In this document: one piece after another, positions 1 to 64,000 of the stretch
Layout: the number at the start of each line of letters is the position of its first letter
How positions within the stretch are numbered: position 1 is the stretch's first letter
Source: Streptomyces sp. NBC_01723
GTDB lineage: Bacteria > Actinomycetota > Actinomycetes > Streptomycetales > Streptomycetaceae
Length of the DNA: 64,000 nt
Assembly (NCBI RefSeq): GCF_036246005.1
Contig: NZ_CP109171.1
Location: 5,630,001 to 5,694,000 of the forward strand
Direction of reading: 5' to 3'
Translations under genes and position numbers: made by a program
Notes under the pieces: model-generated
The model's input: only the letters and a program-made list of their open reading frames with translations
Database searches by the model: none
What the model was told of the DNA's origin: nothing

Positions 1-975
1 TCCGGCGGGACCGAGGCCGACAATCTCGCCGTCAAGGGCCTGTACTGGGCCCGGCGCGACGCCGACCCGGCCCGCACCCGGGTGCTGGCCAGCCCCGTCG
101 AACACCACGCGGTCCTCGACGCGGTGCACTGGCTGGGCGAGCACGAGGGCGCCCGGGTCGAGTACCTGCCCGTGGACGCCCACGGCCGCGTGCACCCCGA
201 CACGCTGCGCGAGGCCGTCGCCCGCAACCCCGACGACGTCGCCCTCGCCACCGTCATGTGGGCCAACAACGAGATCGGCACCATCCTGCCGGTCCGTGAA
301 CTCGCCGACGTGGCCGCCGAGTTCGGCGTACCGCTGCACGCCGACGCGGTCCAGGCTGTCGGCCAGCTCCCGGTCGACTTCGCCGCCTCCGGGCTCGCCG
401 CGATGACCGTTTCCGGCCACAAGATCGGCGGCCCCTACGGCATCGGCGCGCTGCTCCTCGGCCGCGAGTACACCCCGGTGCCCGTCCTGCACGGCGGCGG
501 CCAGGAACGCCACGTCCGCTCCGGCACCCTCGACGTCCCCGCCATCGCCTCCTTCGCGGTCGCCGGACGCCTCGCCGCCGAGCAGCGCGAGTGGTTCGCC
601 CGCGAGATCGGCGCCCTGCGCGACGACCTGGTCGACGCCGTCCGCACGGCGGTCCCGGACGCCATCCTCGGCGGCGATCCGGCACCGGAGGGGCGCCTGC
701 CGGCCAACGCCCACTTCACCTTCCCCGGCTGCGAGGGCGACTCCCTGCTGCTCCTGCTCGACGCCCAGGGCATCGAGTGCTCCACCGGCTCCGCCTGCAC
801 GGCGGGCGTCGCCCAGCCCAGCCATGTCCTGCTGGCCACCGGCACCGACCCCGACCTGGCCCGCGGCACCCTGCGCTTCTCCCTCGGCCACACCTCCACG
901 GAGGCCGACGTGGAGGCGCTCGGCAAGGCGATCGGACCCGCGGTGGAGCGGGCGCGGGCGGCCGGGCTGACGTAG
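1..975 (+). CDS. Cysteine desulfurase (NifS/IscS family), 5'-truncated
   Basis: The reading frame is open from the first base, so the N-terminus lies outside the window. The product is a PLP enzyme that takes sulfur from cysteine, leaving alanine and an enzyme-bound persulfide. Visible motifs are SGGTEADN at the very start, [10 protein letters not shown], the PLP-lysine motif [10 protein letters not shown] (Lys codon at 421) and the mobile cysteine loop [11 protein letters not shown] (Cys codon at 778). The last three are, in order, the cofactor aspartate region, the Schiff-base lysine and the persulfide cysteine. mnmA lies on the same strand 0.8 kb downstream. MnmA needs persulfide sulfur for tRNA thiolation, so this enzyme is a likely donor (inference). 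An opposite-strand amidase gene lies between them, so the two are probably not one transcript. Confidence 0.93.
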
Positions 976-997
976 GCCCGCGAGCCGGGCGGCCTAC
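972..997. terminator. Small bidirectional terminator between convergent genes
   Basis: GTAGGCC (972-978) and GGCCTAC (991-997) form a 7-bp stem with a 12-nt GC-rich loop. The stop codons of the desulfurase (973-975) and of the opposite amidase (994-996) both fall in the stem arms. There is no clear U-tract on either side. Confidence 0.45.
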
Positions 998-1722
998 GCC
1001 CCGGACCGGGACGGACTGGGTGACGGGGTGCTCGTGGCCGCCCGGCGCACCAGCTTCATGTACCGCTCCCAGTCCCAGTGCGGGCCCGGGTCGGTGTGGT
1101 CGGTGCCCGGCACCTCCACGTGGCCGATGATGTGCTCGCGGTCCAGGGGTATGTCGTACCGCGCGCAGATGCCCGCCGTCAGCCGCGCGGAGGCGGCGTA
1201 CATCGCGTCGGTGAAGTCCTGCGGGCGGTCCACGAAGCCCTCGTGCTCGATGCCGACACTGCGTTCGTTGTAGTCGCGGTTGCCCGCGTGGTACGCCACG
1301 TCCAGCTCGCGGATCATCTGGGTGACGCCCCCGTCCTGGCCCACGATGTAGTGCGTGGCCGCCTGGTGCCCCGGGTCCTGGAACGCCTTCACCGCGCTGT
1401 CGAAACTGCCCTGCGTCACATGCACGATCACCATGTCGACGCCGAAGTCGTCCGGCCGGTCGGCCCGCCGCCAGTTCGCGTCCGCCGCCGCCACCCAGCG
1501 CGCGCCGGAGTAGTCGACCGCGCCCTCCTCGCGGGGCCGCTCGACGCCCGGCACCCGCCACCACAGCCGGGCCAGCTCGTCGCGGGCCAGCACGGCCGTG
1601 CCCACGGCCGCGGCGGCACCGCCGACGATCAGCGCGCGCCGGCCGATCCGCCGGTCCGCGTCGCCGGACCCGCCCGCCGACCCGTCCGCGGACCCACTCG
1701 TGGATTCGTGCTTCGCCCCCAT
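994..1722 (-). CDS. Tat-exported N-acetylmuramoyl-L-alanine amidase (Amidase_2/PGRP fold)
   Basis: A 242-aa protein. The first ~25 residues are Ser/Gly/Asp-rich. A twin-arginine signal follows: [12 protein letters not shown], then an Ala-rich hydrophobic stretch (~residues 25-45), which points to Tat export. The rest matches the zinc amidase fold of T7 lysozyme and PGRPs. VIVHVTQG carries the first zinc His, and [19 protein letters not shown] carries the second His and the acidic ligand region. Such enzymes cut the amide between N-acetylmuramic acid and the peptide stem. The start is ATG at 1722 with a GAAG ribosome site. It is divergent from mnmA across 61 bp and convergent with the desulfurase. 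The substrate is inferred from family only. Confidence 0.82.
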
Positions 1723-1783
1723 GCGATCTTCAACGCATACTCGCGCGCTCCGGTTCCCGCCCTCCCCTTACTCTGGAAGGGTT

Positions 1784-2914
1784 ATGACTGACACCCCGCA
1801 GCGCACCCGTCCCCTTCGCGTCCTCGCCGCCATGTCGGGCGGGGTCGACTCCGCCGTCGCCGCCGCCCGCGCGGCCGAGGCGGGGCACGACGTGACCGGC
1901 GTCCACCTCGCGCTCTCCGCGAACCCGCAGTCCTTCCGCACCGGCGCCCGGGGCTGTTGCACCATCGAGGACTCACGCGACGCCCGCCGCGCCGCGGACG
2001 TCATCGGCATCCCGTTCTACGTGTGGGACCTCGCCGACCGGTTCCGCGAGGACGTGGTCGAGGACTTCGTCGCCGAGTACGAGGCCGGCCGCACCCCGAA
2101 CCCGTGCCTGCGCTGCAACGAGAAGATCAAGTTCGCCGCGCTGCTCGACAAGGCGCTGGCCCTCGGCTTCGACGCCGTCTGCACCGGCCACTACGCCAAG
2201 GTGATCCTGCGCGAGGACGGCGTCCGCGAACTGCACCGCGCCTCCGACATGGCCAAGGACCAGAGCTACGTCCTCGGCGTGCTGGACGACCGGCAGCTCG
2301 CCCACGCGATGTTCCCGCTCGGCGACACGCTCACCACCAAGGACGAGATCCGCGCGGAGGCGGAGCGCAGGGGCCTCGCGGTGGCCAAGAAGCCCGACTC
2401 GCACGACATCTGCTTCATCGCGGACGGCGACACCCAGGGCTTCCTCGCCGACCGCCTCGGCCGCGCCGAGGGCGACATCGTCGACGAGGCGGGCAACCGG
2501 CTCGGCACCCACGAGGGCGCCTACGGCTACACCATCGGCCAGCGCAAGGGGCTCCGGATCGGCACCCCGGCCCCCGACGGCAAGCCGCGCTACGTCCTGG
2601 ACATCTCGCCCGTGGACAACACCGTCACGGTCGGCCCGGCCGCGGCGCTGGACGTCGACGCCCTCCGCGCGATCAAGCCCCGCTGGTGCGGCGCCGCCCC
2701 CGTCGGCCCCGGCACCTACACGGCCCAGCTGCGCGCCCACGGCGGCGAGACCGAGGTGCGGGCCGAGCTGGTCGACGACGCACTGGAGGTGTCCTTCGCG
2801 GAGCCGGTGCGCGGCGTCGCCCCCGGCCAGGCGATCGTGCTGTACGACGGCACACGCGTGGTGGGCTCGGCGACGATCGCCTCCACCACGCGCGCGACCG
2901 CCGGCGCGGCCTGA
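1784..2914 (+). CDS. mnmA: tRNA-specific 2-thiouridylase MnmA
   Basis: A 376-aa protein that makes the 2-thio group of U34 in Glu, Gln and Lys tRNAs, using ATP and a persulfide. The ATP-binding PP-loop SGGVDS is at residues 18-23. The two catalytic cysteines of the family are present: C108 in PNPCLRCN and C210 in [18 protein letters not shown] and the C-terminal beta-barrel follow. The frame is open about 190 bp upstream, but ATG 1784 is preceded by GGAAGG at 1775-1780 and gives the normal MnmA N-terminus. A cysteine desulfurase gene upstream is the probable sulfur source. The gene is convergent with a hydrolase gene. Confidence 0.96.
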
Positions 2915-2984
2915 ACACGGAGCCCGTCGTCCGGACCGAAGCCACCGGAGACAACCGGCGTCGTCCCCTGGGGCCCGCCCGGGC

Positions 2985-3764
2985 TCACTGACCCAGGAAC
3001 TCCGTCAGCACCGGCGCCAGTACGCCCGGCTCCACCATGTGGGCCTGTCCCGCCACGGTGCCGTAGGTGCCGCGCGGTGCCGCGTCGGCGACCGCCCGGG
3101 CCGCCTCGTGCCACCAGGCGTCGCTCGCGCCGCCCGCGAGGGCCAGCAGGGGAGCGGTGATCGAGGCGATCCCGGCCTCCGGGACCCGGCTGTCGCCCAT
3201 CACCGCGTCGTCGTACGCCAGACTCGGCGCGACCGACTCCATGCCCGCCCACATCGGCGACTGCCGGGCGCCCCGGATCATGTCCTCGCCCAGGCCGGTC
3301 CGGCGCAGGAACAGCTCCACCGCGTCCCCGCGCCGGTCCTTGCCGAGCGCCTCGGCGAGCCCCTCGGTGTACTCCGCGGCGGACCGCGCCGCGGCGTCGT
3401 CCATCGCGTACGGCACCTCGTACACGGCGACCCGGCGCACCGGCAGCCCGCTCGCCGCCGCGCGGAGCGCCAGCGCGCCGCCCGACGACATGCCGTAGAG
3501 ACTCGCCTCGCCGCCCACCGCCTCGATCAGGGCGGCCAGGTCCTCGATCTCGCGCTCGACCGCGTAGGGGGCCGTGTCGCCGCTCCCGCCGCGGCCCCGG
3601 CGGTCGTACACGGTGACGTCGAAGCGGTCCGACAGCTCCGCTGCCAGGGGCGCGGTCGTGGCGCCCGTCGACATCGCGCCGCTGACGAGGACCACCGCGG
3701 GTCCCCGCCCGCTGCGTTCGTAGGCGATGCGCGTGCCGTCGCGCGAAAGGGTGTTCTTCTCCAT
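2985..3764 (-). CDS. Alpha/beta-hydrolase
   Basis: A 259-aa protein with the alpha/beta-hydrolase layout. LVSGAMS forms the oxyanion strand near residue 25, YDRRGRGGS follows, and the nucleophile elbow is GMSSGG (Ser near residue 95). A late Asp region and GQAHMVEPGVL give the catalytic His near the C-terminus. The substrate cannot be told from the sequence. ATG 3764 was chosen because the open frame upstream has no family similarity. The gene lies 53 nt downstream of the DUF427 gene on the same strand, so the two may be co-transcribed. It is convergent with mnmA. Confidence 0.8.
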   Translation of the reverse strand: MEKNTLSRDGTRIAYERSGRGPAVVLVSGAMSTGATTAPLAAELSDRFDVTVYDRRGRGGSGDTAPYAVEREIEDLAALIEAVGGEASLYGMSSGGALALRAAASGLPVRRVAVYEVPYAMDDAAARSAAEYTEGLAEALGKDRRGDAVELFLRRTGLGEDMIRGARQSPMWAGMESVAPSLAYDDAVMGDSRVPEAGIASITAPLLALAGGASDAWWHEAARAVADAAPRGTYGTVAGQAHMVEPGVLAPVLTEFLGQ

Positions 3765-3817
3765 GTCTGTGCAGAGTGCCCCAATGCACGCGATTAACCG
3801 CTCAGGACACGGACGGC

Positions 3818-4141
3818 TCAGGAGACCTCGACGTCGTAGAAGCAGAGGTGGTCCTTGATCTCCGCCACCTCCGTCTTCGGGTCCGGGTACGCCCAGACCA
3901 GGTCGGCCGCCTCGGGCAGCGACCAGTAGGACGCGTCGCCCTTGAAGGGGCAGTGCGTCCGGGTGCCGGAGGGCGTCAGCAGGTCGAGCCGTACGTCCTC
4001 GGCCGGGATGTAGAAGCGGTCCGGACAGCCCGTCTCGTGCAGGACCAGCGCCTTGTCGCTCTCCGCCAGGACCCGGCCGCCGTGCACCGCGCGCACGTGC
4101 CGGTCGCTCGGCTCCACGGTGATGATGTGTCCCTTGGTCAC
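3818..4141 (-). CDS. DUF427 family protein
   Basis: A 107-aa protein with the DUF427 signature: a central RFYIPAEDVRLDLL strand, THCPFKGDASYWSL and AYPDPKTEVAEIKDHLCFYD. The family has a small beta-rich fold and no firmly established reaction. The start is GTG at 4141 with a strong GAGGAGG ribosome site. It is probably the first gene of a two-gene unit with the downstream alpha/beta-hydrolase, and it is divergent from the LOG-like gene across 89 bp. Confidence 0.8.
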   Translation of the reverse strand: MTKGHIITVEPSDRHVRAVHGGRVLAESDKALVLHETGCPDRFYIPAEDVRLDLLTPSGTRTHCPFKGDASYWSLPEAADLVWAYPDPKTEVAEIKDHLCFYDVEVS

Positions 4142-4230
4142 GTCGTCCTCCTCGGACAGTGGGTTCGGTCACTTCAGCGCGTCCGGAAGCCGGGTTCTTC
4201 CCCGCCGGGCGCCGAACGTACCGTTGCCCC

Positions 4231-4770
4231 ATGAACATCTGCGTCTTCCTCTCCGCCGCGGACCTCGACGCGCGCTACACCGGCCCCGCGAAGGAGTTCG
4301 CCGAACTCCTCGGCAAGGGCGGCCACACCCTCGTCTGGGGCGGCTCCGACGTCGGCCTGATGAAGGTGGTCGCCGACGGCGTGCAGGGGGCCGGAGGGCG
4401 GCTGCTGGGTGTCTCGGTGGACTTCCTGGCCGCCAAGGCGCGCGAGGGCGCCGACGAGATGGTGATCGCGGGGGACCTCGCCGAGCGCAAGCGGCTGCTG
4501 CTGGAGAAGGCCGACGCCGTGGTGATCATGGTCGGCGGCACCGGCACCCTCGACGAGGCGACGGAGATCCTGGAGCTGAAGAAGCACGGGCACACCGACA
4601 AGCCGGTCGTCCTGCTCAACACGGCCGGCTTCTACGACGGCCTCAAGGAGCAGTTCCGCCGCATGGAGGACGAGGGCTTCCTGCCCCGCCCCCTGGCCGA
4701 GCTGGTCTTCTTCGCCGAGGAGCCGGTCGGCGCGCTGGCCTACCTGGAGGAGAGCCAGGGCATCGAGTAG
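4231..4770 (+). CDS. LOG/TIGR00730-like Rossmann protein
   Basis: A 179-aa protein resembling the LOG family, formerly called lysine decarboxylase-like. Proven members remove ribose 5-phosphate from cytokinin nucleotides and related AMP derivatives. The N-terminus MNICVFLSAADLDARY and the glycine motif near residues 46-54 (VWGGSDVGLM) fit. The family's PGGxGTxxE signature appears as VGGTGTLDE near residue 93, with Val in place of Pro. The paired Arg of the classical motif is not obvious, so the reaction is uncertain. ATG 4231 has no ribosome site. TACCGT at 4219-4224 lies 6 nt before it, which suggests a leaderless mRNA. Confidence 0.75.
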   Translation: MNICVFLSAADLDARYTGPAKEFAELLGKGGHTLVWGGSDVGLMKVVADGVQGAGGRLLGVSVDFLAAKAREGADEMVIAGDLAERKRLLLEKADAVVIMVGGTGTLDEATEILELKKHGHTDKPVVLLNTAGFYDGLKEQFRRMEDEGFLPRPLAELVFFAEEPVGALAYLEESQGIE

Positions 4771-4796
4771 CCCCCCGGTGGTGCGAGCATGGCGGC

Positions 4797-5486
4797 ATGG
4801 CTACACATGTGATCACCGGAGCGGGCTCCGGCATCGGCGCGGCCGTCACCCGCCGCCTGCACGAGCGCGGCGACGAAGTCGTCCTGCATGCGCGCGACGC
4901 GGGCCGCGCCAAGGAACTGGCGGCCGCCTACCCCGGTGCGAAGACGCTGGTCGGCGATCTGGCCGACCCGGAGAAGCTCTCCTGGGCCTTCTCGCACCAG
5001 ACGCTGCCCGAGCGCGTGGACTCGCTGCTGCACATCGCCGGCGTCGTCGACCTCGGACCGGTCGGCGACCTCACCCCGAAGACCTGGCGCCACCAGCTGG
5101 CCGTGAACCTCGTCGCCCCCGCCGAGCTGACCCGCCTCTTCCTGCCCCAGCTCCGGGTCGCCCAGGGCCAGGTGCTGTTCGTCAACTCCGGTTCCGGCCT
5201 CAACGCCCACGCCGGCTGGTCGGCGTACGGCGCCTCCAAGCACGGCCTCAAGGCGCTCGCCGACGCCCTGCGCCAGGAGGAGCACGCGAACGGCGTCCGC
5301 GTCACCTCCGTCTACCCGGGCCGCACCGCCAGCCCGATGCAGGCCAAGGTCCACCAGCAGGAGGGCAAGGAGTACGACGCGTCGCGGTGGATCGACCCCG
5401 AGTCGGTCGCCACGACCATCCTGACGGCCCTCGACCTCCCGAGGGACGCCGAGATCAACGACCTCACGGTCCGCCCGGGAAGGTGA
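4797..5486 (+). CDS. Short-chain dehydrogenase/reductase
   Basis: A 229-aa classical SDR. The nucleotide motif TGAGSGIG is at residues 6-13, with the HARD segment just after beta-2. The catalytic triad is Ser in VNSGSG, then Y144 and K148 in YGASK. YPGRTASP is the usual post-catalytic loop. Cofactor preference and substrate are not clear. ATG 4797 lacks a ribosome site and follows GAGCAT (4785-4790) by 6 nt, so the mRNA may be leaderless. It sits 26 nt after the LOG-like gene. A second ATG at 4789 is out of frame. Confidence 0.87.
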   Translation: MATHVITGAGSGIGAAVTRRLHERGDEVVLHARDAGRAKELAAAYPGAKTLVGDLADPEKLSWAFSHQTLPERVDSLLHIAGVVDLGPVGDLTPKTWRHQLAVNLVAPAELTRLFLPQLRVAQGQVLFVNSGSGLNAHAGWSAYGASKHGLKALADALRQEEHANGVRVTSVYPGRTASPMQAKVHQQEGKEYDASRWIDPESVATTILTALDLPRDAEINDLTVRPGR

Positions 5487-5516
5487 CGCCGGCGGGGTGT
5501 TCCGTAGGCTGCTGCG

Positions 5517-6524
5517 GTGAGTGAAAACAGCCAGTCCAGCTTCGGTCCCGCCACGGGCGTCGGCTCCCTCCCGGGGGACGACGCCCGCGAGGCCGTCAAG
5601 ACCGCCACGGGCACCTTCGAGGACTTCCCCTTCCTCCCCGAACTGCCCGCCCGAGGCCCCGGCGCCGACATGATCGGCCGCACCGCCGGGATGCTCGTCG
5701 AGCTGTACGCGCGCGTGGAGCCCAGCGGCTGGCGGCTGGGCGACCGGCCCGGACGCGACACCAAACGGGCCCGCGCCTGGCTCGGGGAGGACCTGGACGC
5801 CCTGGAGGAGTTCACGCAGGGCTACCAGGGGCCGCTGAAGGTCCAGGCCGTCGGCCCGTGGACGCTCGCCGCGGCCCTCGAACTCCGGGGCGGCGAGGCG
5901 GTCCTGTCCGACGCCGGCGCCTGCCGCGACCTCGCCGCCTCGCTCGCCGAGGGCCTGCGCCTGCACCTGGCGGAGGTGCGGCGCCGCGTGCCCGGCGCCC
6001 GTGTCGTCCTCCAGCTCGACGAGCCCTCGCTCACCGCCGTCCTGCGCGGCCAGGTACGCACCGCCAGTGGTTACCGCACCCACCGTGCCGTGGACCGCCA
6101 GGTCGTCGAGGCCACCCTGCGCGACGTCGCCGGGGCGCACGGCGGCGACCCCGTCGTGGTCCACTCCTGCGCACCGGACGTCCCCTTCGCCCTGCTGCGC
6201 CGGGCGGGCGTCGCGGGCATCTCCTTCGACTTCTCGCTCCTCACCGAGCGTGACGACGAGGCGCTCGGCGAGGCGGTCGAGTCGGGCACCCGGCTCTTCG
6301 CCGGTGTCGTGCCCGGCACCGACGGCCCGTTGTCAGACCCTGCCGGTAGCGTCATGGGTGTCAGGACGCTGTGGCGCAGGCTGGGGCTGCGGCCGGAGCT
6401 GCTCGCGGAGGCGGTCACCGTCACCCCGTCGTGCGGACTCGCGGGCGCTTCCCCCGCGTACGCCCGCCGGGCCCTCGCCCAGTGCGTCCGGGCGGCGAGA
6501 TCCCTCGCGGACAACCCAGAGTAA
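5517..6524 (+). CDS. MetE C-terminal-like zinc methyltransferase-fold protein
   Basis: A 335-aa protein related to the C-terminal (UROD/MetE-like) barrel of cobalamin-independent methionine synthase, without the N-terminal MetE barrel. TGVGSLPG begins the barrel and LQLDEPSL contains the conserved Asp. VVHSCAPD supplies the His and Cys, and TPSCGLAG the last Cys, of the family's zinc site. A thiol methyl transfer is therefore plausible, but methionine synthesis itself is not shown. The start is GTG at 5517, 6 nt after a TAGGCT -10-like box at 5505-5510, so it is probably leaderless. It ends 9 nt before ligA. Confidence 0.78.
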   Translation: MSENSQSSFGPATGVGSLPGDDAREAVKTATGTFEDFPFLPELPARGPGADMIGRTAGMLVELYARVEPSGWRLGDRPGRDTKRARAWLGEDLDALEEFTQGYQGPLKVQAVGPWTLAAALELRGGEAVLSDAGACRDLAASLAEGLRLHLAEVRRRVPGARVVLQLDEPSLTAVLRGQVRTASGYRTHRAVDRQVVEATLRDVAGAHGGDPVVVHSCAPDVPFALLRRAGVAGISFDFSLLTERDDEALGEAVESGTRLFAGVVPGTDGPLSDPAGSVMGVRTLWRRLGLRPELLAEAVTVTPSCGLAGASPAYARRALAQCVRAARSLADNPE

Positions 6525-8738
<2,214 letters not shown>

Positions 8739-8899
8739 CGGTTGAAGGCCACCCGATCGGCGCATATCAGATGCATAAGGGTGGCCGGGTCGCATTCGGG
8801 CAACCGTCGACGACCGGTGCCCCTGGAAGCCTTCCGCGGCCTACTGTTGAGGTGTGCACCTGCCGTGCCCAGCCGCGGTCGGGGCACCCCCTGCCGCGA

Positions 8900-8926
8900 G
8901 GGACAGGGACAGGGACAGGGGCAGGG
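8900..8926 (+). other. Candidate G-quadruplex in the rmdB upstream region
   Basis: Five G-runs are separated by only 2-3 nt: GGGACA repeated three times, then GGGG CA GGG. This meets the usual G3N1-7 quadruplex pattern on the coding strand. It lies about 80 nt before the rmdB start, in a 268-nt intergenic region that otherwise shows nothing clear. Confidence 0.55.
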
Positions 8927-9006
8927 TCTTCCAACGCGGAGCCGTTGATGGTTGTCGGGCGTCCGACCGCGTGGCGTGGGCACCGCAGGCTGTGAGAGGG
9001 ACGGGA

Positions 9007-11244
9007 ATGGAACCGACCGAGAGCGCCGCCGCGGGCTCACGGCTGCGCCTGCGTCGCATGACGGACGCGTGGCACGCGGGCCGGTGGGTGGGGCTACGCG
9101 CGGGTGGTGCCCTCTATCCCGCGGCGAGCGTCCGCGGATCGGTGCCGCCGGTCCCGGGCCACGCCCCCGGCCTGTCCGGCGCCGAGAGCGAACGGCACCC
9201 GTCCTGGCCCGCGTTGCCCGCGGCCGTCGTCGCGACCGCCGCCTTCGTGCTGGGCGCCGGGTTCTACCGGGCGTTCACCGGCGGCCACGCCCTCTTCCCG
9301 GACGGCACCGCCGGGTGGTCCCTCGCCGTACTGGCCGGCGTCGTCGTCGGCCACCTCGTCATGCTCGGCCGCTCCCGCTGGTGGGGCGGTACCGGCTCCG
9401 GCGCCGCCCTCACCCTCGCCGTCCTGCTGCTGTACGGCTGGCTTCCGGCCGGCATGGTCAGCCTCACCGTCGTCGTCCTGGTCGGCATAGCCCGCCGGGG
9501 CCGCTGGCGGCAGGGCGTCCTGCACGGCGCGGTGGACCTCCTCGGCGTCGCCGCGGGCGCCCTGCTGCTGGGCGTCTGCGGCTCCGTACCGTCGGTGGAG
9601 GAGCCCTGGGACCCCAACACCTGGGGCGTGTACGCGGCGCCCAAGGTGGTGCTCGTCGCCGCCGCCTATCTCGCCGTCACCCGCGGCCTGTTGTGGTACC
9701 TCCAGACGCCCCGCCCCGGTCTGAGCACCGTTGCCCGCACCGCCCTGGTCAGGCACGGCCTGGTCGCCGTCGCCCTGCTCGGCATAGCCCCGCTGATCTG
9801 CGTCGTCGCCGTCGCCAAGCCGCTGCTGCTGCCGCTGTTCGCCATCCCGCTGATCGCCCTCGACTCCACCCTGTGGATCGCCCGCGCCCGCGCCGAGGAA
9901 CAGCTCCGCGACCCCCTCACCGGACTGCCCAACCGGCAGTGGCTCCTGGAGCGGACCTGGACCGCGCTGGACGACGCCGAGCGCATCGGCGCCCGCACCG
10001 CCCTGATGCTGATCGACCTCGACCGCTTCCGTTCGGTCAACGACACCCTCGGCCACCTCGCCGGCGACCGGCTGCTGCTTCAGACCGCCGACCGGCTGCG
10101 GCAGGCCCTTCCGCGCGGGGCGGAGGCCGCGCGGCTCGGCGGCGACGAGTTCGCCGTCTTACTGCCCGTCGCCGACTCCACCACGTCGGCGACCCGGATC
10201 GCCCGGGGACTCGTCGCCGCGCTCAGCTCCCCGATGGACCTGGACGGACTCACCCTCGTCCTGGAGGCCAGCGCCGGCGTCGCCGTCTTCCCCGACCACG
10301 CGCTGGACGCCGAAGGACTGCTGCGCCGCGCCGACGTGGCGATGTACCAGGCCAAGCGGGACCGTACGGGCGTGGAGGTCTACGAGTCCAAGCGGGACTC
10401 CAACACCCCGGACCGCCTCGGCCTGCTGGGCGACCTGCGCCGGGCCCTGGACGCCCACGAGGTCCAGCTCCACTACCAGCCCAAGGTGCGGTTCGACGGA
10501 CAGGTCGCCGGCCTGGAGGCGCTGGTCCGGTGGGTGCACCCCGAGCGCGGCAAGGTCCCGCCGGACGAGTTCATAGCGATCGCCGAGTCCTCCGGGCTGA
10601 TGCCCCACCTCACCGAGTACGTGCTGGAGACGGCGCTCGAACAGGTCGCCCAGTGGCGCTCGCAGGGACTCTTCGTGCCGGTCGCGGTCAACGTCTCCCC
10701 GCGCGACGTCCACACCCCCGGCTTCGCGGGCTCGGTGGCCGCCCGGCTGGCCCGGCACGGAGTCCCCGCGGGAGCGCTCCAACTGGAGATCACCGAGCAC
10801 GTCCTCCTCGAGGACCCGCAGCGCGCCGCCGACACCCTCAACGCGCTGACCGGGCACGGCGTGAAGATGTCCCTGGACGACTTCGGCACCGGCTACTCCT
10901 CCCTCGTCCATCTGCGCAGGCTCCCGGTCAGCGAGCTGAAGATCGACCGCTCGTTCGTGGCCCGGCTGGCCGTGGATGCCGAGGACGCGGCCATCGTGCG
11001 CTGCACCGTCGACCTCGCCCACTCGCTCGGCCTGCTCGTCGTCGCCGAGGGCGTCGAGGACGACGAGACCTGGGAGGGCCTGCGCGACCTGGGCTGCGAC
11101 GCCGTACAGGGGTGGCTGGTCGCGGCGGCGATGCCGCCGGAGGAGACGACGGCGTGGCTGCGGGCGCGGGGGTCGCGGGGGTGGCAGCGGCCCGCGCCGG
11201 CGCTGCCGGCTGCCGCCGGGGACGACCCGGGGCGGGCCGGGTAG
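9007..11244 (+). CDS. rmdB: Membrane GGDEF-EAL c-di-GMP enzyme, RmdB-like
   Basis: A 745-aa protein with an N-terminal membrane region of about six to seven hydrophobic segments (residues ~60-290), a GGDEF domain and an EAL domain. GGDEF is intact at residues 378-382 and EAL at 504-506 (LEALVRW). DDFGTGYSS and KIDRSFV are also intact, so phosphodiesterase activity is well supported, and cyclase or GTP-sensing by GGDEF is possible. Its position directly after ligA matches the S. coelicolor phosphodiesterase RmdB, which affects development. The start is ATG 9007 with GAGGGACGGGA before it. The L385 codon (10159-10161) is TTA, so translation should need the bldA tRNA. Confidence 0.9.
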   Translation: MEPTESAAAGSRLRLRRMTDAWHAGRWVGLRAGGALYPAASVRGSVPPVPGHAPGLSGAESERHPSWPALPAAVVATAAFVLGAGFYRAFTGGHALFPDGTAGWSLAVLAGVVVGHLVMLGRSRWWGGTGSGAALTLAVLLLYGWLPAGMVSLTVVVLVGIARRGRWRQGVLHGAVDLLGVAAGALLLGVCGSVPSVEEPWDPNTWGVYAAPKVVLVAAAYLAVTRGLLWYLQTPRPGLSTVARTALVRHGLVAVALLGIAPLICVVAVAKPLLLPLFAIPLIALDSTLWIARARAEEQLRDPLTGLPNRQWLLERTWTALDDAERIGARTALMLIDLDRFRSVNDTLGHLAGDRLLLQTADRLRQALPRGAEAARLGGDEFAVLLPVADSTTSATRIARGLVAALSSPMDLDGLTLVLEASAGVAVFPDHALDAEGLLRRADVAMYQAKRDRTGVEVYESKRDSNTPDRLGLLGDLRRALDAHEVQLHYQPKVRFDGQVAGLEALVRWVHPERGKVPPDEFIAIAESSGLMPHLTEYVLETALEQVAQWRSQGLFVPVAVNVSPRDVHTPGFAGSVAARLARHGVPAGALQLEITEHVLLEDPQRAADTLNALTGHGVKMSLDDFGTGYSSLVHLRRLPVSELKIDRSFVARLAVDAEDAAIVRCTVDLAHSLGLLVVAEGVEDDETWEGLRDLGCDAVQGWLVAAAMPPEETTAWLRARGSRGWQRPAPALPAAAGDDPGRAG

Positions 11245-11472
11245 GCACGCCGGTGCCATGGTTCGGCCGTCGGTCGGGTGCGGCTTCGTCGTGGCTGGTC
11301 GCGCCCGCGCGGCGGAGCCGCTGATCGACACAGCCCCGCGCTCCTTTGCGGCGCTCCCGCGCCGTATCCGGGGCGCTGAGGGAAACCGTTTAACGTGCAC
11401 GAGGTCCCGCCCCATAGGATTGGGCCAAACCGACTTGCCCGTAGAAACACACTCACCCCAGAGGAACGCTGC

Positions 11473-11769
11473 ATGCCTGGCATCACGCGCGAGGAGGTCG
11501 CCCACCTCGCCCGGCTGGCGCGTCTGGAGCTGAAGCCCGAAGAGCTAGAGCACTTCGCGGGACAGCTCGACGACATCATCGGCGCGGTCGCCCGCGTCAG
11601 CGAGGTCGCCGACCAAGACGTACCGCCGACCTCGCACCCGCTCCCGCTGACGAACGTCATGCGGCCGGACGAGGTCCGTCCGTCGCTCACGCCCGAGCAG
11701 GCGCTCTCCGGCGCCCCGGCCCAGGAGCAGCAGCGTTTCAAGGTGCCGCAGATCCTGGGGGAGGAGTAA
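11473..11769 (+). CDS. gatC: Asp/Glu-tRNA amidotransferase subunit C
   Basis: A 98-aa GatC. The N-terminal [20 protein letters not shown], the central [12 protein letters not shown] and the C-terminal [10 protein letters not shown] are family signatures. GatC clamps GatA to GatB in the enzyme that converts Glu-tRNA(Gln) and Asp-tRNA(Asn) to the amide forms. A GAGGAAC ribosome site precedes ATG 11473. gatA begins 5 nt after its stop, so it heads the gat operon. TAGGAT at 11415-11420 is a possible -10 box, with no good -35 match. Confidence 0.95.
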
Positions 11770-11774
11770 CCGCC

Positions 11775-13268
11775 ATGAGCGACATCATCAGGCTCACCGC
11801 GGCCGAGATCGCCGCGAAGATCGCCGCCGGCGAGCTGACCGCCGTCCAGGTCACCGAGGCCCACCTGGCCCGCATCGAGGCCGTCGACGAGAAGGTGCAC
11901 GCCTTCCTGCACGTGGACCGCGAGGGCGCGCTGGCCCAGGCCCGCGAGGTCGACGCCAAGCGCGAGCGCGGCGAGAAGCTCGGCCCGCTGGCCGGCGTCC
12001 CCCTCGCGCTGAAGGACATCTTCACCACCGAGGGCATCCCGACCACCGTCGGCTCGAAGATCCTCGAAGGCTGGATCCCGCCGTACGACGCGACCGTCAC
12101 CAAGCGCCTCAAGGCCGCCGACGTCGTCATCCTCGGCAAGACCAACATGGACGAGTTCGCCATGGGGTCCTCCACCGAGAACAGCGCCTACGGCCCCACC
12201 GGCAACCCCTGGGACCTCACCAAGATCCCCGGCGGTTCCGGAGGTGGCTCCTCCGCCGCCCTCGCCGCCTTCCAGGCCCCGCTCGCCATCGGCACCGACA
12301 CCGGCGGTTCCATCCGCCAGCCCGCGGCCGTCACCGGCACGGTCGGCGTCAAGCCGACCTACGGCGGCGTCTCCCGCTACGGCATGGTGGCCTTCTCCTC
12401 CTCCCTCGACCAGGGCGGCCCCTGCGCCCGCACGGTCCTGGACGCGGCCCTGCTGCACGAGGTGATCGCCGGGCACGACCCGATGGACTCCACCTCCGTC
12501 GACGCCCCGGTCCCCGCGGTCGTCGAGGCCGCCCGCAACGGCAGCGTCGGGGGCATGCGCGTCGGCGTCGTCAAGCAGTTCCGCGGCGAGGGCTACCAGG
12601 CCGGCGTCATCCAGCGCTTCGACGAGTCCGTCGAGCTGCTGAAGTCGCTGGGCGCCGAGATCGTCGAGCTGGACTGCCCGTCCTTCGACCTGGCGCTGTC
12701 GGCGTACTACCTGATCGCGCCGTCCGAGTGCTCGTCCAACCTCGCCCGCTTCGACGGCCTGCGCTACGGCCTGCGGACCGGCGACGACGGCACGCACTCC
12801 GCCGAGGAGGTCACCTCCCTGACCCGCGAGGCCGGCTTCGGCCCCGAGGTCAAGCGCCGCATCATGCTCGGCACGTACGCCCTGTCGAGCGGGTACTACG
12901 ACGCCTACTACGGCAGCGCGCAGAAGGTCCGCACCCTCATCAAGCAGGAGTTCGAGCGGGCCTTCGAGCAGGTCGACGTGATCGTCTCCCCGACGACCCC
13001 GACCACCGCCTTCCCGATCGGCGAGCGCGCCGACGACCCGATGGCGATGTACCTGGCCGACCTGTGCACCATCCCCACCAACCTGGCGGGCAACGCGGCC
13101 ATGTCGCTGCCCTGCGGCCTCGCCCCCGAGGACAACCTGCCGGTGGGTCTGCAGATCATCGCCCCCGCCATGAAGGACGACCGCCTGTACAAGGTCGGCG
13201 CCGCCGTAGAGGCCGCCTTCGTGGAACAGTGGGGCCACCCGCTGATCGAGGAGGCACCGTCGCTGTGA
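11775..13268 (+). CDS. gatA: Asp/Glu-tRNA amidotransferase subunit A
   Basis: A 497-aa amidase-signature protein that frees ammonia from glutamine for the GatCAB complex. The Ser-cisSer-Lys triad can be placed: K80 (ALKDIF), the [10 protein letters not shown] block near residue 155, and S179 ([10 protein letters not shown]). [10 protein letters not shown] and [12 protein letters not shown] are also typical of GatA. The length is normal. Its stop overlaps the GTG of a small membrane-protein gene by 4 nt, which indicates tight translational coupling inside the operon. Confidence 0.97.
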
Positions 13269-13504
13269 GCGCACTGACCAAGGCAAAGGGCTTCAAGAAG
13301 TCCCGGTCCGGCCTGTACGTCTCGATGGCCACGTCGGCGTTCGGCGCCGTCGGGGTCTACAAGCAGATCAAGAAGGCCCGTGGTGACAACGACACGCTGC
13401 GGCTGCTCGACGCCGTCGTCACGGGCGCCGCGGTCGTCACCAACCTCGCCATCCTCTACCGCGAGCTGAAGCGGCTCGGCGACGACGACGTCCTGCTGGG
13501 CTGA
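13265..13504 (+). CDS. Small two-helix membrane protein inside the gat operon
   Basis: A 79-aa protein of unknown function. It starts at GTG 13265, overlapping the gatA stop by 4 nt, and ends 15 nt before gatB. The N-terminus is basic ([11 protein letters not shown]). Two hydrophobic segments follow: residues ~17-34 ([16 protein letters not shown]) and ~48-66 ([16 protein letters not shown]). The C-terminus is acidic (GDDDVLLG). It resembles no GatCAB subunit. The overlap and same-strand placement show it is translated with gatA and gatB, but do not prove a role in amidation. Confidence 0.8.
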
Positions 13505-13519
13505 GAGGGAAGTTTCACC

Positions 13520-15034
13520 GTGACCACCACGACCGACCTGGTGTCGTACGAGGACGCACTCGCGTCGTACGACCCCGTCATGGGCCTCGAGGTCCATGTC
13601 GAACTCGGCACCAAGACCAAGATGTTCTGCGGCTGTTCGACCGCGCTCGGCGCCGACCCGAACACCCAGACCTGTCCCGTCTGCCTCGGCATGCCCGGCG
13701 CCCTCCCGGTCGTCAACGCGACCGGCGTCGAGTCGGCGATCCGGATCGGTCTCGCGCTGAACTGCGAGATCGCCGAGTGGTGCCGATTCGCCCGGAAGAA
13801 CTACTTCTATCCGGACATGCCGAAGAACTTCCAGACCTCCCAGTACGACGAGCCGATCGCCTTCGACGGCTACCTCGACGTGCAACTGGAGGACGGCGAA
13901 ACCTTCCGCGTCCAGATCGAGCGCGCCCACATGGAGGAGGACACCGGCAAGTCGACACACGTCGGTGGCGCGACGGGCCGTATCCACGGCGCCTCGCACT
14001 CCCTGCTCGACTACAACCGCGCCGGCATCCCGCTCATCGAGATCGTCACCAAGCCGATCGAGGGAGCGGGCGAGCGCGCCCCCGAGGTCGCCCGGGCCTA
14101 CGTCCGTGAGCTGCGCGAGCTGATCCGTGCCCTCGGCGTGTCCGAGGCCCGCATGGAGATGGGCCAGATGCGCTGCGACGTCAACCTGTCGCTGCGCCCG
14201 CACGGCCGGGAGAAGTTCGGCACCCGCAGCGAGACCAAGAACGTCAACTCGCTGCGTTCCGTGGAGCGCGCGGCCCGCTTCGAGATCCAGCGGCACGCCG
14301 CCGTGCTCAACGACGGCGGCACCATCGTCCAGGAGACCCGCCACTTCCACGAGGACACGGGGTCCACCACCTCGGGCCGCGTGAAGGAGGAGGCCGAGGA
14401 CTACCGGTACTTCCCGGAGCCCGACCTGGTGCCGGTGGCCCCCACCCGGGCGTGGGTCGAGGAGATCCGGTCCACCCTGCCCGAGCTGCCGCTGGTGCGC
14501 CGCAACCGGCTCCGCGAGGAGTGGGGCATCTCCGGCAACGACATGCAGTCCATCCTCAACGCCGGAGCACTGGACCCGATCGTCGCCACGATCGACGCCG
14601 GAGCCGACGCGACCTCCGCCCGCAAGTGGTGGATGGGCGAGCTGGCCCGCAGCGCCAACGAGTCGGGCAAGGGGCTCGACGAGCTGGCGATCACGCCGGT
14701 CCAGGTCGCCCGCGTCGCCGAACTGGTGACGAAGGGCGACCTGAACGACAAGCTGGCCCGCCAGGTCATCCTGGGCGTCCTCGCCGGTGAGGGCACGCCG
14801 GACGAGGTCGTCGACAAGCGCGGCCTGAAGGTCGTCTCCGACGAGGGCGCGCTGACCGCCGCCGTCGACGACGCCATCGCCGGCAACCCGGGCGTCGCGG
14901 ACAAGATCCGCGGCGGCAAGGTGGCCGCGGCCGGCGCCCTGGTCGGCGCGGTCATGAAGGCGACCCGGGGCCAGGCGGACGCGGCCCGCGTCAAGGAGTT
15001 GATCCTGGAGAAGCTGGGCGTGGCCGAGGGCTGA
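13520..15034 (+). CDS. gatB: Asp/Glu-tRNA amidotransferase subunit B
   Basis: A 504-aa GatB, the subunit that binds the mischarged tRNA and activates the side chain with ATP. Family blocks are present: MGLEVHVEL near the start, the zinc-type cysteines (FCGCS...[10 protein letters not shown]), [13 protein letters not shown] and [16 protein letters not shown]. The C-terminal tail domain ends in KELILEKLG. The start is GTG 13520 with a GAGGGAAG ribosome site. It is the last gene of the gat operon and is followed by a strong terminator. Confidence 0.97.
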
Positions 15035-15051
15035 GCACCGGTACACCGAGA

Positions 15052-15093
15052 GCCATGGGGGGACGCGCCGGCCACGGCGCGTCCCCCCATGGC
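15052..15093 (+). terminator. Terminator of the gat operon
   Basis: A perfect 19-bp inverted repeat (15052-15070 against 15075-15093) with a GCCA loop, starting 18 nt after the gatB stop. A short T-rich run, CGTTGTTGT, follows. Confidence 0.85.
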
Positions 15094-15245
15094 CGTTGTT
15101 GTGAATAAGCCCACTAAGTCCGCAAACGATCAATTCTGCCTGCAAGAGTGATTCCGCATTGCTCATGCGTTCTTTGCGGGCCGTTCACACCATGGACGAC
15201 TGCCCCCGGTCAAAGATCCACAATCAGACACCTGGGAGCACGTTC

Positions 15246-17492
15246 GTGGCAGCCCTCGCACGCTGGTGTGTTCGACGTCGGCTCATCGCCGTCCTGCTGT
15301 GGCTCCTCGCCCTCGGCGGCGTGGCCACGGCCGCCGCCGTCACGGGCTCCGCCTACTCCAACGACTACGCGATCCCCGGCACGGACTCCGACCGCGCCTC
15401 CCGGCTGCTCGCCTCCGGCTTCCCCGGCCTCGACGGCGAGAGCGACACGGTCGTCTGGCACACCACGGACGGCACCGTCCGCGCCCCCGACGTCGAACAG
15501 GCCATGACCGGCACCCTGGAGCGCATCGCCGAACTGCCCGGGGTGGCCGCGGTGACCAACCCGTACGACGACCCCGACTCGCCCCGGATCAGCGAGAACG
15601 CCCGCACCGCGTACGCCACGGTCACCTTCGGGGACGCCTCCCGGGACATCGACGCGGGGGAGGCGCGGGCCGTGGTCGAGACCGCCGAGGCGGCCGAGAC
15701 CGACGGGCTCCGGGTCGAACTGGGCGGCGGCGCCGTCGCGCTCACCGAGTCGGCCGGCAGCCACCTCGCCGAGGCCGTCGGCGTGGCCGTGGCCGCGGTC
15801 GTGCTGTTCCTCGCCTTCGGCTCCGTGGCCGCGGCCCTGCTGCCCATCGCCACCGCGCTGGTCTCCGTCGGCACCGCCTACGCCGGCATCACGCTCCTCG
15901 GTCACTTCATGACCGTCGCCGACTTCGCGCCCATGCTGGGCACCCTCATCGGACTCGGCGTGGGGATCGACTACGCCCTGTTCATCGTCACCAGGCACCG
16001 GCGCGGACTGAAGCGCGGCCTGTCCGTCACCGAGGCCGCCGCCAGTGCCGTGGCGACCACGGGACGGGCCGTCGTCTTCGCGGGTGCGACCGTTTGCATC
16101 GCGCTGCTGGGCATGTTGATCCTCCGGCTCAGCTTCCTCAACGGCGTCGCCGTCGCCGCCTCGCTGACCGTGCTCCTCACCGTCGCGGCCTCCGTGACCC
16201 TGCTGCCGGCCCTGCTGTCGTACATCGGCCCGCGGGCGCTGAGCCGGCGTGAGCGGCGCCGCCTCGCGGAGCAGGGGCCCGAACCCGAGGTGACGACCGG
16301 CTTCGCCGCACGCTGGTCGGCCCTCGTCGAGCGGCACCCCAAGCTGCTCGGCGCCGTCGCCCTCGTCGTCATCACCGTGCTCGCGCTGCCCACCCTCGAT
16401 CTGCGCCTCGGCACCTCCGACCAGGGCAACGACCCCCGCTCCTCGACCACCCGCCAGGCCTACGACCTCCTCGCCGACGGCTTCGGCCCCGGCGTCAACG
16501 GCCCGCTCACCCTGGTCACCGACGTCCGCGGCGCCGAGGACCGCCTCGCGCTGGACAACCTCGACGCCACCCTGCGCACCACCGAGGGCGTCTCCTCGGT
16601 GGCTCCGGTGACGTACAACTCGGCCGGCGACGCCGCGTACCTCACCGTCGTACCCGAGTCCGCCCCGCAGTCCCGGGACACCAGCGACCTCGTCGAGCGG
16701 CTGCGCTCCGAAGTGCTGCCGCGTGCCGAGGCCGGCACCGCGCTCGACGTGCACGTGGGCGGCGTGACGGCCGGTTACGACGACTTCGCCGAGGTCATCG
16801 TCGGCAAGCTGCCCCTCTTCGTCGGCGTCGTCGTCGGCCTGGGCTGCCTGCTGCTCCTGCTCGCCTTCCGCTCCGTCGGCATCCCCCTCAAGGCGGCCGT
16901 CATGAACGTCGCCGCCGTGGCCGCCGCCTTCGGCGTCGTCGTGGCGATCTTCCAGTGGGGCTGGGGGAGCGAACTGCTCGGCCTCGGCAGCGCGGGACCG
17001 ATCGAACCCTTCCTGCCCGTGATCATGGTCTCGGTGCTCTTCGGGCTCTCCATGGACTACCAGGTGTTCCTGGTCAGCCGGATGTACGAGGAGTGGCTGG
17101 AGACCGGCGACAACCGCCGTGCGGTCCGGGTCGGGCTCGCCGAGACCGGCCGTGTGATCAACTCCGCCGCCGTCATCATGATCTCGGTCTTCCTCGCCTT
17201 CGTGCTCAGCGGCGACCGGGTGATCGCCATGTTCGGCATCGCGCTCGCCGCCGCCGTGGCCCTGGACGCCTTCGTCCTGCGCACGCTGCTGGTGCCCGCC
17301 CTGATGCACCTCCTGGGCCGCGCCAACTGGTGGCTGCCGCGCCGCCTGGACGCCGTACTGCCGCGCATCAGCATCGAGCCGCCCGAGTGCCGGGCCGCCC
17401 ATGAGAGGCTGGCCGCTGCGACGGACGCCGAGGTGGCGGACGTTCTCGCGGAGGAGGAGCGGCAGCGGGATGTACGCGATATCACTGGGTGA
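15246..17492 (+). CDS. MMPL-family RND transporter
   Basis: A 748-aa inner-membrane transporter with two repeats. Each has one leading helix, a large extracytoplasmic loop and a five-helix block, for about 12 helices in all. The Asp-Tyr pairs typical of MMPL proton relays are in GLGVGIDYALF and FGLSMDYQVF. Related proteins export lipids, siderophores or drugs; this substrate is unknown. An upstream ATG at 15159 is in frame, but GTG 15246 has a GGGAG site at good spacing and begins directly with the basic run before helix 1. The next gene overlaps its end by 23 nt. Confidence 0.88.
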   Translation: MAALARWCVRRRLIAVLLWLLALGGVATAAAVTGSAYSNDYAIPGTDSDRASRLLASGFPGLDGESDTVVWHTTDGTVRAPDVEQAMTGTLERIAELPGVAAVTNPYDDPDSPRISENARTAYATVTFGDASRDIDAGEARAVVETAEAAETDGLRVELGGGAVALTESAGSHLAEAVGVAVAAVVLFLAFGSVAAALLPIATALVSVGTAYAGITLLGHFMTVADFAPMLGTLIGLGVGIDYALFIVTRHRRGLKRGLSVTEAAASAVATTGRAVVFAGATVCIALLGMLILRLSFLNGVAVAASLTVLLTVAASVTLLPALLSYIGPRALSRRERRRLAEQGPEPEVTTGFAARWSALVERHPKLLGAVALVVITVLALPTLDLRLGTSDQGNDPRSSTTRQAYDLLADGFGPGVNGPLTLVTDVRGAEDRLALDNLDATLRTTEGVSSVAPVTYNSAGDAAYLTVVPESAPQSRDTSDLVERLRSEVLPRAEAGTALDVHVGGVTAGYDDFAEVIVGKLPLFVGVVVGLGCLLLLLAFRSVGIPLKAAVMNVAAVAAAFGVVVAIFQWGWGSELLGLGSAGPIEPFLPVIMVSVLFGLSMDYQVFLVSRMYEEWLETGDNRRAVRVGLAETGRVINSAAVIMISVFLAFVLSGDRVIAMFGIALAAAVALDAFVLRTLLVPALMHLLGRANWWLPRRLDAVLPRISIEPPECRAAHERLAAATDAEVADVLAEEERQRDVRDITG

Positions 17493-18045
17493 CGACGGCG
17501 CCGAACTGCGCCCCCTGGAGACCTGGCACGCCGAGGAGTTCCTGGCCCATCTGGACCGTGGCCGGGACTTCATCACCGAGCACATTCCCTTCGGGGCGAA
17601 GGCCACCGACGTCGACTCCGCGCGCGAGGTGCTCCAGGCGTACGCCGACCGGCACGCCGCCGACAGCGGCTTCCTGCACGGGCTGTGGCTGGACGGCAAG
17701 CTCGTCGGCGGCCTGCTCTACCGCGTCTTCGACGCCGCCACCGGCGTCTGCGAGATCGGCTGCTGGCTGGAGCCCGCCGGAACCGGCCGCGGCCTGGTCA
17801 CTCGCGGCGCCCGCGTCCTGATCGACTGGGCCTTCGACGAGCGCGGCATGCACCGCGTGGAGTGGCACGCCTCCTCGGCGAACACCCCGAGTGTCAACGC
17901 CGCGCGGCGACTCGGCATGATGCGTGAGGGTGTGCTGCGCGAGAGCTTCCCCTACCGGGGTGCCCGCCAGGACATGGAAGTGTGGGCGGTCCTCGCGCCC
18001 GAGTGGCGTGAAGCACGCGCGCGTGCCGCTCACAGGGATCATTAA
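17470..18045 (+). CDS. GNAT acetyltransferase (RimJ/RimL-like)
   Basis: A 191-aa protein with the RimJ/RimL type of GNAT fold. LRPLETWHAEEFLAHL opens the domain, GYWLE-like CEIGCWLEPAGTGRGLVTRGA forms the acetyl-CoA loop (~residues 95-115), and HRVEWHASSANTPSVNAARRLGM is the family's C-terminal signature. Such enzymes acetylate protein N-termini or small amines; the target here is unknown. ATG 17470 follows GCAGCGGG and overlaps the MMPL gene by 23 nt, so the two are translationally linked. Confidence 0.85.
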   Translation: MYAISLGDDGAELRPLETWHAEEFLAHLDRGRDFITEHIPFGAKATDVDSAREVLQAYADRHAADSGFLHGLWLDGKLVGGLLYRVFDAATGVCEIGCWLEPAGTGRGLVTRGARVLIDWAFDERGMHRVEWHASSANTPSVNAARRLGMMREGVLRESFPYRGARQDMEVWAVLAPEWREARARAAHRDH

Positions 18046-18080
18046 GGGACCTCTCAGACAGCGTCCGTACGGTGCGAGGC

Positions 18081-18644
18081 ATGGGAACGAAGACAGTGGA
18101 CGAGACCGGCGTGAAGACCGAGGACAAGACGGACGCGGTGGCCGAGGCGCCCGAGGCGCCCGAGAACGCGGAGGTCGAGACCGCCGACGCCGTGAACGAC
18201 GAGGCAGTGGAGGACGACGCCGTCACCGGTGCCACCGAGAACGAGGGCCCCACCGGCGTCGGCCAGGGCGCGGGCGCCGTCGTCTCCGCCGGACTGGGCA
18301 TCGTCTCCCTGACCGGCAGCTGGGTCGGCACCGTGGCCTCCGCGCGCGAGTCGCTGATCGGCCAGCTCCAGTCGACGTCGTCCTCCGACGTCGGCGCGCT
18401 GATCGAGAAGGGCTACGGCAACGCCTGGCAGGCCACCGCGATGTGGGGCGGCATCTTCGCCCTGGTCGCCCTGATCGTCGGCGTCGTGGTGCTGGCCCGC
18501 CCCGCGTTCGGCGCGCCCGGCCGGCCGCAGGCCCCGTGGATCAAGTCGGTCGCCTGGGCGGGCGTCGGCCTCGGCGTCATCGGCCTGCTGCTGGCCGTCC
18601 TGAAGTACACGGACATCCTTCTCGGCCTGCCGTCCGCCGGCTGA
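18081..18644 (+). CDS. Hypothetical membrane protein with an acidic N-terminus
   Basis: A 187-aa protein not assigned to a family. The first ~65 residues are highly acidic and Ala/Glu/Asp-rich and look disordered. Three hydrophobic segments follow, at about residues 75-100, 120-142 and 158-180, the middle one WGGIFALVALIVGVVVLARP. It probably sits in the membrane with the acidic tail in the cytoplasm. ATG 18081 comes 7 nt after TACGGT (18068-18073) with no good ribosome site, so it may be leaderless. A GTG at 18072 is also in frame. Confidence 0.7.
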   Translation: MGTKTVDETGVKTEDKTDAVAEAPEAPENAEVETADAVNDEAVEDDAVTGATENEGPTGVGQGAGAVVSAGLGIVSLTGSWVGTVASARESLIGQLQSTSSSDVGALIEKGYGNAWQATAMWGGIFALVALIVGVVVLARPAFGAPGRPQAPWIKSVAWAGVGLGVIGLLLAVLKYTDILLGLPSAG

Positions 18645-18655
18645 CCCGGCTCTCT

Positions 18656-18706
18656 GAGGGGTCTTAGGACATGGGCGCGCACCTGGCGCCGTCCCTAAGG
18701 CCCCTC
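18656..18706 (+). terminator. Imperfect stem-loop after the hypothetical membrane gene
   Basis: GAGGGGTCTTAGGAC (18656-18670) pairs with GTCCCTAAGGCCCCTC (18691-18706), with one mismatch and one bulge across a 20-nt loop. It begins 11 nt after the stop and has no U-tract. It could equally be a regulator site. Confidence 0.4.
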
Positions 18707-18843
18707 ACGCACGTCTAAGGCCCCGCCCGGCGCCGAAGATGCGGCACTTGCCCGATGTGGCGGACCCCCCTGGGAGACGAAGGTTGAGGCATCGCGGAGA
18801 GCGAAGCCGAAACCGGCCTCACACCAGGGAAAAGGGACACACC

Positions 18844-19029
18844 ATGTTCGAGTACGAGATCCACCGGAACCGTTCCGCCGAACTCATCCGCCGCGCCGAC
18901 GAGGCCCGGCTGGCCCGCGAGGCCGTCCAGGCCCGTCGGGCCGAGCGCCGCCAGGCCCGGCACGACGCCGCCGAGACGGAGAGCCATACGCCGCGACAGC
19001 GCCGGCACCGGTTCGCCCGGGTCGCGTGA
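18844..19029 (+). CDS. Small basic protein, unknown function
   Basis: A 61-aa protein starting at ATG 18844 behind an AGGGAAAAGGGAC ribosome region. It is rich in Arg, Ala and Glu (RRADEARLAREA, RRAERRQARHDAAE) and should form one long charged helix. It has no membrane segment and no recognised domain. The good ribosome site and codon bias support a real gene. It is followed after 110 nt by the large LuxR-type regulator. Confidence 0.7.
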   Translation: MFEYEIHRNRSAELIRRADEARLAREAVQARRAERRQARHDAAETESHTPRQRRHRFARVA

Positions 19030-19139
19030 ACGGGGGGACCGGGGAGGGAGGCCGCACGGCCTCCCTCCCCGCCGTCGTCTCCGTGGCCGTCCCGCCAACC
19101 GGTGCTCCGCTGTCGGACCCGCGTGCGATGCTCTGGTCC

Positions 19140-22100
19140 GTGGAGACCAGGTCCGTGAGTCCCGTGTTCGTCGGTCGCGCCGGCGAACTGGACACCTTGA
19201 AGGACGCGCTCGGTCGCGCCGACGCCGCCGAACCGCAGGCCCTGCTGCTCGGCGGCGAGGCGGGCGTCGGCAAGACCCGCCTCGTCGAGGAGTTCGCCGC
19301 CGGCGCCGGCCGGCAGGGCGCCGTCGTCGCGCTGGGCGGCTGCGTCGAGATCGGCGCCGACGGGCTGCCCTTCGCGCCCTTCTCCACCGCGCTGCGCGCC
19401 CTGCGCCGCCACCTGCCCACGGAGCTGGCCGCCGCGGCCGCCGGACAGGAGGAGGAACTGGCCAGGCTGCTGCCCGAAGTGGGCGAGGCCACCCCGGGCA
19501 CCGGCGGCCGGCACGACGAGGAGAGCATGGCCCGCCTCTTCGAACTCACCGCCCGCCTGCTGGAGCGCGTCGCCGCCCGGCACACCGTCCTCCTCGTCCT
19601 GGAGGACCTGCACTGGGCCGACGCGTCCACCCGCCACCTGATCGCCTACCTCTTCCGCACCCTGCGCACCGGCCGCCTGGTGGTCCTGGCCACCTATCGC
19701 TCCGACGACATCCACCGCCGCCACCCACTGCGCCCGCTGCTCGCCGAACTCGACCGGCTGCGCACCGTCCGCCGCCTCGAACTGGGCCGCTTCACCCGCG
19801 ACGAGGTGGGCCGTCAGATCGCCGGCATCCTCGCCCAGGAACCCGACCCGCTCCAGGTCGACGAGATCTTCGAACGCTCCGACGGCAACGCCTTCTTCGT
19901 CGAGGAACTCGCCGTGGCCGCCCACGAGGGCAGCTGCACCGGCCTCACCGACTCCCTGCGCGACCTGCTCCTGGTCCGCGTGGAGGCCCTCCCCGAGAGC
20001 GCCCAACGGGTGGCCCGGATCGTCGCCGAGGGCGGCTCCACCGTCGAGTACCGGCTGCTCGCCGCGGTCGCCCGGCTCGCCGAGGACGACCTCATCGAGG
20101 CACTGCGGTCCGCGGTGAACGCCAACATCCTGCTCCCCGCGCCCGACGGCGACGGCTACCGCTTCCGCCACTCCCTGGTCCGCGAGGCCGTCGGCGACGA
20201 CCTGCTGCCCGGCGAGCGCTCCCGCCTCAACCGCCGCTACGCCGAGGCTCTCGACGCCGAGCCCACGCTGGTGCCCGCGACGGAGCGCGTGATGCGCCTG
20301 GCGAGCTACTGGTACCACGCCCACGACGCCGCGAAGGCCCTGCCCGCCGTCCTCGACGCCTCCGTCGAGGCCCGCCGCCGCCACGCCTACTCCGAACAGC
20401 TCCGGCTGCTGGAGCGGGCCATGGAGCTGTGGGACTCCGCCCCCGACGACGTACGCGACACGCTGCGCCCCGTCGACTACACCGAGGTCTACCCGCCCTG
20501 CGGCTGCGACCCGGCCACCACGCCCCTGCGCTACCTGGACCTGATGGCCGAGGCCGCAGTCGCCGGACGGCTGTGCGGGGAGCGCGAACGCGCGATGAAG
20601 ATCACCAAGCGGGCGCTGCGGCTCCTGGAGGACGAGCCGGACACGGGGGCCGGGCCGGGCGCGAGCGGCCGGGACCCGCAGCGCGCCGCCTGGTTCTGGA
20701 CGCAGCGCTCCCTCCTGGTCCAGGCCCAGGGCCGCGGCGACGGCTGGCGCGAGCTGGGCATCGCGCAGGAACTGGTCCGCGGCCTGCCGCCCTCCCAGGT
20801 GCACGCCGAGGTCCTCGCCATGGCCGCCAACTGGCAGATGCTGCACAGCCCGGGCCCCGGCGCGGTGACCGCCGCCGAGCGGGCCGTGGAGTACGCGCGC
20901 ATGGTCGGCGCCGACGACATCGAGCTGAACGCCCGGCTCACCCTCGGCGGCCTGATGGTGGACGCCGGGCACATCGAGGCCGGACTCGCGGAGATGTTCC
21001 AGGTCAGAGACTTGGTGGTGGCGCAGGGACGCTCCCCCGCGGTGGCCCGCAGCCACGTCAACCTGCCCTCGACACTGGAGAGCCTGGGCCGGTCAGAGGA
21101 CGCCATCGGCATCCTGCGGGAAGGCATCGACCTCACGCGCCGGATGGGACTGCTGGACTCCGAGGCCTGGGTCTGGGGCAATCTCGCCGAGTCACTGATC
21201 TCCCTGGGCCGCTGGGACGAGGCGATGCGGGCCGCGGACATGGCCGCCGCCCCCGGCCGGGGCCCCGCACCGCGCGGCGGCGCCGCCCTCAAGCGGGCCG
21301 TCGTCAGCCTCGCCCGCGGCGAGCGCGCCGAGGCCGCCCGGCTGCACGCCGAGGCCCGCGCCGCCTACGGCACCCACGACCCGATGCCGCAGCACCACCT
21401 GCCGCTGGCCGCCCTCACCGTCGGCATCGCCGCAGCCGACGGCCGCCTCCCGGACGCCCGCGCCGAGCTCGGCCGCATCCTGGAGGCGGGCTTCCCGCCC
21501 GGCACCCAGCGCTACGGCTGGCCGCTGCTGCTGTCCGCCGCCGAGGCGGAGGCCGACGCCCGCACGCTGCCGGCCGCCGACGAGGGCCGGGCCGAGGTCC
21601 TCGACCGCATCGCGGCCGCCGCCAAGTCCCTGACCACCGGCGTCCCCGTCTGGGAGGCCCACGAGAAGTGGGTCCGCGCCGAACTGCACCGGGCCCGGGA
21701 CCAGGACACCCCGCAGACCTGGTCGGAGGCGGTCACCGCCTTCGAGCGCCTGGAGCGGCCCTACGATCTCGCCCGCGTCCGCCACCGGCTGGCGGGCGCG
21801 CTCCTGGCCACCGGCGGCGAGGACGAGCGCGCCCGCGCCACGGAGCTGCTCCGCCTCGCCGGCACCGTCGCCGAACACCTCGGCGCCCGCCCGCTGGCCG
21901 ACGCCGTCGCGCTGCTCGCCCAGCGTGCTCGCCTCACCCTCGGCCACCGCACGGGCCCCGACACCGCCCCCGCCGATCCGGCCGAGGCCCTGGGCCTCAC
22001 CGGCCGCGAGCGCGACGTGCTGCGCCTGGTCTCCGACGGCCGCACCAACCGCCAGATAGCCGAGGAGCTGTTCATCTCGCCCAAGACGGCCAGCGTGCAC

Positions 22101-22214
22101 GTCTCCAACATCCTGGCGAAGCTCGGCGTCTCCGGCCGTGGCGAGGCGGCGGCACTGGCCCACCGGCTGGCGCTGTTCCCCGCCGAACGGCTCACGTCCG
22201 GTTCGACGGAGTGA
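19140..22214 (+). CDS. LuxR-type large ATP-binding (LAL) transcription regulator
   Basis: A ~1024-aa regulator. Near the N-terminus is an AAA-type ATPase: Walker A GGEAGVGKTR from residue 38, Walker B LLVLEDLHWAD near residue 155. A long helical TPR-like middle region (~350-930) follows, then a LuxR helix-turn-helix at ~951-1012 (LTGRERDVLRLV...NRQIAEELFISPKTASVHVSNIL). LAL proteins usually activate nearby or pathway genes in response to a ligand; no target is evident here. GTG 19140 is favoured because GATGCT lies 7 nt before it. ATG 19128 and GTG 19155 are alternatives. Confidence 0.87.
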   Translation: METRSVSPVFVGRAGELDTLKDALGRADAAEPQALLLGGEAGVGKTRLVEEFAAGAGRQGAVVALGGCVEIGADGLPFAPFSTALRALRRHLPTELAAAAAGQEEELARLLPEVGEATPGTGGRHDEESMARLFELTARLLERVAARHTVLLVLEDLHWADASTRHLIAYLFRTLRTGRLVVLATYRSDDIHRRHPLRPLLAELDRLRTVRRLELGRFTRDEVGRQIAGILAQEPDPLQVDEIFERSDGNAFFVEELAVAAHEGSCTGLTDSLRDLLLVRVEALPESAQRVARIVAEGGSTVEYRLLAAVARLAEDDLIEALRSAVNANILLPAPDGDGYRFRHSLVREAVGDDLLPGERSRLNRRYAEALDAEPTLVPATERVMRLASYWYHAHDAAKALPAVLDASVEARRRHAYSEQLRLLERAMELWDSAPDDVRDTLRPVDYTEVYPPCGCDPATTPLRYLDLMAEAAVAGRLCGERERAMKITKRALRLLEDEPDTGAGPGASGRDPQRAAWFWTQRSLLVQAQGRGDGWRELGIAQELVRGLPPSQVHAEVLAMAANWQMLHSPGPGAVTAAERAVEYARMVGADDIELNARLTLGGLMVDAGHIEAGLAEMFQVRDLVVAQGRSPAVARSHVNLPSTLESLGRSEDAIGILREGIDLTRRMGLLDSEAWVWGNLAESLISLGRWDEAMRAADMAAAPGRGPAPRGGAALKRAVVSLARGERAEAARLHAEARAAYGTHDPMPQHHLPLAALTVGIAAADGRLPDARAELGRILEAGFPPGTQRYGWPLLLSAAEAEADARTLPAADEGRAEVLDRIAAAAKSLTTGVPVWEAHEKWVRAELHRARDQDTPQTWSEAVTAFERLERPYDLARVRHRLAGALLATGGEDERARATELLRLAGTVAEHLGARPLADAVALLAQRARLTLGHRTGPDTAPADPAEALGLTGRERDVLRLVSDGRTNRQIAEELFISPKTASVHVSNILAKLGVSGRGEAAALAHRLALFPAERLTSGSTE

Positions 22215-22216
22215 CG

Positions 22217-22229
22217 CTTACGCTGTAAG
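22217..22229. promoter_or_regulatory. CTTAC-N3-GTAAG dyad over a -10-like box
   Basis: CTTACGCTGTAAG is a perfect 5-bp dyad with a 3-nt centre. TACGCT inside it could be the -10 of the next small gene, so a regulator bound here would block that promoter. No regulator can be named. Confidence 0.35.
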
Positions 22230-22253
22230 GGACGCCGAACGACGGAGGCACGC

Positions 22254-22454
22254 GTGTTCAACGCATTCGACGAACTGTTCTCCCCCGGCCGCAAGCACAC
22301 CCGCGACGAGCAGAACCGCCTGGAGCTGACCCGCGAGGACGTCGGTGACGGCGACCCCGGCCGGGGCCCGATAGACCTCGGCTCGGGCCGGGTCGTCGTC
22401 CACCCGCCGCACCTCGAGGAGGCCGCGAAGCCCGCGCCTCCCGAGGAGGAGTGA
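22254..22454 (+). CDS. Small acidic DUF6191-like protein
   Basis: A 66-aa protein beginning MFNAFDELFSPGRKHTRDEQ, with a middle GPIDLGSGRVVV and an acidic, proline-rich tail. It resembles the short streptomycete family DUF6191, whose function is not known. The start is GTG 22254 with CGGAGG at 22241-22246. It ends 6 nt from the stop of the opposite-strand lipoprotein gene. Confidence 0.7.
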   Translation: MFNAFDELFSPGRKHTRDEQNRLELTREDVGDGDPGRGPIDLGSGRVVVHPPHLEEAAKPAPPEEE

Positions 22455-22460
22455 CAGCCC

Positions 22461-23630
22461 CTAGCTCACCTCCAGCTCCAGGATCCGGTCGTCGTCGCCC
22501 TTCGCGTCGCCCCGGCCGTCGGTGTTGCTGGTGACCAGCCACAGCTTGTCGCCGCCCGCCGGGGCCACCGTGCGCAGCCGGCCGTACTCGTCCTCCAGGA
22601 ACGCCTGCGGGTCGGCCGAGGTCTCCGTGCCCTTCAGCGGGATCCGCCACAGCCGCTCGCCGCGCAGCCCCGCCATCCACACCGAGCCCGCCGCGTACGC
22701 GATGCCGCTGGGGGAGGCCTCGTCGGTGCTCCACTGGGTCACCGGGTCGTGGAACCCGGAGCCGCCGCCCTCGCCCTCCGCCTCCGGCCAGCCGTAGTTG
22801 TCGCCCGGCTTGATCGCGTTCAGCTCGTCCCAGGTGTCCTGGCCGAACTCCGAGGCGAACAGGCGCTGCCTGCCGTCCCAGGCCAGCCCCTGCACGTTCC
22901 GGTGGCCGTAGGTGTACACCGGGGAGTCGGGGAAGGGGTTGCCGGGCGCCGGTTCGCCGTCCGGCGTCATGCGGAGGATCTTGCCGCCCAGGGAGTCCTT
23001 GTCCTGCGACAGCCCGGTGTCACCGCTCTCGCCGGTGCCCGCGTAGAGCATCTTGTCGGGGCCGAAGGCGATCCGGCCGCCGTTGTGGATCACGCCCTTG
23101 GGAATGCCCCGGAAGACCGTGTCGGGCGCCCCCAGCTGCTCACCGGCCGGCTTCTTCTCGTCGTACAGCATGCGCACGATGCGGTTGTCCGAGGCGGAGG
23201 TGTAGTACGCGTAGATCATGTGGTCCGAGGCGTAGTCGGGGGAGAGCGCGATGCCCAGGAGGCCGCCCTCGCCCGACGCGGAGACCCCGGGCACCTCGCC
23301 CAGCTCCGTCTTGTCGCCGTTCTTCTCGGAGACGCGCGTGATCGTGGCGTCGTCGCGGGAGGAGACCAACAGGTCGCCGCCCGGCATTGGGGCCAGTCCC
23401 CAGGGGCTGTCCAGTCCCGTGGTGACCGTACGGAGCACCTTCACGGAGCCCTTCGCCGGCGGCGTCTCCTCGGCGGCCGGTCCGGACGGCGAGGACCGCG
23501 CGGTCGTGGTCGCGGAGGAGGCGCCGCCGTCCGTGTCCGACGGGTCCCCGTCGCCGGAGGAGCAGCCGGCCGTCAGCAGGAGGGCGGCGGCGGCCAACAC
23601 GGCCGACACGGCTCGACGTTGCACGATCAT
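22461..23630 (-). CDS. Lipoprotein of the glucose/sorbosone dehydrogenase (PQQ beta-propeller) family
   Basis: A 389-aa secreted lipoprotein. The signal is basic start, hydrophobic core and lipobox LTAGC, with the lipidated Cys near residue 23. A Ser/Thr/Asp-rich linker follows. The rest is a six-bladed propeller like soluble glucose/sorbosone dehydrogenases: SPWGLAPMPGGDLLV, HNGGRIAFGPDKMLYAGTGE, GKILRMTPDG and YGHRNVQGLAW. These enzymes oxidise sugars with PQQ, though many homologues have no proven activity. No PQQ synthesis genes are in the window. ATG 23630 has AAGGGA before it. Confidence 0.85.
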   Translation of the reverse strand: MIVQRRAVSAVLAAAALLLTAGCSSGDGDPSDTDGGASSATTTARSSPSGPAAEETPPAKGSVKVLRTVTTGLDSPWGLAPMPGGDLLVSSRDDATITRVSEKNGDKTELGEVPGVSASGEGGLLGIALSPDYASDHMIYAYYTSASDNRIVRMLYDEKKPAGEQLGAPDTVFRGIPKGVIHNGGRIAFGPDKMLYAGTGESGDTGLSQDKDSLGGKILRMTPDGEPAPGNPFPDSPVYTYGHRNVQGLAWDGRQRLFASEFGQDTWDELNAIKPGDNYGWPEAEGEGGGSGFHDPVTQWSTDEASPSGIAYAAGSVWMAGLRGERLWRIPLKGTETSADPQAFLEDEYGRLRTVAPAGGDKLWLVTSNTDGRGDAKGDDDRILELEVS

Positions 23631-23729
23631 GGTCCCTTCGACGCGGCGGGTTCTTCCCTGTCATACACCGCACGGGCCTTCCAGGTTCCCGATCGCCGCA
23701 ACCCGAACCCGGGCAGCCCCCGGCGCCGG

Positions 23730-24728
23730 TCAGTCCCAGGAGCCCCGCGCCGCCGGCAGTCCCCGCACCTCCGCCAGGTCCCGCTCGGTCAGCCGCAGCC
23801 CGGCCGCCCCGGCGTTCTCGCCCACCCAGCGCTCCCGCTTGGTGCCCGGCACCGGCACCACGTGCCGTCCCTGGGCCAGCACCCACGCCAGCGCCACCTG
23901 CGCCGGGGTGACGTCGTCGCCGTGCCGGGCCGCTATCCGGCGCAGGCCGGCCACGATCGGCTGGTTGGCGGCCATCATCTCGGCGGTGAAGCGGGGATGC
24001 CGGGCGCGCAGGTCCTCCGGCTCGAAGCCCTGCCCGGGCGTCAGCGTGCCGGTCAGATAGCCGTTGCCCAGCGGCATCGCGGCGAGGAAGCCCACGCCGC
24101 GCGAGACGCACCACGGCAGCAGGGTGCGCAGCGCCTCCGGCGACCACACCGACAGCTCGGCCTGTACCGCGCTCACCGGGAAGACCTGCTGCACCCGCTC
24201 CAGCTGCCCGATCGTCGCGTCGTGCAGCCGCGCCCCCGGCCGCCGGGCCGACCGCGCGCCGACCGCGCAGAGCCCGAGCGCCCGCACCTTCCCCGCCCGC
24301 ACCAGGTCGGCCATCGCGCCCCAGGTCTCCTCGACCGGTATCTCGGGGTCGGCCCGGTGGAGTTGGTAGAGGTCGATGACGTCCGTCTGGAGCCGGCGCA
24401 GCGAGGCGTCGCAGGCCCGTCGCACATAGCCGGGGCGGCCGTTGGCCACGATGTGCTGCTCGCCCACGAGGAGTCCGACCTTGGTCGACACGAAGGCGTC
24501 GGACCGCCGCTCCCGCAACACCCGCCCCAGCAGCAGCTCGTTGGTGAACGGGCCGTACATGTCCGCCGTGTCCAGCAGGGTGGCGCCCAGGTCGAGGGCC
24601 CGGTGCACCGCCCTGACCGACTCGTCACCCCGCTGCCGCGACGTGCTGTACGCCCAGCTCATCGGCATGCATCCCAGTCCGACGGCCCCCACCGCGAGCG
24701 CCGTCGCGCCGATCGTCCTGCGCTCCAC
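23730..24728 (-). CDS. Aldo/keto reductase
   Basis: A 332-aa NADPH-type aldo/keto reductase. The catalytic Asp and Tyr lie in LLDTADMYGPFTNE and the Lys in STKVGLL. IDLYQLHRADP carries the His, and the C-terminal cofactor loop is VVPVPGTKRERWVGENAGA. The substrate is unknown. GTG 24728 gives the usual N-terminus (RRTIGATALAVGAVGLGCM); the open frame reaches further upstream but has no similarity. It is divergent from the hydroxyacid dehydrogenase across 76 bp. Confidence 0.88.
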   Translation of the reverse strand: MERRTIGATALAVGAVGLGCMPMSWAYSTSRQRGDESVRAVHRALDLGATLLDTADMYGPFTNELLLGRVLRERRSDAFVSTKVGLLVGEQHIVANGRPGYVRRACDASLRRLQTDVIDLYQLHRADPEIPVEETWGAMADLVRAGKVRALGLCAVGARSARRPGARLHDATIGQLERVQQVFPVSAVQAELSVWSPEALRTLLPWCVSRGVGFLAAMPLGNGYLTGTLTPGQGFEPEDLRARHPRFTAEMMAANQPIVAGLRRIAARHGDDVTPAQVALAWVLAQGRHVVPVPGTKRERWVGENAGAAGLRLTERDLAEVRGLPAARGSWD

Positions 24729-24804
24729 CTGGTCGTGACCCTCCCTCGTCAGGCCACCCAACCTAACCTCTGCCCCTCCGCCTCCCTGACATAGCCTCCT
24801 GACC

Positions 24805-25746
24805 ATGACTGCTGACGTGTGGCTGCCCATCCCGCCGGACGAGATCGAGGGCCTCCCCGAGGGCCCCGTGTACCGCCACTGGAACGGCGAGGAGACCTTC
24901 CCCGCCGACCCGGCCGACTGCGCGTACTACGTCGTCCCCTACATGAAGCCCAGCGGGATCGGGACCCGCCCGCTGCCCGGCATGCGCTCCGTCCAGGTCG
25001 TCCAGACCCTCTCCGCGGGCATCGACCACGTGGAGCCCGGACTCCGGCACCTGCCCCCGGGCGTCCGGCTGTGCAACGCCCGCGGGGTGCACGAGGCCAG
25101 CACCGCGGAGCTGACCCTCGCCCTGATCCTGGCGTCGCTGCGCGGTATCCCGGACTTCGTTCGGGCCCAGGACCGGGGCGAGTGGCTCGGCGGGTTCCGG
25201 CCGGCGCTCGCCGACCGGAGGGTGATCGTCGTCGGGTACGGATCGATCGGCGCCGCGATCGAGGACCGGCTCGTGCCTTTCGAGGTCGCGCCGGTCGTGC
25301 GCGTCGCGCGCTCCGCACGCACCACGGCGCGCGGTCCGGTGCACCCACTCACCGAACTGCCCGCCCTGCTCCCGGAGGCCGACGTCGTCATCCTCTCCAC
25401 GCCGCTCACCGAGACCACCCGCGGGCTCGTCGACGCGGAGTTCCTGGCCCGGATGAAGGACGGCGCCCTGCTCGTCAACGTCGCGCGCGGGCCGGTCGTC
25501 GACACGAAGGCGTTGCTCGCCGAACTGGAGAGCGGACGCCTCACCGCCGCCCTCGACGTGACCGACCCCGAACCGCTGCCGCCGGGCCACCCGCTGTGGC
25601 ATGCTCCCGGCATAGTCATCAGCCCGCACGCCGGCGGGCCGACCTCCGCCTTCCTGCCGCGCGCCAAGCGGCTGCTGGTGGACCAGTTGAACCGTTTCGT
25701 GAACCAGGAACCACTGCGCAACGTGATCCTGACGACGGGCGCGTAA
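24805..25746 (+). CDS. D-isomer-specific 2-hydroxyacid dehydrogenase
   Basis: A 313-aa NAD(P)-dependent enzyme that interconverts 2-keto acids and D-2-hydroxy acids. The nucleotide motif is VVGYGSIG (~residue 145). The catalytic Arg is in NVARGPVVD, the Glu in DPEPLPPGHPLW and the His in SPHAGG, in the usual order. The substrate-binding half differs from SerA, also in this window, and does not show which acid is used. ATG 24805 is 7 nt after TAGCCT (24792-24797), so a leaderless mRNA is likely. Confidence 0.88.
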   Translation: MTADVWLPIPPDEIEGLPEGPVYRHWNGEETFPADPADCAYYVVPYMKPSGIGTRPLPGMRSVQVVQTLSAGIDHVEPGLRHLPPGVRLCNARGVHEASTAELTLALILASLRGIPDFVRAQDRGEWLGGFRPALADRRVIVVGYGSIGAAIEDRLVPFEVAPVVRVARSARTTARGPVHPLTELPALLPEADVVILSTPLTETTRGLVDAEFLARMKDGALLVNVARGPVVDTKALLAELESGRLTAALDVTDPEPLPPGHPLWHAPGIVISPHAGGPTSAFLPRAKRLLVDQLNRFVNQEPLRNVILTTGA

Positions 25747-25943
25747 TCCGTTTCGGGCACCCTCCGCAATCCCCCGGATGCGGTGGGTGCGGGCATATCC
25801 GCTGGTCGTCACGGAGCGTAGAGAACCTATGTCCCTGAGTGACGATCCTGGTGTATCGTCCGACAGGGGATGCGCCGCGCACCGTTCGGCGCCGGGGATG
25901 GACATCTCAGACTGTGAGGGGGGCGACGGGCGATGCACGGCCT

Positions 25944-28900
25944 ATGGACGAACGACCCGACGCGGCGGAGCCGCCGCCGGCGACCCTGGCGCACGACCAC
26001 GACCGCGCGCAGACGGGGTCGGCACAGCCATCCCGCCCAGTGCGAGCCTCACCGCCGCCGGCCGGGCGGCCGCGGGAGGCCCCGGTGAGCCCGCCGTCCG
26101 CGCCCACGCTGGACGGAGCGCTGCGCGCACAGCCGACCCCGGGACCGCTGCTGCCCCGGCCCTCGGCCGCCTCCCGCGGCCCCACCTTCGTCCGCCAGCT
26201 CGTGCTGGCCCTGGTCTGCGCGTGCTACGCCGTCGGGTCCGCGCTCGGCTGGGGTTCGGAGTACGCCGCCAAGATCATGGGCGACTTCGGGCTAAGCGCC
26301 GCCGCGGGCGCCGCCGCCGTCTCCTGCTTCCTCTACGCCCGCGGACGCCGCGTCCGTTTCCGGCCGGCGTGGCTGCTCTTCGCCCTCTCCTCGGCCATGG
26401 CGTCCCTGGGCAACCTGGTCTGGGGGTGGTACGAGGTCGTCCTGCGGGTGCCCGTGCCCAGTCCCAGCTATGCCGATCTGTTCTTCCTGTGCTTCGCGCC
26501 GCCCGCCATCGTGGGGCTGCTCGTCCTGGCCAAACGGCCGGTCACCAAGGCCGGCTGGATCTGCCTGGGCCTGGACGCCTGGCTGATCGGCGGCTCGCTG
26601 CTGACGCTGGCCTGGAGCCTCGCGCTCGCCCAGGCGGCCAAGGCCGAGGGCGGGTCCAGCGTGGCGCACTCCGCGCTCTCGGTGGCGTATCCGCTGCTCG
26701 ACATCGCGCTCGTCAGCATGGTGCTGGCGCTGCACTTCAGGCGCTCGCCCGTCTGCCGTTCGGCCGTCAACACCGCCATCGGGGCGCTCGCCCTGACGGT
26801 GATGTGCGACGCCCTCTTCACCTCTCCGCTGTTCCACAACAACTACCGCTCCGGCCAGTTGCTCGACGCGGGCTGGTTCGCCGGCTCCCTGCTGCTCGCC
26901 TACGCCCCCTGGGCCGCGACCCGGCGCGGACGGGCCCCGGACACGGAGGGCGCCGGCGGGCACACACGCGTGGTGCGCGAGCACGTGCCCGGACAGCGCG
27001 GCTCCGGCCACCCGCAGGCACCACCGCCCGCGCCGGCACCGGGTGGTGAGCGGGGGCGCTATCCGACCGCCCGGCCCATCGCCGGATCCCTGGCCGCGCT
27101 CACCCCGTACCTCGCCGCCGCGGTCTGCACCCTGGGCATCCTCTACAACGTGCTCAACGGCCGCAGCGTCGACCGCGTGGTGCTGCTGACCGGCGGCACC
27201 GTGGTGCTCGCCCTCGTCGTCCGGCAGGGCATCATGCTGCTCGACAACATCGTCCTCACCCAGGAACTGGCCCAGAAGGAGAACCACTTCCGCTCCCTGG
27301 TGCAGGGCTCCAGCGACGTCATCATGATCGCCGCGCCCTCCGGCATCCTCCGCTACGTCTCCCCGGCCGCCGCCGGTGTCTACGGCCGCCCCGCGGAGGA
27401 ACTGGTCGGCAGCGAACTGGCCGGGCTCATCCACCCGGAGGACCTCGGCTGCGTGATGCACGAGGTGCGCCGGTTCCTCGCCGCCAGTCCCGTCGAGGAG
27501 CCGACCGCGCGCATCGAGTGCCGCTTCCGCTCCGGGGACGGCGGCTGGCTCAACGTCGAGTCCACCGTCAACCGCCACCACGGCGGCCTCATCTTCAACA
27601 GCCGGGACGTCACCGAGCGGGTGCGCCTCCAGGCCCAGCTCCAGCACAACGCCGAACACGACCCGCTCACCGACCTGCCCAACCGCGCCCTGTTCACCCG
27701 GCGCGTCCAGCAGGCCCTCTCCGGCCGCCGCGCCCTGGACTGCGGTGCCGCCCTGCGCGGTACGGCGGTGCTCTTCATCGACCTCGACGGCTTCAAGGGC
27801 GTCAACGACACCATCGGCCACCAGGCCGGGGACGAACTGCTCGTACAGGCCGCCCGCAGACTCCACGAGGCCGTCCGCAAGGGGGACACCGCCGCCAGAC
27901 TGGGCGGCGACGAGTTCGCGGCCCTGATCGTCGGGGACGGGGCCCGGGACCGGGCCGCGCGCGAGGGCCACATCCGGGAACTCGCCGACCGTCTGCGGAT
28001 GACCCTCTCCCAGCCCTACCTCATCGACGGCAACGACGTCCGTGTCAACGCCTCCATCGGCGTCGCCTTCGCCGAACCGGGCCTCGGTGCGGGCGAGTTG
28101 CTGCGCAACGCCGACCTCGCGATGTACCGGGCCAAGGCGGGTGGCAAGGGCCGCGTCGAGCTGTACCGGCCGCAGATGCAGCAGGACGTCGTGCGCAAGG
28201 CCGAGCTGGCCACCCGGCTGCGGGTCGCGCTGCACGACGGCGAGTTCGCACTGCTGCACCAGCCCGTGGTCTCCCTGACGGACGGCCGGATCACGTCGGT
28301 CTGCGCCCAGGCGCGCTGGCGCTCCTCGCAGGGCGTGCTGTTCACCCCCGCCGAGTTCCTGCGGGTCGCCGAGGACGCCGACAAGACCGCCGAACTGGAC
28401 CGCTGGGTGCTCCAGGAGGCCGTCGAGCAGGCCGCCGAACGCGCGGCGACCGGACTGCCGGTCACCGTGGCCATACGCATCGGGGCCCGCCGCCTGCTGG
28501 ACCGCTCGATGCCGCTGGGTTCCGTGGAGGCCCAGCTGACCCGGCACGGACTCCCGCCGGGTTCTCTCCTGATCGAGCTGTCGGACATCGACCCACGGGT
28601 CGGCCTGGACGAGCTGGACCGCCGGCTGAACGCGCTGCGCAGGGTGGGTGTCCGGATCGCGCTCGACGGCTTCGGCAGCGGCTACGCGGCGATCACCGCG
28701 CTGCGGCGCCTGCCCGTGGACGTGCTCAAGCTCGACCGCGGGCTGATCGAGGGCGTCGTGGAGTCGGCGCGGCTGCACAAGATCACCAGCGGTCTGCTGC
28801 GCATCGCCACCGACCTCGGGCTGAAGTCCGTGGCCGACGGGGTGGACCTGCCCGAGCAGATCGTCGCCCTGCGGGCGATGGGCTGCACGCACGGACAGGG

Positions 28901-29147
28901 CATGGCGTTCTCCGGGCCGCTGGACGAGTACCGGCTGCGCAGAGCGCTGGGCACCGGCCACTACCCCGTGCCGCACGGACCGGCCGAACCGGCCTTCGCG
29001 GGCGGCGCCAAGGGGGTGTACGGCAAGAGCGTCGGCGCCACCGCCGCCGGCCAGGTCCCCGGCGGGCTTCCGTCGGGACTGCCGGCCGTCCTCGGTGGTG
29101 GTACGGCACTGCGCTCACATAATGAGACTCCCGTCCCACCCACTTGA
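25944..29147 (+). CDS. cdgC: Membrane PAS-GGDEF protein with a degenerate EAL domain, CdgC-like
   Basis: A ~1067-aa protein: Pro-rich start, a membrane region of about eight or nine helices (residues ~75-430), a PAS domain (~445-560), GGDEF (motif at 654-658, RLGGDEFAAL) and an EAL-like domain. In the last, EALxRW has become CAQARW at residue 787 and DDFGTGYSS has become DGFGSGYAA, so phosphodiesterase activity should be lost while diguanylate cyclase activity remains. This domain set and position before ilvB fit the streptomycete cyclase CdgC, although the name is from memory. The start is uncertain: ATG 25944 is used, and GTG 25914 and GTG 25839 are in frame. Confidence 0.82.
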   Translation: MDERPDAAEPPPATLAHDHDRAQTGSAQPSRPVRASPPPAGRPREAPVSPPSAPTLDGALRAQPTPGPLLPRPSAASRGPTFVRQLVLALVCACYAVGSALGWGSEYAAKIMGDFGLSAAAGAAAVSCFLYARGRRVRFRPAWLLFALSSAMASLGNLVWGWYEVVLRVPVPSPSYADLFFLCFAPPAIVGLLVLAKRPVTKAGWICLGLDAWLIGGSLLTLAWSLALAQAAKAEGGSSVAHSALSVAYPLLDIALVSMVLALHFRRSPVCRSAVNTAIGALALTVMCDALFTSPLFHNNYRSGQLLDAGWFAGSLLLAYAPWAATRRGRAPDTEGAGGHTRVVREHVPGQRGSGHPQAPPPAPAPGGERGRYPTARPIAGSLAALTPYLAAAVCTLGILYNVLNGRSVDRVVLLTGGTVVLALVVRQGIMLLDNIVLTQELAQKENHFRSLVQGSSDVIMIAAPSGILRYVSPAAAGVYGRPAEELVGSELAGLIHPEDLGCVMHEVRRFLAASPVEEPTARIECRFRSGDGGWLNVESTVNRHHGGLIFNSRDVTERVRLQAQLQHNAEHDPLTDLPNRALFTRRVQQALSGRRALDCGAALRGTAVLFIDLDGFKGVNDTIGHQAGDELLVQAARRLHEAVRKGDTAARLGGDEFAALIVGDGARDRAAREGHIRELADRLRMTLSQPYLIDGNDVRVNASIGVAFAEPGLGAGELLRNADLAMYRAKAGGKGRVELYRPQMQQDVVRKAELATRLRVALHDGEFALLHQPVVSLTDGRITSVCAQARWRSSQGVLFTPAEFLRVAEDADKTAELDRWVLQEAVEQAAERAATGLPVTVAIRIGARRLLDRSMPLGSVEAQLTRHGLPPGSLLIELSDIDPRVGLDELDRRLNALRRVGVRIALDGFGSGYAAITALRRLPVDVLKLDRGLIEGVVESARLHKITSGLLRIATDLGLKSVADGVDLPEQIVALRAMGCTHGQGMAFSGPLDEYRLRRALGTGHYPVPHGPAEPAFAGGAKGVYGKSVGATAAGQVPGGLPSGLPAVLGGGTALRSHNETPVPPT

Positions 29148-29173
29148 CAGTGGGTGCGCGCCGGGGGGAGGGT
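29144..29173 (+). promoter_or_regulatory. Promoter of the ilvB leader
   Basis: TTGACA (29144-29149) overlaps the cdgC stop codon. GAGGGT (29168-29173) follows after 18 nt and lies 7 nt before the leader-peptide ATG at 29181. The spacing predicts that the mRNA starts at or next to that ATG. Confidence 0.6.
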
Positions 29174-29180
29174 CAGTGCC

Positions 29181-29222
29181 ATGCGCACCCGAATTCTCGT
29201 ACTTGGAAAGCGCGTCGGCTGA
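29181..29222 (+). CDS. ilvB leader peptide MRTRILVLGKRVG
   Basis: A 13-codon ORF with the run Ile-Leu-Val-Leu in the middle, the three end products of the pathway it precedes. Two of the four codons are ATT and CTT, which are uncommon in this GC-rich DNA, as is the GTA for Val. The last codons (29211-29218, CGCGTCGG) can pair with CCGACGCG at 29266-29273, just before the terminator. A ribosome stalled at ILVL would free this region and change the folding downstream. This is the classical arrangement for transcription attenuation, and similar leaders have been predicted for ilvB in other actinobacteria. Confidence 0.82.
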   Translation: MRTRILVLGKRVG

Positions 29223-29275
29223 AGCTGGTGATGTCCGGTCCACCCGGACTCCCGGCGACCCACACCCGACGCGCT

Positions 29276-29309
29276 CCCCTCGCTTGCCTTATGGCACGAG
29301 GGGTTTTTT
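29276..29309 (+). terminator. ilvB attenuator (intrinsic terminator)
   Basis: CCCCTCG (29276-29282) and CGAGGGG (29297-29303) form the outer stem. TGCC and GGCA extend it inside, with a TTAT loop. Six T residues (29304-29309) follow. It lies 54 nt after the leader stop and 82 nt before ilvB. Alternative hairpins upstream include GTCCGG/CCGGAC at 29233-29249. Confidence 0.85.
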
Positions 29310-29390
29310 GTTGCACAGGCACCCGCCGAGCAGCAGCCGCAGACCGCACGAAACCTCGCAAAAACCCTCAGCATCGAGAAGAGAATGCCG

Positions 29391-31238
29391 ATGACCGAGC
29401 AGGCCACCGGGGCCCATCACCCGCAGCCGCGGCCCCGTTCCGGAGGACAGCAGTCCGCCCCCGAGTCCGTGACGGGTGCGAAGTCCCTCATCCGCTCGCT
29501 TGAGGAGGTCGGGGTCGACACCGTATTCGGCATTCCCGGCGGCACGATCCTTCCCGCCTACGACCCGATGATGGACTCCAGCCGGGTGCGCCACGTGCTC
29601 GTCCGTCACGAGCAGGGCGCGGGCCACGCGGCCACCGGCTACGCGCAGGCCACAGGCAAGGTCGGCGTCTGCATGGCGACCTCCGGTCCCGGTGCCACCA
29701 ACCTGGTGACGCCGATCGCGGACGCCAACATGGACTCGGTGCCGCTGGTCGCGATCACCGGCCAGGTCGTCTCCAAGGCGATCGGCACGGACGCCTTCCA
29801 GGAGGCGGACATCGTCGGCATCACGATGCCGATCACCAAGCACAGCTTCCTGGTCACCAAGGCCGAGGACATCCCGAAGACGATCGCCGAGGCGTTCCAC
29901 ATCGCCTCGACCGGCCGTCCGGGGCCGGTCCTCGTCGACATCCCGAAGGACGTGCTGCAGACGCGGACGACCTTCTCCTGGCCGCCGGTCACGGACCTGC
30001 CCGGCTACCGCCCGGTCACCAAGCCGCACGCCAAGCAGATCCGCGAGGCCGCCAAGCTCATCTCGGCCGCGAAGCGCCCCGTGCTCTACGTCGGCGGCGG
30101 CGTGCTCAAGGCGCAGGCCACCGCCGAGCTGAAGGTCCTCGCCGAACTCACCGGAGCGCCCGTCACCACCACCCTGATGGCGCTCGGCGCGTTCCCCGAC
30201 AGCCACCCGCTGCACGTGGGAATGCCGGGCATGCACGGTGCGGTCACCGCCGTCACCGCGCTGCAGAAGGCCGACCTGATCGTCGCCCTCGGAGCCCGCT
30301 TCGACGACCGCGTCACCGGCAAGCTGGACAGCTTCGCCCCGTACGCCAAGATCGTCCACGCCGACATCGACCCGGCCGAGATCGGCAAGAACCGCGCCGC
30401 CGACGTCCCGATCGTCGGCGACGCCCGCGAGGTCATCGCCGACCTCGTGCAGGCCGTCCAGAAGGAGCACGACGAGGGCAACCGGGGCGACTACACCGCC
30501 TGGTGGAAGGACCTGACCCGCTGGCGCGAGACCTACCCCCTCGGTTACGACCAGCCCGAGGACGGCTCGCTCTCCCCGCAGCAGGTCATCGAGCGCATCG
30601 GGCAGCTGGCGCCCGAGGGCACGATCTTCGCGGCCGGCGTCGGCCAGCACCAGATGTGGGCCGCGCACTTCGTCCAGTACGAGAAGCCCGCCACCTGGCT
30701 GAACTCCGGCGGCGCCGGAACCATGGGCTACGCGGTCCCGGCCGCCATGGGCGCCAAGGCCGGCATGCCCGGCAACGCGGTCTGGGCGATCGACGGCGAC
30801 GGCTGCTTCCAGATGACCAACCAGGAACTGACCACCTGCGCCCTGAACAACATCCCGATCAAGGTCGCGGTCATCAACAACGGCGCCCTCGGGATGGTCC
30901 GCCAGTGGCAGACCCTGTTCTACAACCAGCGGTACTCCAACACCGTGCTCCACTCCGGCCCCGAGGACGTCAACCCGGACGCCCGCGGCACCCGCGTCCC
31001 CGACTTCGTGAAGCTGTCGGAGGCCATGGGCTGCCACGCCATCCGCTGCGAGGACCCCGCCGACCTCGACAAGGTCATCGAGGAGGCGAACTCCATCAAC
31101 GACCGGCCCGTCGTCGTGGACTTCATCGTCCACGAGGACGCGATGGTCTGGCCGATGGTCGCCGCCGGCACCTCCAACGACGAGATCATGGCCGCCCGGG
31201 ACGTCCGCCCGGACTTCGGCGACAACGAAGACGACTGA
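29391..31238 (+). CDS. ilvB: Acetohydroxyacid synthase large subunit
   Basis: A 615-aa thiamine-diphosphate enzyme that joins two pyruvates, or pyruvate and 2-ketobutyrate, in the first common step of valine, leucine and isoleucine synthesis. A Pro/Gln-rich N-terminal tail of ~35 residues precedes the Pyr domain ([28 protein letters not shown] with the catalytic Glu). The C-terminal PP domain has the metal motif [12 protein letters not shown]...NN. FAD-site and TPP-site blocks are complete. ATG 29391 is preferred to ATG 29385 for spacing from AAGAGA. ilvN follows 34 nt later. Expression is probably controlled by the upstream attenuator. Confidence 0.97.
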
Positions 31239-31272
31239 GAGCCGTCAGGACTTCAAGCAGAGGAAGCAGACC

Positions 31273-32914
<1,642 letters not shown>

Positions 32915-32926
32915 TCCTCACCGCCG

Positions 32927-32954
32927 GGGGCCGGAGCGACGCCGCTCCGGCCCC
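32927..32954 (+). terminator. Terminator of ilvC
   Basis: A perfect 12-bp inverted repeat, GGGGCCGGAGCG (32927-32938) and CGCTCCGGCCCC (32943-32954), with an ACGC loop. It starts 12 nt after the stop. Confidence 0.8.
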
Positions 32955-33131
32955 TTCGGCGAACCCGGGGTAACGTCGGGCGCACGGCGTTGTCCATCCC
33001 GTCCAGCCACGGACGGGTGATCCTTCCGCAGAGGCGCGGGACGACGTCCGCCACGCCACTAGACTGCTGAACACATACGCGTCAGGCCCACAGCGTCGTG
33101 CGTCTTCCACGCGGCTTAGCGACACCGAATG

Positions 33132-33149
33132 CGGCCGTCGGGACGGCCG
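33132..33149 (+). promoter_or_regulatory. Hairpin in the serA upstream region
   Basis: CGGCCGT and ACGGCCG (33132-33149) form a tight hairpin with a CGGG loop, 26 nt before the serA start. TAGACT at 33060-33065 is a possible -10. The rest of the 260-nt gap shows nothing clear. Confidence 0.35.
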
Positions 33150-33175
33150 TCCGCATTGGACTTGTGAGGACTCAC

Positions 33176-34765
33176 GTGAGCTCGAAACCTGTCGTACTCA
33201 TCGCCGAAGAGCTGTCGCCCGCGACCGTGGACGCGCTCGGCCCCGACTTCGAGATCCGCCAGTGCAACGGCGCGGACCGGGCCGAACTGCTCCCCGCCAT
33301 CGCCGACGTGGACGCGATCCTGGTCCGCTCCGCCACCAAGGTCGACGCCGAGGCCATCGCCGCCGCCAAGAAGCTGAAGGTCGTCGCCCGGGCCGGGGTC
33401 GGCCTGGACAACGTCGACGTCTCCGCCGCCACCAAGGCCGGCGTGATGGTCGTCAACGCGCCGACGTCCAACATCGTGACCGCCGCCGAGCTGGCCTGCG
33501 GCCTGATCGTCGCCACCGCCCGCAACATCCCGCAGGCCAACGCCGCGCTGAAGAACGGCGAGTGGAAGCGCAGCAAGTACACCGGCGTCGAACTGGCCGA
33601 GAAGACCCTCGGTGTCGTCGGCCTCGGCCGCATCGGCGCCCTCGTCGCGCAGCGCATGTCGGCCTTCGGCATGAAGGTCGTCGCCTACGACCCCTACGTG
33701 CAGCCCGCGCGGGCCGCGCAGATGGGCGTCAAGGTGCTGTCGCTGGACGAGCTGCTCGAGGTCTCCGACTTCATCACCGTCCACCTGCCCAAGACCCCCG
33801 AGACCCTCGGCCTGATCGGCGACGAGGCGCTGCGCAGGGTCAAGCCGAGCGTCCGCATCGTCAACGCCGCGCGTGGCGGCATCGTCGACGAGGCGGCGCT
33901 GTACTCGGCGCTCAAGGAGGGCCGCGTCGCGGGCGCCGGCCTGGACGTGTACGCCAAGGAGCCGTGCACGGACTCGCCGCTGTTCGAGTTCGACCAGGTC
34001 GTCGCCACCCCGCACCTCGGCGCCTCCACCGACGAGGCCCAGGAGAAGGCCGGCATCGCGGTCGCCAAGTCGGTGCGGCTCGCCCTCGCCGGTGAGCTGG
34101 TCCCGGACGCGGTCAACGTCCAGGGCGGAGTGATCGCCGAGGACGTCAAGCCGGGTCTGCCGCTCGCCGAGCGCCTCGGCCGGATCTTCACCGCGCTCGC
34201 CGGCGAGGTCGCCGTCCGCCTCGACGTCGAGGTCTACGGCGAGATCACCCAGCACGACGTGAAGGTGCTGGAGCTCTCCGCCCTCAAGGGTGTCTTCGAG
34301 GACGTCGTCGACGAGACGGTGTCCTACGTCAACGCCCCGCTGTTCGCCCAGGAGCGCGGCGTCGAGGTCCGGCTGACCACCAGTTCGGAGTCCCCGGAGC
34401 ACCGCAACGTCGTCACGGTGCGCGGCACCCTCGCGGACGGCGAGGAGGTGTCGGTCTCCGGCACGCTGGCCGGCCCGAAGCACCTCCAGAAGATCGTCGC
34501 CGTCGGTGAGTACGACGTCGACCTCGCCCTCGCCGACCACATGGTCGTCCTGCGCTACGAGGACCGTCCCGGCGTCGTCGGCACCGTCGGCCGCGTCATC
34601 GGCGAGGCCGGCATCAACATCGCCGGCATGCAGGTCGCCCGTGCGACGGTCGGCGGCGAGGCGCTGGCCGTGCTGACCGTCGACGACACGGTGCCCTCCG
34701 GGGTGCTGGCGGAGGTCGCGGCGGAGATCGGCGCGACGTCGGCCCGGTCGGTGAACCTGGTCTGA
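33176..34765 (+). CDS. serA: D-3-phosphoglycerate dehydrogenase
   Basis: A 529-aa enzyme that oxidises 3-phosphoglycerate in the first step of serine synthesis. It has the long actinobacterial/mycobacterial form. The catalytic and nucleotide domains hold GLGRIG, NAARGGIVDE (Arg) and TPHLGAST (His). An intervening ASB-type domain is at ~residues 320-450. A C-terminal ACT domain (VVLRYEDRPGVVGTVGRVIGE) usually senses serine. The start is GTG 33176 with GAGGA upstream; further in-frame starts have no ribosome site. A dispersed repeat follows 12 nt after the stop. Confidence 0.96.
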   Translation: MSSKPVVLIAEELSPATVDALGPDFEIRQCNGADRAELLPAIADVDAILVRSATKVDAEAIAAAKKLKVVARAGVGLDNVDVSAATKAGVMVVNAPTSNIVTAAELACGLIVATARNIPQANAALKNGEWKRSKYTGVELAEKTLGVVGLGRIGALVAQRMSAFGMKVVAYDPYVQPARAAQMGVKVLSLDELLEVSDFITVHLPKTPETLGLIGDEALRRVKPSVRIVNAARGGIVDEAALYSALKEGRVAGAGLDVYAKEPCTDSPLFEFDQVVATPHLGASTDEAQEKAGIAVAKSVRLALAGELVPDAVNVQGGVIAEDVKPGLPLAERLGRIFTALAGEVAVRLDVEVYGEITQHDVKVLELSALKGVFEDVVDETVSYVNAPLFAQERGVEVRLTTSSESPEHRNVVTVRGTLADGEEVSVSGTLAGPKHLQKIVAVGEYDVDLALADHMVVLRYEDRPGVVGTVGRVIGEAGINIAGMQVARATVGGEALAVLTVDDTVPSGVLAEVAAEIGATSARSVNLV

Positions 34766-34777
34766 ACAACCGCGTTC

Positions 34778-34797
34778 TCAAGCGCCGGACGGGCTGA
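34778..34797. repeat. Dispersed Streptomyces intergenic repeat, copy overlapping a stop codon
   Basis: TCAAGCGCCGGACGGGCTGA is, from memory, a sequence found many times between genes in Streptomyces genomes. Here it supplies the stop codon and the C-terminal codons (LSPSGA) of the opposite-strand MFS gene. Confidence 0.6.
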
Positions 34798-36325
34798 GTC
34801 GGTCAGCCTGTTCGGCGTTTTCCGTGGGCGCTTCCGGACGCACCCTGATGTGCCGCAGACCCATCGCCGCCAGCCCCGCGGCCGCCAGGAGCACCAGCGC
34901 CCCCGCGAGCGCGGCGCCCCGCATGCCGTCGGCGAACGCCTCGCGTGCCGCCGTCGCCAGGACGTCTCCCGCGCGCCCGGGCAGTTCGGCGGCGACGGCC
35001 AGCGCGCCGCCGAGGGTCTCCTGGGCCGGAGCGGGTGCGTCCGACGGCATGCCGTGGCGGTAGAGCGCGGTACCGATGGAGCCGAGGGCGGCCATCCCCA
35101 GCGCGCCGCCGAACTCCGTGCCGGTCTCCAGCAGTGAGGAGGCCGAGCCCGCCCTCTCGACCGGGGCCGAACTCAGCGCCAGGTCGGTGAGCTGGGACAT
35201 CACGACGACGATGCCGGCGGCCAGTACCCCGCACGCGGTCAGCACCAGCCACAGCGAGCCGGTACCGGCCAGGGCCATCAGCACGTAACCGACCGCCCCC
35301 GTGCCGAAGCCGGCCGTCACGACGTACGCGCGCTCGACACCGCGCTGGACCAGCTGGGCGGCGACCGGTGCGGCGACGCCGATGAGCACCGACGGCAGCA
35401 GGCTCCACAGTGCGGCCTCCAGCGCGCTCTTGCCCAGGACCGACTGAAGGTACTGCGTGGAGAAGTACGCGGAGCCCATCATCCCGAAGGCCGACACGGT
35501 GTTGAGGACGAGCGCCGGGGTGAAGCCGTGGCCGCGGAAGAGGGCCGGCGAGATCATCGGCGAGGCCGACGTGCGCTGACGGTGCACGAACAGCGCCGCG
35601 AACAGCAGACCGACGGTGATCGAGACGACGTAGCGGACGTTCCAGCCCTCGGAGGGCAGTTCCTTCAGGCCGTAGACGACGGGCAGCACGGCCGCCATCG
35701 ACAGCGGGACGCTCAGCAGGTCGAAGCGGCCGGGGGAGGGGTTGCGGGACTCGGGGAGCAGCAGCGGGCCGAGGATCAGCAGCAGGGCCATCGCCGGCAG
35801 GTTGACCAGGAAGACCGACCCCCACCAGAAGTGCTCGACGAGGACGCCGCTCATGACCGAGCCGAGCGCGATCCCGGCCGTCATCACCCCGGACCACAGC
35901 CCGATCGCCTTCGCCCGCTGGGAGGGGTCGGTGAACATCGTGCGGACCAGCGCCATCGTCGACGGCATCAGGGTGGCGCCGCCGATGCCGAGGACCGCGC
36001 GGGCCGCGATCAGCGTCTCGGCGGTGTGCGCGTAGGCCGCGAGCAGGGAGGCGGCACCGAAGGCAACCGCACCCACGAGGAGCAGCCTGCGCCGGCCGAT
36101 GCGATCGCCCAGCGCGCCCATGGTCATCAGCAGCCCGGCCAGCACGAAGCCGTAGATGTCGAAGATCCACAGCTGCTGGGTGCCGCTCGGGGCCAGGTCC
36201 GCGCTGATCTCGGGGATCGCGAAGTAGAGGACCGAGACGTCCATCGAGACCAGGAGCAGCGGAAGCATCAGCACGGTCAGGGCGGTCCACTCGCGGCGGC
36301 CGGCCCGGGTCGGGTTCGGTGTCAT
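34778..36325 (-). CDS. MFS drug exporter, DHA2 (EmrB/QacA) type
   Basis: A 515-aa protein with about 14 membrane segments. Motif A is GALGDRIGRRRLLL (~residue 75). The leading helix has LVSMDVSVLYFAIPEI, and helix 5 has GVMTAGIALGSVMSGVL, the antiporter motif. The divergent TetR gene and the operator between them suggest an inducible drug or metabolite exporter; the substrate is unknown. ATG 36325 lies 7 nt from TACAGT (complement of 36333-36338), so it may be leaderless. Confidence 0.9.
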   Translation of the reverse strand: MTPNPTRAGRREWTALTVLMLPLLLVSMDVSVLYFAIPEISADLAPSGTQQLWIFDIYGFVLAGLLMTMGALGDRIGRRRLLLVGAVAFGAASLLAAYAHTAETLIAARAVLGIGGATLMPSTMALVRTMFTDPSQRAKAIGLWSGVMTAGIALGSVMSGVLVEHFWWGSVFLVNLPAMALLLILGPLLLPESRNPSPGRFDLLSVPLSMAAVLPVVYGLKELPSEGWNVRYVVSITVGLLFAALFVHRQRTSASPMISPALFRGHGFTPALVLNTVSAFGMMGSAYFSTQYLQSVLGKSALEAALWSLLPSVLIGVAAPVAAQLVQRGVERAYVVTAGFGTGAVGYVLMALAGTGSLWLVLTACGVLAAGIVVVMSQLTDLALSSAPVERAGSASSLLETGTEFGGALGMAALGSIGTALYRHGMPSDAPAPAQETLGGALAVAAELPGRAGDVLATAAREAFADGMRGAALAGALVLLAAAGLAAMGLRHIRVRPEAPTENAEQADRLSPSGA

Positions 36326-36347
36326 GCCGAGGACTGTACGCACGTCT

Positions 36348-36387
36348 TATACGTGTGTCTAGAACGACTGTGTAAGACACATGTATA
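36348..36387. promoter_or_regulatory. Operator between the MFS and TetR genes
   Basis: TATACGTGTGTCT (36348-36360) and AGACACATGTATA (36375-36387) match as inverted arms at 12 of 13 positions, 14 nt apart. TGTGT-AAG-ACACA is a nested dyad at 36369-36381. Each arm sits in the -35 region of one divergent promoter (-10 boxes at 36333-36338 and 36398-36403), so one repressor could close both. Confidence 0.75.
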
Positions 36388-36409
36388 GCGCGACGGGTAG
36401 GGTGTGGCC

Positions 36410-36997
36410 ATGGGACACCGTGAGGATCTGCTCGAGGGCGCCAAGCGCTGCCTGCTCGACAAGGGCTTCGTGCGCACGACCGCACGCGACATCGTGCGGG
36501 AGTCGGGTACCAACCTGGCCTCCATCGGCTACCACTACGGGTCGAAGGACGCGCTGCTCGCGCAGGCCTACGTCGCGCTGGTGGAGGGCATGGGCGACGC
36601 CTTCGAGGGGGACGGAACCCTGGACGAGGCACGGCCCGGCTCCCTGGAGCGGTTCGAGCGGGTGTGGTCGAACATCATCGCCACCATGAAGGAGCCCGGC
36701 TCGCTGTGGCGGCTCAGCATGGAGATCGTCGCCTTCGGTGACCGGCTCCCCGAGGTCCGCGCCCATCTGGCGGCGGCCCAGCGCGAGGCCGGACGCGGTC
36801 TGATCCCGCTGCTGATGGGCGGCCGGGAGGAGGACGTGACCGACGACACGGCGGACACCCTCGGCATGTTCTACGTGACCCTGATGACGGGCCTCATCGC
36901 CCAGTGGACGTTCGACCCGGAGTCGGCGCCCGACGGCGCGGCGCTCGCCGCCGGCCTGCGCCGGGTGATGGAGGCCGCTACAGACGCCGCGCCTTGA
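36410..36997 (+). CDS. TetR-family repressor of the MFS exporter
   Basis: A 195-aa protein. The N-terminal helix-turn-helix is residues ~5-50 ([17 protein letters not shown]...[25 protein letters not shown]). The C-terminal ligand domain is variable and has no named subtype. It probably represses the divergent exporter gene and itself. ATG 36410 follows TAGGGT (36398-36403) by 6 nt, so leaderless translation is likely. Its last 20 nt overlap the end of the opposite PucR gene. Confidence 0.88.
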
Positions 36998-38150
36998 GCG
37001 CCATGTGCAGCAGCAGCCGGTCCTCCCCGTCGTCCAGGTCCAGGCCGGTGAGCTGTTCGACGCGGGAGAGGCGGTAGTACAGGGTCTGGCGGTGGATGCC
37101 CAGCTCGGCGGCGGCGCGGCCGGCCTGGCCCGCGCGGTCGAGGTAGGTCTCGGCGGTGCGGACCAGCTCCCGGTGGGCGGGGGAGAGCAGGACCCGTAGG
37201 GCGGGGTCGTGCGCGGACCGCGCGGGCAGCGCGGTCAGCAGGCGGAACGCCCCGATGGACGTCCACTCCGCGACCGGACCGAAGCGGGACTCCGCGCGTG
37301 CCGCCCGCGCCGCCGCCGACGCCTCCCACCAGGCCGCCCCCAGCTCCGCCAGTCCGGAGCGCGGCGCGGAGACCCCGGCCGCGAGCCCGCCGCCACGGGC
37401 CCGTTCGAGGAGCCGGCCCGCCGCCGAGGTCGCCGGGGTCAGCACGTCCGCCGAGCGCAGCCGCACCAGCAGGGCCAGCGACTCGCCCGCGGTGCCCCAC
37501 GGCACCGTGCACAGCGCCGTCGCCGCCGGCACCGTGCGGACCGAGGGCGCGTCCTCGGGATCGGCCGACGGCCAGGGCGCCACGCAGACCACCGCGTGCA
37601 GGGCGTCCGCGCGGGCACCCAGCGCGGTGCGCAGCTCCGCCACCGCCATGTCCCGCTGCCAGTCCCGCTCCGCGGTCAGCACCGCCCGCAGCTCCCGGCT
37701 CAGGTCCGCGCCGTGCTGCGCCTCGTCCGCGAGCAGCGCGCCGATCCGGGCGGTCACCGCCATGGCCGCGGTCAGCTGCCGCTCCGTCGGACCGGGGTCG
37801 GTGTCCAGGAGCCACACATAGCCGAGGACCACGCCCCGATGGCGTACCGGCAGACAGGTGCGCCCCCGGTACACCCCCGCCTCCGGGGTCGGCGGGATGC
37901 GGACCGGGCCGGTGGCGCGGGTGATGCCGAAGCCCTCGAACCAGGCCCGGACGGCCGCGGTGGAACGCCGGGTGAGGATCGAGCGGGTGCGCACCGGGTC
38001 CAGGGCGGAGGGGTCGAGGTCGCCCTCGCTGTCGTAGGCACCGAAGGCGATCAGCTCGAAGTCGCGGTTCTCCAGGGTCGCCGGGGCGCCCAGCAGCTCG
38101 GAGATCTCGTCGACCAGCTCCTGGTAGTCACCCTTGGAATCCGTCGTCAC
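36978..38150 (-). CDS. PucR/CdaR-type transcription regulator, probably of proline catabolism
   Basis: A ~390-aa regulator. The N-terminal half is a GAF-like sensory region ([25 protein letters not shown]). The C-terminal PucR helix-turn-helix is intact: [41 protein letters not shown], ~residues 335-375. It is divergent from the proline dehydrogenase gene, and PucR-type proteins are known to activate proline use in other actinobacteria, so that role is inferred. GTG 38150 follows CAGAAT by 6 nt; ATG 38168 and ATG 38189 are alternatives. The 3' end overlaps the TetR gene by 20 nt. Confidence 0.82.
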
Positions 38151-38332
38151 CCGGGCATTCTGCCGCATTTGCGCGCCGCTTTCATACACATGTCTGAGAT
38201 CTGCGGCACGGATGCGTGACAGCTGTCGATGGCCGACGATCGGGGGGATCCTTAGATTTCACGGTGGTTCTCCGTGCCGTCCCCCGTCCGTCGGGCTACG
38301 GCCTCGTGTTGGTTGGTAAGTGGAGGTGCCCC

Positions 38333-39259
38333 GTGCTGGGTCCCGTGATTCTCGCCGCGTCGCGCAGCGACCGGATGCGCCGGCTGGTGTCGGCCGCGCC
38401 CGTGACCAAGCCGGTCGTCGACCGGTTCATCCCCGGCGAGACGGTCGACGAGATCGTGCCGATCATCCGGGACCTGACCGACCGGGGCCTGGAACTGACG
38501 ATGGACGTCGTCGGCGAGGACATCACGACCCCCGAGCAGGCCGAGGCCGCCCGCGACGCCTACCTGGAGCTGATCGACCGGCTGAAGCCGCTGGACCTCG
38601 GCACCCGCGCCGAGATGTCGGTCAAGCTGTCGATGTTCGGCCAGGCGCTGGACGGCGGCCACGAGCTGGCCCTGAAGAACGTCCGCCCGGTCGTCGAGGC
38701 CGCCGCCGAGATCGGCACCACCGTCACCCTCGACGCCGAGGACCACACCACCCTCGACTCGATGTTCGCCATCCACGACGAGCTGCGGAAGGACGTCCCG
38801 CAGACGGGCTGCGTCATCCAGGCCTACCTCTTCCGCACCGAGGCCGACGCGCGCCGCCTCGCCGACAGCGGCTCTCGCGTACGGTTGGTGAAGGGCGCCT
38901 ACAAGGAGCCCGCAGAGGTCGCGTACCAGCAGCGCCACGAGATCGACAAGGCGTACGTCCGCATCCTGCGCACCCTGATGGAGGGCGAGGGCTACCCGAT
39001 GATCGGGTCGCACGACCCGCGCCTGATCTCCATCGCCCAGGAGCTGGCCCGCACCGCCGGGCGCAAGCTCGACGAGTACGAGTTCCAGATGCTGTACGGC
39101 ATCCGCGGCGACGAGCACCTGCGGCTGGCCGCCGAGGGCCACCGCATGCGCGTCTACACCGCCTACGGCACCGACTGGTACGGCTACTTCATGCGCCGTC
39201 TGGCGGAGAAGCCGGCGAACCTCCGGTTCTTCGCCCGCTCGATGGTCAGCAAGGGCTGA
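38333..39259 (+). CDS. Proline dehydrogenase
   Basis: A 308-aa monofunctional FAD enzyme that oxidises proline to pyrroline-5-carboxylate. The barrel shows KLSMFG, LDAEDHTTLD, IQAYLFRTEADAR and RLVKGAYKEP (the FAD-binding Lys). The C-terminal EFQMLYGIR and RVYTAYGTDWYGYFMRRLAEKP carries the paired Arg that binds proline. GTG 38333 is preceded by GGAGG at 38322-38326. It forms a two-gene unit with pruA 46 nt downstream. CACGG/CCGTG at 38260-38276 is a small dyad in the control region. Confidence 0.95.
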   Translation: MLGPVILAASRSDRMRRLVSAAPVTKPVVDRFIPGETVDEIVPIIRDLTDRGLELTMDVVGEDITTPEQAEAARDAYLELIDRLKPLDLGTRAEMSVKLSMFGQALDGGHELALKNVRPVVEAAAEIGTTVTLDAEDHTTLDSMFAIHDELRKDVPQTGCVIQAYLFRTEADARRLADSGSRVRLVKGAYKEPAEVAYQQRHEIDKAYVRILRTLMEGEGYPMIGSHDPRLISIAQELARTAGRKLDEYEFQMLYGIRGDEHLRLAAEGHRMRVYTAYGTDWYGYFMRRLAEKPANLRFFARSMVSKG

Positions 39260-39305
39260 GCCCGCACCCGCTCGCAAGACCGCTCAGTAAGGAGTAACGG
39301 AAACC

Positions 39306-40946
<1,641 letters not shown>

Positions 40947-40960
40947 CGCCCTGTGAGTGA

Positions 40961-41004
40961 CGCCCGGGGGGCCAGGTCGACCGACCTGGCCCCCCGGGCG
41001 TTTT
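40961..41004 (+). terminator. Strong terminator after pruA
   Basis: A perfect 19-bp inverted repeat (40961-40979 and 40982-41000) with a 2-nt centre, then TTTT. The remaining gap to the next gene, up to 41252, holds the repeat elements listed next. Confidence 0.9.
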
Positions 41005-41080
41005 CGCAGTTCGGGGGCGTGTGACCGAGGGCACCGTCTCAGATAGTAGGAAGTCCGAGTAATTGTGGAGACAGACGCTC

Positions 41081-41243
41081 CGCACTCCCTTAGCTTTGTA
41101 GGAGCCGAACGTACCGCTCGATCGAGCGGATGGCGGTCGTGAGCCGGGCCCCGCGCAGGCAACCCCTGCGGCACCGCGCTCCCCGCCCCTTCCGGCGTCT
41201 CTCCGTACCGCTCGCTCTCCGCGCTCCCTTAGTGCCGAAGGAG
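41081..41243 (+). repeat. Duplicated leader element with ribosome-site-masking hairpin
   Basis: CGC-A/G-CTCCCTTAG occurs at 41081-41093 and 41220-41232. Each copy is followed within 5-8 nt by AGGAG and YCGA, so CTCC(C)TT can pair with (A)AGGAG. In the second copy this pairs with the ribosome site (41238-41243) of the small gene that follows. CGTACCGCTCG is also repeated, at 41110-41120 and 41204-41214, and 41114-41129 is a perfect 16-bp palindrome, CCGCTCGATCGAGCGG. Confidence 0.5.
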
Positions 41244-41252
41244 TCGATTCCC

Positions 41253-41384
41253 ATGGCCGAGACGACCGTCCGCCGCCGAGTCCGCCACCTCTCCCGCAGC
41301 GCCGACTCCGACCGCAAGAACGCCGCGGCCGCCCTCCAGCGCGCCCTCGACCGCCGGGACAACGGCGGCTCCACCGGACACTGA
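41253..41384 (+). CDS. Small basic hypothetical protein
   Basis: A 43-aa protein, MAETTVRRRVRHLSRSADSD..., rich in Arg and Ala, with no membrane segment and no known domain. It is probably real: ATG 41253 has AAGGAG nine nt upstream, and a terminator follows its stop. The ribosome site may be hidden in a hairpin (41224-41243). The longer in-frame ORF upstream runs through the repeat region and is unlikely to be coding. Confidence 0.6.
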   Translation: MAETTVRRRVRHLSRSADSDRKNAAAALQRALDRRDNGGSTGH

Positions 41385-41395
41385 GCCACGGGCGC

Positions 41396-41420
41396 GAGGC
41401 GTCCGCATGCCGGACGCCTC
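41396..41420 (+). terminator. Terminator after the small basic gene
   Basis: A perfect 10-bp inverted repeat, GAGGCGTCCG (41396-41405) and CGGACGCCTC (41411-41420), with a CATGC loop, 11 nt after the stop. Confidence 0.7.
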
Positions 41421-41456
41421 ATGTCATCCCGTGGGACGAGGAGTAGGGTGCCGCAC

Positions 41457-42509
41457 ATGTCGGCAAGTTCTCGCAGCCTCAATCTCGCAGTGATCCCCGG
41501 TGACGGCATCGGCCAGGAGGTCGTGGCCGAAGGCCTGAAGGTGCTCTCCGCCGTCCTTCCGCAGGATGTGAAGCTGGAGACCAAGGAGTTCGACTTCGGT
41601 GCCCGGCGCTACCACGCCACCGGTGAGACCCTCACCGACGCCGACCTCGACGCCCTCAAGGGCCACGACGCCATCCTGCTCGGCGCCATCGGCGACCCGA
41701 CGGTGCCGTCCGGCGTCCTGGAGCGCGGCTTCCTGCTCAAGCTCCGCTTCGCCTTCGACCACCACGTCAACCTGCGCCCGTCCAAGCTGCTGCCGGGTGT
41801 CGCCACCCCGCTCGCCGGACAGCCGGAGATCGACTTCGTCGTCGTCCGCGAGGGCACCGAAGGCCCGTACACCGGCAACGGCGGCACCATCCGCAAGGGC
41901 ACCGAGCACGAGGTCGCCACCGAGGTCTCCGTCAACACGGCCTACGGTGTCGAGCGCGTCGTCCGCGACGCCTTCGCCCGCGCCCAGGCCCGCCCCCGCA
42001 AGAAGCTCACGCTGGTCCACAAGAACAACGTGCTGACCTTCGCGGGCCACCTGTGGACCGACATCTTCAACAAGGTGGCCGCGGAGTACCCCGAGGTCAC
42101 CACCGACTACATCCACGTCGACGCCGCCACGATCTTCCTGGTCACCCAGCCCGAGCGCTTCGACGTCATCGTCACCGACAACCTCTTCGGCGACATCATC
42201 ACGGACCTCGCCGCGGCCGTCTCCGGCGGCATCGGCGTCGCCGCCAGCGGGAACATCAACCCGTCCGGCGACTTCCCCTCGATGTTCGAGCCGGTGCACG
42301 GCTCCGCGCCCGACATCGCCGGCCAGGGCAAGGCCGACCCGACCGCCACGGTCCTGTCCGTCGCCCTGCTCCTGCGCCACCTCGGGTACGAGGGCGAGGC
42401 GGCCCGGATCGAGGGGGCCGTCTCCACCGACCTCGGCGAGCGCGGCGACCTGCCGGCGCGCAGCACCTCCGAGATCGGCGACGCGCTCGCCGCCCGAGTA
42501 GCCGGCTGA
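41457..42509 (+). CDS. leuB: 3-isopropylmalate dehydrogenase
   Basis: A 350-aa NAD-dependent beta-decarboxylating dehydrogenase of leucine synthesis. It can also act on 3-methylmalate in the citramalate route to isoleucine. [17 protein letters not shown] opens the protein. [14 protein letters not shown] and VHKNNVL hold substrate-binding residues, [13 protein letters not shown] the metal aspartates, and [20 protein letters not shown] the cofactor loop. ATG 41457 follows TAGGGT (41444-41449) by 7 nt, suggesting a leaderless mRNA; an in-frame ATG at 41421 is less likely. It is monocistronic, between two terminators. Confidence 0.95.
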
Positions 42510-42537
42510 TCCGGCGCACTCGAAATCCAACCTTTCG

Positions 42538-42577
42538 AAGCCGCCGGGTCCGAGAAACAAGGCATCCGGCGGCTTTC
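42538..42577 (+). terminator. Terminator of leuB
   Basis: AAGCCGCCGG (42538-42547) and CCGGCGGCTT (42566-42575) form a perfect 10-bp stem with an 18-nt loop, ending in TTT. The next ~190 nt before ilvE show no further clear signal. Confidence 0.75.
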
Positions 42578-42768
42578 TCCTGCGTCCGCCAGGTGCGACC
42601 ATCAGACCCTGGGCCGCATTCACCCCGTTTCATCCGTCGCCGGCCGCGCGCGATACTCGAACGCGAAGTCGTGACATGAGGGAATGCTCGGACGTCCTAG
42701 CACCGGCCACCGGCCGTACGGGCGTGACAGCGGCCCGTCACAATCAAACCGGTGAAGGACATCAACCC

Positions 42769-43857
42769 ATGACGACGCGCACGATCGAGCTCAAGCCCTC
42801 CGCCAACCCGCTCTCCGACGCGGAGCGGCAGGCGATTCTGGCCAACCCCGGATTCGGCCGCCACTTCACCGACCACATGGTGACGATCAAGTGGACCGAG
42901 GGCCGCGGCTGGCACGACGGCCAGCTCGTCCCGTACGCCCCGCTCTCCCTCGACCCGGCCACCATGGTCCTGCACTACGCGCAGGAGATCTTCGAGGGAC
43001 TGAAGGCCTACCGCCGACCCGACGGGAGCGTCGCCACCTTCCGGCCGGAGAAGAACGGCCGCCGCTTCCAGGCGTCCTCGCGCCGCCTCGGCATGCCCGA
43101 GCTGCCGGTGGAGACGTTCATCGAGGCGTGCGACGCGCTGGTCCGCCAGGACCAGGACTGGGTCCCGGCGCACGGTGGCGAGGAGTCCCTCTACCTGCGC
43201 CCCTTCATGATCGCGACCGAGGTCGGCCTGGGCGTCAAGCCGGCCGGCGAGTACCTCTTCCTGGTCATCGCCTCCCCGGCCGGCGCCTACTTCCCGGGCG
43301 GCGTCAAGCCGGTCTCCATCTGGGTCTCCGAGGACCGCGTCCGCGCCGTCCCCGGCGGCATGGGCGACGCCAAGACCGGCGGCAACTACGCGGCGTCGCT
43401 GCTCGCGCAGGCCGAGGCGGCGGCCAAGGGCTGCGACCAGGTCTGCTACCTCGACGCGGTCGAGCACCAGTGGGTCGAGGAACTGGGCGGCATGAACCTG
43501 TACTTCGTGTACGGCGACAAGATCATCACGCCCTCCCTCACCGGTTCCATCCTGGAGGGCGTCACCCGCGACTCCCTGCTCACCGTCGCCCGTGACCTCG
43601 GCTACGAGGCGGAGGAGGGCCGCGTCTCGGTCGAGCAGTGGCAGCGCGACTCGGAGAACGGCACCCTCACCGAGGTCTTCGCCTGCGGCACCGCCGCCGT
43701 GATCACGCCGGTCGGCACGGTGAAGCGGGCCGGGGTGGAGTGGAAGCAGAGCGGGGGCGAGCCGGGTGAGGTGACGCAGCGGCTGCGTACGGCGCTGCTG
43801 GACATCCAGCGGGGCACCGCCGAGGACAAGCACGGCTGGATGCACCGGCTGGCCTGA
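42769..43857 (+). CDS. ilvE: Branched-chain amino acid aminotransferase
   Basis: A 362-aa class IV PLP aminotransferase for the last step of valine, leucine and isoleucine synthesis. The PLP lysine is K202 in GDAKTGGNYA. LHYAQEIFEGLKAYR, LYLRPFMIATE, VEELGGMNLYFV and EVFACGTAAVITPVG are family blocks. ATG 42769 has GAAGGA upstream. The frame is open for 93 nt before it from ATG 42676, but that extension has no similarity and no ribosome site. A dispersed repeat lies just downstream. Confidence 0.96.
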   Translation: MTTRTIELKPSANPLSDAERQAILANPGFGRHFTDHMVTIKWTEGRGWHDGQLVPYAPLSLDPATMVLHYAQEIFEGLKAYRRPDGSVATFRPEKNGRRFQASSRRLGMPELPVETFIEACDALVRQDQDWVPAHGGEESLYLRPFMIATEVGLGVKPAGEYLFLVIASPAGAYFPGGVKPVSIWVSEDRVRAVPGGMGDAKTGGNYAASLLAQAEAAAKGCDQVCYLDAVEHQWVEELGGMNLYFVYGDKIITPSLTGSILEGVTRDSLLTVARDLGYEAEEGRVSVEQWQRDSENGTLTEVFACGTAAVITPVGTVKRAGVEWKQSGGEPGEVTQRLRTALLDIQRGTAEDKHGWMHRLA

Positions 43858-43887
43858 CGTACCGGCGTGGGGGCGGGCCTCGCTGAG

Positions 43888-43917
43888 GGCTGCGCCCCCG
43901 GACCCCCGCTTCGGCCT
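43888..43917. repeat. Dispersed Streptomyces-type repeat after ilvE
   Basis: GC-rich DNA of the type GGCTGCGCCCCCGGACCC, then CCGCTTCGGCCT, which from memory occurs often between Streptomyces genes. It touches the stop codon of the opposite permease gene. Confidence 0.45.
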
Positions 43918-45361
43918 AAACGGCCTCGTCCTCGAACACCGGCTGGGCCGGGTGGGCCACCGCGGGCTCCGCCGGGAACGAGCCCGGGCTCTGCGCCAGC
44001 AGTACGTACACCACCCCGCCCACCAGCCCCGACAGCAGGAAGCTGCAGTCCACCCCGCCGGTCAGGGAGAGCAGGGGGCCCTCGTAGGACGGCAGGGACA
44101 CGGCCAGGACGCCCACCGTCGCGCCCACCGCCCAGGCGGCCGTCGCGGGGACGTTCCAGCCGGCGCGGTACCAGTAGATCCCGCCCCGCGCGCGGCGGTT
44201 GAAGACCTGGAGCGCGTCGGCGTCGTACACCCCGCCGCAGCGGACCGAGCCGATCATCGTGATGACCGCCCACGGCGTGCCGATCGCCGTGAGCAGCAGC
44301 ACGAACGACGTCATCGCCGACTGCGCGTCCCAGGCGTAGTGCCCGGCGAACACGCAGGCCGTGGCGACGACGGCGACGGCACAGGTGGCGCGGGCGCGGG
44401 AGGCGCGCGGCAGGATGGCGTCCAGGTCGAGGCCCATCGAGTAGAGCATCAGCCCGGCGTTGCCCACCGAGCCGGCCGAGGCGGCCAGCAGCAGCGGGAC
44501 CAGGTACCAGGCGGGGGCGGCGTCGACCAGCGGGCCCGCGTAGTCGAGGGCGGCACGGGCGGCGTACGCCGTGAAGGTGCCGAAGAGCTGCGGCACGAGC
44601 AGCCCCAGCATCAGCCCCAGCCAGGTCGCGTGCAGCACCCGGCGCGAGGAGAAGCGGGCCGGTGAGATGTAGCGGGTGTAGTCGCCGAGCAGCGTGATGA
44701 AGGCGATCGGCCCGGACAGTCCCGCGGCCACGGCGGCAAGCAGCCACGTCGGCCAGAAGCCGCCCAGCAGGTACCCTCCGGCCTCCGGGAGCGCGGCGGT
44801 GGTGAAGTCGGGGGCGTAGGCGATCACGCCCAGGACCAGCAGGGCCGTCATGGCGTAGGCCAGCACCTTGGACATGGCGAGCAGCACCCGGTAGCCGTAG
44901 ACCGCGCCCGCGACGGTCGCCGCGGCGAGCAGGCCGTAGACGACGGCGTACGCGGCCCCGCCCTGCGGGAGTCCGAAGAGGCGGCCGAGCACGCCCATCA
45001 TCACGTCCCCGCCGATCCACACGGTCAGCGCCGTGTAGCCGAGGGCCAGCAGCAGCCCGACCACCGAACCCACCAGCCGCCCGCGCACACCGAACTGGGC
45101 GCCGGACGACGTGGACAGGTTGGTGCCGGTGCGCAGCGAGACCAGCGCGAGCGGTGCCGTGAACAGCGTGCCGACGACCGTGCCCGCCACCACCGCGCCG
45201 ACCGACGCCCACCAGCCCAGGCCGAAGGACGGCGGCAGCCAGCCGAAGACGATCACGCCGAGGCAGAGGTTGGAGCCCAGCAGGATCGAGACGAGATCCC
45301 TGGGTCCGCTGGTGCGTTCCTCCTCGGGGATGGTGTCGACTCCGCACTGTTCGATCGGCAT
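43916..45361 (-). CDS. NCS1-family permease (cytosine/purine/allantoin type)
   Basis: A 481-aa membrane protein with about 12 helices and the NCS1 pattern: PEEERTSGPRDLVSILLGSNLCLGVIVFGWLPP at the start, GAQFGVRGRLVGS in helix 3 and GDYTRYISP near helix 6. NCS1 proteins import nucleobases, hydantoins, allantoin or related nitrogen compounds by H+ or Na+ symport. It is divergent from the urease-like genes and shares their control region, so it may import the substrate of that pathway (inference). ATG 45361 has AAGGAGA upstream. Confidence 0.88.
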   Translation of the reverse strand: MPIEQCGVDTIPEEERTSGPRDLVSILLGSNLCLGVIVFGWLPPSFGLGWWASVGAVVAGTVVGTLFTAPLALVSLRTGTNLSTSSGAQFGVRGRLVGSVVGLLLALGYTALTVWIGGDVMMGVLGRLFGLPQGGAAYAVVYGLLAAATVAGAVYGYRVLLAMSKVLAYAMTALLVLGVIAYAPDFTTAALPEAGGYLLGGFWPTWLLAAVAAGLSGPIAFITLLGDYTRYISPARFSSRRVLHATWLGLMLGLLVPQLFGTFTAYAARAALDYAGPLVDAAPAWYLVPLLLAASAGSVGNAGLMLYSMGLDLDAILPRASRARATCAVAVVATACVFAGHYAWDAQSAMTSFVLLLTAIGTPWAVITMIGSVRCGGVYDADALQVFNRRARGGIYWYRAGWNVPATAAWAVGATVGVLAVSLPSYEGPLLSLTGGVDCSFLLSGLVGGVVYVLLAQSPGSFPAEPAVAHPAQPVFEDEAV

Positions 45362-45391
45362 GGCTGGTCTCCTTCGACGGCCGCCTGTTGG

Positions 45392-45408
45392 TTTAGAGCG
45401 ACGTTCAA
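45392..45408. promoter_or_regulatory. Operator-like site 1, permease/urease control region
   Basis: TTTAGAGCGACGTTCAA is an imperfect dyad sharing TTTAGAG and GTTC with site 2. It lies 31 bp before the permease start. Confidence 0.55.
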
Positions 45409-45460
45409 TGTGACGTCTGCTTGTGCCGCCCGTCAATGGTTCCGTTCCAGGGATGCCCTG

Positions 45461-45478
45461 TTTAGAGTGGTGTTCTAA
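45461..45478. promoter_or_regulatory. Operator-like site 2, permease/urease control region
   Basis: TTTAGAGTGGTGTTCTAA has arms TTAGA and TCTAA with a 7-nt centre. It lies 28 bp before the ureAB start and 69 bp from site 1. The TetR gene at the end of the operon is the obvious candidate to bind both. Confidence 0.6.
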
Positions 45479-45506
45479 GGTCGGGATAGCAAGGAGGTGC
45501 CGCGTC

Positions 45507-46223
45507 GTGAGACTGACCCCCACGGAACGTGACCGGCTGCTGCTCTTCGGGGCGGCCGAGCTGGCCCGGGCCCGTCGGAACCGCGGGCTCCGGCTGAACG
45601 TGCCGGAGGCGACCGCGCTGATCGCGGACACCGTGTGCGAGGCCGCTCGCGACGGTGCCCGTCTCGCCGAGGCCGTCGAGCGGGCCCGGTCCGTGCTCGG
45701 CCCGGACGACGTGCTGCCAGGCGTCGCGGACGTGGTCACCGAGGTCCATGTGGAGGCCGTCTTCGACGACGGCTCCCGGCTCGCGGTCGTCTCCGCCCCG
45801 ATCGGGGGCGGGGGACTGGGCCCGGCGGGCCCGGGGGCCCTGCTGCCGGGTCCCGACCACGCCGAACCCGAGGCGGCGCTCCGGCTGCCGGTCACCAACA
45901 GCGCGACCGTGCCGGTCTCCGTGACCTCCCACTTCCACTTCTTCGAGGCCAACCCGCGCCTGGACTTCGACCGCGAGCGGGCCTACGGCATGCGTCTCGC
46001 CGTCCCCGCCGGGTCCTCGGTCCGCTTCGGGCCCGGCGAGAGCGCCGAGGTCGGCCTGGTGCCCATCGGCGGGCGGCGGGTCGCGATCGGGTTCGCCGGA
46101 CTGGTCGACGGGCCGCTGGACGCGCCGGGCGCCAAGGAGGAGGCCCTGCGGCGGGCGGCGGCCTGCGGATACCTGGGCGTGCCCCCCGTAGCAGACGGAT
46201 CACCGGAAGGAGGCGTGCGATGA
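45507..46223 (+). CDS. ureAB: Fused urease gamma-beta subunit
   Basis: A 238-aa protein joining UreA (gamma, residues ~1-100: LTPTERDRLLLFGAAELARARRNRGLRLN) to UreB (beta, ~130-230: VTNSATVPVSVTSHFHFFEANPRLDFDR...RMRLAVPAG-like). The linker is Gly/Pro-rich. A similar fusion is known in Helicobacter UreA. GTG 45507 has a full AAGGAGG site at 45491-45497. The stop overlaps the ureC ATG by 4 nt. No ureD, E, F or G gene is near, so nickel loading, if needed, must use maturation proteins encoded elsewhere. Confidence 0.92.
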   Translation: MRLTPTERDRLLLFGAAELARARRNRGLRLNVPEATALIADTVCEAARDGARLAEAVERARSVLGPDDVLPGVADVVTEVHVEAVFDDGSRLAVVSAPIGGGGLGPAGPGALLPGPDHAEPEAALRLPVTNSATVPVSVTSHFHFFEANPRLDFDRERAYGMRLAVPAGSSVRFGPGESAEVGLVPIGGRRVAIGFAGLVDGPLDAPGAKEEALRRAAACGYLGVPPVADGSPEGGVR

Positions 46224-47935
46224 GCCGCTCCAAGGGACGCGAGATCAGCGAGTCGATCCACATCGACCCGTACGCCTACGCCGCCACCCACGGCCCCCGT
46301 GCGGGCGACCGGCTGCGCCTCGGCGACTCGGGGCTGGTGATCCGCGTCGAGTCCGACGCCCAGCTCCAGGGCGACGAGTTCCTGGCCGGGTTCGGCAAGA
46401 CCGCCCGCGACGGGCTGCACCTCAAGGCCGCCGCGGTGCGCGAGACCTGCGACGTCGTCATCAGCAACGTCGTGGTCATCGACGCGGTCCAGGGCATCCG
46501 CAAGGTGTCGATCGGCATCCGCGAGGGCCGCATCCACGCCATCGGCCGGGCCGGCAACCCCGACACCCTCGACGGCGTCGACGTGGTCGTCGGCACCGGC
46601 ACGTCCATCGTCTCCGGCGAGGGCCTGATCGCCACCGCCGGAGCCGTCGACACCCACGTCCACCTGCTCTCCCCGCGCATCATGGAGGCGTCGCTCGCCT
46701 CCGGCGTGACGACGGTCATCGGCCAGGAGTTCGGGCCGGTCTGGGGCGTCGGCGTCAACTCGCCCTGGGCGCTGAAGCACGCCTTCGGCGCCTTCGACGC
46801 CTGGCCGGTCAACATCGGGTTCCTGGGCCGGGGGTCCTCGTCCCACGAGGCACCGCTGATCGAGGCGCTGGCCGAGGGCGGCGCGTCCGGCTTCAAGGTG
46901 CACGAGGACATGGGCGCCCACAGCCGCGCCCTCGACACCGCCCTGCGCGTCGCCGAGGAGCACGACGTCCAGGTCGCCCTGCACAGCGACGGCCTCAACG
47001 AGTGCCTGTCGGTCGAGGACACCCTCCGTGTCCTGGAGGGCCGCACCATCCACGCCTTCCACATCGAGGGCTGCGGCGGCGGACACGTCCCCAACGTGCT
47101 GAAGATGGCCGGCGTCCCCAACGTCATCGGCTCCTCCACCAACCCCACCCTGCCCTTTGGCCGGGACGCGGTGGCCGAGCACTACGGCATGATCGTCTCC
47201 GTCCACGACCTCAAGACCGAACTGCCGGGCGACGCCGCCATGGCCCGCGACCGCATCCGCGAAGGGACCATGGGCGCCGAGGACGTGCTGCACGACCTGG
47301 GAGCCATCGGCATCACCTCCTCCGACGCCCAGGGCATGGGCCGGGCCGGCGAGACGGTCCGCCGCACCTTCGCGATGGCCGGCAAGATGAAGGCCGAGTT
47401 CGGCGCCCCCGACGACGACAACGACAACGAGCGCGTCCTGCGCTACATGGCGAAGCTGACCGTCAACCCCGCCATCGCCCACGGCCTCGCGCACGAGGTC
47501 GGCTCCATCGAGGCCGGCAAGCTCGCCGACATCGTGCTGTGGCGCCCGGAGTACTTCGGCGCCAAGCCGCAGCTCGTCCTCAAGGCGGGCTTCCCGGCGT
47601 ACGGCGTGGTCGGCGACCCGAACGCGGCGACCGACACCTGCGAACCCCTCGTCCTCGGCCCGCAGTTCGGCGCGCACGGCGCCACCCCCGCCGAGATCTC
47701 GGTCGCCTTCGTCGCGCAGGCCGCCGTGGATCAGGGGCACGACACGATGCCCACCCGCCGCCGCCGGGTCGCCGTGCGCGGCACCCGCGGCATCGGACCG
47801 GCCGACCTGCGCCTGAACTCCCGCACCGGACAGGTCGACGTCGACCGGCGCACCGGCCTGGTCACCCTGGACGGCGACCCGCTGCGCTCCGAACCCGCCG
47901 AGTCCGTATCCCTCAACCGCCTCTACTTCCTGTGA
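46220..47935 (+). CDS. ureC: Divergent urease alpha subunit
   Basis: A 571-aa UreC homologue. The nickel ligands are kept: DTHVH, carbamylated K226 in GFKVHED, LHSDGLNE, FHIEGCGGGH and the Asp in SSDAQGMGR. The active-site neighbourhood differs from usual ureases: HEDWG is HEDMG, TDTLNES is SDGLNEC, and the flap VCHHL reads SVHDL, giving V328 in place of the flap Cys and D330 in place of the second His. The flap His is kept (H329). Urea hydrolysis is possible but not assured; a related ureido or guanidino substrate is an alternative. It overlaps ureAB by 4 nt. Confidence 0.9.
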   Translation: MSRSKGREISESIHIDPYAYAATHGPRAGDRLRLGDSGLVIRVESDAQLQGDEFLAGFGKTARDGLHLKAAAVRETCDVVISNVVVIDAVQGIRKVSIGIREGRIHAIGRAGNPDTLDGVDVVVGTGTSIVSGEGLIATAGAVDTHVHLLSPRIMEASLASGVTTVIGQEFGPVWGVGVNSPWALKHAFGAFDAWPVNIGFLGRGSSSHEAPLIEALAEGGASGFKVHEDMGAHSRALDTALRVAEEHDVQVALHSDGLNECLSVEDTLRVLEGRTIHAFHIEGCGGGHVPNVLKMAGVPNVIGSSTNPTLPFGRDAVAEHYGMIVSVHDLKTELPGDAAMARDRIREGTMGAEDVLHDLGAIGITSSDAQGMGRAGETVRRTFAMAGKMKAEFGAPDDDNDNERVLRYMAKLTVNPAIAHGLAHEVGSIEAGKLADIVLWRPEYFGAKPQLVLKAGFPAYGVVGDPNAATDTCEPLVLGPQFGAHGATPAEISVAFVAQAAVDQGHDTMPTRRRRVAVRGTRGIGPADLRLNSRTGQVDVDRRTGLVTLDGDPLRSEPAESVSLNRLYFL

Positions 47936-47946
47936 AGGTGCCCGCC

Positions 47947-48981
47947 ATGACCCCTGCCGCCGACGGCTTCCGCATGCCCGCCGAGTGGGCCCCGCACGAA
48001 CGCACCTGGATGGCGTGGCCGGGCCCCAACCCCACCTTCGAGGACCCCGGGGACCTGGCCGCCGCGCACATCGCCTGGGCCGGTGTCGCCCGCGCCGTGC
48101 GCCGCTTCGAACCGGTGACCGTGGTGTGCGGTCCGGGCCGGTCCGCCGAGGCGCGGGCGCTGCTCGGCGACGGCATCGACACCGTTGAACGGGAGCTGGA
48201 CGACGCGTGGATGCGGGACATCGGCCCCACCTTCCTCACCGGACCGGACGGGCTGGCCGCGGTCGACTGGACCTTCAACGGCTGGGGCGCGCAGGAGTGG
48301 GCCCGCTGGGAGCACGACGCGAAGATCGGCGCGCACGTCGCCGACCTCGCGGGCGCCCGGACCTATGCCTCGCCGCTCGTCAACGAGGGCGGCGGCATCC
48401 ACGTCGACGGCGAGGGCACCGTGCTGCTCACCGAGACCGTGCAGCTCGGGCCCGAACGCAACCCCGGCTGGACGAAGGAGCGGGTCGAGGCGGAGGTGCA
48501 CGCCCACCTCGGCACCAGCAGGGCGATCTGGCTGCCCCGCGGCCTCACCGGCGACTACCCGCCCAACGGGTTCGGCACCCTCGGCCACGTCGACATCGTC
48601 GCCGCCTTCGCCGCGCCGGGCGTCGTCGTCGCCCACCACCAGCCGGACCCGGCCCACCCCGACCACGAGGTGACCAAGGAGGCCATCGGCGTCCTGCGCG
48701 CCGCCACCGACGCCCGGGGCCGCCGACTGGAGGTCGTCGAGGTGCCCGCCCCGACCGTCCTGGAGGCCGACGGCCACTGGGCCGACTACTCCTACATCAA
48801 CCACTACCTGTGCAACGGCGGCGTCGTCCTGTGCGCCTTCGACGACCCGCGCGACGAGATCGCGGCCGGCATCTTCCGCCGCCTGCACCCTCGGCGGACG
48901 GTGACCCTGGTGGACGCGCGTACGATCTTCGCGGGTGGCGGGGGCATCCACTGCATCACGCAGCAGCAGCCGAAAGTCTAG
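47947..48981 (+). CDS. Agmatine deiminase-family protein
   Basis: A 344-aa guanidino-group hydrolase. Family blocks are MPAEWAPHERTWMAWP, DDAWMRDIGPTF, NEGGGIHVDGEGTVL, GHVDIVAAF and the catalytic GGGGIHCITQQQP with nucleophile C336. Known members turn agmatine into N-carbamoylputrescine and ammonia. It starts 11 nt after ureC, with GAAGGTG as ribosome site, so it is part of the urease operon. That pairing suggests successive attack on a guanidino and then a ureido group (inference). No N-carbamoylputrescine amidase gene is near. Confidence 0.88.
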   Translation: MTPAADGFRMPAEWAPHERTWMAWPGPNPTFEDPGDLAAAHIAWAGVARAVRRFEPVTVVCGPGRSAEARALLGDGIDTVERELDDAWMRDIGPTFLTGPDGLAAVDWTFNGWGAQEWARWEHDAKIGAHVADLAGARTYASPLVNEGGGIHVDGEGTVLLTETVQLGPERNPGWTKERVEAEVHAHLGTSRAIWLPRGLTGDYPPNGFGTLGHVDIVAAFAAPGVVVAHHQPDPAHPDHEVTKEAIGVLRAATDARGRRLEVVEVPAPTVLEADGHWADYSYINHYLCNGGVVLCAFDDPRDEIAAGIFRRLHPRRTVTLVDARTIFAGGGGIHCITQQQPKV

Positions 48982-48990
48982 GAGCGGGAC

Positions 48991-49593
48991 ATGGCCGGTG
49001 GTGGGCGCAGACAGGCGCCGCCGCGTGAGGACGTGCTCGCCGCCGCCATGGAGATGATCGCCGAGCGCGGCCTGGAGAAGCTGACCATGGCGGCGCTCGG
49101 CCGCGAGGTCGGCATGAGCAGCGGCCACCTCCTGTACTACTTCCACTCCAAGGACGAGCTGCTGCTGCGCACCCTGGAGTGGAGCGAGGGCCGCCTGGGC
49201 GTGGAACGCGGCCGGCTGCTCACCCGGCCCGGCACCGCCCGTGAACGGCTCCAGGAGTACGTCGACCTCTACGTCCCCGACGGCCACCGCGACCCGCACT
49301 GGACGCTGTGGCTGGAGGTGTGGAACCGCTCGCAGAACGCCGAGGACGACGCCCGCGACCGGCAGGCCGCCATCGAGGGCGCCTGGCACCGCGACCTGGT
49401 CGCCCTGCTCGCCGAGGGCGTCTCGCGCGGCGAGTTCCGCCGCGTCGACCCCGACCGGTTCGCGTCCCGGCTGCGGGCGCTCCTCGACGGCCTCGCCATC
49501 CACGTGGCGATCGGCCTGCGGGGGACGGACCGGGCGCAGGTGCTCGACCACGTCCGGGAGTTCCTGACGGACGGCCTCTACACGGACGTCTGA
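48991..49593 (+). CDS. TetR-family regulator of the urease locus
   Basis: A 200-aa protein with an N-terminal helix-turn-helix (REDVLAAAMEMIAERGLEKLTMAALGREVGMSSGHLLYYFHSKDELL, residues ~10-55) and a helical C-terminal ligand domain of the BetI/AcrR-like type. It begins 9 nt after the deiminase gene and is the last gene of the operon. It probably binds the two TTTAGAG sites in the divergent control region at 45392-45478 (inference). No operator is seen directly before it. Confidence 0.87.
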   Translation: MAGGGRRQAPPREDVLAAAMEMIAERGLEKLTMAALGREVGMSSGHLLYYFHSKDELLLRTLEWSEGRLGVERGRLLTRPGTARERLQEYVDLYVPDGHRDPHWTLWLEVWNRSQNAEDDARDRQAAIEGAWHRDLVALLAEGVSRGEFRRVDPDRFASRLRALLDGLAIHVAIGLRGTDRAQVLDHVREFLTDGLYTDV

Positions 49594-49646
49594 CCGGCCC
49601 TGGCTCGCATCCTGAGACGCCCGGTGAGCGGATGGACGGAATGTGC

Positions 49647-49652
49647 CAGACT
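49647..49652 (+). promoter_or_regulatory. -10-like box for the cimA leader
   Basis: CAGACT lies 6 nt before the leader GTG at 49659, the same spacing as the TANNNT boxes of other leaderless genes here. The -35 region (GTGAGC near 49624) is weak. Confidence 0.45.
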
Positions 49653-49658
49653 GCCCCC

Positions 49659-49709
49659 GTGCTCTCGTTCGCCATGATTATTGGCAGCAGGCGCGCCGGT
49701 CCGCAGTGA
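49659..49709 (+). CDS. cimA leader peptide with tandem Ile codons
   Basis: A 16-codon ORF, VLSFAMIIGSRRAGPQ with GTG as first codon; ATG 49674 is an internal start giving MIIGSRRAGPQ. The two Ile codons are both ATT, although ATC is used almost everywhere else in this DNA. The next features are an intrinsic terminator and the citramalate synthase gene, whose product leads to isoleucine. The end of the ORF (GCGCGC at 49691-49696, GTCCGC at 49699-49704) can pair with GCGCGC near 49756 and GCGGAC at 49733-49738, so a ribosome stalled at Ile codons would alter the fold. Confidence 0.72.
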   Translation: MLSFAMIIGSRRAGPQ

Positions 49710-49764
49710 CCGCCACGTACGACCAGGTACGGGCGGACACCGTCGTCCTCGACCCGCGCGCAGA

Positions 49765-49789
49765 CCTCTCGCACCCGCGAGGGGTTTTT
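49765..49789 (+). terminator. cimA attenuator (intrinsic terminator)
   Basis: CCTCTCGC (49765-49772) and GCGAGGGG (49777-49784) form an 8-bp stem with one G-U pair and an ACCC loop. TTTTT follows at 49785-49789. It lies 55 nt after the leader stop and 108 nt before cimA. These elements account for most of the 304-nt gap upstream of cimA. Confidence 0.82.
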
Positions 49790-49897
49790 CGTTTTCCTGG
49801 CCCACCCCAAGCCGGGAAGAGAGCGCGAGGGATCATAGACGGACGGTGGAACCGGTCATTCCGGTAGACCGAGATCCCATACAGGAGCCTTCAGATC

Positions 49898-51502
49898 ATG
49901 ACCGCAACCAGCGAACTCGACGATTCGTTCCACGTCTTCGACACCACCCTGCGCGACGGCGCGCAGCGCGAGGGCATCAACCTCACGGTCGCGGACAAGC
50001 TGGCCATCGCACGGCACCTGGACGACTTCGGTGTGGGCTTCATCGAGGGCGGCTGGCCCGGCGCCAACCCGCGCGACACCGAGTTCTTCGCCCGCGCCCA
50101 GCAGGAGATCGACTTCCGGCACGCCCAGTTGGTCGCCTTCGGCGCCACCCGCCGTCCGGGCGCGACCGCCGCCGAGGACCACCAGGTCAGGGCGCTCCTG
50201 GAGTCCGGCGCCCAGGTGATCACCCTGGTCGCCAAGTCCCACGACCGGCACGTGGAGCTGGCCCTGCGCACCACGCTGGACGAGAACCTGGCGATGGTGG
50301 CCGACACGGTCTCCCACCTGAAGGCCCGGGGCCGCCGGGTCTTCGTCGACTGCGAGCACTTCTTCGACGGATACCGCGCCAACCCCGAGTACGCGAAGGC
50401 GGTCGTCCGCACCGCCTCCGAGGCCGGCGCCGACGTCGTCATCCTCTGCGACACCAACGGCGGCATGCTCCCGGCGCAGATCCAGGCCGTGGTCGCCACG
50501 GTGCTGGCCGACACCGGTGCCCGGCTCGGCATCCACGCCCAGGACGACACCGGCTGCGCCGTCGCCAACACCCTGGCCGCCGTCGACGCCGGCGCGACCC
50601 ACGTCCAGTGCACGGCCAACGGCTACGGCGAGCGCGTCGGCAACGCCAACCTGTTCCCGGTCGTGGCCGCGCTGGAGCTGAAGTACGGCAAGCAGGTGCT
50701 GCCCGAGGGCCGGCTGCGCGAGATGACCCGGATCTCGCACGCCATCGCCGAGGTCGTGAACCTCACCCCCTCCACCCACCAGCCCTACGTCGGGGTCTCC
50801 GCCTTCGCGCACAAGGCCGGCCTGCACGCCTCCGCGATCAAGGTCGATCCCGACCTCTACCAGCACATCGACCCCGAGCTGGTCGGCAACACCATGCGGA
50901 TGCTGGTCTCCGACATGGCCGGCCGCGCCTCCATCGAGCTGAAGGGCAAGGAACTCGGCGTCGACCTCGGCGGCGACCGCGAACTGGTCGGCCGGGTCGT
51001 CGAGCGGGTCAAGGAGCGCGAGCTGGCCGGCTACACCTACGAGGCCGCCGACGCCAGCTTCGAGCTGCTGCTGCGCGCCGAGGCCGAGGGCAGGCCGCTC
51101 AAGTACTTCGAGGTCGAGTCCTGGCGGGCGATCACCGAGGACCGCCCCGACGGCAGCCACGCCAACGAGGCCACGGTCAAGCTCTGGGCCAAGGGCGAGC
51201 GCATCGTCGCCACCGCCGAGGGCAACGGCCCGGTCAACGCCCTGGACCGGTCCCTGCGCGTGGCGCTGGAGAAGCTCTATCCGGAGCTGGCCAAGCTGGA
51301 CCTGGTCGACTACAAGGTCCGCATCCTGGAGGGCGTGCACGGCACCCAGTCCACGACCAGGGTCCTCATCTCCACCAGCGACGGCACGGGGGAGTGGGCC
51401 ACGGTGGGTGTCGGGGAGAACGTCATCGCGGCCTCGTGGCAGGCCCTGGAGGACGCGTACACGTACGGGCTGCTGCGCGCGGGAGTGACGCCCGCGGCGT
51501 GA
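49898..51502 (+). CDS. cimA: Citramalate synthase
   Basis: A 534-aa DRE-TIM metallolyase that condenses pyruvate and acetyl-CoA to (R)-citramalate, the entry to threonine-independent isoleucine synthesis. FDTTLRDGAQREGINL is at residues 14-29, FIEGGWPGANPRD and GIHAQDDTGCAVANTL follow, and VQCTANGYGERVGNANL holds the metal His region. AFAHKAGLHASAI and a C-terminal regulatory LeuA-dimer domain (~residues 390-520) complete it. Length and GGWPGANP favour the CimA subfamily over LeuA. ATG 49898 has AGGAG upstream. Control by the Ile-codon leader fits this function. Confidence 0.9.
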   Translation: MTATSELDDSFHVFDTTLRDGAQREGINLTVADKLAIARHLDDFGVGFIEGGWPGANPRDTEFFARAQQEIDFRHAQLVAFGATRRPGATAAEDHQVRALLESGAQVITLVAKSHDRHVELALRTTLDENLAMVADTVSHLKARGRRVFVDCEHFFDGYRANPEYAKAVVRTASEAGADVVILCDTNGGMLPAQIQAVVATVLADTGARLGIHAQDDTGCAVANTLAAVDAGATHVQCTANGYGERVGNANLFPVVAALELKYGKQVLPEGRLREMTRISHAIAEVVNLTPSTHQPYVGVSAFAHKAGLHASAIKVDPDLYQHIDPELVGNTMRMLVSDMAGRASIELKGKELGVDLGGDRELVGRVVERVKERELAGYTYEAADASFELLLRAEAEGRPLKYFEVESWRAITEDRPDGSHANEATVKLWAKGERIVATAEGNGPVNALDRSLRVALEKLYPELAKLDLVDYKVRILEGVHGTQSTTRVLISTSDGTGEWATVGVGENVIAASWQALEDAYTYGLLRAGVTPAA

Positions 51503-51573
51503 CCCGGTCTCCCGCGGCGAATCTCCCACCCGCACTTATGTCTGATTGAGGTGTGTTCGGGTACTTTCGAGGT

Positions 51574-52917
51574 ATGAAGGGCGTTCGTGTTCAAGTCCTC
51601 CTGCGCCTCCTGATCGCGCCGGTCATCGCCGCCCTGGCGGTGCTGATGGCCGGTGCGCCCGGCGCGCAGGCCGCCGCCGACGTCTCCGAGATCGGGGCGG
51701 CCCTGCGCGAGAGTCCCGTGTACGTCGACCCGGCCGCCTCCGGCCTGCTCTCCGACGCGGACGCCGACGCGCTCGCCGACAAGATCGAGGACGCGGGCGA
51801 ACCGGTCTTCGTGGCGGTCCTCCCGGCCGACTTCCCGACGGACAACCTCTTCCAGAACCTGCGCACCGAGACCGGCATCACCGGCCTGTACGGCGTCCGT
51901 CTCGGCGACGAGTTCGACGCCCGCGCCGACAGCAGCGTGCTGAGCCGCCAGGGCGTGAACAACCTGGTCACCGCGGCGCAGGGCGCGGGCGACACCAAGG
52001 CCCAGCTCAACGACTTCGTCGACGACGCGCTGCGCAGCGTACGCGGCTCGGCCCCCTCCTCCTGGGACTCCGGCGGCGCCACCGTGCCGACCGGCGCCCT
52101 GATCACCGCGGGCGCGGTCGTCGCGGCCGGCGGCGCGGGCGCCTTTGCGATCGCCCGGCGCAACCGGCTGCGCCGCGAGGAGGAGCAGCGACAGTCGCTG
52201 GAGCGGCTGCGGGTGGTGGTCGACGAGGACATCACGGCGTTCGGCGAGGAGCTGGACCGCCTGGACTTCCACCCCGGGGAGCCGGGCGCCGACGACGCGA
52301 TGCGCGCGGACTACGAACACGGCCTCGACGCGTACGAGCAGGCCAAGACGTTCATGGGCAACGCCCGCAAACCGGAGGATGTGCGGGCGGTCACCCAGTC
52401 GCTGGAGGACGGCCGCTTCTCGCTCGCGCGGCTCGCCGCCCGCCGTGAGGGACGGCCGCTGCCCGACCGCCGCCCACCCTGCTTCTTCGACCCGCGTCAC
52501 GGCCCGTCCGTCGCCGACGCCACCTGGACCCCGCCGGGCGGCGCCACCCGCGAGGTGCCGGTCTGCGCGGCCGACCAGGCCCGGTTGTCCGACGGGCTGG
52601 ACCCGATGGTCCGCGAGGTGGACACCGACCAGGGCCGCCGCCCCTACTGGGACGCGGGTCCGGCGTACGGCCCCTGGGCGGGCGGCTACTTCGGCGCCGG
52701 CATCCTGCCGGGCCTGCTGGTCGGCACCCTGCTCGGCAGCATGATGGCCGGCCCGGCCTACGGCGCCGGTTACGGCGACGGCTACGGCGACTTCGGCGGC
52801 CACGAGGGCGGCGACGTCTCCGGTGGCGACTTCGACTCCGGTGACTTCGGGGGCGGGTTCGGCGACTTCGGCGGAGGCGGCGGATTCGGCGGTGGGGACT
52901 TCGGCGGCGGTTTCTGA
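51574..52917 (+). CDS. TPM-like secreted/membrane protein with Gly-rich tail
   Basis: A 447-aa protein. A signal sequence or first helix (residues ~5-30, ending AQAA) is followed by an extracytoplasmic domain like the TPM family (~35-150), a membrane helix (~166-190), a charged cytoplasmic region with coiled-coil character (LRREEEQRQSLERLRVVVDED), a second hydrophobic segment (~365-390) and a tail of Gly-Asp-Phe repeats. The reaction is unknown. ATG 51574 lies 6 nt after TACTTT (51562-51567), indicating a leaderless start; GTG 51553 is also in frame. Confidence 0.75.
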   Translation: MKGVRVQVLLRLLIAPVIAALAVLMAGAPGAQAAADVSEIGAALRESPVYVDPAASGLLSDADADALADKIEDAGEPVFVAVLPADFPTDNLFQNLRTETGITGLYGVRLGDEFDARADSSVLSRQGVNNLVTAAQGAGDTKAQLNDFVDDALRSVRGSAPSSWDSGGATVPTGALITAGAVVAAGGAGAFAIARRNRLRREEEQRQSLERLRVVVDEDITAFGEELDRLDFHPGEPGADDAMRADYEHGLDAYEQAKTFMGNARKPEDVRAVTQSLEDGRFSLARLAARREGRPLPDRRPPCFFDPRHGPSVADATWTPPGGATREVPVCAADQARLSDGLDPMVREVDTDQGRRPYWDAGPAYGPWAGGYFGAGILPGLLVGTLLGSMMAGPAYGAGYGDGYGDFGGHEGGDVSGGDFDSGDFGGGFGDFGGGGGFGGGDFGGGF

Positions 52918-52931
52918 GCGGCGGACCGTGG

Positions 52932-53888
52932 TCATCGGGAGGACACCCGCACGGTTGCGCGGTCCGCGTCCCGATGTGTCCCGTCGGTCTCTTCGACCCG
53001 CTCCACCCGCGTCGTCCGTGAGTGCTTCGCCCCCCGCCGCACGACGACCACCGCCGCGAGGCCGACCGCGAGACCCACGGCCGTCTGCGGCCCGAAGTGC
53101 TCGCCGAACATCAGGGCGCCCCACACGGCGGTGACCGGTGCCATGAGGAACATCAGGGTGTTCACCTCGGTGACACCGGACCGGCGCATGATCAGCCAGT
53201 ACAGCCCGTAGCCGCCGAACGTCGGCAGCACCACGAGCCAGGCCGTCGCCAGCCAGAAGGACGAGTCGGCGGGTGGCGCGGCGGCCCCGGCGCCGAAGGC
53301 CAGGCCCGAGAAGAGGACGGCGCTGGTCACGCAGTGGATCGTCAGCGCGGCCCGGGGTGCGACCGCGGCCCGCGAACGGCCCTCCAGGAAGGTGGCCGCC
53401 ACCAGCGACAGCATGCCGAGGAAGGGCACGAAGTACGCCCACCACGGCACGTCCGCACCGGCCGCGGCGGCATCGGCCGTCGTGACCGTGGCGACGCCGG
53501 CCAGCCCCAGCCAGAGTCCGAGCCACTGCCGGCGTGAGACGTGCTGCCGCAGCAGGGGACCGGCGAGCGCGCCGGCGACCAGCGGCTGCACGCCGTCGAT
53601 CAGGGCGGTGGTGCCGCTGGAGACACCGAGCTGGATGGCGTAGTAGACGCTGAGCAGGTAGCCGGTCTGCGACAGGGCGCCGATCGCGACCTGCCGGCCG
53701 GTCTCCCGGCGCGTCAGCCCGCGCCACGCCTCGCGTGAGACGGCCGCGACGGCGATCAGGACCAGGGCGAGCGGCACGAAGCGCCACATCAGGAGCGTCG
53801 TCGCGTCCGCGGTCCCGGCGCCGAGCTTGGCGCCGATGAAACCGGAGCTCCAGCACAGGACGAAGGCGACCGAGAGCAGGCCGTTCAC
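52932..53888 (-). CDS. EamA/DMT-family transporter
   Basis: A 318-aa protein with ten predicted helices in two EamA repeats. LCWSSGFIGAKLG is the repeat-1 signature, and FLMAPVTAVWGALMFGEHFGPQTAVGLAVGL the repeat-2 signature. The tail is charged and cytoplasmic. DMT exporters move amino acids, nucleosides or drugs; the substrate is unknown. GTG 53888 starts the first helix. It is divergent from a TetR gene that shares two operator-like sites with it, and it is convergent with the TPM-like gene. Confidence 0.87.
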   Translation of the reverse strand: MNGLLSVAFVLCWSSGFIGAKLGAGTADATTLLMWRFVPLALVLIAVAAVSREAWRGLTRRETGRQVAIGALSQTGYLLSVYYAIQLGVSSGTTALIDGVQPLVAGALAGPLLRQHVSRRQWLGLWLGLAGVATVTTADAAAAGADVPWWAYFVPFLGMLSLVAATFLEGRSRAAVAPRAALTIHCVTSAVLFSGLAFGAGAAAPPADSSFWLATAWLVVLPTFGGYGLYWLIMRRSGVTEVNTLMFLMAPVTAVWGALMFGEHFGPQTAVGLAVGLAAVVVVRRGAKHSRTTRVERVEETDGTHRDADRATVRVSSR

Positions 53889-53915
53889 GAGGACCCCACC
53901 TTCCCGACTCGATGA

Positions 53916-53933
53916 GTAGACAGATCGGTTTAC
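53916..53933. promoter_or_regulatory. Operator-like site A, EamA/TetR
   Basis: GTAGACAGATCGGTTTAC is an imperfect dyad with the same ACAGATC core as site B, 28 bp before the EamA start. Confidence 0.55.
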
Positions 53934-53950
53934 TCGTCTTGGGTGCCCAC

Positions 53951-53966
53951 TATACAGATCTGTATA
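53951..53966. promoter_or_regulatory. Operator-like site B, EamA/TetR
   Basis: TATACAGATCTGTATA is a perfect 16-bp palindrome. It overlaps TATACT (53963-53968), the -10-like box 7 nt before the TetR ATG, so a bound repressor would block that promoter. Confidence 0.75.
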
Positions 53967-53975
53967 CTTCCCGTC

Positions 53976-54575
53976 ATGGAGCCTGTTCAGAAGCTGCACC
54001 GCGTCCGCATGACACCCGGTGCGCGACGTGTCCTGGAGGCGGCCGAGCGGTTGTTCTACGAGCGCGGCATCCACGCCGTGGGCGTGGACCTCGTCGCCGC
54101 CGAGGCGGGGGTCACCAAGAAGACGCTCTACGACCGGTTCGGCTCGAAGGAGCAGATCGTCGTGGAGTACCTGGCCGGTCGTGACGAGCGCTGGCGGGAG
54201 CTCCTCGCCGGCCGCCTCGAAGCGGTCGCGGGGCAGGGGCCGGACGCACGGGTCCTGGCGGTCTTCGAGGCGTCGCGCGTGTGGGCGGGGGAGTACGGCG
54301 CCAAGGGGTGCAGCATGATCAACGCGCACGCCGAGATCAGCGACCCGTCCCATCCGGCGTATCCGGTCATCACCGGGCAGAAGCGGTGGATGCTCGACCT
54401 CTTCACCGGACTCGCCCGGGAGATCGACGCGGCCGGGGCGGACCGGCTGGCGCGCACGCTGATGCTGCTCCACGAGGGCGCGCTGGTCGCGCACGGCGTG
54501 GGGGTCTTCCCGGACCCGTTCGGCCATGCCCTCGACACGGTGCGGGAGCTGCTGGGAAATGCGGAGGCGGCCTGA
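53976..54575 (+). CDS. TetR-family regulator of the EamA transporter
   Basis: A 199-aa protein. The helix-turn-helix is at residues ~12-60 (GARRVLEAAERLFYERGIHAVGVDLVAAEAGVTKKTLYDRFGSKEQIV). The C-terminal domain is all-helical and of the TetR_C-like type with GAKGCSMINAHAEI. It very likely represses the divergent transporter gene and itself. ATG 53976 has no ribosome site and lies 7 nt after TATACT, so the mRNA should be leaderless. Confidence 0.89.
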   Translation: MEPVQKLHRVRMTPGARRVLEAAERLFYERGIHAVGVDLVAAEAGVTKKTLYDRFGSKEQIVVEYLAGRDERWRELLAGRLEAVAGQGPDARVLAVFEASRVWAGEYGAKGCSMINAHAEISDPSHPAYPVITGQKRWMLDLFTGLAREIDAAGADRLARTLMLLHEGALVAHGVGVFPDPFGHALDTVRELLGNAEAA

Positions 54576-54600
54576 GGCCGCGCGTGGCTACGGTGAGCCC

Positions 54601-55149
54601 ATGCCGACCCGCAGCGCACTCCTCGTGATCGACATGCAGAACGCCACGGTCGCCGTGGCGCACCGGGGTGCCGAGACGGTCGCCGCGATCGCGGGGCTGA
54701 CTGAACGGGCCCGCGCCGCCGGGGTGCCGGTGGTGACGGTCCGGCAGCGGGACGAGGGCATGGTCTTCGGCACCGAGGGCTGGCAGGTCGTGCCCGAGCT
54801 GGCGCCGCGGGCGGGGGAGCCGGTCGTCGACAAGACCACGCCGGACAGCTTCCTGGGCACCGGCCTCGACGCACTTCTGAAGGAACTCGGCGTCACCGAG
54901 GTGATCGTGACCGGGTTCGCCACCGAGATCTGCGTGGACACCACGGCACGACAGGCCCTGAGCCGGGGATACGACCTGGTCGTCGTCGCCGACGGGCACA
55001 CCACCTCGGTCCGGGGCCCCGAGGACGACGATCTGATGCCGGCGGACCTTTCCGTCGCCCAGTACAACGCGATCTACCGGACGATCGGCTGGCCCGGCCG
55101 GCGTGTCCGCCTCCGGGCCGCCGCGGACGTGGACCTCAGCCCTGCTTGA
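54601..55149 (+). CDS. Isochorismatase-like cysteine hydrolase
   Basis: A 182-aa protein with the catalytic triad of the superfamily: D11 (LLVIDMQN), K78 (VVDKTTPDSF) and C111 (GFATEICVDTTARQA, with the usual cis-peptide before Val). Members hydrolyse isochorismate, nicotinamide, N-carbamoyl compounds or biuret; this one cannot be assigned. ATG 54601 follows TACGGT (54589-54594) by 6 nt, a leaderless arrangement. It follows the TetR gene on the same strand and overlaps the end of the opposite yceI-like gene by 14 nt. Confidence 0.87.
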   Translation: MPTRSALLVIDMQNATVAVAHRGAETVAAIAGLTERARAAGVPVVTVRQRDEGMVFGTEGWQVVPELAPRAGEPVVDKTTPDSFLGTGLDALLKELGVTEVIVTGFATEICVDTTARQALSRGYDLVVVADGHTTSVRGPEDDDLMPADLSVAQYNAIYRTIGWPGRRVRLRAAADVDLSPA

Positions 55150-55693
55150 TCGCCGAGATGTCGAAGTTCAGCTTGATCTTGTCGGAGACCAGGACGCCAC
55201 CCGTCTCCAGGGCCGCGTTCCAGGTGAGCCCCCACTCCGAGCGCTTGATCTCGGCCTTGCCCTCGAAGCCGACGCGCTCGTTGCCGAAGGGGTCCTTGGC
55301 CGCGCCGTTGAACTCCAGGTCGATGGCGAGCGGCTTGGTGGTGCCGAGGATCGTGAGGTCGCCGGTGATGCGGTAGTCGTCGCCGCCGAGGGACTCCGCA
55401 CCGGTGGAGCGGAAGGTCATCATCGGGAACTCGTCCGTCTTGAAGAAGTCCGAGCTCTTCAGGTGGCCGTCGCGGTCAGGGGACCCCGTGTCGATGCTGT
55501 CCATCGTGACGTCCAGGGACGCCGTGGAGCGGCTCGGGTCGCCGCCGTCCAGGTGTAGCGTGCCGCTGAAGTCGAGAAACTTGCCCTTGACGTTGGTGAC
55601 CATCGCGTGGCGCGCGGTGAAGCCGATCGTGGTGTGGGCGGGGTCGATCGTGTACTCGCCGGTCAGGGTGGCGAGGTCGGGGGTGCTGCTCAT
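55136..55693 (-). CDS. YceI-family lipid-binding protein
   Basis: A 185-aa YceI protein. YTIDPAHTTIGFTARHAMVTNVKGKF opens the lipocalin-like barrel. SLDVTMDSIDTGSPDRDGHLKSSDFF and EFPMMTFRST are the family core. The barrel of proven members holds a polyisoprenoid chain. There is no signal peptide, so it is cytoplasmic here. ATG 55693 has AGGAGGA upstream. Two near-identical dyads lie before it, so it is probably under a MarR-like repressor. Confidence 0.9.
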   Translation of the reverse strand: MSSTPDLATLTGEYTIDPAHTTIGFTARHAMVTNVKGKFLDFSGTLHLDGGDPSRSTASLDVTMDSIDTGSPDRDGHLKSSDFFKTDEFPMMTFRSTGAESLGGDDYRITGDLTILGTTKPLAIDLEFNGAAKDPFGNERVGFEGKAEIKRSEWGLTWNAALETGGVLVSDKIKLNFDISAIKQG

Positions 55694-55723
55694 GATGTCC
55701 TCCTGGGGGCCTGGACGCTTGAT

Positions 55724-55737
55724 GTTGAACGTTCAAC
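55724..55737. promoter_or_regulatory. Operator-like palindrome 1 before yceI
   Basis: GTTGAACGTTCAAC is a perfect 14-bp palindrome, 30 bp before the yceI-like start. Confidence 0.65.
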
Positions 55738-55770
55738 CAATCCAACGGTCACGACTGTAGACCTATTCCA

Positions 55771-55782
55771 TTGAACATTCAA
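55771..55782. promoter_or_regulatory. Operator-like palindrome 2 before yceI
   Basis: TTGAACATTCAA repeats the core of palindrome 1 with one central change, 46 bp away. It lies between the yceI-like gene and the divergent lyase gene. Confidence 0.6.
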
Positions 55783-55861
55783 CGGATGGGTGCGGCGTGG
55801 CGTGGCGGATTCACCCGGACGGCCGCGAGGGACGTGTTGGCGTCGGCGGCGGGGAAGGGTC

Positions 55862-58231
55862 ATGAGCATGACCCCCACGTGGCCGCACGTCCCCCGGCCC
55901 GGCGCCGGACCGACCCGACGCTCCCTCCTCCTGACGGCCGCCGTGGCCGCCGCGCTGCCCCCCGCTCTCGGCGGAACGCCCGTCGCGGCCGCCGCCGACC
56001 CCTACGACACCCTCCGCCGACGCTGGCTCGACATCGCCCTCGGCACCGGCTACGACCCGGCCGCCGAGCCGTACGCGTCCCGCCTCGCGGAGACCGGCGA
56101 ACGCGCCCGCGACCACCGCGCCACCATGGCGCCGACCCCCACCTCCCTGTGGCCCGGCCACCCCTTCGACCCGCCCGCCGGCATCACGTTCGCCTACGGC
56201 CGCCTGTGGACGATGACCGAGGCGTACGTGCAGCAGGGGACCGGCTCCACCGGCGACCCCGCGCTCCTCGCCGACGTCCTGCGCGGCCTCGACCACCTGT
56301 CGGCCACCGTCTACAACCCCGGCACCACCCGCTACGGCAACTGGTGGGAGTGGCAGATCGGCAGCCCGCGCCTCCTGACGGACATCACGGCCGCCCTGTA
56401 CGACCACTTGGGCGCCGACCGGGTCGCCGCCGCCTGCGCCGCCGTGGACCACTTCATCCCCGACGCGATGCTCCGCGACTACTCCGGCACCTCCACCGGC
56501 GCCAACCGCGTCGACCTCTGCCGCTCCGTCGTCCTGCGTGGCGTCCTGGGCCGCGCACCCGACAAGATCGCCCTGGCCCGCGACGCCCTCTCGCCGGTCT
56601 TCCCCTACGTCACCAAGGGAGACGGCCTCTACGCCGACGGCTCGTTCGTGCAGCACACCTGGGTCGCCTACTCGGGTACGTACGGCCAGGTCATGCTGGA
56701 CGGCCTCGGCCGGCTGTTCACCCTGCTCGCCGGTTCGCAGTGGGAGGTGACCGACCCCGGCAAGCAGATCGTCCTCGACAGCGTCGAGCACGCCTACGCC
56801 CCCCTCATCCACGACGGACTGGTGATGGACGCCGTCAACGGCCGTGCCATCAGCCGGGGTTACCTGGCCGGCGACGACCTGCACGTGATGCGCAGCGACC
56901 ACTTCCACGGCCAGCAGATCATCGCCGCCATGGCTGTCCTCGCGGGCGGCGCGAGCGGGACCGAGCGCGACCGCTGGCATGCGCGGATCAAGGGCTGGAT
57001 CGAACGGGACACCGTCACGCCCGTCCTCACGGCACCCCAGTTCCCGGTCGCCGACCTGGCCCGGCTGCACGCGATCGCCGCCGCCCCCGTCGAGGCCGCG
57101 CCCGAGCCCACCGGGCACCGCCTCTTCGCCGCCATGGACCGGGCCGTCCACCGCCGCCCCGCCTTCACCGCGGGCCTCGCGATGGCGAGCGACCGCATCT
57201 CGTACTACGAGTGCGGCAACGGCGAGAACCCGCGCGGCTGGCACACCGGCGCCGGCATGCTCAGCTGGTGGGCGAACGGGGCGGAATCCGGCCGGTCCGA
57301 TCAGTACACGGACTGGTTCTGGCCCACCGTCGACTGGTACCGGCTGCCCGGCACCACCGTCTCCACCAAGCGCCTGGCCGACCGGGCGGGCGGCGAGTGG
57401 GGCGCCCCCAAGCCCGGCGTGCGCTGGGTCGGCGGCGCCACCGACGGCGAGTACGCGGCCGTGGGCCAGCACCTCAAGGGCCTCGGCTCGACCCTGGAGG
57501 CCCGCAAGTCCTGGTTCTTCCTCGACGACGAGGTGGTCTGCCTCGGCGCCGGCATCACCTGTACGGACGGGGTCCCGGTCGAGACGGTCGTCGACAACCG
57601 GAACCTCGGCGAGGGCGGCACCCAGGCCCTCGTGCGGGGCCGGGACTGGGCCCATCTGGAGGGCCACGGCGGCTGGATCGTGCCCGGGGGCGGCCTCCGG
57701 ACCCTGCGCGAGGACCGCACCGGCGCCTGGTCCGACATCAACACCACCAGCACCACCGAGCGCCGCACCCGCCGCTGGCAGACCCTCTGGCTGGACCACG
57801 GCACCGACCCCTCCGACGCCGACTACGTCTACGTCCTCATGCCCGGCGCCTCCAGGGGCGCGGTCGCCCGCCGCGCCGCCGACCGCCGCCGGGTGCGGGT
57901 CCTCGCCAACGACGACCGGCAGCAGGCGGTCGCCGTCCACTCGCTCGGCCTCACCGCGGCGAACTTCTGGCGCCCCGGCACGGTGGGCCCGCTCACCGCG
58001 ACGGCCGGGGCGAGTGTGCTGGTCCGCCGCAGGGGCCGTACCGCTACCCTCTGCGTGAGTGAACCGCCGCGCTCCGGGGAGCCCCTGGAGATCGTCTGGG
58101 ACCACCCGGTACGGGCCGCGGTGCGGTCCGACGAGACGGTCGAGATCCTGGCCACCGGCCGCCGTCTGCGCCTCCGCGTCACTCCAGGGGTGGTATGTAC
58201 CACCCATGAATGTGAGGTGACTCTCAGCTGA
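55862..58231 (+). CDS. Secreted polysaccharide lyase family 8 protein
   Basis: A 789-aa protein. A twin-arginine-like signal (PTRRSLLLTAAVAAALPP, residues ~18-36) leads to Ala-rich cleavage near residue 45. The alpha-toroid domain holds the PL8 catalytic set: Asn in YGNWWEWQIG (~160), His in FVQHTWVAYSG (~264) and Tyr in GTYGQVML (~273). The beta-sandwich domains follow to the end. PL8 enzymes eliminate uronic acid links in hyaluronate, chondroitin, xanthan or alginate; which one is not clear. ATG 55862 has AAGGG upstream. It is divergent from the yceI-like gene. Confidence 0.9.
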   Translation: MSMTPTWPHVPRPGAGPTRRSLLLTAAVAAALPPALGGTPVAAAADPYDTLRRRWLDIALGTGYDPAAEPYASRLAETGERARDHRATMAPTPTSLWPGHPFDPPAGITFAYGRLWTMTEAYVQQGTGSTGDPALLADVLRGLDHLSATVYNPGTTRYGNWWEWQIGSPRLLTDITAALYDHLGADRVAAACAAVDHFIPDAMLRDYSGTSTGANRVDLCRSVVLRGVLGRAPDKIALARDALSPVFPYVTKGDGLYADGSFVQHTWVAYSGTYGQVMLDGLGRLFTLLAGSQWEVTDPGKQIVLDSVEHAYAPLIHDGLVMDAVNGRAISRGYLAGDDLHVMRSDHFHGQQIIAAMAVLAGGASGTERDRWHARIKGWIERDTVTPVLTAPQFPVADLARLHAIAAAPVEAAPEPTGHRLFAAMDRAVHRRPAFTAGLAMASDRISYYECGNGENPRGWHTGAGMLSWWANGAESGRSDQYTDWFWPTVDWYRLPGTTVSTKRLADRAGGEWGAPKPGVRWVGGATDGEYAAVGQHLKGLGSTLEARKSWFFLDDEVVCLGAGITCTDGVPVETVVDNRNLGEGGTQALVRGRDWAHLEGHGGWIVPGGGLRTLREDRTGAWSDINTTSTTERRTRRWQTLWLDHGTDPSDADYVYVLMPGASRGAVARRAADRRRVRVLANDDRQQAVAVHSLGLTAANFWRPGTVGPLTATAGASVLVRRRGRTATLCVSEPPRSGEPLEIVWDHPVRAAVRSDETVEILATGRRLRLRVTPGVVCTTHECEVTLS

Positions 58232-58385
58232 CGGCTTTGTGCGACCCCTACAAGGGAGAGGCCCTCTGAGCAGTCGAAACGGCTGCATGGCGCAGGGGTT
58301 CTGTTCGGTGCTACCAGGAAAACGCGTCGGAGACTGTACGGAGTCGACGGCTCGCATTCGCCGGTCGGCTTCGTAGAGTCGCTAC

Positions 58386-59969
58386 ATGACCGTTTTGGAT
58401 GAGGCGCCGGGTGAGCCGACGGACGCGCGTGGGCGAGTGGCCGAACTGCACGAGATCCGTGCGCAGGCGCTGGCCGGACCGAGCGAGAAGGCTACGGCGG
58501 CGCAGCACGCCAAGGGCAAGCTGACGGCCCGTGAGCGCATCGAGCTGCTCCTGGACCCCGGCTCCTTCCGCGAGGTCGAGCAGCTGCGCCGGCACCGGGC
58601 GACCGGCTTCGGCCTGGAGGCCAAGAAGCCGTACACCGACGGTGTGGTCACCGGCTGGGGCACGGTGGAGGGCCGCACGGTCTTCGTCTACGCCCACGAC
58701 TTCCGCATCTTCGGCGGCGCGCTGGGCGAGGCCCACGCCACGAAGATCCACAAGATCATGGACATGGCCATCGCGGCCGGTGCCCCGCTGGTCTCCCTCA
58801 ACGACGGCGCCGGCGCCCGCATCCAGGAGGGCGTGTCCGCGCTCGCCGGGTACGGCGGCATCTTCCAGCGCAACACCCGGGCCTCCGGCGTCATCCCGCA
58901 GATCAGCGTGATGCTCGGCCCGTGCGCGGGCGGCGCGGCCTACAGCCCCGCCCTCACCGACTTCGTGTTCATGGTCCGCGACACCTCGCAGATGTTCATC
59001 ACCGGCCCGGACGTGGTCAAGGCCGTCACCGGCGAGGAGATCACCCAGAACGGGCTGGGCGGCGCCGACGTGCACGCCGAGACCAGCGGGGTGGCCCACT
59101 TCGCCTACGACGACGAGGAGACGTGCCTGGGCGAGGTCCGCTACCTCCTCTCCCTCCTCCCGCAGAACAACCGCGAGAACCCGCCGCGCCACGACTCCTC
59201 GGATCCGGTGGACCGCCGCTCGGACGTCCTGCTCGACCTGGTCCCGGCGGACGGCAACCGTCCGTACGACATGACCAAGGTCATCGAGGAGATCGTCGAC
59301 GACGGCGAGTACCTGGAGGTCCACGAGCGCTGGGCACGCAACATCATCTGCGCCCTGGCCCGCCTCGACGGGCAGGTCGTCGGCATCGTCGCCAACCAGC
59401 CGCAGGCCCTGGCCGGCGTCCTGGACATCGAGGCCTCCGAGAAGGCCGCCCGCTTCGTCCAGATGTGCGACGCCTTCAACATCCCGATCGTCACCCTTCT
59501 GGACGTACCCGGCTTCCTGCCCGGCGTCGACCAGGAGCACGGCGGCATCATCCGCCACGGCGCCAAGCTGCTCTACGCGTACTGCAACGCGACCGTGCCC
59601 CGGATCTCGCTCATCCTGCGCAAGGCGTACGGAGGTGCTTACATCGTCATGGACTCGCAGTCCATCGGCGCCGACCTCACCTACGCCTGGCCGACCAACG
59701 AGATCGCCGTCATGGGCGCGGAAGGTGCCGCGGGCGTCATCTTCCGCCGTCAGATCGCCGGTGCCGAGGACCCCGAGGCCATGCGGGCCCGCATGGTCAA
59801 GGAGTACAAGGCCGAGCTGATGCACCCTTACTACGCGGCCGAGCGCGGTCTGGTCGACGACGTCATCGACCCCGCCGAGACCCGCGAGGTGCTCGTCCGG
59901 TCCCTGGCGATGCTCCACACCAAGCACGCCGACCTGCCCTCCCGCAAGCACGGCAACCCGCCGCAGTGA
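58386..59969 (+). CDS. accB: Acyl-CoA carboxylase carboxyltransferase (beta) subunit
   Basis: A 527-aa biotin-dependent carboxyltransferase that moves CO2 from carboxybiotin to acetyl-, propionyl- or butyryl-CoA, making malonyl- and methylmalonyl-CoA. The first oxyanion site is in the N-terminal crotonase half (SLNDGAGARIQEGV), the second in the C-terminal half (LRKAYGGAYIVM). GPCAGGAAYSPALTDF is also typical. The small epsilon gene just downstream identifies it as the AccB type. ATG 58386 lies 6 nt after TAGAGT (58374-58379), so it is probably leaderless. The biotin-carrying alpha subunit is not in the window. Confidence 0.94.
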   Translation: MTVLDEAPGEPTDARGRVAELHEIRAQALAGPSEKATAAQHAKGKLTARERIELLLDPGSFREVEQLRRHRATGFGLEAKKPYTDGVVTGWGTVEGRTVFVYAHDFRIFGGALGEAHATKIHKIMDMAIAAGAPLVSLNDGAGARIQEGVSALAGYGGIFQRNTRASGVIPQISVMLGPCAGGAAYSPALTDFVFMVRDTSQMFITGPDVVKAVTGEEITQNGLGGADVHAETSGVAHFAYDDEETCLGEVRYLLSLLPQNNRENPPRHDSSDPVDRRSDVLLDLVPADGNRPYDMTKVIEEIVDDGEYLEVHERWARNIICALARLDGQVVGIVANQPQALAGVLDIEASEKAARFVQMCDAFNIPIVTLLDVPGFLPGVDQEHGGIIRHGAKLLYAYCNATVPRISLILRKAYGGAYIVMDSQSIGADLTYAWPTNEIAVMGAEGAAGVIFRRQIAGAEDPEAMRARMVKEYKAELMHPYYAAERGLVDDVIDPAETREVLVRSLAMLHTKHADLPSRKHGNPPQ

Positions 59970-59986
59970 CCCGAGGAGCCACCGAC

Positions 59987-60184
59987 ATGTCCACTGCCGA
60001 CATCCGCGTCGAGAAGGGCCACGCCGAGCCCGAGGAGGTCGCCGCCATCACGGCCCTCCTCCTCGCCCGCGCCGCCGCCCGCCCCGCCGAGATCCCCCCG
60101 ACCCACGGCGGCGGCCGCGTCCGCGCGGGCTGGCGCCGCCTGGAGCGCGAGCCGGGTTTCCGCGCCCCGCACAGCTGGCGCTGA
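59987..60184 (+). CDS. accE: Acyl-CoA carboxylase epsilon subunit
   Basis: A 65-aa AccE. The N-terminal half (IRVEKGHAEPEEVAAITALLLARAAA) is the conserved helix that binds the carboxyltransferase, and the C-terminus is GWRRLEREPGFRAPHSWR. In Streptomyces this small subunit raises the activity of the AccB complex. ATG 59987 has GAGGAG upstream and lies 17 nt after accB, so the two form one operon, closed by a strong terminator. Confidence 0.93.
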   Translation: MSTADIRVEKGHAEPEEVAAITALLLARAAARPAEIPPTHGGGRVRAGWRRLEREPGFRAPHSWR

Positions 60185-60198
60185 CGCTGATCCGAGAT

Positions 60199-60239
60199 GC
60201 GAGCGAGGCCCCTCCGTCAGGAGGGGCCTCGCTCGCTTT
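60199..60239 (+). terminator. Terminator of accBE
   Basis: A perfect 17-bp inverted repeat (60199-60215 and 60220-60236) with a GTCA loop and TTT, 14 nt after accE. Confidence 0.88.
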
Positions 60240-60240
60240 C

Positions 60241-60286
60241 AGGGGCTCGGGGAACTGCGCGACCAGCCACCAACCACCCGCACCCG
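60241..60286. repeat. Dispersed Streptomyces repeat after accE
   Basis: GGGGCTCGGGGAACTGCGCG and the following ACCAGCCACC match, from memory, a very common intergenic repeat of Streptomyces. It sits between the accBE terminator and the convergent cvn operon. Nothing else is clear up to 60412. Confidence 0.6.
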
Positions 60287-60412
60287 GTGACGAAACAGCC
60301 CCCGGCAGCACGGTGGCCGCAGGGGGCGTGTCGCAACCCGGCGCAACGGGGTGCCGCCTGCGCCCACCCGTGCCGCCCCAGGCGGCACGCATGCCCGCAG
60401 GCTCGGCGTGGC

Positions 60413-60994
60413 TCAGCGAAGACGGGCCATCAGCGCGTGCTCGACGAGCGTGATGAGCGCGGACTTCGCGTCCGCACGGTGCCGCGCGTCGGTCGTGATG
60501 ATCGGCGTATCGGGCCCGATCTGCAACGCTTCCCGGACCTCGTCCGGGTTGTACGGCTGCTGCCCGTCGAACCCGTTCAGGGCGATGACGAACGGCAGCC
60601 CCGAGTTCTCGAAGTAGTCGACGGCGGGGAAGCAGTCGGCGAGCCGCCTCGTGTCGACCAGCACGATCGCACCGATGGCGCCGCGCACCAGGTCGTCCCA
60701 CATGAACCAGAACCGGTCCTGGCCGGGCGTACCGAAGAGGTACAGGATCAGGTCCTGGTCGAGCGTGATGCGGCCGAAGTCCATGGCGACCGTCGTGGTC
60801 GTCTTGTCCCCCGTGTGGGTGAGGTCGTCGATACCCGCCGAAGCGGATGTCATGACGGCCTCGGTGCGCAGCGGGTTGATCTCCGAGACAGCGCCGACGA
60901 ACGTGGTCTTGCCCACGCCGAAGCCGCCCGCCACCACGATCTTCGCGGAAGTGGTGGAGCGGGAAGGACCGCCGCTAGAGCTTGCGAAGTCCAC
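60413..60994 (-). CDS. cvnD1: Conservon GTPase CvnD
   Basis: A 193-aa small Ras-like GTPase of the actinobacterial conservon type. Walker A is GGFGVGKTTF (residues ~23-32), the G3 motif is LFGTPGQDRFWFMWDDL, and ALNGFDG stands where G4 (NKxD) is expected, as usual in CvnD. It acts at the membrane with CvnA, B and C in a eukaryote-like signalling complex. GTG 60994 overlaps the cvnC end by 20 nt. It is the last gene of the operon, which neighbours accBE as cvn1 does in S. coelicolor. Confidence 0.93.
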   Translation of the reverse strand: MDFASSSGGPSRSTTSAKIVVAGGFGVGKTTFVGAVSEINPLRTEAVMTSASAGIDDLTHTGDKTTTTVAMDFGRITLDQDLILYLFGTPGQDRFWFMWDDLVRGAIGAIVLVDTRRLADCFPAVDYFENSGLPFVIALNGFDGQQPYNPDEVREALQIGPDTPIITTDARHRADAKSALITLVEHALMARLR

Positions 60995-61547
60995 TGAGCA
61001 CCCTTTCGAGCAGTGTCACGTCTGGCTGGCCGCCGGCGTTCTCGTCGCCGCCGGGCTGATGGATGGCGACCAGTCCCGCCTCCGCCAAGTCGGCGACGAG
61101 GATCCTGGCCACGCCGAGAGGGATCGTCAGGAGGGCCGAGATCTCGGCCACCGACTTGATCTCCCGGCAGAGGTTGCAGATCCGCTGATGCTCGGGCAGC
61201 TGGCCCTGCATCTGGTGCGGCTGCGCGGTCGTGTGCACCAGCGCCTCGATGGCGAGCTGGTAGCGCGGCCTGGTGCGGCCGCCCGTCATGGCGTACGGGC
61301 GCACCAGGGGGTTGTTCGACGCCCCCGCGGGCGCCGGCTCAGGGGTGCGGCGCTGCGGCTGCACGGGCTGGATGCGCGGAGCGTGCGGCTGGTCGTACGG
61401 CGAAGGGCCGGGGCCCTGCGGCGCGTACGGCTGCCGGTGACTCGGCACGGAGGGGTAGCCGTATCCGTTCGCCGAGCCGTCGTTCTGGCCCTGACCAGGA
61501 CCGTACGACCAGTTGCCCGAAGACGGACCGCCTGGGGGTGTTGCCAC
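60975..61547 (-). CDS. cvnC1: Conservon protein CvnC (DUF742)
   Basis: A 190-aa protein. The first ~75 residues are Pro/Gly/Gln/Tyr-rich and disordered. The DUF742 domain follows: VRPYAMTGGRTRPRYQLAIEALV, HQRICNLCREIKSVAEISALL and a winged-helix-like IPLGVARILVADLAEAGLV, ending in the usual LLERVLSGLRKL. It probably links CvnB to the GTPase CvnD. GTG 61547 has GGAGGA upstream. It lies 94 nt after cvnB and overlaps cvnD by 20 nt. Confidence 0.92.
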   Translation of the reverse strand: MATPPGGPSSGNWSYGPGQGQNDGSANGYGYPSVPSHRQPYAPQGPGPSPYDQPHAPRIQPVQPQRRTPEPAPAGASNNPLVRPYAMTGGRTRPRYQLAIEALVHTTAQPHQMQGQLPEHQRICNLCREIKSVAEISALLTIPLGVARILVADLAEAGLVAIHQPGGDENAGGQPDVTLLERVLSGLRKL

Positions 61548-61641
61548 TTTTTCCTCCTCCGACTGTGCCTGGCATCCATCGCTGTGGAGCCGCGTCCCGA
61601 AACTTTACGGCCACGGGACGCCAAAACGCACCGTCTGTCCT

Positions 61642-62064
61642 TTAGTTGAGAAGGCTGCCTTGGAGCTCAGCCCGCAGATCGGGCGTCAGAACCGTGCCCG
61701 CACGGTCCACCAGAAGGGCCATCTCGTACCCAATGAGGCCGATGTCCGCCTCGGGGTGTGCAAGAACGGCGAGGGACGAGCCGTCGGAAATGGACATGAT
61801 GAACAGGAATCCCCGCTCCATCTCCACAACCGTCTGGTTCACGCTGCCGCCCTCGAAGATGCGCGAGGCACCGGCGGTCAGCGAGGTCAGACCGGAGGCG
61901 ACGGCCGCGAGCTGGTCGGCACGGTCGCGCGGGAACCCCTCGGACATCGCCAGAAGGAGTCCGTCGGCGGAGACCACCACCGTGTGGGACACCCCCGGGG
62001 TGTTGTCCACGAAGTTGGTGATCAACCAGTTGAGGTTCTGCGCCGCCTGGCTCATCGGGCTCAC
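61642..62064 (-). CDS. cvnB1: Conservon roadblock/LC7 protein CvnB
   Basis: A 140-aa roadblock/LC7 protein: LNWLITNFVDNTPGVSHTVVVSADGLLLAMSEGF, then ADQLAAVASGLTSLTAGASRIFEGG and MERGFLFIMSISDGSSLAVLA. Such proteins bind small GTPases, here CvnD, and may regulate nucleotide exchange or hydrolysis. GTG 62064 is chosen because GGAG lies 7 nt upstream; ATG 62055 is 9 nt further in. It begins 1 nt after the cvnA stop. The longer upstream open frame overlaps cvnA and is not used. Confidence 0.93.
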   Translation of the reverse strand: MSPMSQAAQNLNWLITNFVDNTPGVSHTVVVSADGLLLAMSEGFPRDRADQLAAVASGLTSLTAGASRIFEGGSVNQTVVEMERGFLFIMSISDGSSLAVLAHPEADIGLIGYEMALLVDRAGTVLTPDLRAELQGSLLN

Positions 62065-62065
62065 A

Positions 62066-64000
62066 CTAACGCTCCTGGTTGTAGGTGCTGTCAGGACCAC
62101 GGTGTTCATTCCTTGTGTCCTGGCCGTTCGTTTCACTGCCTGCGTTGCGGCCTCGCTCGACACCGCGCCGCAGGTTGCTCAGCCTGCCCCGGACGTCCTC
62201 CGGAGCGCGGGAGACCTGGGGGCCTCCCTGTGGAGTGGTTTCGGCGGCGCCCTCGACCAGGTTGGCCTTGGGTACCCGCCGCGGCAGGCCCGAGGAGGTC
62301 ACCCCGCCCGCCTTGGGCTTGCGCAGCGAGGAAGCCTGCTGCCAGCGGTCGTCGTTGGCCGACCGCCAGTTGTCCCGGCCGTTCGCCCCCGGAGCGGCGG
62401 CGGCCGGCGTCTCGTGACCCACGGGCCCCGCATCGCCCGCGCCGCTCGCGGTGGATCCGCGGCGGGGAAGACCGGCGTTGGTCATCTCGTGGGCGGCGGA
62501 GGGGGCCGGGCCCGGACGGTCGAAGCCTACGCGGTCCGGCTGGTTCACGTCAGCGGCCTGCACGGATTGCGCCTCGGGAGCACCCGTGGGGTACTGCTCG
62601 GGATAGCCGCCCCGGTAGTCGTCCTGCTGCGGCCAGTCGTCCTGGGCACGCCGCTGCTCGAAGGGCGCGTACGTGTCCGGGGCGCCGGCCTGCTGCTGCC
62701 CGCCGTGGCCCTGCTCGGCGTACGACGACGGGTCGCCGTAGCCGCCGCCCTGCGGGTAGCCCTCGCCCTGCTGCAGGCCGCCGTTGGGCGCGTAGTACCG
62801 CTCGTCGTACGACGCCTGCTGCGGTTCCTGGTACGCCTGCTGCTGGTCGGCGAAGGCCTGCTGCTGGTCGTAGGCGCCGCTCTGCTGATCCGCGTAAGCC
62901 TCGCGGCCGGCGTCGTAGCCAGGCTGCTGGGCCTGCTGGGACTGCTGGGGCTGCTGACCGGTGAACTGGTCCTGGAACCCGGGCGTCCCGCCGTTTCCGG
63001 CGCCCTCGGGGCCCGCCGGGCCGGGCAGCTCGGGGTGCGACTGGGCCTCCAGGGCCGCCCTGCGCTCCTCCCGCATCAGCGAGCGGCCGACGGGGTCCAG
63101 CTCCCGTATGTCGTCGGGGACCTCGGAGTACCGGCTGTCGTCGAAGCCCAGCTCGGCGGCGGTGCGCATGGGCTGACCGCCCTGGGAGAAGTTCTCGCCC
63201 CGGAAGTCCTGCTCCGGGATGATCTGCGAGACGGTGAACTCGGTGCGCTGCTGGTCGCCACCGCCACCGTGGGTGATGGCGTCCGGGAGCATGACCAGCG
63301 AGGTGGTGCCCGCCTGCTCGCCGGAGGGGCGCAGCTGGACCCGGATGCCGTGCCGGTCGGACAGCCGCCCGACCACGAACAGGCCCATGCGCTGCGAGAT
63401 CGCGGCGTCCACGGTCGGCGGGTTGGCCAGCTTGTGGTTGATGTCCGCGAAGTCCTCGGCGGTCAGGCCGATTCCCTTGTCGTGGATCTCCACCATCACG
63501 CGGCCGTCGGGCAGCCGGGTCGCGGTGACGCGGACCTTGGTCTGCGGGGAGGAGAACGTGGTCGCGTTCTCGAGGAGCTCGGCGAGCAGGTGCACGAGGT
63601 CGGTCACGGCGCGGCCGTGGATCTCGGCCTCCGGCACGCCGGACAGCTCGATGCGCTCGTACTGCTCCACCTCGGAGGAGGCGGCGCGCAACACGTCGAC
63701 CAGCGGGACCGGCTGGTCCCAGCGGCGGCCGGGCTCCTCGCCGGCGAGGACCAGGAGGTTCTCGCCGTTGCGCCGCATACGGGTGGCGAGGTGGTCCAGC
63801 CGGAAGAGGTTCTCCAGCTGGTCGGGGTCGGCCTCGTTGTTCTCCAGGTCGGTGATCAGGCTCAGCTGGCCCTCGATCAGCGACTGGTTGCGGCGCGACA
63901 GGTTGGTGAAGATCGCGTTGATGTTGCCCCGCAGCAGGGCCTGCTCGGAGGCGAGCCGGACCGCCTCGCGGTGCACCTGGTCGAAGGCGCGGGCGACCTC
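62066..64000 (-). CDS. cvnA1: Conservon sensor-kinase-like CvnA, 5'-truncated
   Basis: The frame is open to the window edge, so the sensor and membrane part lie outside. The visible 644 residues begin EVARAFDQVHREAVRLA, a phospho-acceptor-like helix without a typical H-box. A GHKL ATPase follows: LLAELLENATTFSSP (N box), VEIHDKGIGL (G1) and SQRMGLFVVGRLSDRHGI (G2). The C-terminal ~330 residues are disordered and rich in Gln, Tyr, Pro and Gly, especially near 62800-62960. No response regulator lies with it. The stop is 1 nt before the cvnB GTG. Confidence 0.93.
   Translation of the reverse strand, partial: EVARAFDQVHREAVRLASEQALLRGNINAIFTNLSRRNQSLIEGQLSLITDLENNEADPDQLENLFRLDHLATRMRRNGENLLVLAGEEPGRRWDQPVPLVDVLRAASSEVEQYERIELSGVPEAEIHGRAVTDLVHLLAELLENATTFSSPQTKVRVTATRLPDGRVMVEIHDKGIGLTAEDFADINHKLANPPTVDAAISQRMGLFVVGRLSDRHGIRVQLRPSGEQAGTTSLVMLPDAITHGGGGDQQRTEFTVSQIIPEQDFRGENFSQGGQPMRTAAELGFDDSRYSEVPDDIRELDPVGRSLMREERRAALEAQSHPELPGPAGPEGAGNGGTPGFQDQFTGQQPQQSQQAQQPGYDAGREAYADQQSGAYDQQQAFADQQQAYQEPQQASYDERYYAPNGGLQQGEGYPQGGGYGDPSSYAEQGHGGQQQAGAPDTYAPFEQRRAQDDWPQQDDYRGGYPEQYPTGAPEAQSVQAADVNQPDRVGFDRPGPAPSAAHEMTNAGLPRRGSTASGAGDAGPVGHETPAAAAPGANGRDNWRSANDDRWQQASSLRKPKAGGVTSSGLPRRVPKANLVEGAAETTPQGGPQVSRAPEDVRGRLSNLRRGVERGRNAGSETNGQDTRNEHRGPDSTYNQER

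What the first reader, a model, noticed from the sequence alone, without database searches (positions are those of the whole stretch)
43916..49593. A urease-like locus without maturation genes, joined to a permease and a deiminase
Seen: NCS1 permease, fused gamma-beta subunit, divergent alpha subunit, agmatine deiminase-family protein and TetR, with overlapping or closely spaced genes and no ureD/E/F/G. Known: ordinary streptomycete urease genes lie with accessory genes. Inference: this set may import and break down a guanidino or ureido compound in steps, with the deiminase releasing ammonia and the urease-like enzyme attacking a ureido product or urea. It could be a distinct nitrogen pathway.
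Basis: partly seen in the sequence, partly recalled or inferred. Interest (0 to 1): 0.8.

Follow-up and report, generated by a model that had tools for sequence, protein, structure and literature searches.

The report
Urease look-alike paired with a deiminase
Streptomyces and other actinobacteria carry a urease look-alike with a rebuilt substrate pocket, often next to a deiminase and sometimes in genomes without urease's helper genes, so it probably breaks down a relative of urea rather than urea itself.

Summary
The genes are real: a divergent NCS1 permease, then fused UreAB, a divergent UreC, an agmatine-deiminase-family protein (ADI) and TetR, without maturation genes. In 101 Streptomyces genomes, 68 of 68 copies of this UreC have an ADI within 4.5 kb, against 0 of 82 listed ordinary copies; the permease is near 45 of 68. 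Among 80 actinobacterial loci, 33 carry an ADI, 30 an Amidohydro_3 enzyme instead, none both, and none gave a UreD, UreF or UreG hit. Of 16 chosen genomes with this enzyme, the 10 without an ordinary urease lack UreD and UreF. In 90 of 90 sequences the metal ligands and catalytic residues are kept, while the segment that grips urea is four residues shorter than in typical ureases and rewritten. Best reading: a urease-fold ureido hydrolase that removes the carbamoyl group left by the deiminase, as AguB does, without dedicated Ni chaperones. N-carbamoylputrescine is the leading candidate where canonical AguA or Pot-type transporters lie nearby; the window's own deiminase may use another guanidino compound. 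Substrate and metal are untested. My searches found no paper linking these genes.

The parts
43919..45361 (-). NCS1-family permease (stop codon from 43916), divergent from the urease-like operon; probable importer, optional part
   Evidence: PF02133 360 bits; within 4.5 kb of 45 of 68 divergent alpha copies; below the NCBIfam ncs1 cut-off, 40.6 vs 353 bits; no PDB relative found by phmmer at E <= 1
45392..45409 (+). operator-like box 1 (TTTAGAGNGNNGTTCNAA, 1 mismatch), candidate TetR site
   Evidence: only two sites at <=2 mismatches in the whole 64-kb window
45461..45478 (+). operator-like box 2 (TTTAGAGNGNNGTTCNAA, 0 mismatches), just upstream of ureAB
   Evidence: a site at <=3 mismatches in the 320 bases before ureAB in 19 of 19 leu-context loci, and before ADI in 5 of 5 loci that lack ureABC (chance rate at 3 mismatches not measured)
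45507..46223 (+). fused urease gamma-beta subunit (ureAB-like), GTG start after GGAGG
   Evidence: PF00547 119 bits and PF00699 104 bits; PRK13192 316 bits vs cut-off 243
46220..47935 (+). divergent urease alpha subunit (ureC-like), predicted metal-dependent ureido hydrolase
47947..48981 (+). agmatine-deiminase-family (PAD_porph) protein, predicted guanidine deiminase
   Evidence: PF04371 358 bits; TIGR03380 301 bits vs cut-off 382; catalytic His, Asp, Cys kept
48991..49593 (+). TetR regulator with a BetI-type C-terminal domain, predicted regulator of this locus
   Evidence: PF00440, PF13977; kept with ADI in loci that lack ureABC
49762..49787 (+). terminator-like hairpin between TetR and leuA, possible end of the operon
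   Evidence: 2 found in the region, 1.0 expected by shuffling, so weak

Best explanation
This is a two-step hydrolytic module for a guanidino compound. The deiminase (ADI) turns R-NH-C(=NH)NH2 into the ureido compound R-NH-CO-NH2 plus ammonia. The urease-like UreAB-C then hydrolyses that ureido compound to R-NH2, CO2 and a second ammonia. It would do the job that the nitrilase-fold AguB does after AguA in the known agmatine pathway, but with a urease fold and without dedicated Ni-loading proteins, possibly with a metal other than Ni. An importer that differs by lineage (NCS1, Pot-type, Opp-type) brings the compound in, and the TetR regulator acts on two boxes between the permease and ureAB. 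Shown by sequence: the subfamily, its active-site signature, the linkage, the occurrence in genomes without UreD and UreF. Inferred: the order of steps, the ureido substrate, the import, the regulation, the metal. N-carbamoylputrescine is the leading candidate where canonical AguA or Pot-type transporters lie alongside; the window's own deiminase may use another guanidino compound.
For: Linkage: 68 of 68 divergent alpha copies in 101 Streptomyces genomes have an ADI (at least 43% identical to the window's) within 4.5 kb; control, 0 of 82 listed ordinary UreC copies have one even within 20 kb. The pairing survives different gene orders and different ADI subtypes. Catalysis: 90 of 90 divergent alphas keep His137, His139, Lys220, His222, Asp224, His249, His275, Gly280, His323, Arg339 and Asp363. 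Pocket: in 90 of 90 the segment with Ala170, whose carbonyl binds the urea NH2 (PMC7433671, passages), is 18 instead of 22 residues, two Gly are replaced by Gln-Glu, a Trp is added, and Ala366 is Gly. Chaperones: UreD and UreF not found in 10 of 16 chosen genomes, the ten with a single UreC match, among them a two-contig Streptomyces (G094); 0 of 80 loci have UreD/F/G hits. Substrate hints: canonical AguA 0.5 kb (L054) and 3.2 kb (L098) from the alpha gene (518 and 542 bits vs cut-off 382); PotD-like binding proteins in 15 of 80 loci (for L051 the nearest solved structures are polyamine-binding proteins); no AguB over its cut-off in 16 of 16 genomes; an AguB-like nitrilase in 1 of 104 loci.
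Against: The window's ADI is below the agmatine-deiminase cut-off (301 vs 382 bits). The Asp220 that holds agmatine's amine in plant AIH (PMC6447857, passages) is not matched in its subtype, so its substrate may not be agmatine. Five Streptomyces genomes (G005, G015, G036, G048, G066) have ADI and TetR at the same place without ureABC, so the deiminase can be useful alone. In Streptomyces 60 of the 61 genomes with this enzyme have at least one further UreC match, so chaperones in trans are possible there. Seventeen of 80 loci show neither partner (9 of them on truncated stretches); of the 8 with full flanks, L124 does have an ADI about 6 kb away. In 30 of 80 loci the partner is an Amidohydro_3 enzyme of unknown activity, so the first step may differ. 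All 16 genomes hold nitrilase-family proteins below the AguB cut-off, and one could be an AguB. PotD of L051 is below its equivalog cut-off (117 vs 582 bits). Eight of the ten UreD-less genomes are 93-97% complete. There are no biochemical data.
Confidence: 0.6

Rival explanations
1. It is a true urease that needs no UreD/F/G, like the iron urease UreA2B2 of Helicobacter mustelae, and hydrolyses urea made by the neighbouring deiminase from guanidine or set free elsewhere in the cell.
Against: The urea-gripping segment is shortened and rewritten in 90 of 90 sequences. Of 61 Streptomyces genomes that have it, 60 have a further UreC match, so a second urease would be redundant. Partners include canonical agmatine deiminase and polyamine-type transporters.
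Confidence: 0.2
2. The urease-like enzyme acts on a compound unrelated to the deiminase, and the genes are together only because they share nitrogen-scavenging regulation.
For: The partner changes between ADI and Amidohydro_3 at least four times; the permease varies; ADI occurs without ureABC in five genomes.
Against: 68 of 68 linkage against 0 of 82 for listed ordinary ureases; several ADI subtypes were recruited beside the same core; ADI and Amidohydro_3 never occur together in the 80 loci, as expected if they fill one role.
Confidence: 0.13
3. It is a catalytically dead or moonlighting urease remnant.
For: NCBIfam urease equivalog cut-off not reached (632 vs 680 bits); no maturation genes nearby.
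Against: 11 of 11 metal, catalytic and binding positions examined are invariant in 90 of 90 sequences; present in 61 of 101 Streptomyces genomes and in several other actinobacterial groups.
Confidence: 0.04

Closest known systems
Bacterial urease UreABC (Klebsiella aerogenes, Sporosarcina pasteurii)
   Same: Same three parts, same fold, all metal ligands and catalytic His/Arg
   Different: About 42-49% identity; the Ala170 segment is four residues shorter with Gln, Glu, Trp added; Ala366 is Gly; Cys322 replaced in 73 of 90; no UreD/F/G found beside it; beside an ADI in 68 of 68 Streptomyces copies
Iron urease UreA2B2 of Helicobacter mustelae (3qga; PMC11541087 and PMC3919588, passages read)
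   Same: A second urease-type enzyme in organisms with an ordinary Ni urease; no maturation genes of its own (recalled for H. mustelae)
   Different: UreA2B2 is a functional urease for urea; the present group has a rebuilt pocket and also occurs in genomes where no other UreC and no UreD/UreF was found. UreA2B2 was not put in my tree
AguA-AguB agmatine deiminase pathway (Pseudomonas aeruginosa; PMC9397018, passages read)
   Same: Proposed logic: deiminase first, then removal of the carbamoyl group as CO2 and NH3
   Different: AguB is a nitrilase-fold enzyme; here a urease-fold enzyme would take its place
Putrescine transcarbamylase pathway of Enterococcus faecalis (PMC9397018, passages)
   Same: Another way to finish agmatine deimination
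   Different: Carbamoyl transfer to phosphate giving carbamoyl phosphate, not hydrolysis
ure(AB)C clusters of S. coelicolor and S. avermitilis (SCO5526; PMC2492869, passages read)
   Same: By fused AB, missing accessory genes and host genus, apparently the same kind of locus
   Different: That paper noted the missing accessory genes; the passages I saw mention neither the deiminase nor the pocket nor other actinobacteria. I did not fetch that genome

Membership tests
Urease (EC 3.5.1.5) | gamma, beta and alpha parts with the urease fold | tested here: met
Urease (EC 3.5.1.5) | metal ligands incl. carbamylated Lys, catalytic His and Arg | tested here: met
   90 of 90 divergent alphas; carbamylation itself not testable
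Urease (EC 3.5.1.5) | urea-binding pocket (Ala170 segment, Ala366) | tested here: not met
   segment 18 vs 22 residues, Ala366 is Gly, in 90 of 90; roles from PMC7433671 (passages). Two of the five comparison UreC rows (L059, L060) also have Gly366 and short segments (19, 18)
Urease (EC 3.5.1.5) | NCBIfam equivalog TIGR01792 cut-off | tested here: not met
   631.6 vs 680 bits
Urease (EC 3.5.1.5) | UreD/UreF maturation system in the genome | tested here: not met
   not found in 10 of 16 chosen genomes carrying the enzyme; found in the other 6 and UreD in the window's own genome. UreE not searched, UreG searched only within loci
Urease (EC 3.5.1.5) | hydrolysis of urea | not testable with these tools
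   needs enzyme assay
Agmatine deiminase AguA | PAD_porph family with catalytic His, Asp, Cys | tested here: met
   PF04371 358 bits; GHVD and GIHC motifs kept
Agmatine deiminase AguA | TIGR03380 equivalog cut-off | tested here: not met
   window protein 300.8 vs 381.8; met by neighbours in L054 and L098, not by those tested in L057, L062, L066, L099
Agmatine deiminase AguA | acidic anchor for the agmatine amine (Asp220 of plant AIH) | tested here: inconclusive
   Pro or Gly by alignment, but an insertion lies there, so another residue could serve
AguAB pathway | AguB nitrilase next to AguA or in the genome | tested here: not met
   over the cut-off in 0 of 16 genomes, with sub-threshold nitrilases in 16 of 16; AguB-like nitrilase in 1 of 104 loci, searched with a sub-threshold relative as query
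Iron urease UreA2B2 | iron in the active site | not testable with these tools
   needs metal analysis
NCS1 transporters | PF02133 domain | tested here: met
   360 bits
NCS1 transporters | NCBIfam ncs1 subfamily cut-off | tested here: not met
   40.6 vs 353.1 bits

The most novel reading that the evidence does not exclude
A urease-fold enzyme, spread through several actinobacterial groups, whose natural substrate is not urea but N-carbamoylputrescine or a similar ureido compound, and which is assembled without Ni chaperones and perhaps without Ni. It would be a third way, beside AguB and putrescine transcarbamylase, to complete guanidine deimination pathways, built as a module in which the deiminase and the importer are exchanged between lineages.
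Probability: 0.42. Interest if true: 0.85.

Novelty: new variant of a known kind. Interest (0 to 1): 0.72.

Why it matters
Urease is the textbook Ni enzyme with a strict need for chaperones and a strict substrate. A subfamily that keeps the metal site, occurs where the chaperones are missing and has a rebuilt pocket would test what the chaperones are for and how urease came to recognise urea. It would also correct the annotation of many actinobacterial proteins now named urease subunit alpha and counted as urea-utilising genes (PMC3293853, passages), and would point to an unassigned nitrogen route for guanidino compounds in actinobacteria.

Tried and rejected
Ordinary urease sharing chaperones in trans: possible in the window's own genome (two UreD genes) and in Streptomyces generally (60 of 61 genomes with the enzyme have a further UreC match), but not a general rule: 10 of 16 genomes chosen for test lack UreD and UreF. 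The 16 were picked to include the genomes with a single UreC match, so 10 of 16 is no estimate of frequency.

Conserved five-gene set: rejected; the permease is near 45 of 68 copies and the deiminase is exchanged for Amidohydro_3 in 30 of 80 loci.

Looking for what replaces ureABC where only ADI remains: eight genomes had ADI without an alpha hit. In G039 and G042 the alpha gene is cut by contig ends, in G056 ADI lies at a contig end, and in the other five ureABC is absent; I saw no AguB-like replacement in the ORF list, but ran no nitrilase search on these loci.

Members outside the class: a search of 396 genomes of the phylum with the L057 protein at E <= 1e-150 found hits in 9, all of the same genus.

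Neither-partner loci: ADI searched in the genomes of 12 of the 17 such loci, found in 6 of 12; only that of L124 lies in the held locus; I could not match the contigs of the others.

The AlphaFold model has mean pLDDT 76.8, the other four models 50-62; I use it only for the overall fold. Searches listed nothing; the rest listed 19 entries with some repeats, judged by their listing except PMC2492869, PMC9397018, PMC3293853 and PMC4991794, of which I saw passages. None linked these genes. Most subscription journals are not held.
Full report
What is there. The five genes are confirmed at the stated place. ureAB, the alpha gene, the ADI and TetR lie on the plus strand with a 4-base overlap and gaps of 11 and 9 bases; the NCS1 permease is divergent, 145 bases from ureAB. 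In 19 of 80 scanned loci, all titled Streptomyces, the block lies with leuB, ilvE or leuA, as in the window. The window's genome holds two more ureases, each with a UreD gene about 2 kb away; the alpha protein is 45% and 42% identical to them. It has one ADI-family gene only.

A separate subfamily. Two more genomes have the gene cut by contig ends. In 246 genomes of the class, ten non-Streptomyces genomes of four families carry it at 52-84%. A scan of titled genome records gave 80 loci, among them Streptomyces, Kitasatospora, Embleya, Planomonospora, Nonomuraea, Kribbella, Kineosporia, a Nocardiopsis MAG and Nanopelagicales or other actinobacterial MAGs (titles as written, a few plainly misnamed). 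In a tree of 95 rows, the 90 divergent alphas (80 scan loci, the window, nine others) form one group on a long branch (0.68, SH-aLRT 100) apart from five other UreC rows (quick method, small outgroup, a long-branch warning for L060).

No maturation genes. tblastn with this genome's UreD, UreF and UreG gave no hit in 80 of 80 loci (UreE not queried, 23 or more loci short on one side, and UreD varies, so sensitivity is limited). More telling, UreD and UreF profiles found nothing in 10 of 16 genomes that carry the enzyme and found both in the other six. I chose the 16 to include those with a single alpha match; the ten are exactly these. So the protein is maintained where no urease maturation system was found. 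Against this, 60 of the 61 Streptomyces genomes with it have a further UreC match.

Active site. Numbering is that of S. pasteurii urease, carried over by counting from His139. In 90 of 90 divergent alphas His137, His139, Lys220, His222, Asp224, His249, His275, Gly280, His323, Arg339 and Asp363 are present. The review PMC7433671 (passages) says that the carbonyls of Ala170 and Ala366 hold the urea NH2. In 90 of 90 the segment carrying Ala170 is 18 residues instead of the 22 of three of the five comparison rows, two Gly become Gln-Glu, a Trp appears, and Ala366 is Gly. Results that soften this: the other two comparison rows (L059, L060) also have Gly366 and shorter segments (19, 18), L060 has the Trp, and Cys322 is kept in 17 of 90. 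The model has the urease fold along nearly its whole length, with moderate confidence.

The deiminase link. 68 of 68 divergent alpha copies in the Streptomyces sample have an ADI (at least 43% identical to the window's) within 4.5 kb, start to start. Of 82 ordinary UreC copies listed, 0 have one of the 136 ADI hits within 20 kb. ADI at 54% or more occurs in 69 genomes: all 61 with the alpha and 8 without (Fisher p about 4e-19, not corrected for kinship), of which two are contig breaks through alpha, one is a contig end, and five have ADI and TetR at the same place without ureABC. In the 80 scan loci, ADI lies within 3.5 kb in 33 (19 of them in the leu setting), Amidohydro_3 within 6 kb in 30, neither in 17 (9 truncated), both in none. 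Labels change at least four times on the tree. The ADIs fall into several subtypes by my reading of the alignment, upstream or downstream, same or opposite strand. So one core has been joined with several deiminases, and probably with a non-homologous replacement.

Transporters and control. NCS1 (at least 68%) is near 45 of 68 copies; a distant NCS1 occurs in L066, L117 and L130. PotD-like binding proteins occur in 15 of 80 loci (4 with ADI, 11 with Amidohydro_3). In L051 the ATPase is over the polyamine subfamily cut-off (377 vs 356 bits) while the binding protein is below the PotD equivalog cut-off (117 vs 582); its nearest solved structures are spermidine/putrescine-binding proteins. An SBP_bac_5 binding protein accompanies the second ureABC copies of two Streptomyces (L062, L064). 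MFS transporters lie near TetR in L165, L166, L169 and L175; the two tested are MHS-like but below the cut-off. Two boxes TTTAGAGNGNNGTTCNAA lie between permease and ureAB; a box at up to 3 mismatches is found before ureAB in 19 of 19 leu-context loci and before ADI in 5 of 5 loci without ureABC (chance rate at 3 mismatches not measured).

How it most likely works. The deiminase makes a ureido compound; the urease-like enzyme hydrolyses it to amine, CO2 and ammonia. The metal site and the flap His and Arg are intact, and the part of the pocket that encloses the small urea molecule is changed, which fits a substituted urea. Canonical AguA near the enzyme (L054 at 0.5 kb and L098 at 3.2 kb; 518 and 542 bits against a cut-off of 382) and polyamine-type transporters point to agmatine and N-carbamoylputrescine in those lineages. 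No genome of 16 has an AguB over the family cut-off, though all have lower-scoring nitrilases (up to 264 bits against 410), and 1 of 104 loci has an AguB-like gene, sought with one of these lower-scoring nitrilases. For the window itself the deiminase is below the AguA cut-off and lacks the Asp220 amine anchor by alignment (PMC6447857, passages), so another guanidino compound is possible. Metal: unknown; loading without chaperones, perhaps of iron as in UreA2B2, is plausible but untested.

What was known. PMC2492869 (passages) recorded ure(AB)C clusters without accessory genes in S. coelicolor and S. avermitilis. PMC3293853 (passages) listed SCO5525-5526 as urea-utilising genes and SCO5527 among homologues of the Pseudomonas arginine decarboxylase pathway, without linking them in those passages. 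PMC4991794 (passage) gives SCO5526-SCO5524 as nrdABS, in conflict with the other two papers; I take it for a slip. That these S. coelicolor genes are the window's orthologues is inferred from gene names, content and my recollection of the leuA neighbourhood; I did not fetch that genome. Databases name close relatives urease subunit alpha. Searches listed no paper that, as far as listing and passages show, links the three genes.

Noticed in passing
L060 (G300:C21:97940-99610): A very divergent UreC (end branch 1.42) with a short pocket segment and the Trp but without Gln-Glu, beside an Amidohydro_3 gene and with no UreD/F/G hit in the 15.7 kb held: perhaps a second urease-like hydrolase family.
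   Followed up: partly
L059 (G147:C1:2317441-2319126): A UreC with an altered Ala170 segment (19 residues) and Gly366 but with a UreG-like gene next to it: maybe an intermediate form.
   Followed up: no
G098 and L062: One Streptomyces genome has nine ADI-family hits; two of them flank its second ureABC copy. Expansion of guanidine deiminases in some Streptomyces.
   Followed up: no
L165, L166, L169, L175: An MFS transporter near TetR in several leu-context loci; the two tested (L169, L175) resemble metabolite/H+ symporters such as ProP and alpha-ketoglutarate permease models, hinting at a zwitterionic or carboxylated substrate there.
   Followed up: partly
L110: The only locus of 104 with an AguB-like nitrilase, about 1.2 kb past the alpha gene; neither ADI nor Amidohydro_3 was detected there.
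   Followed up: no
L092:6267: A canonical-type AguA gene next to ureAB whose reading appears to end early or change frame in this MAG assembly.
   Followed up: no
record titles: Several actinobacterial MAG contigs bear the title Bifidobacterium breve, apparently a labelling error.
   Followed up: no
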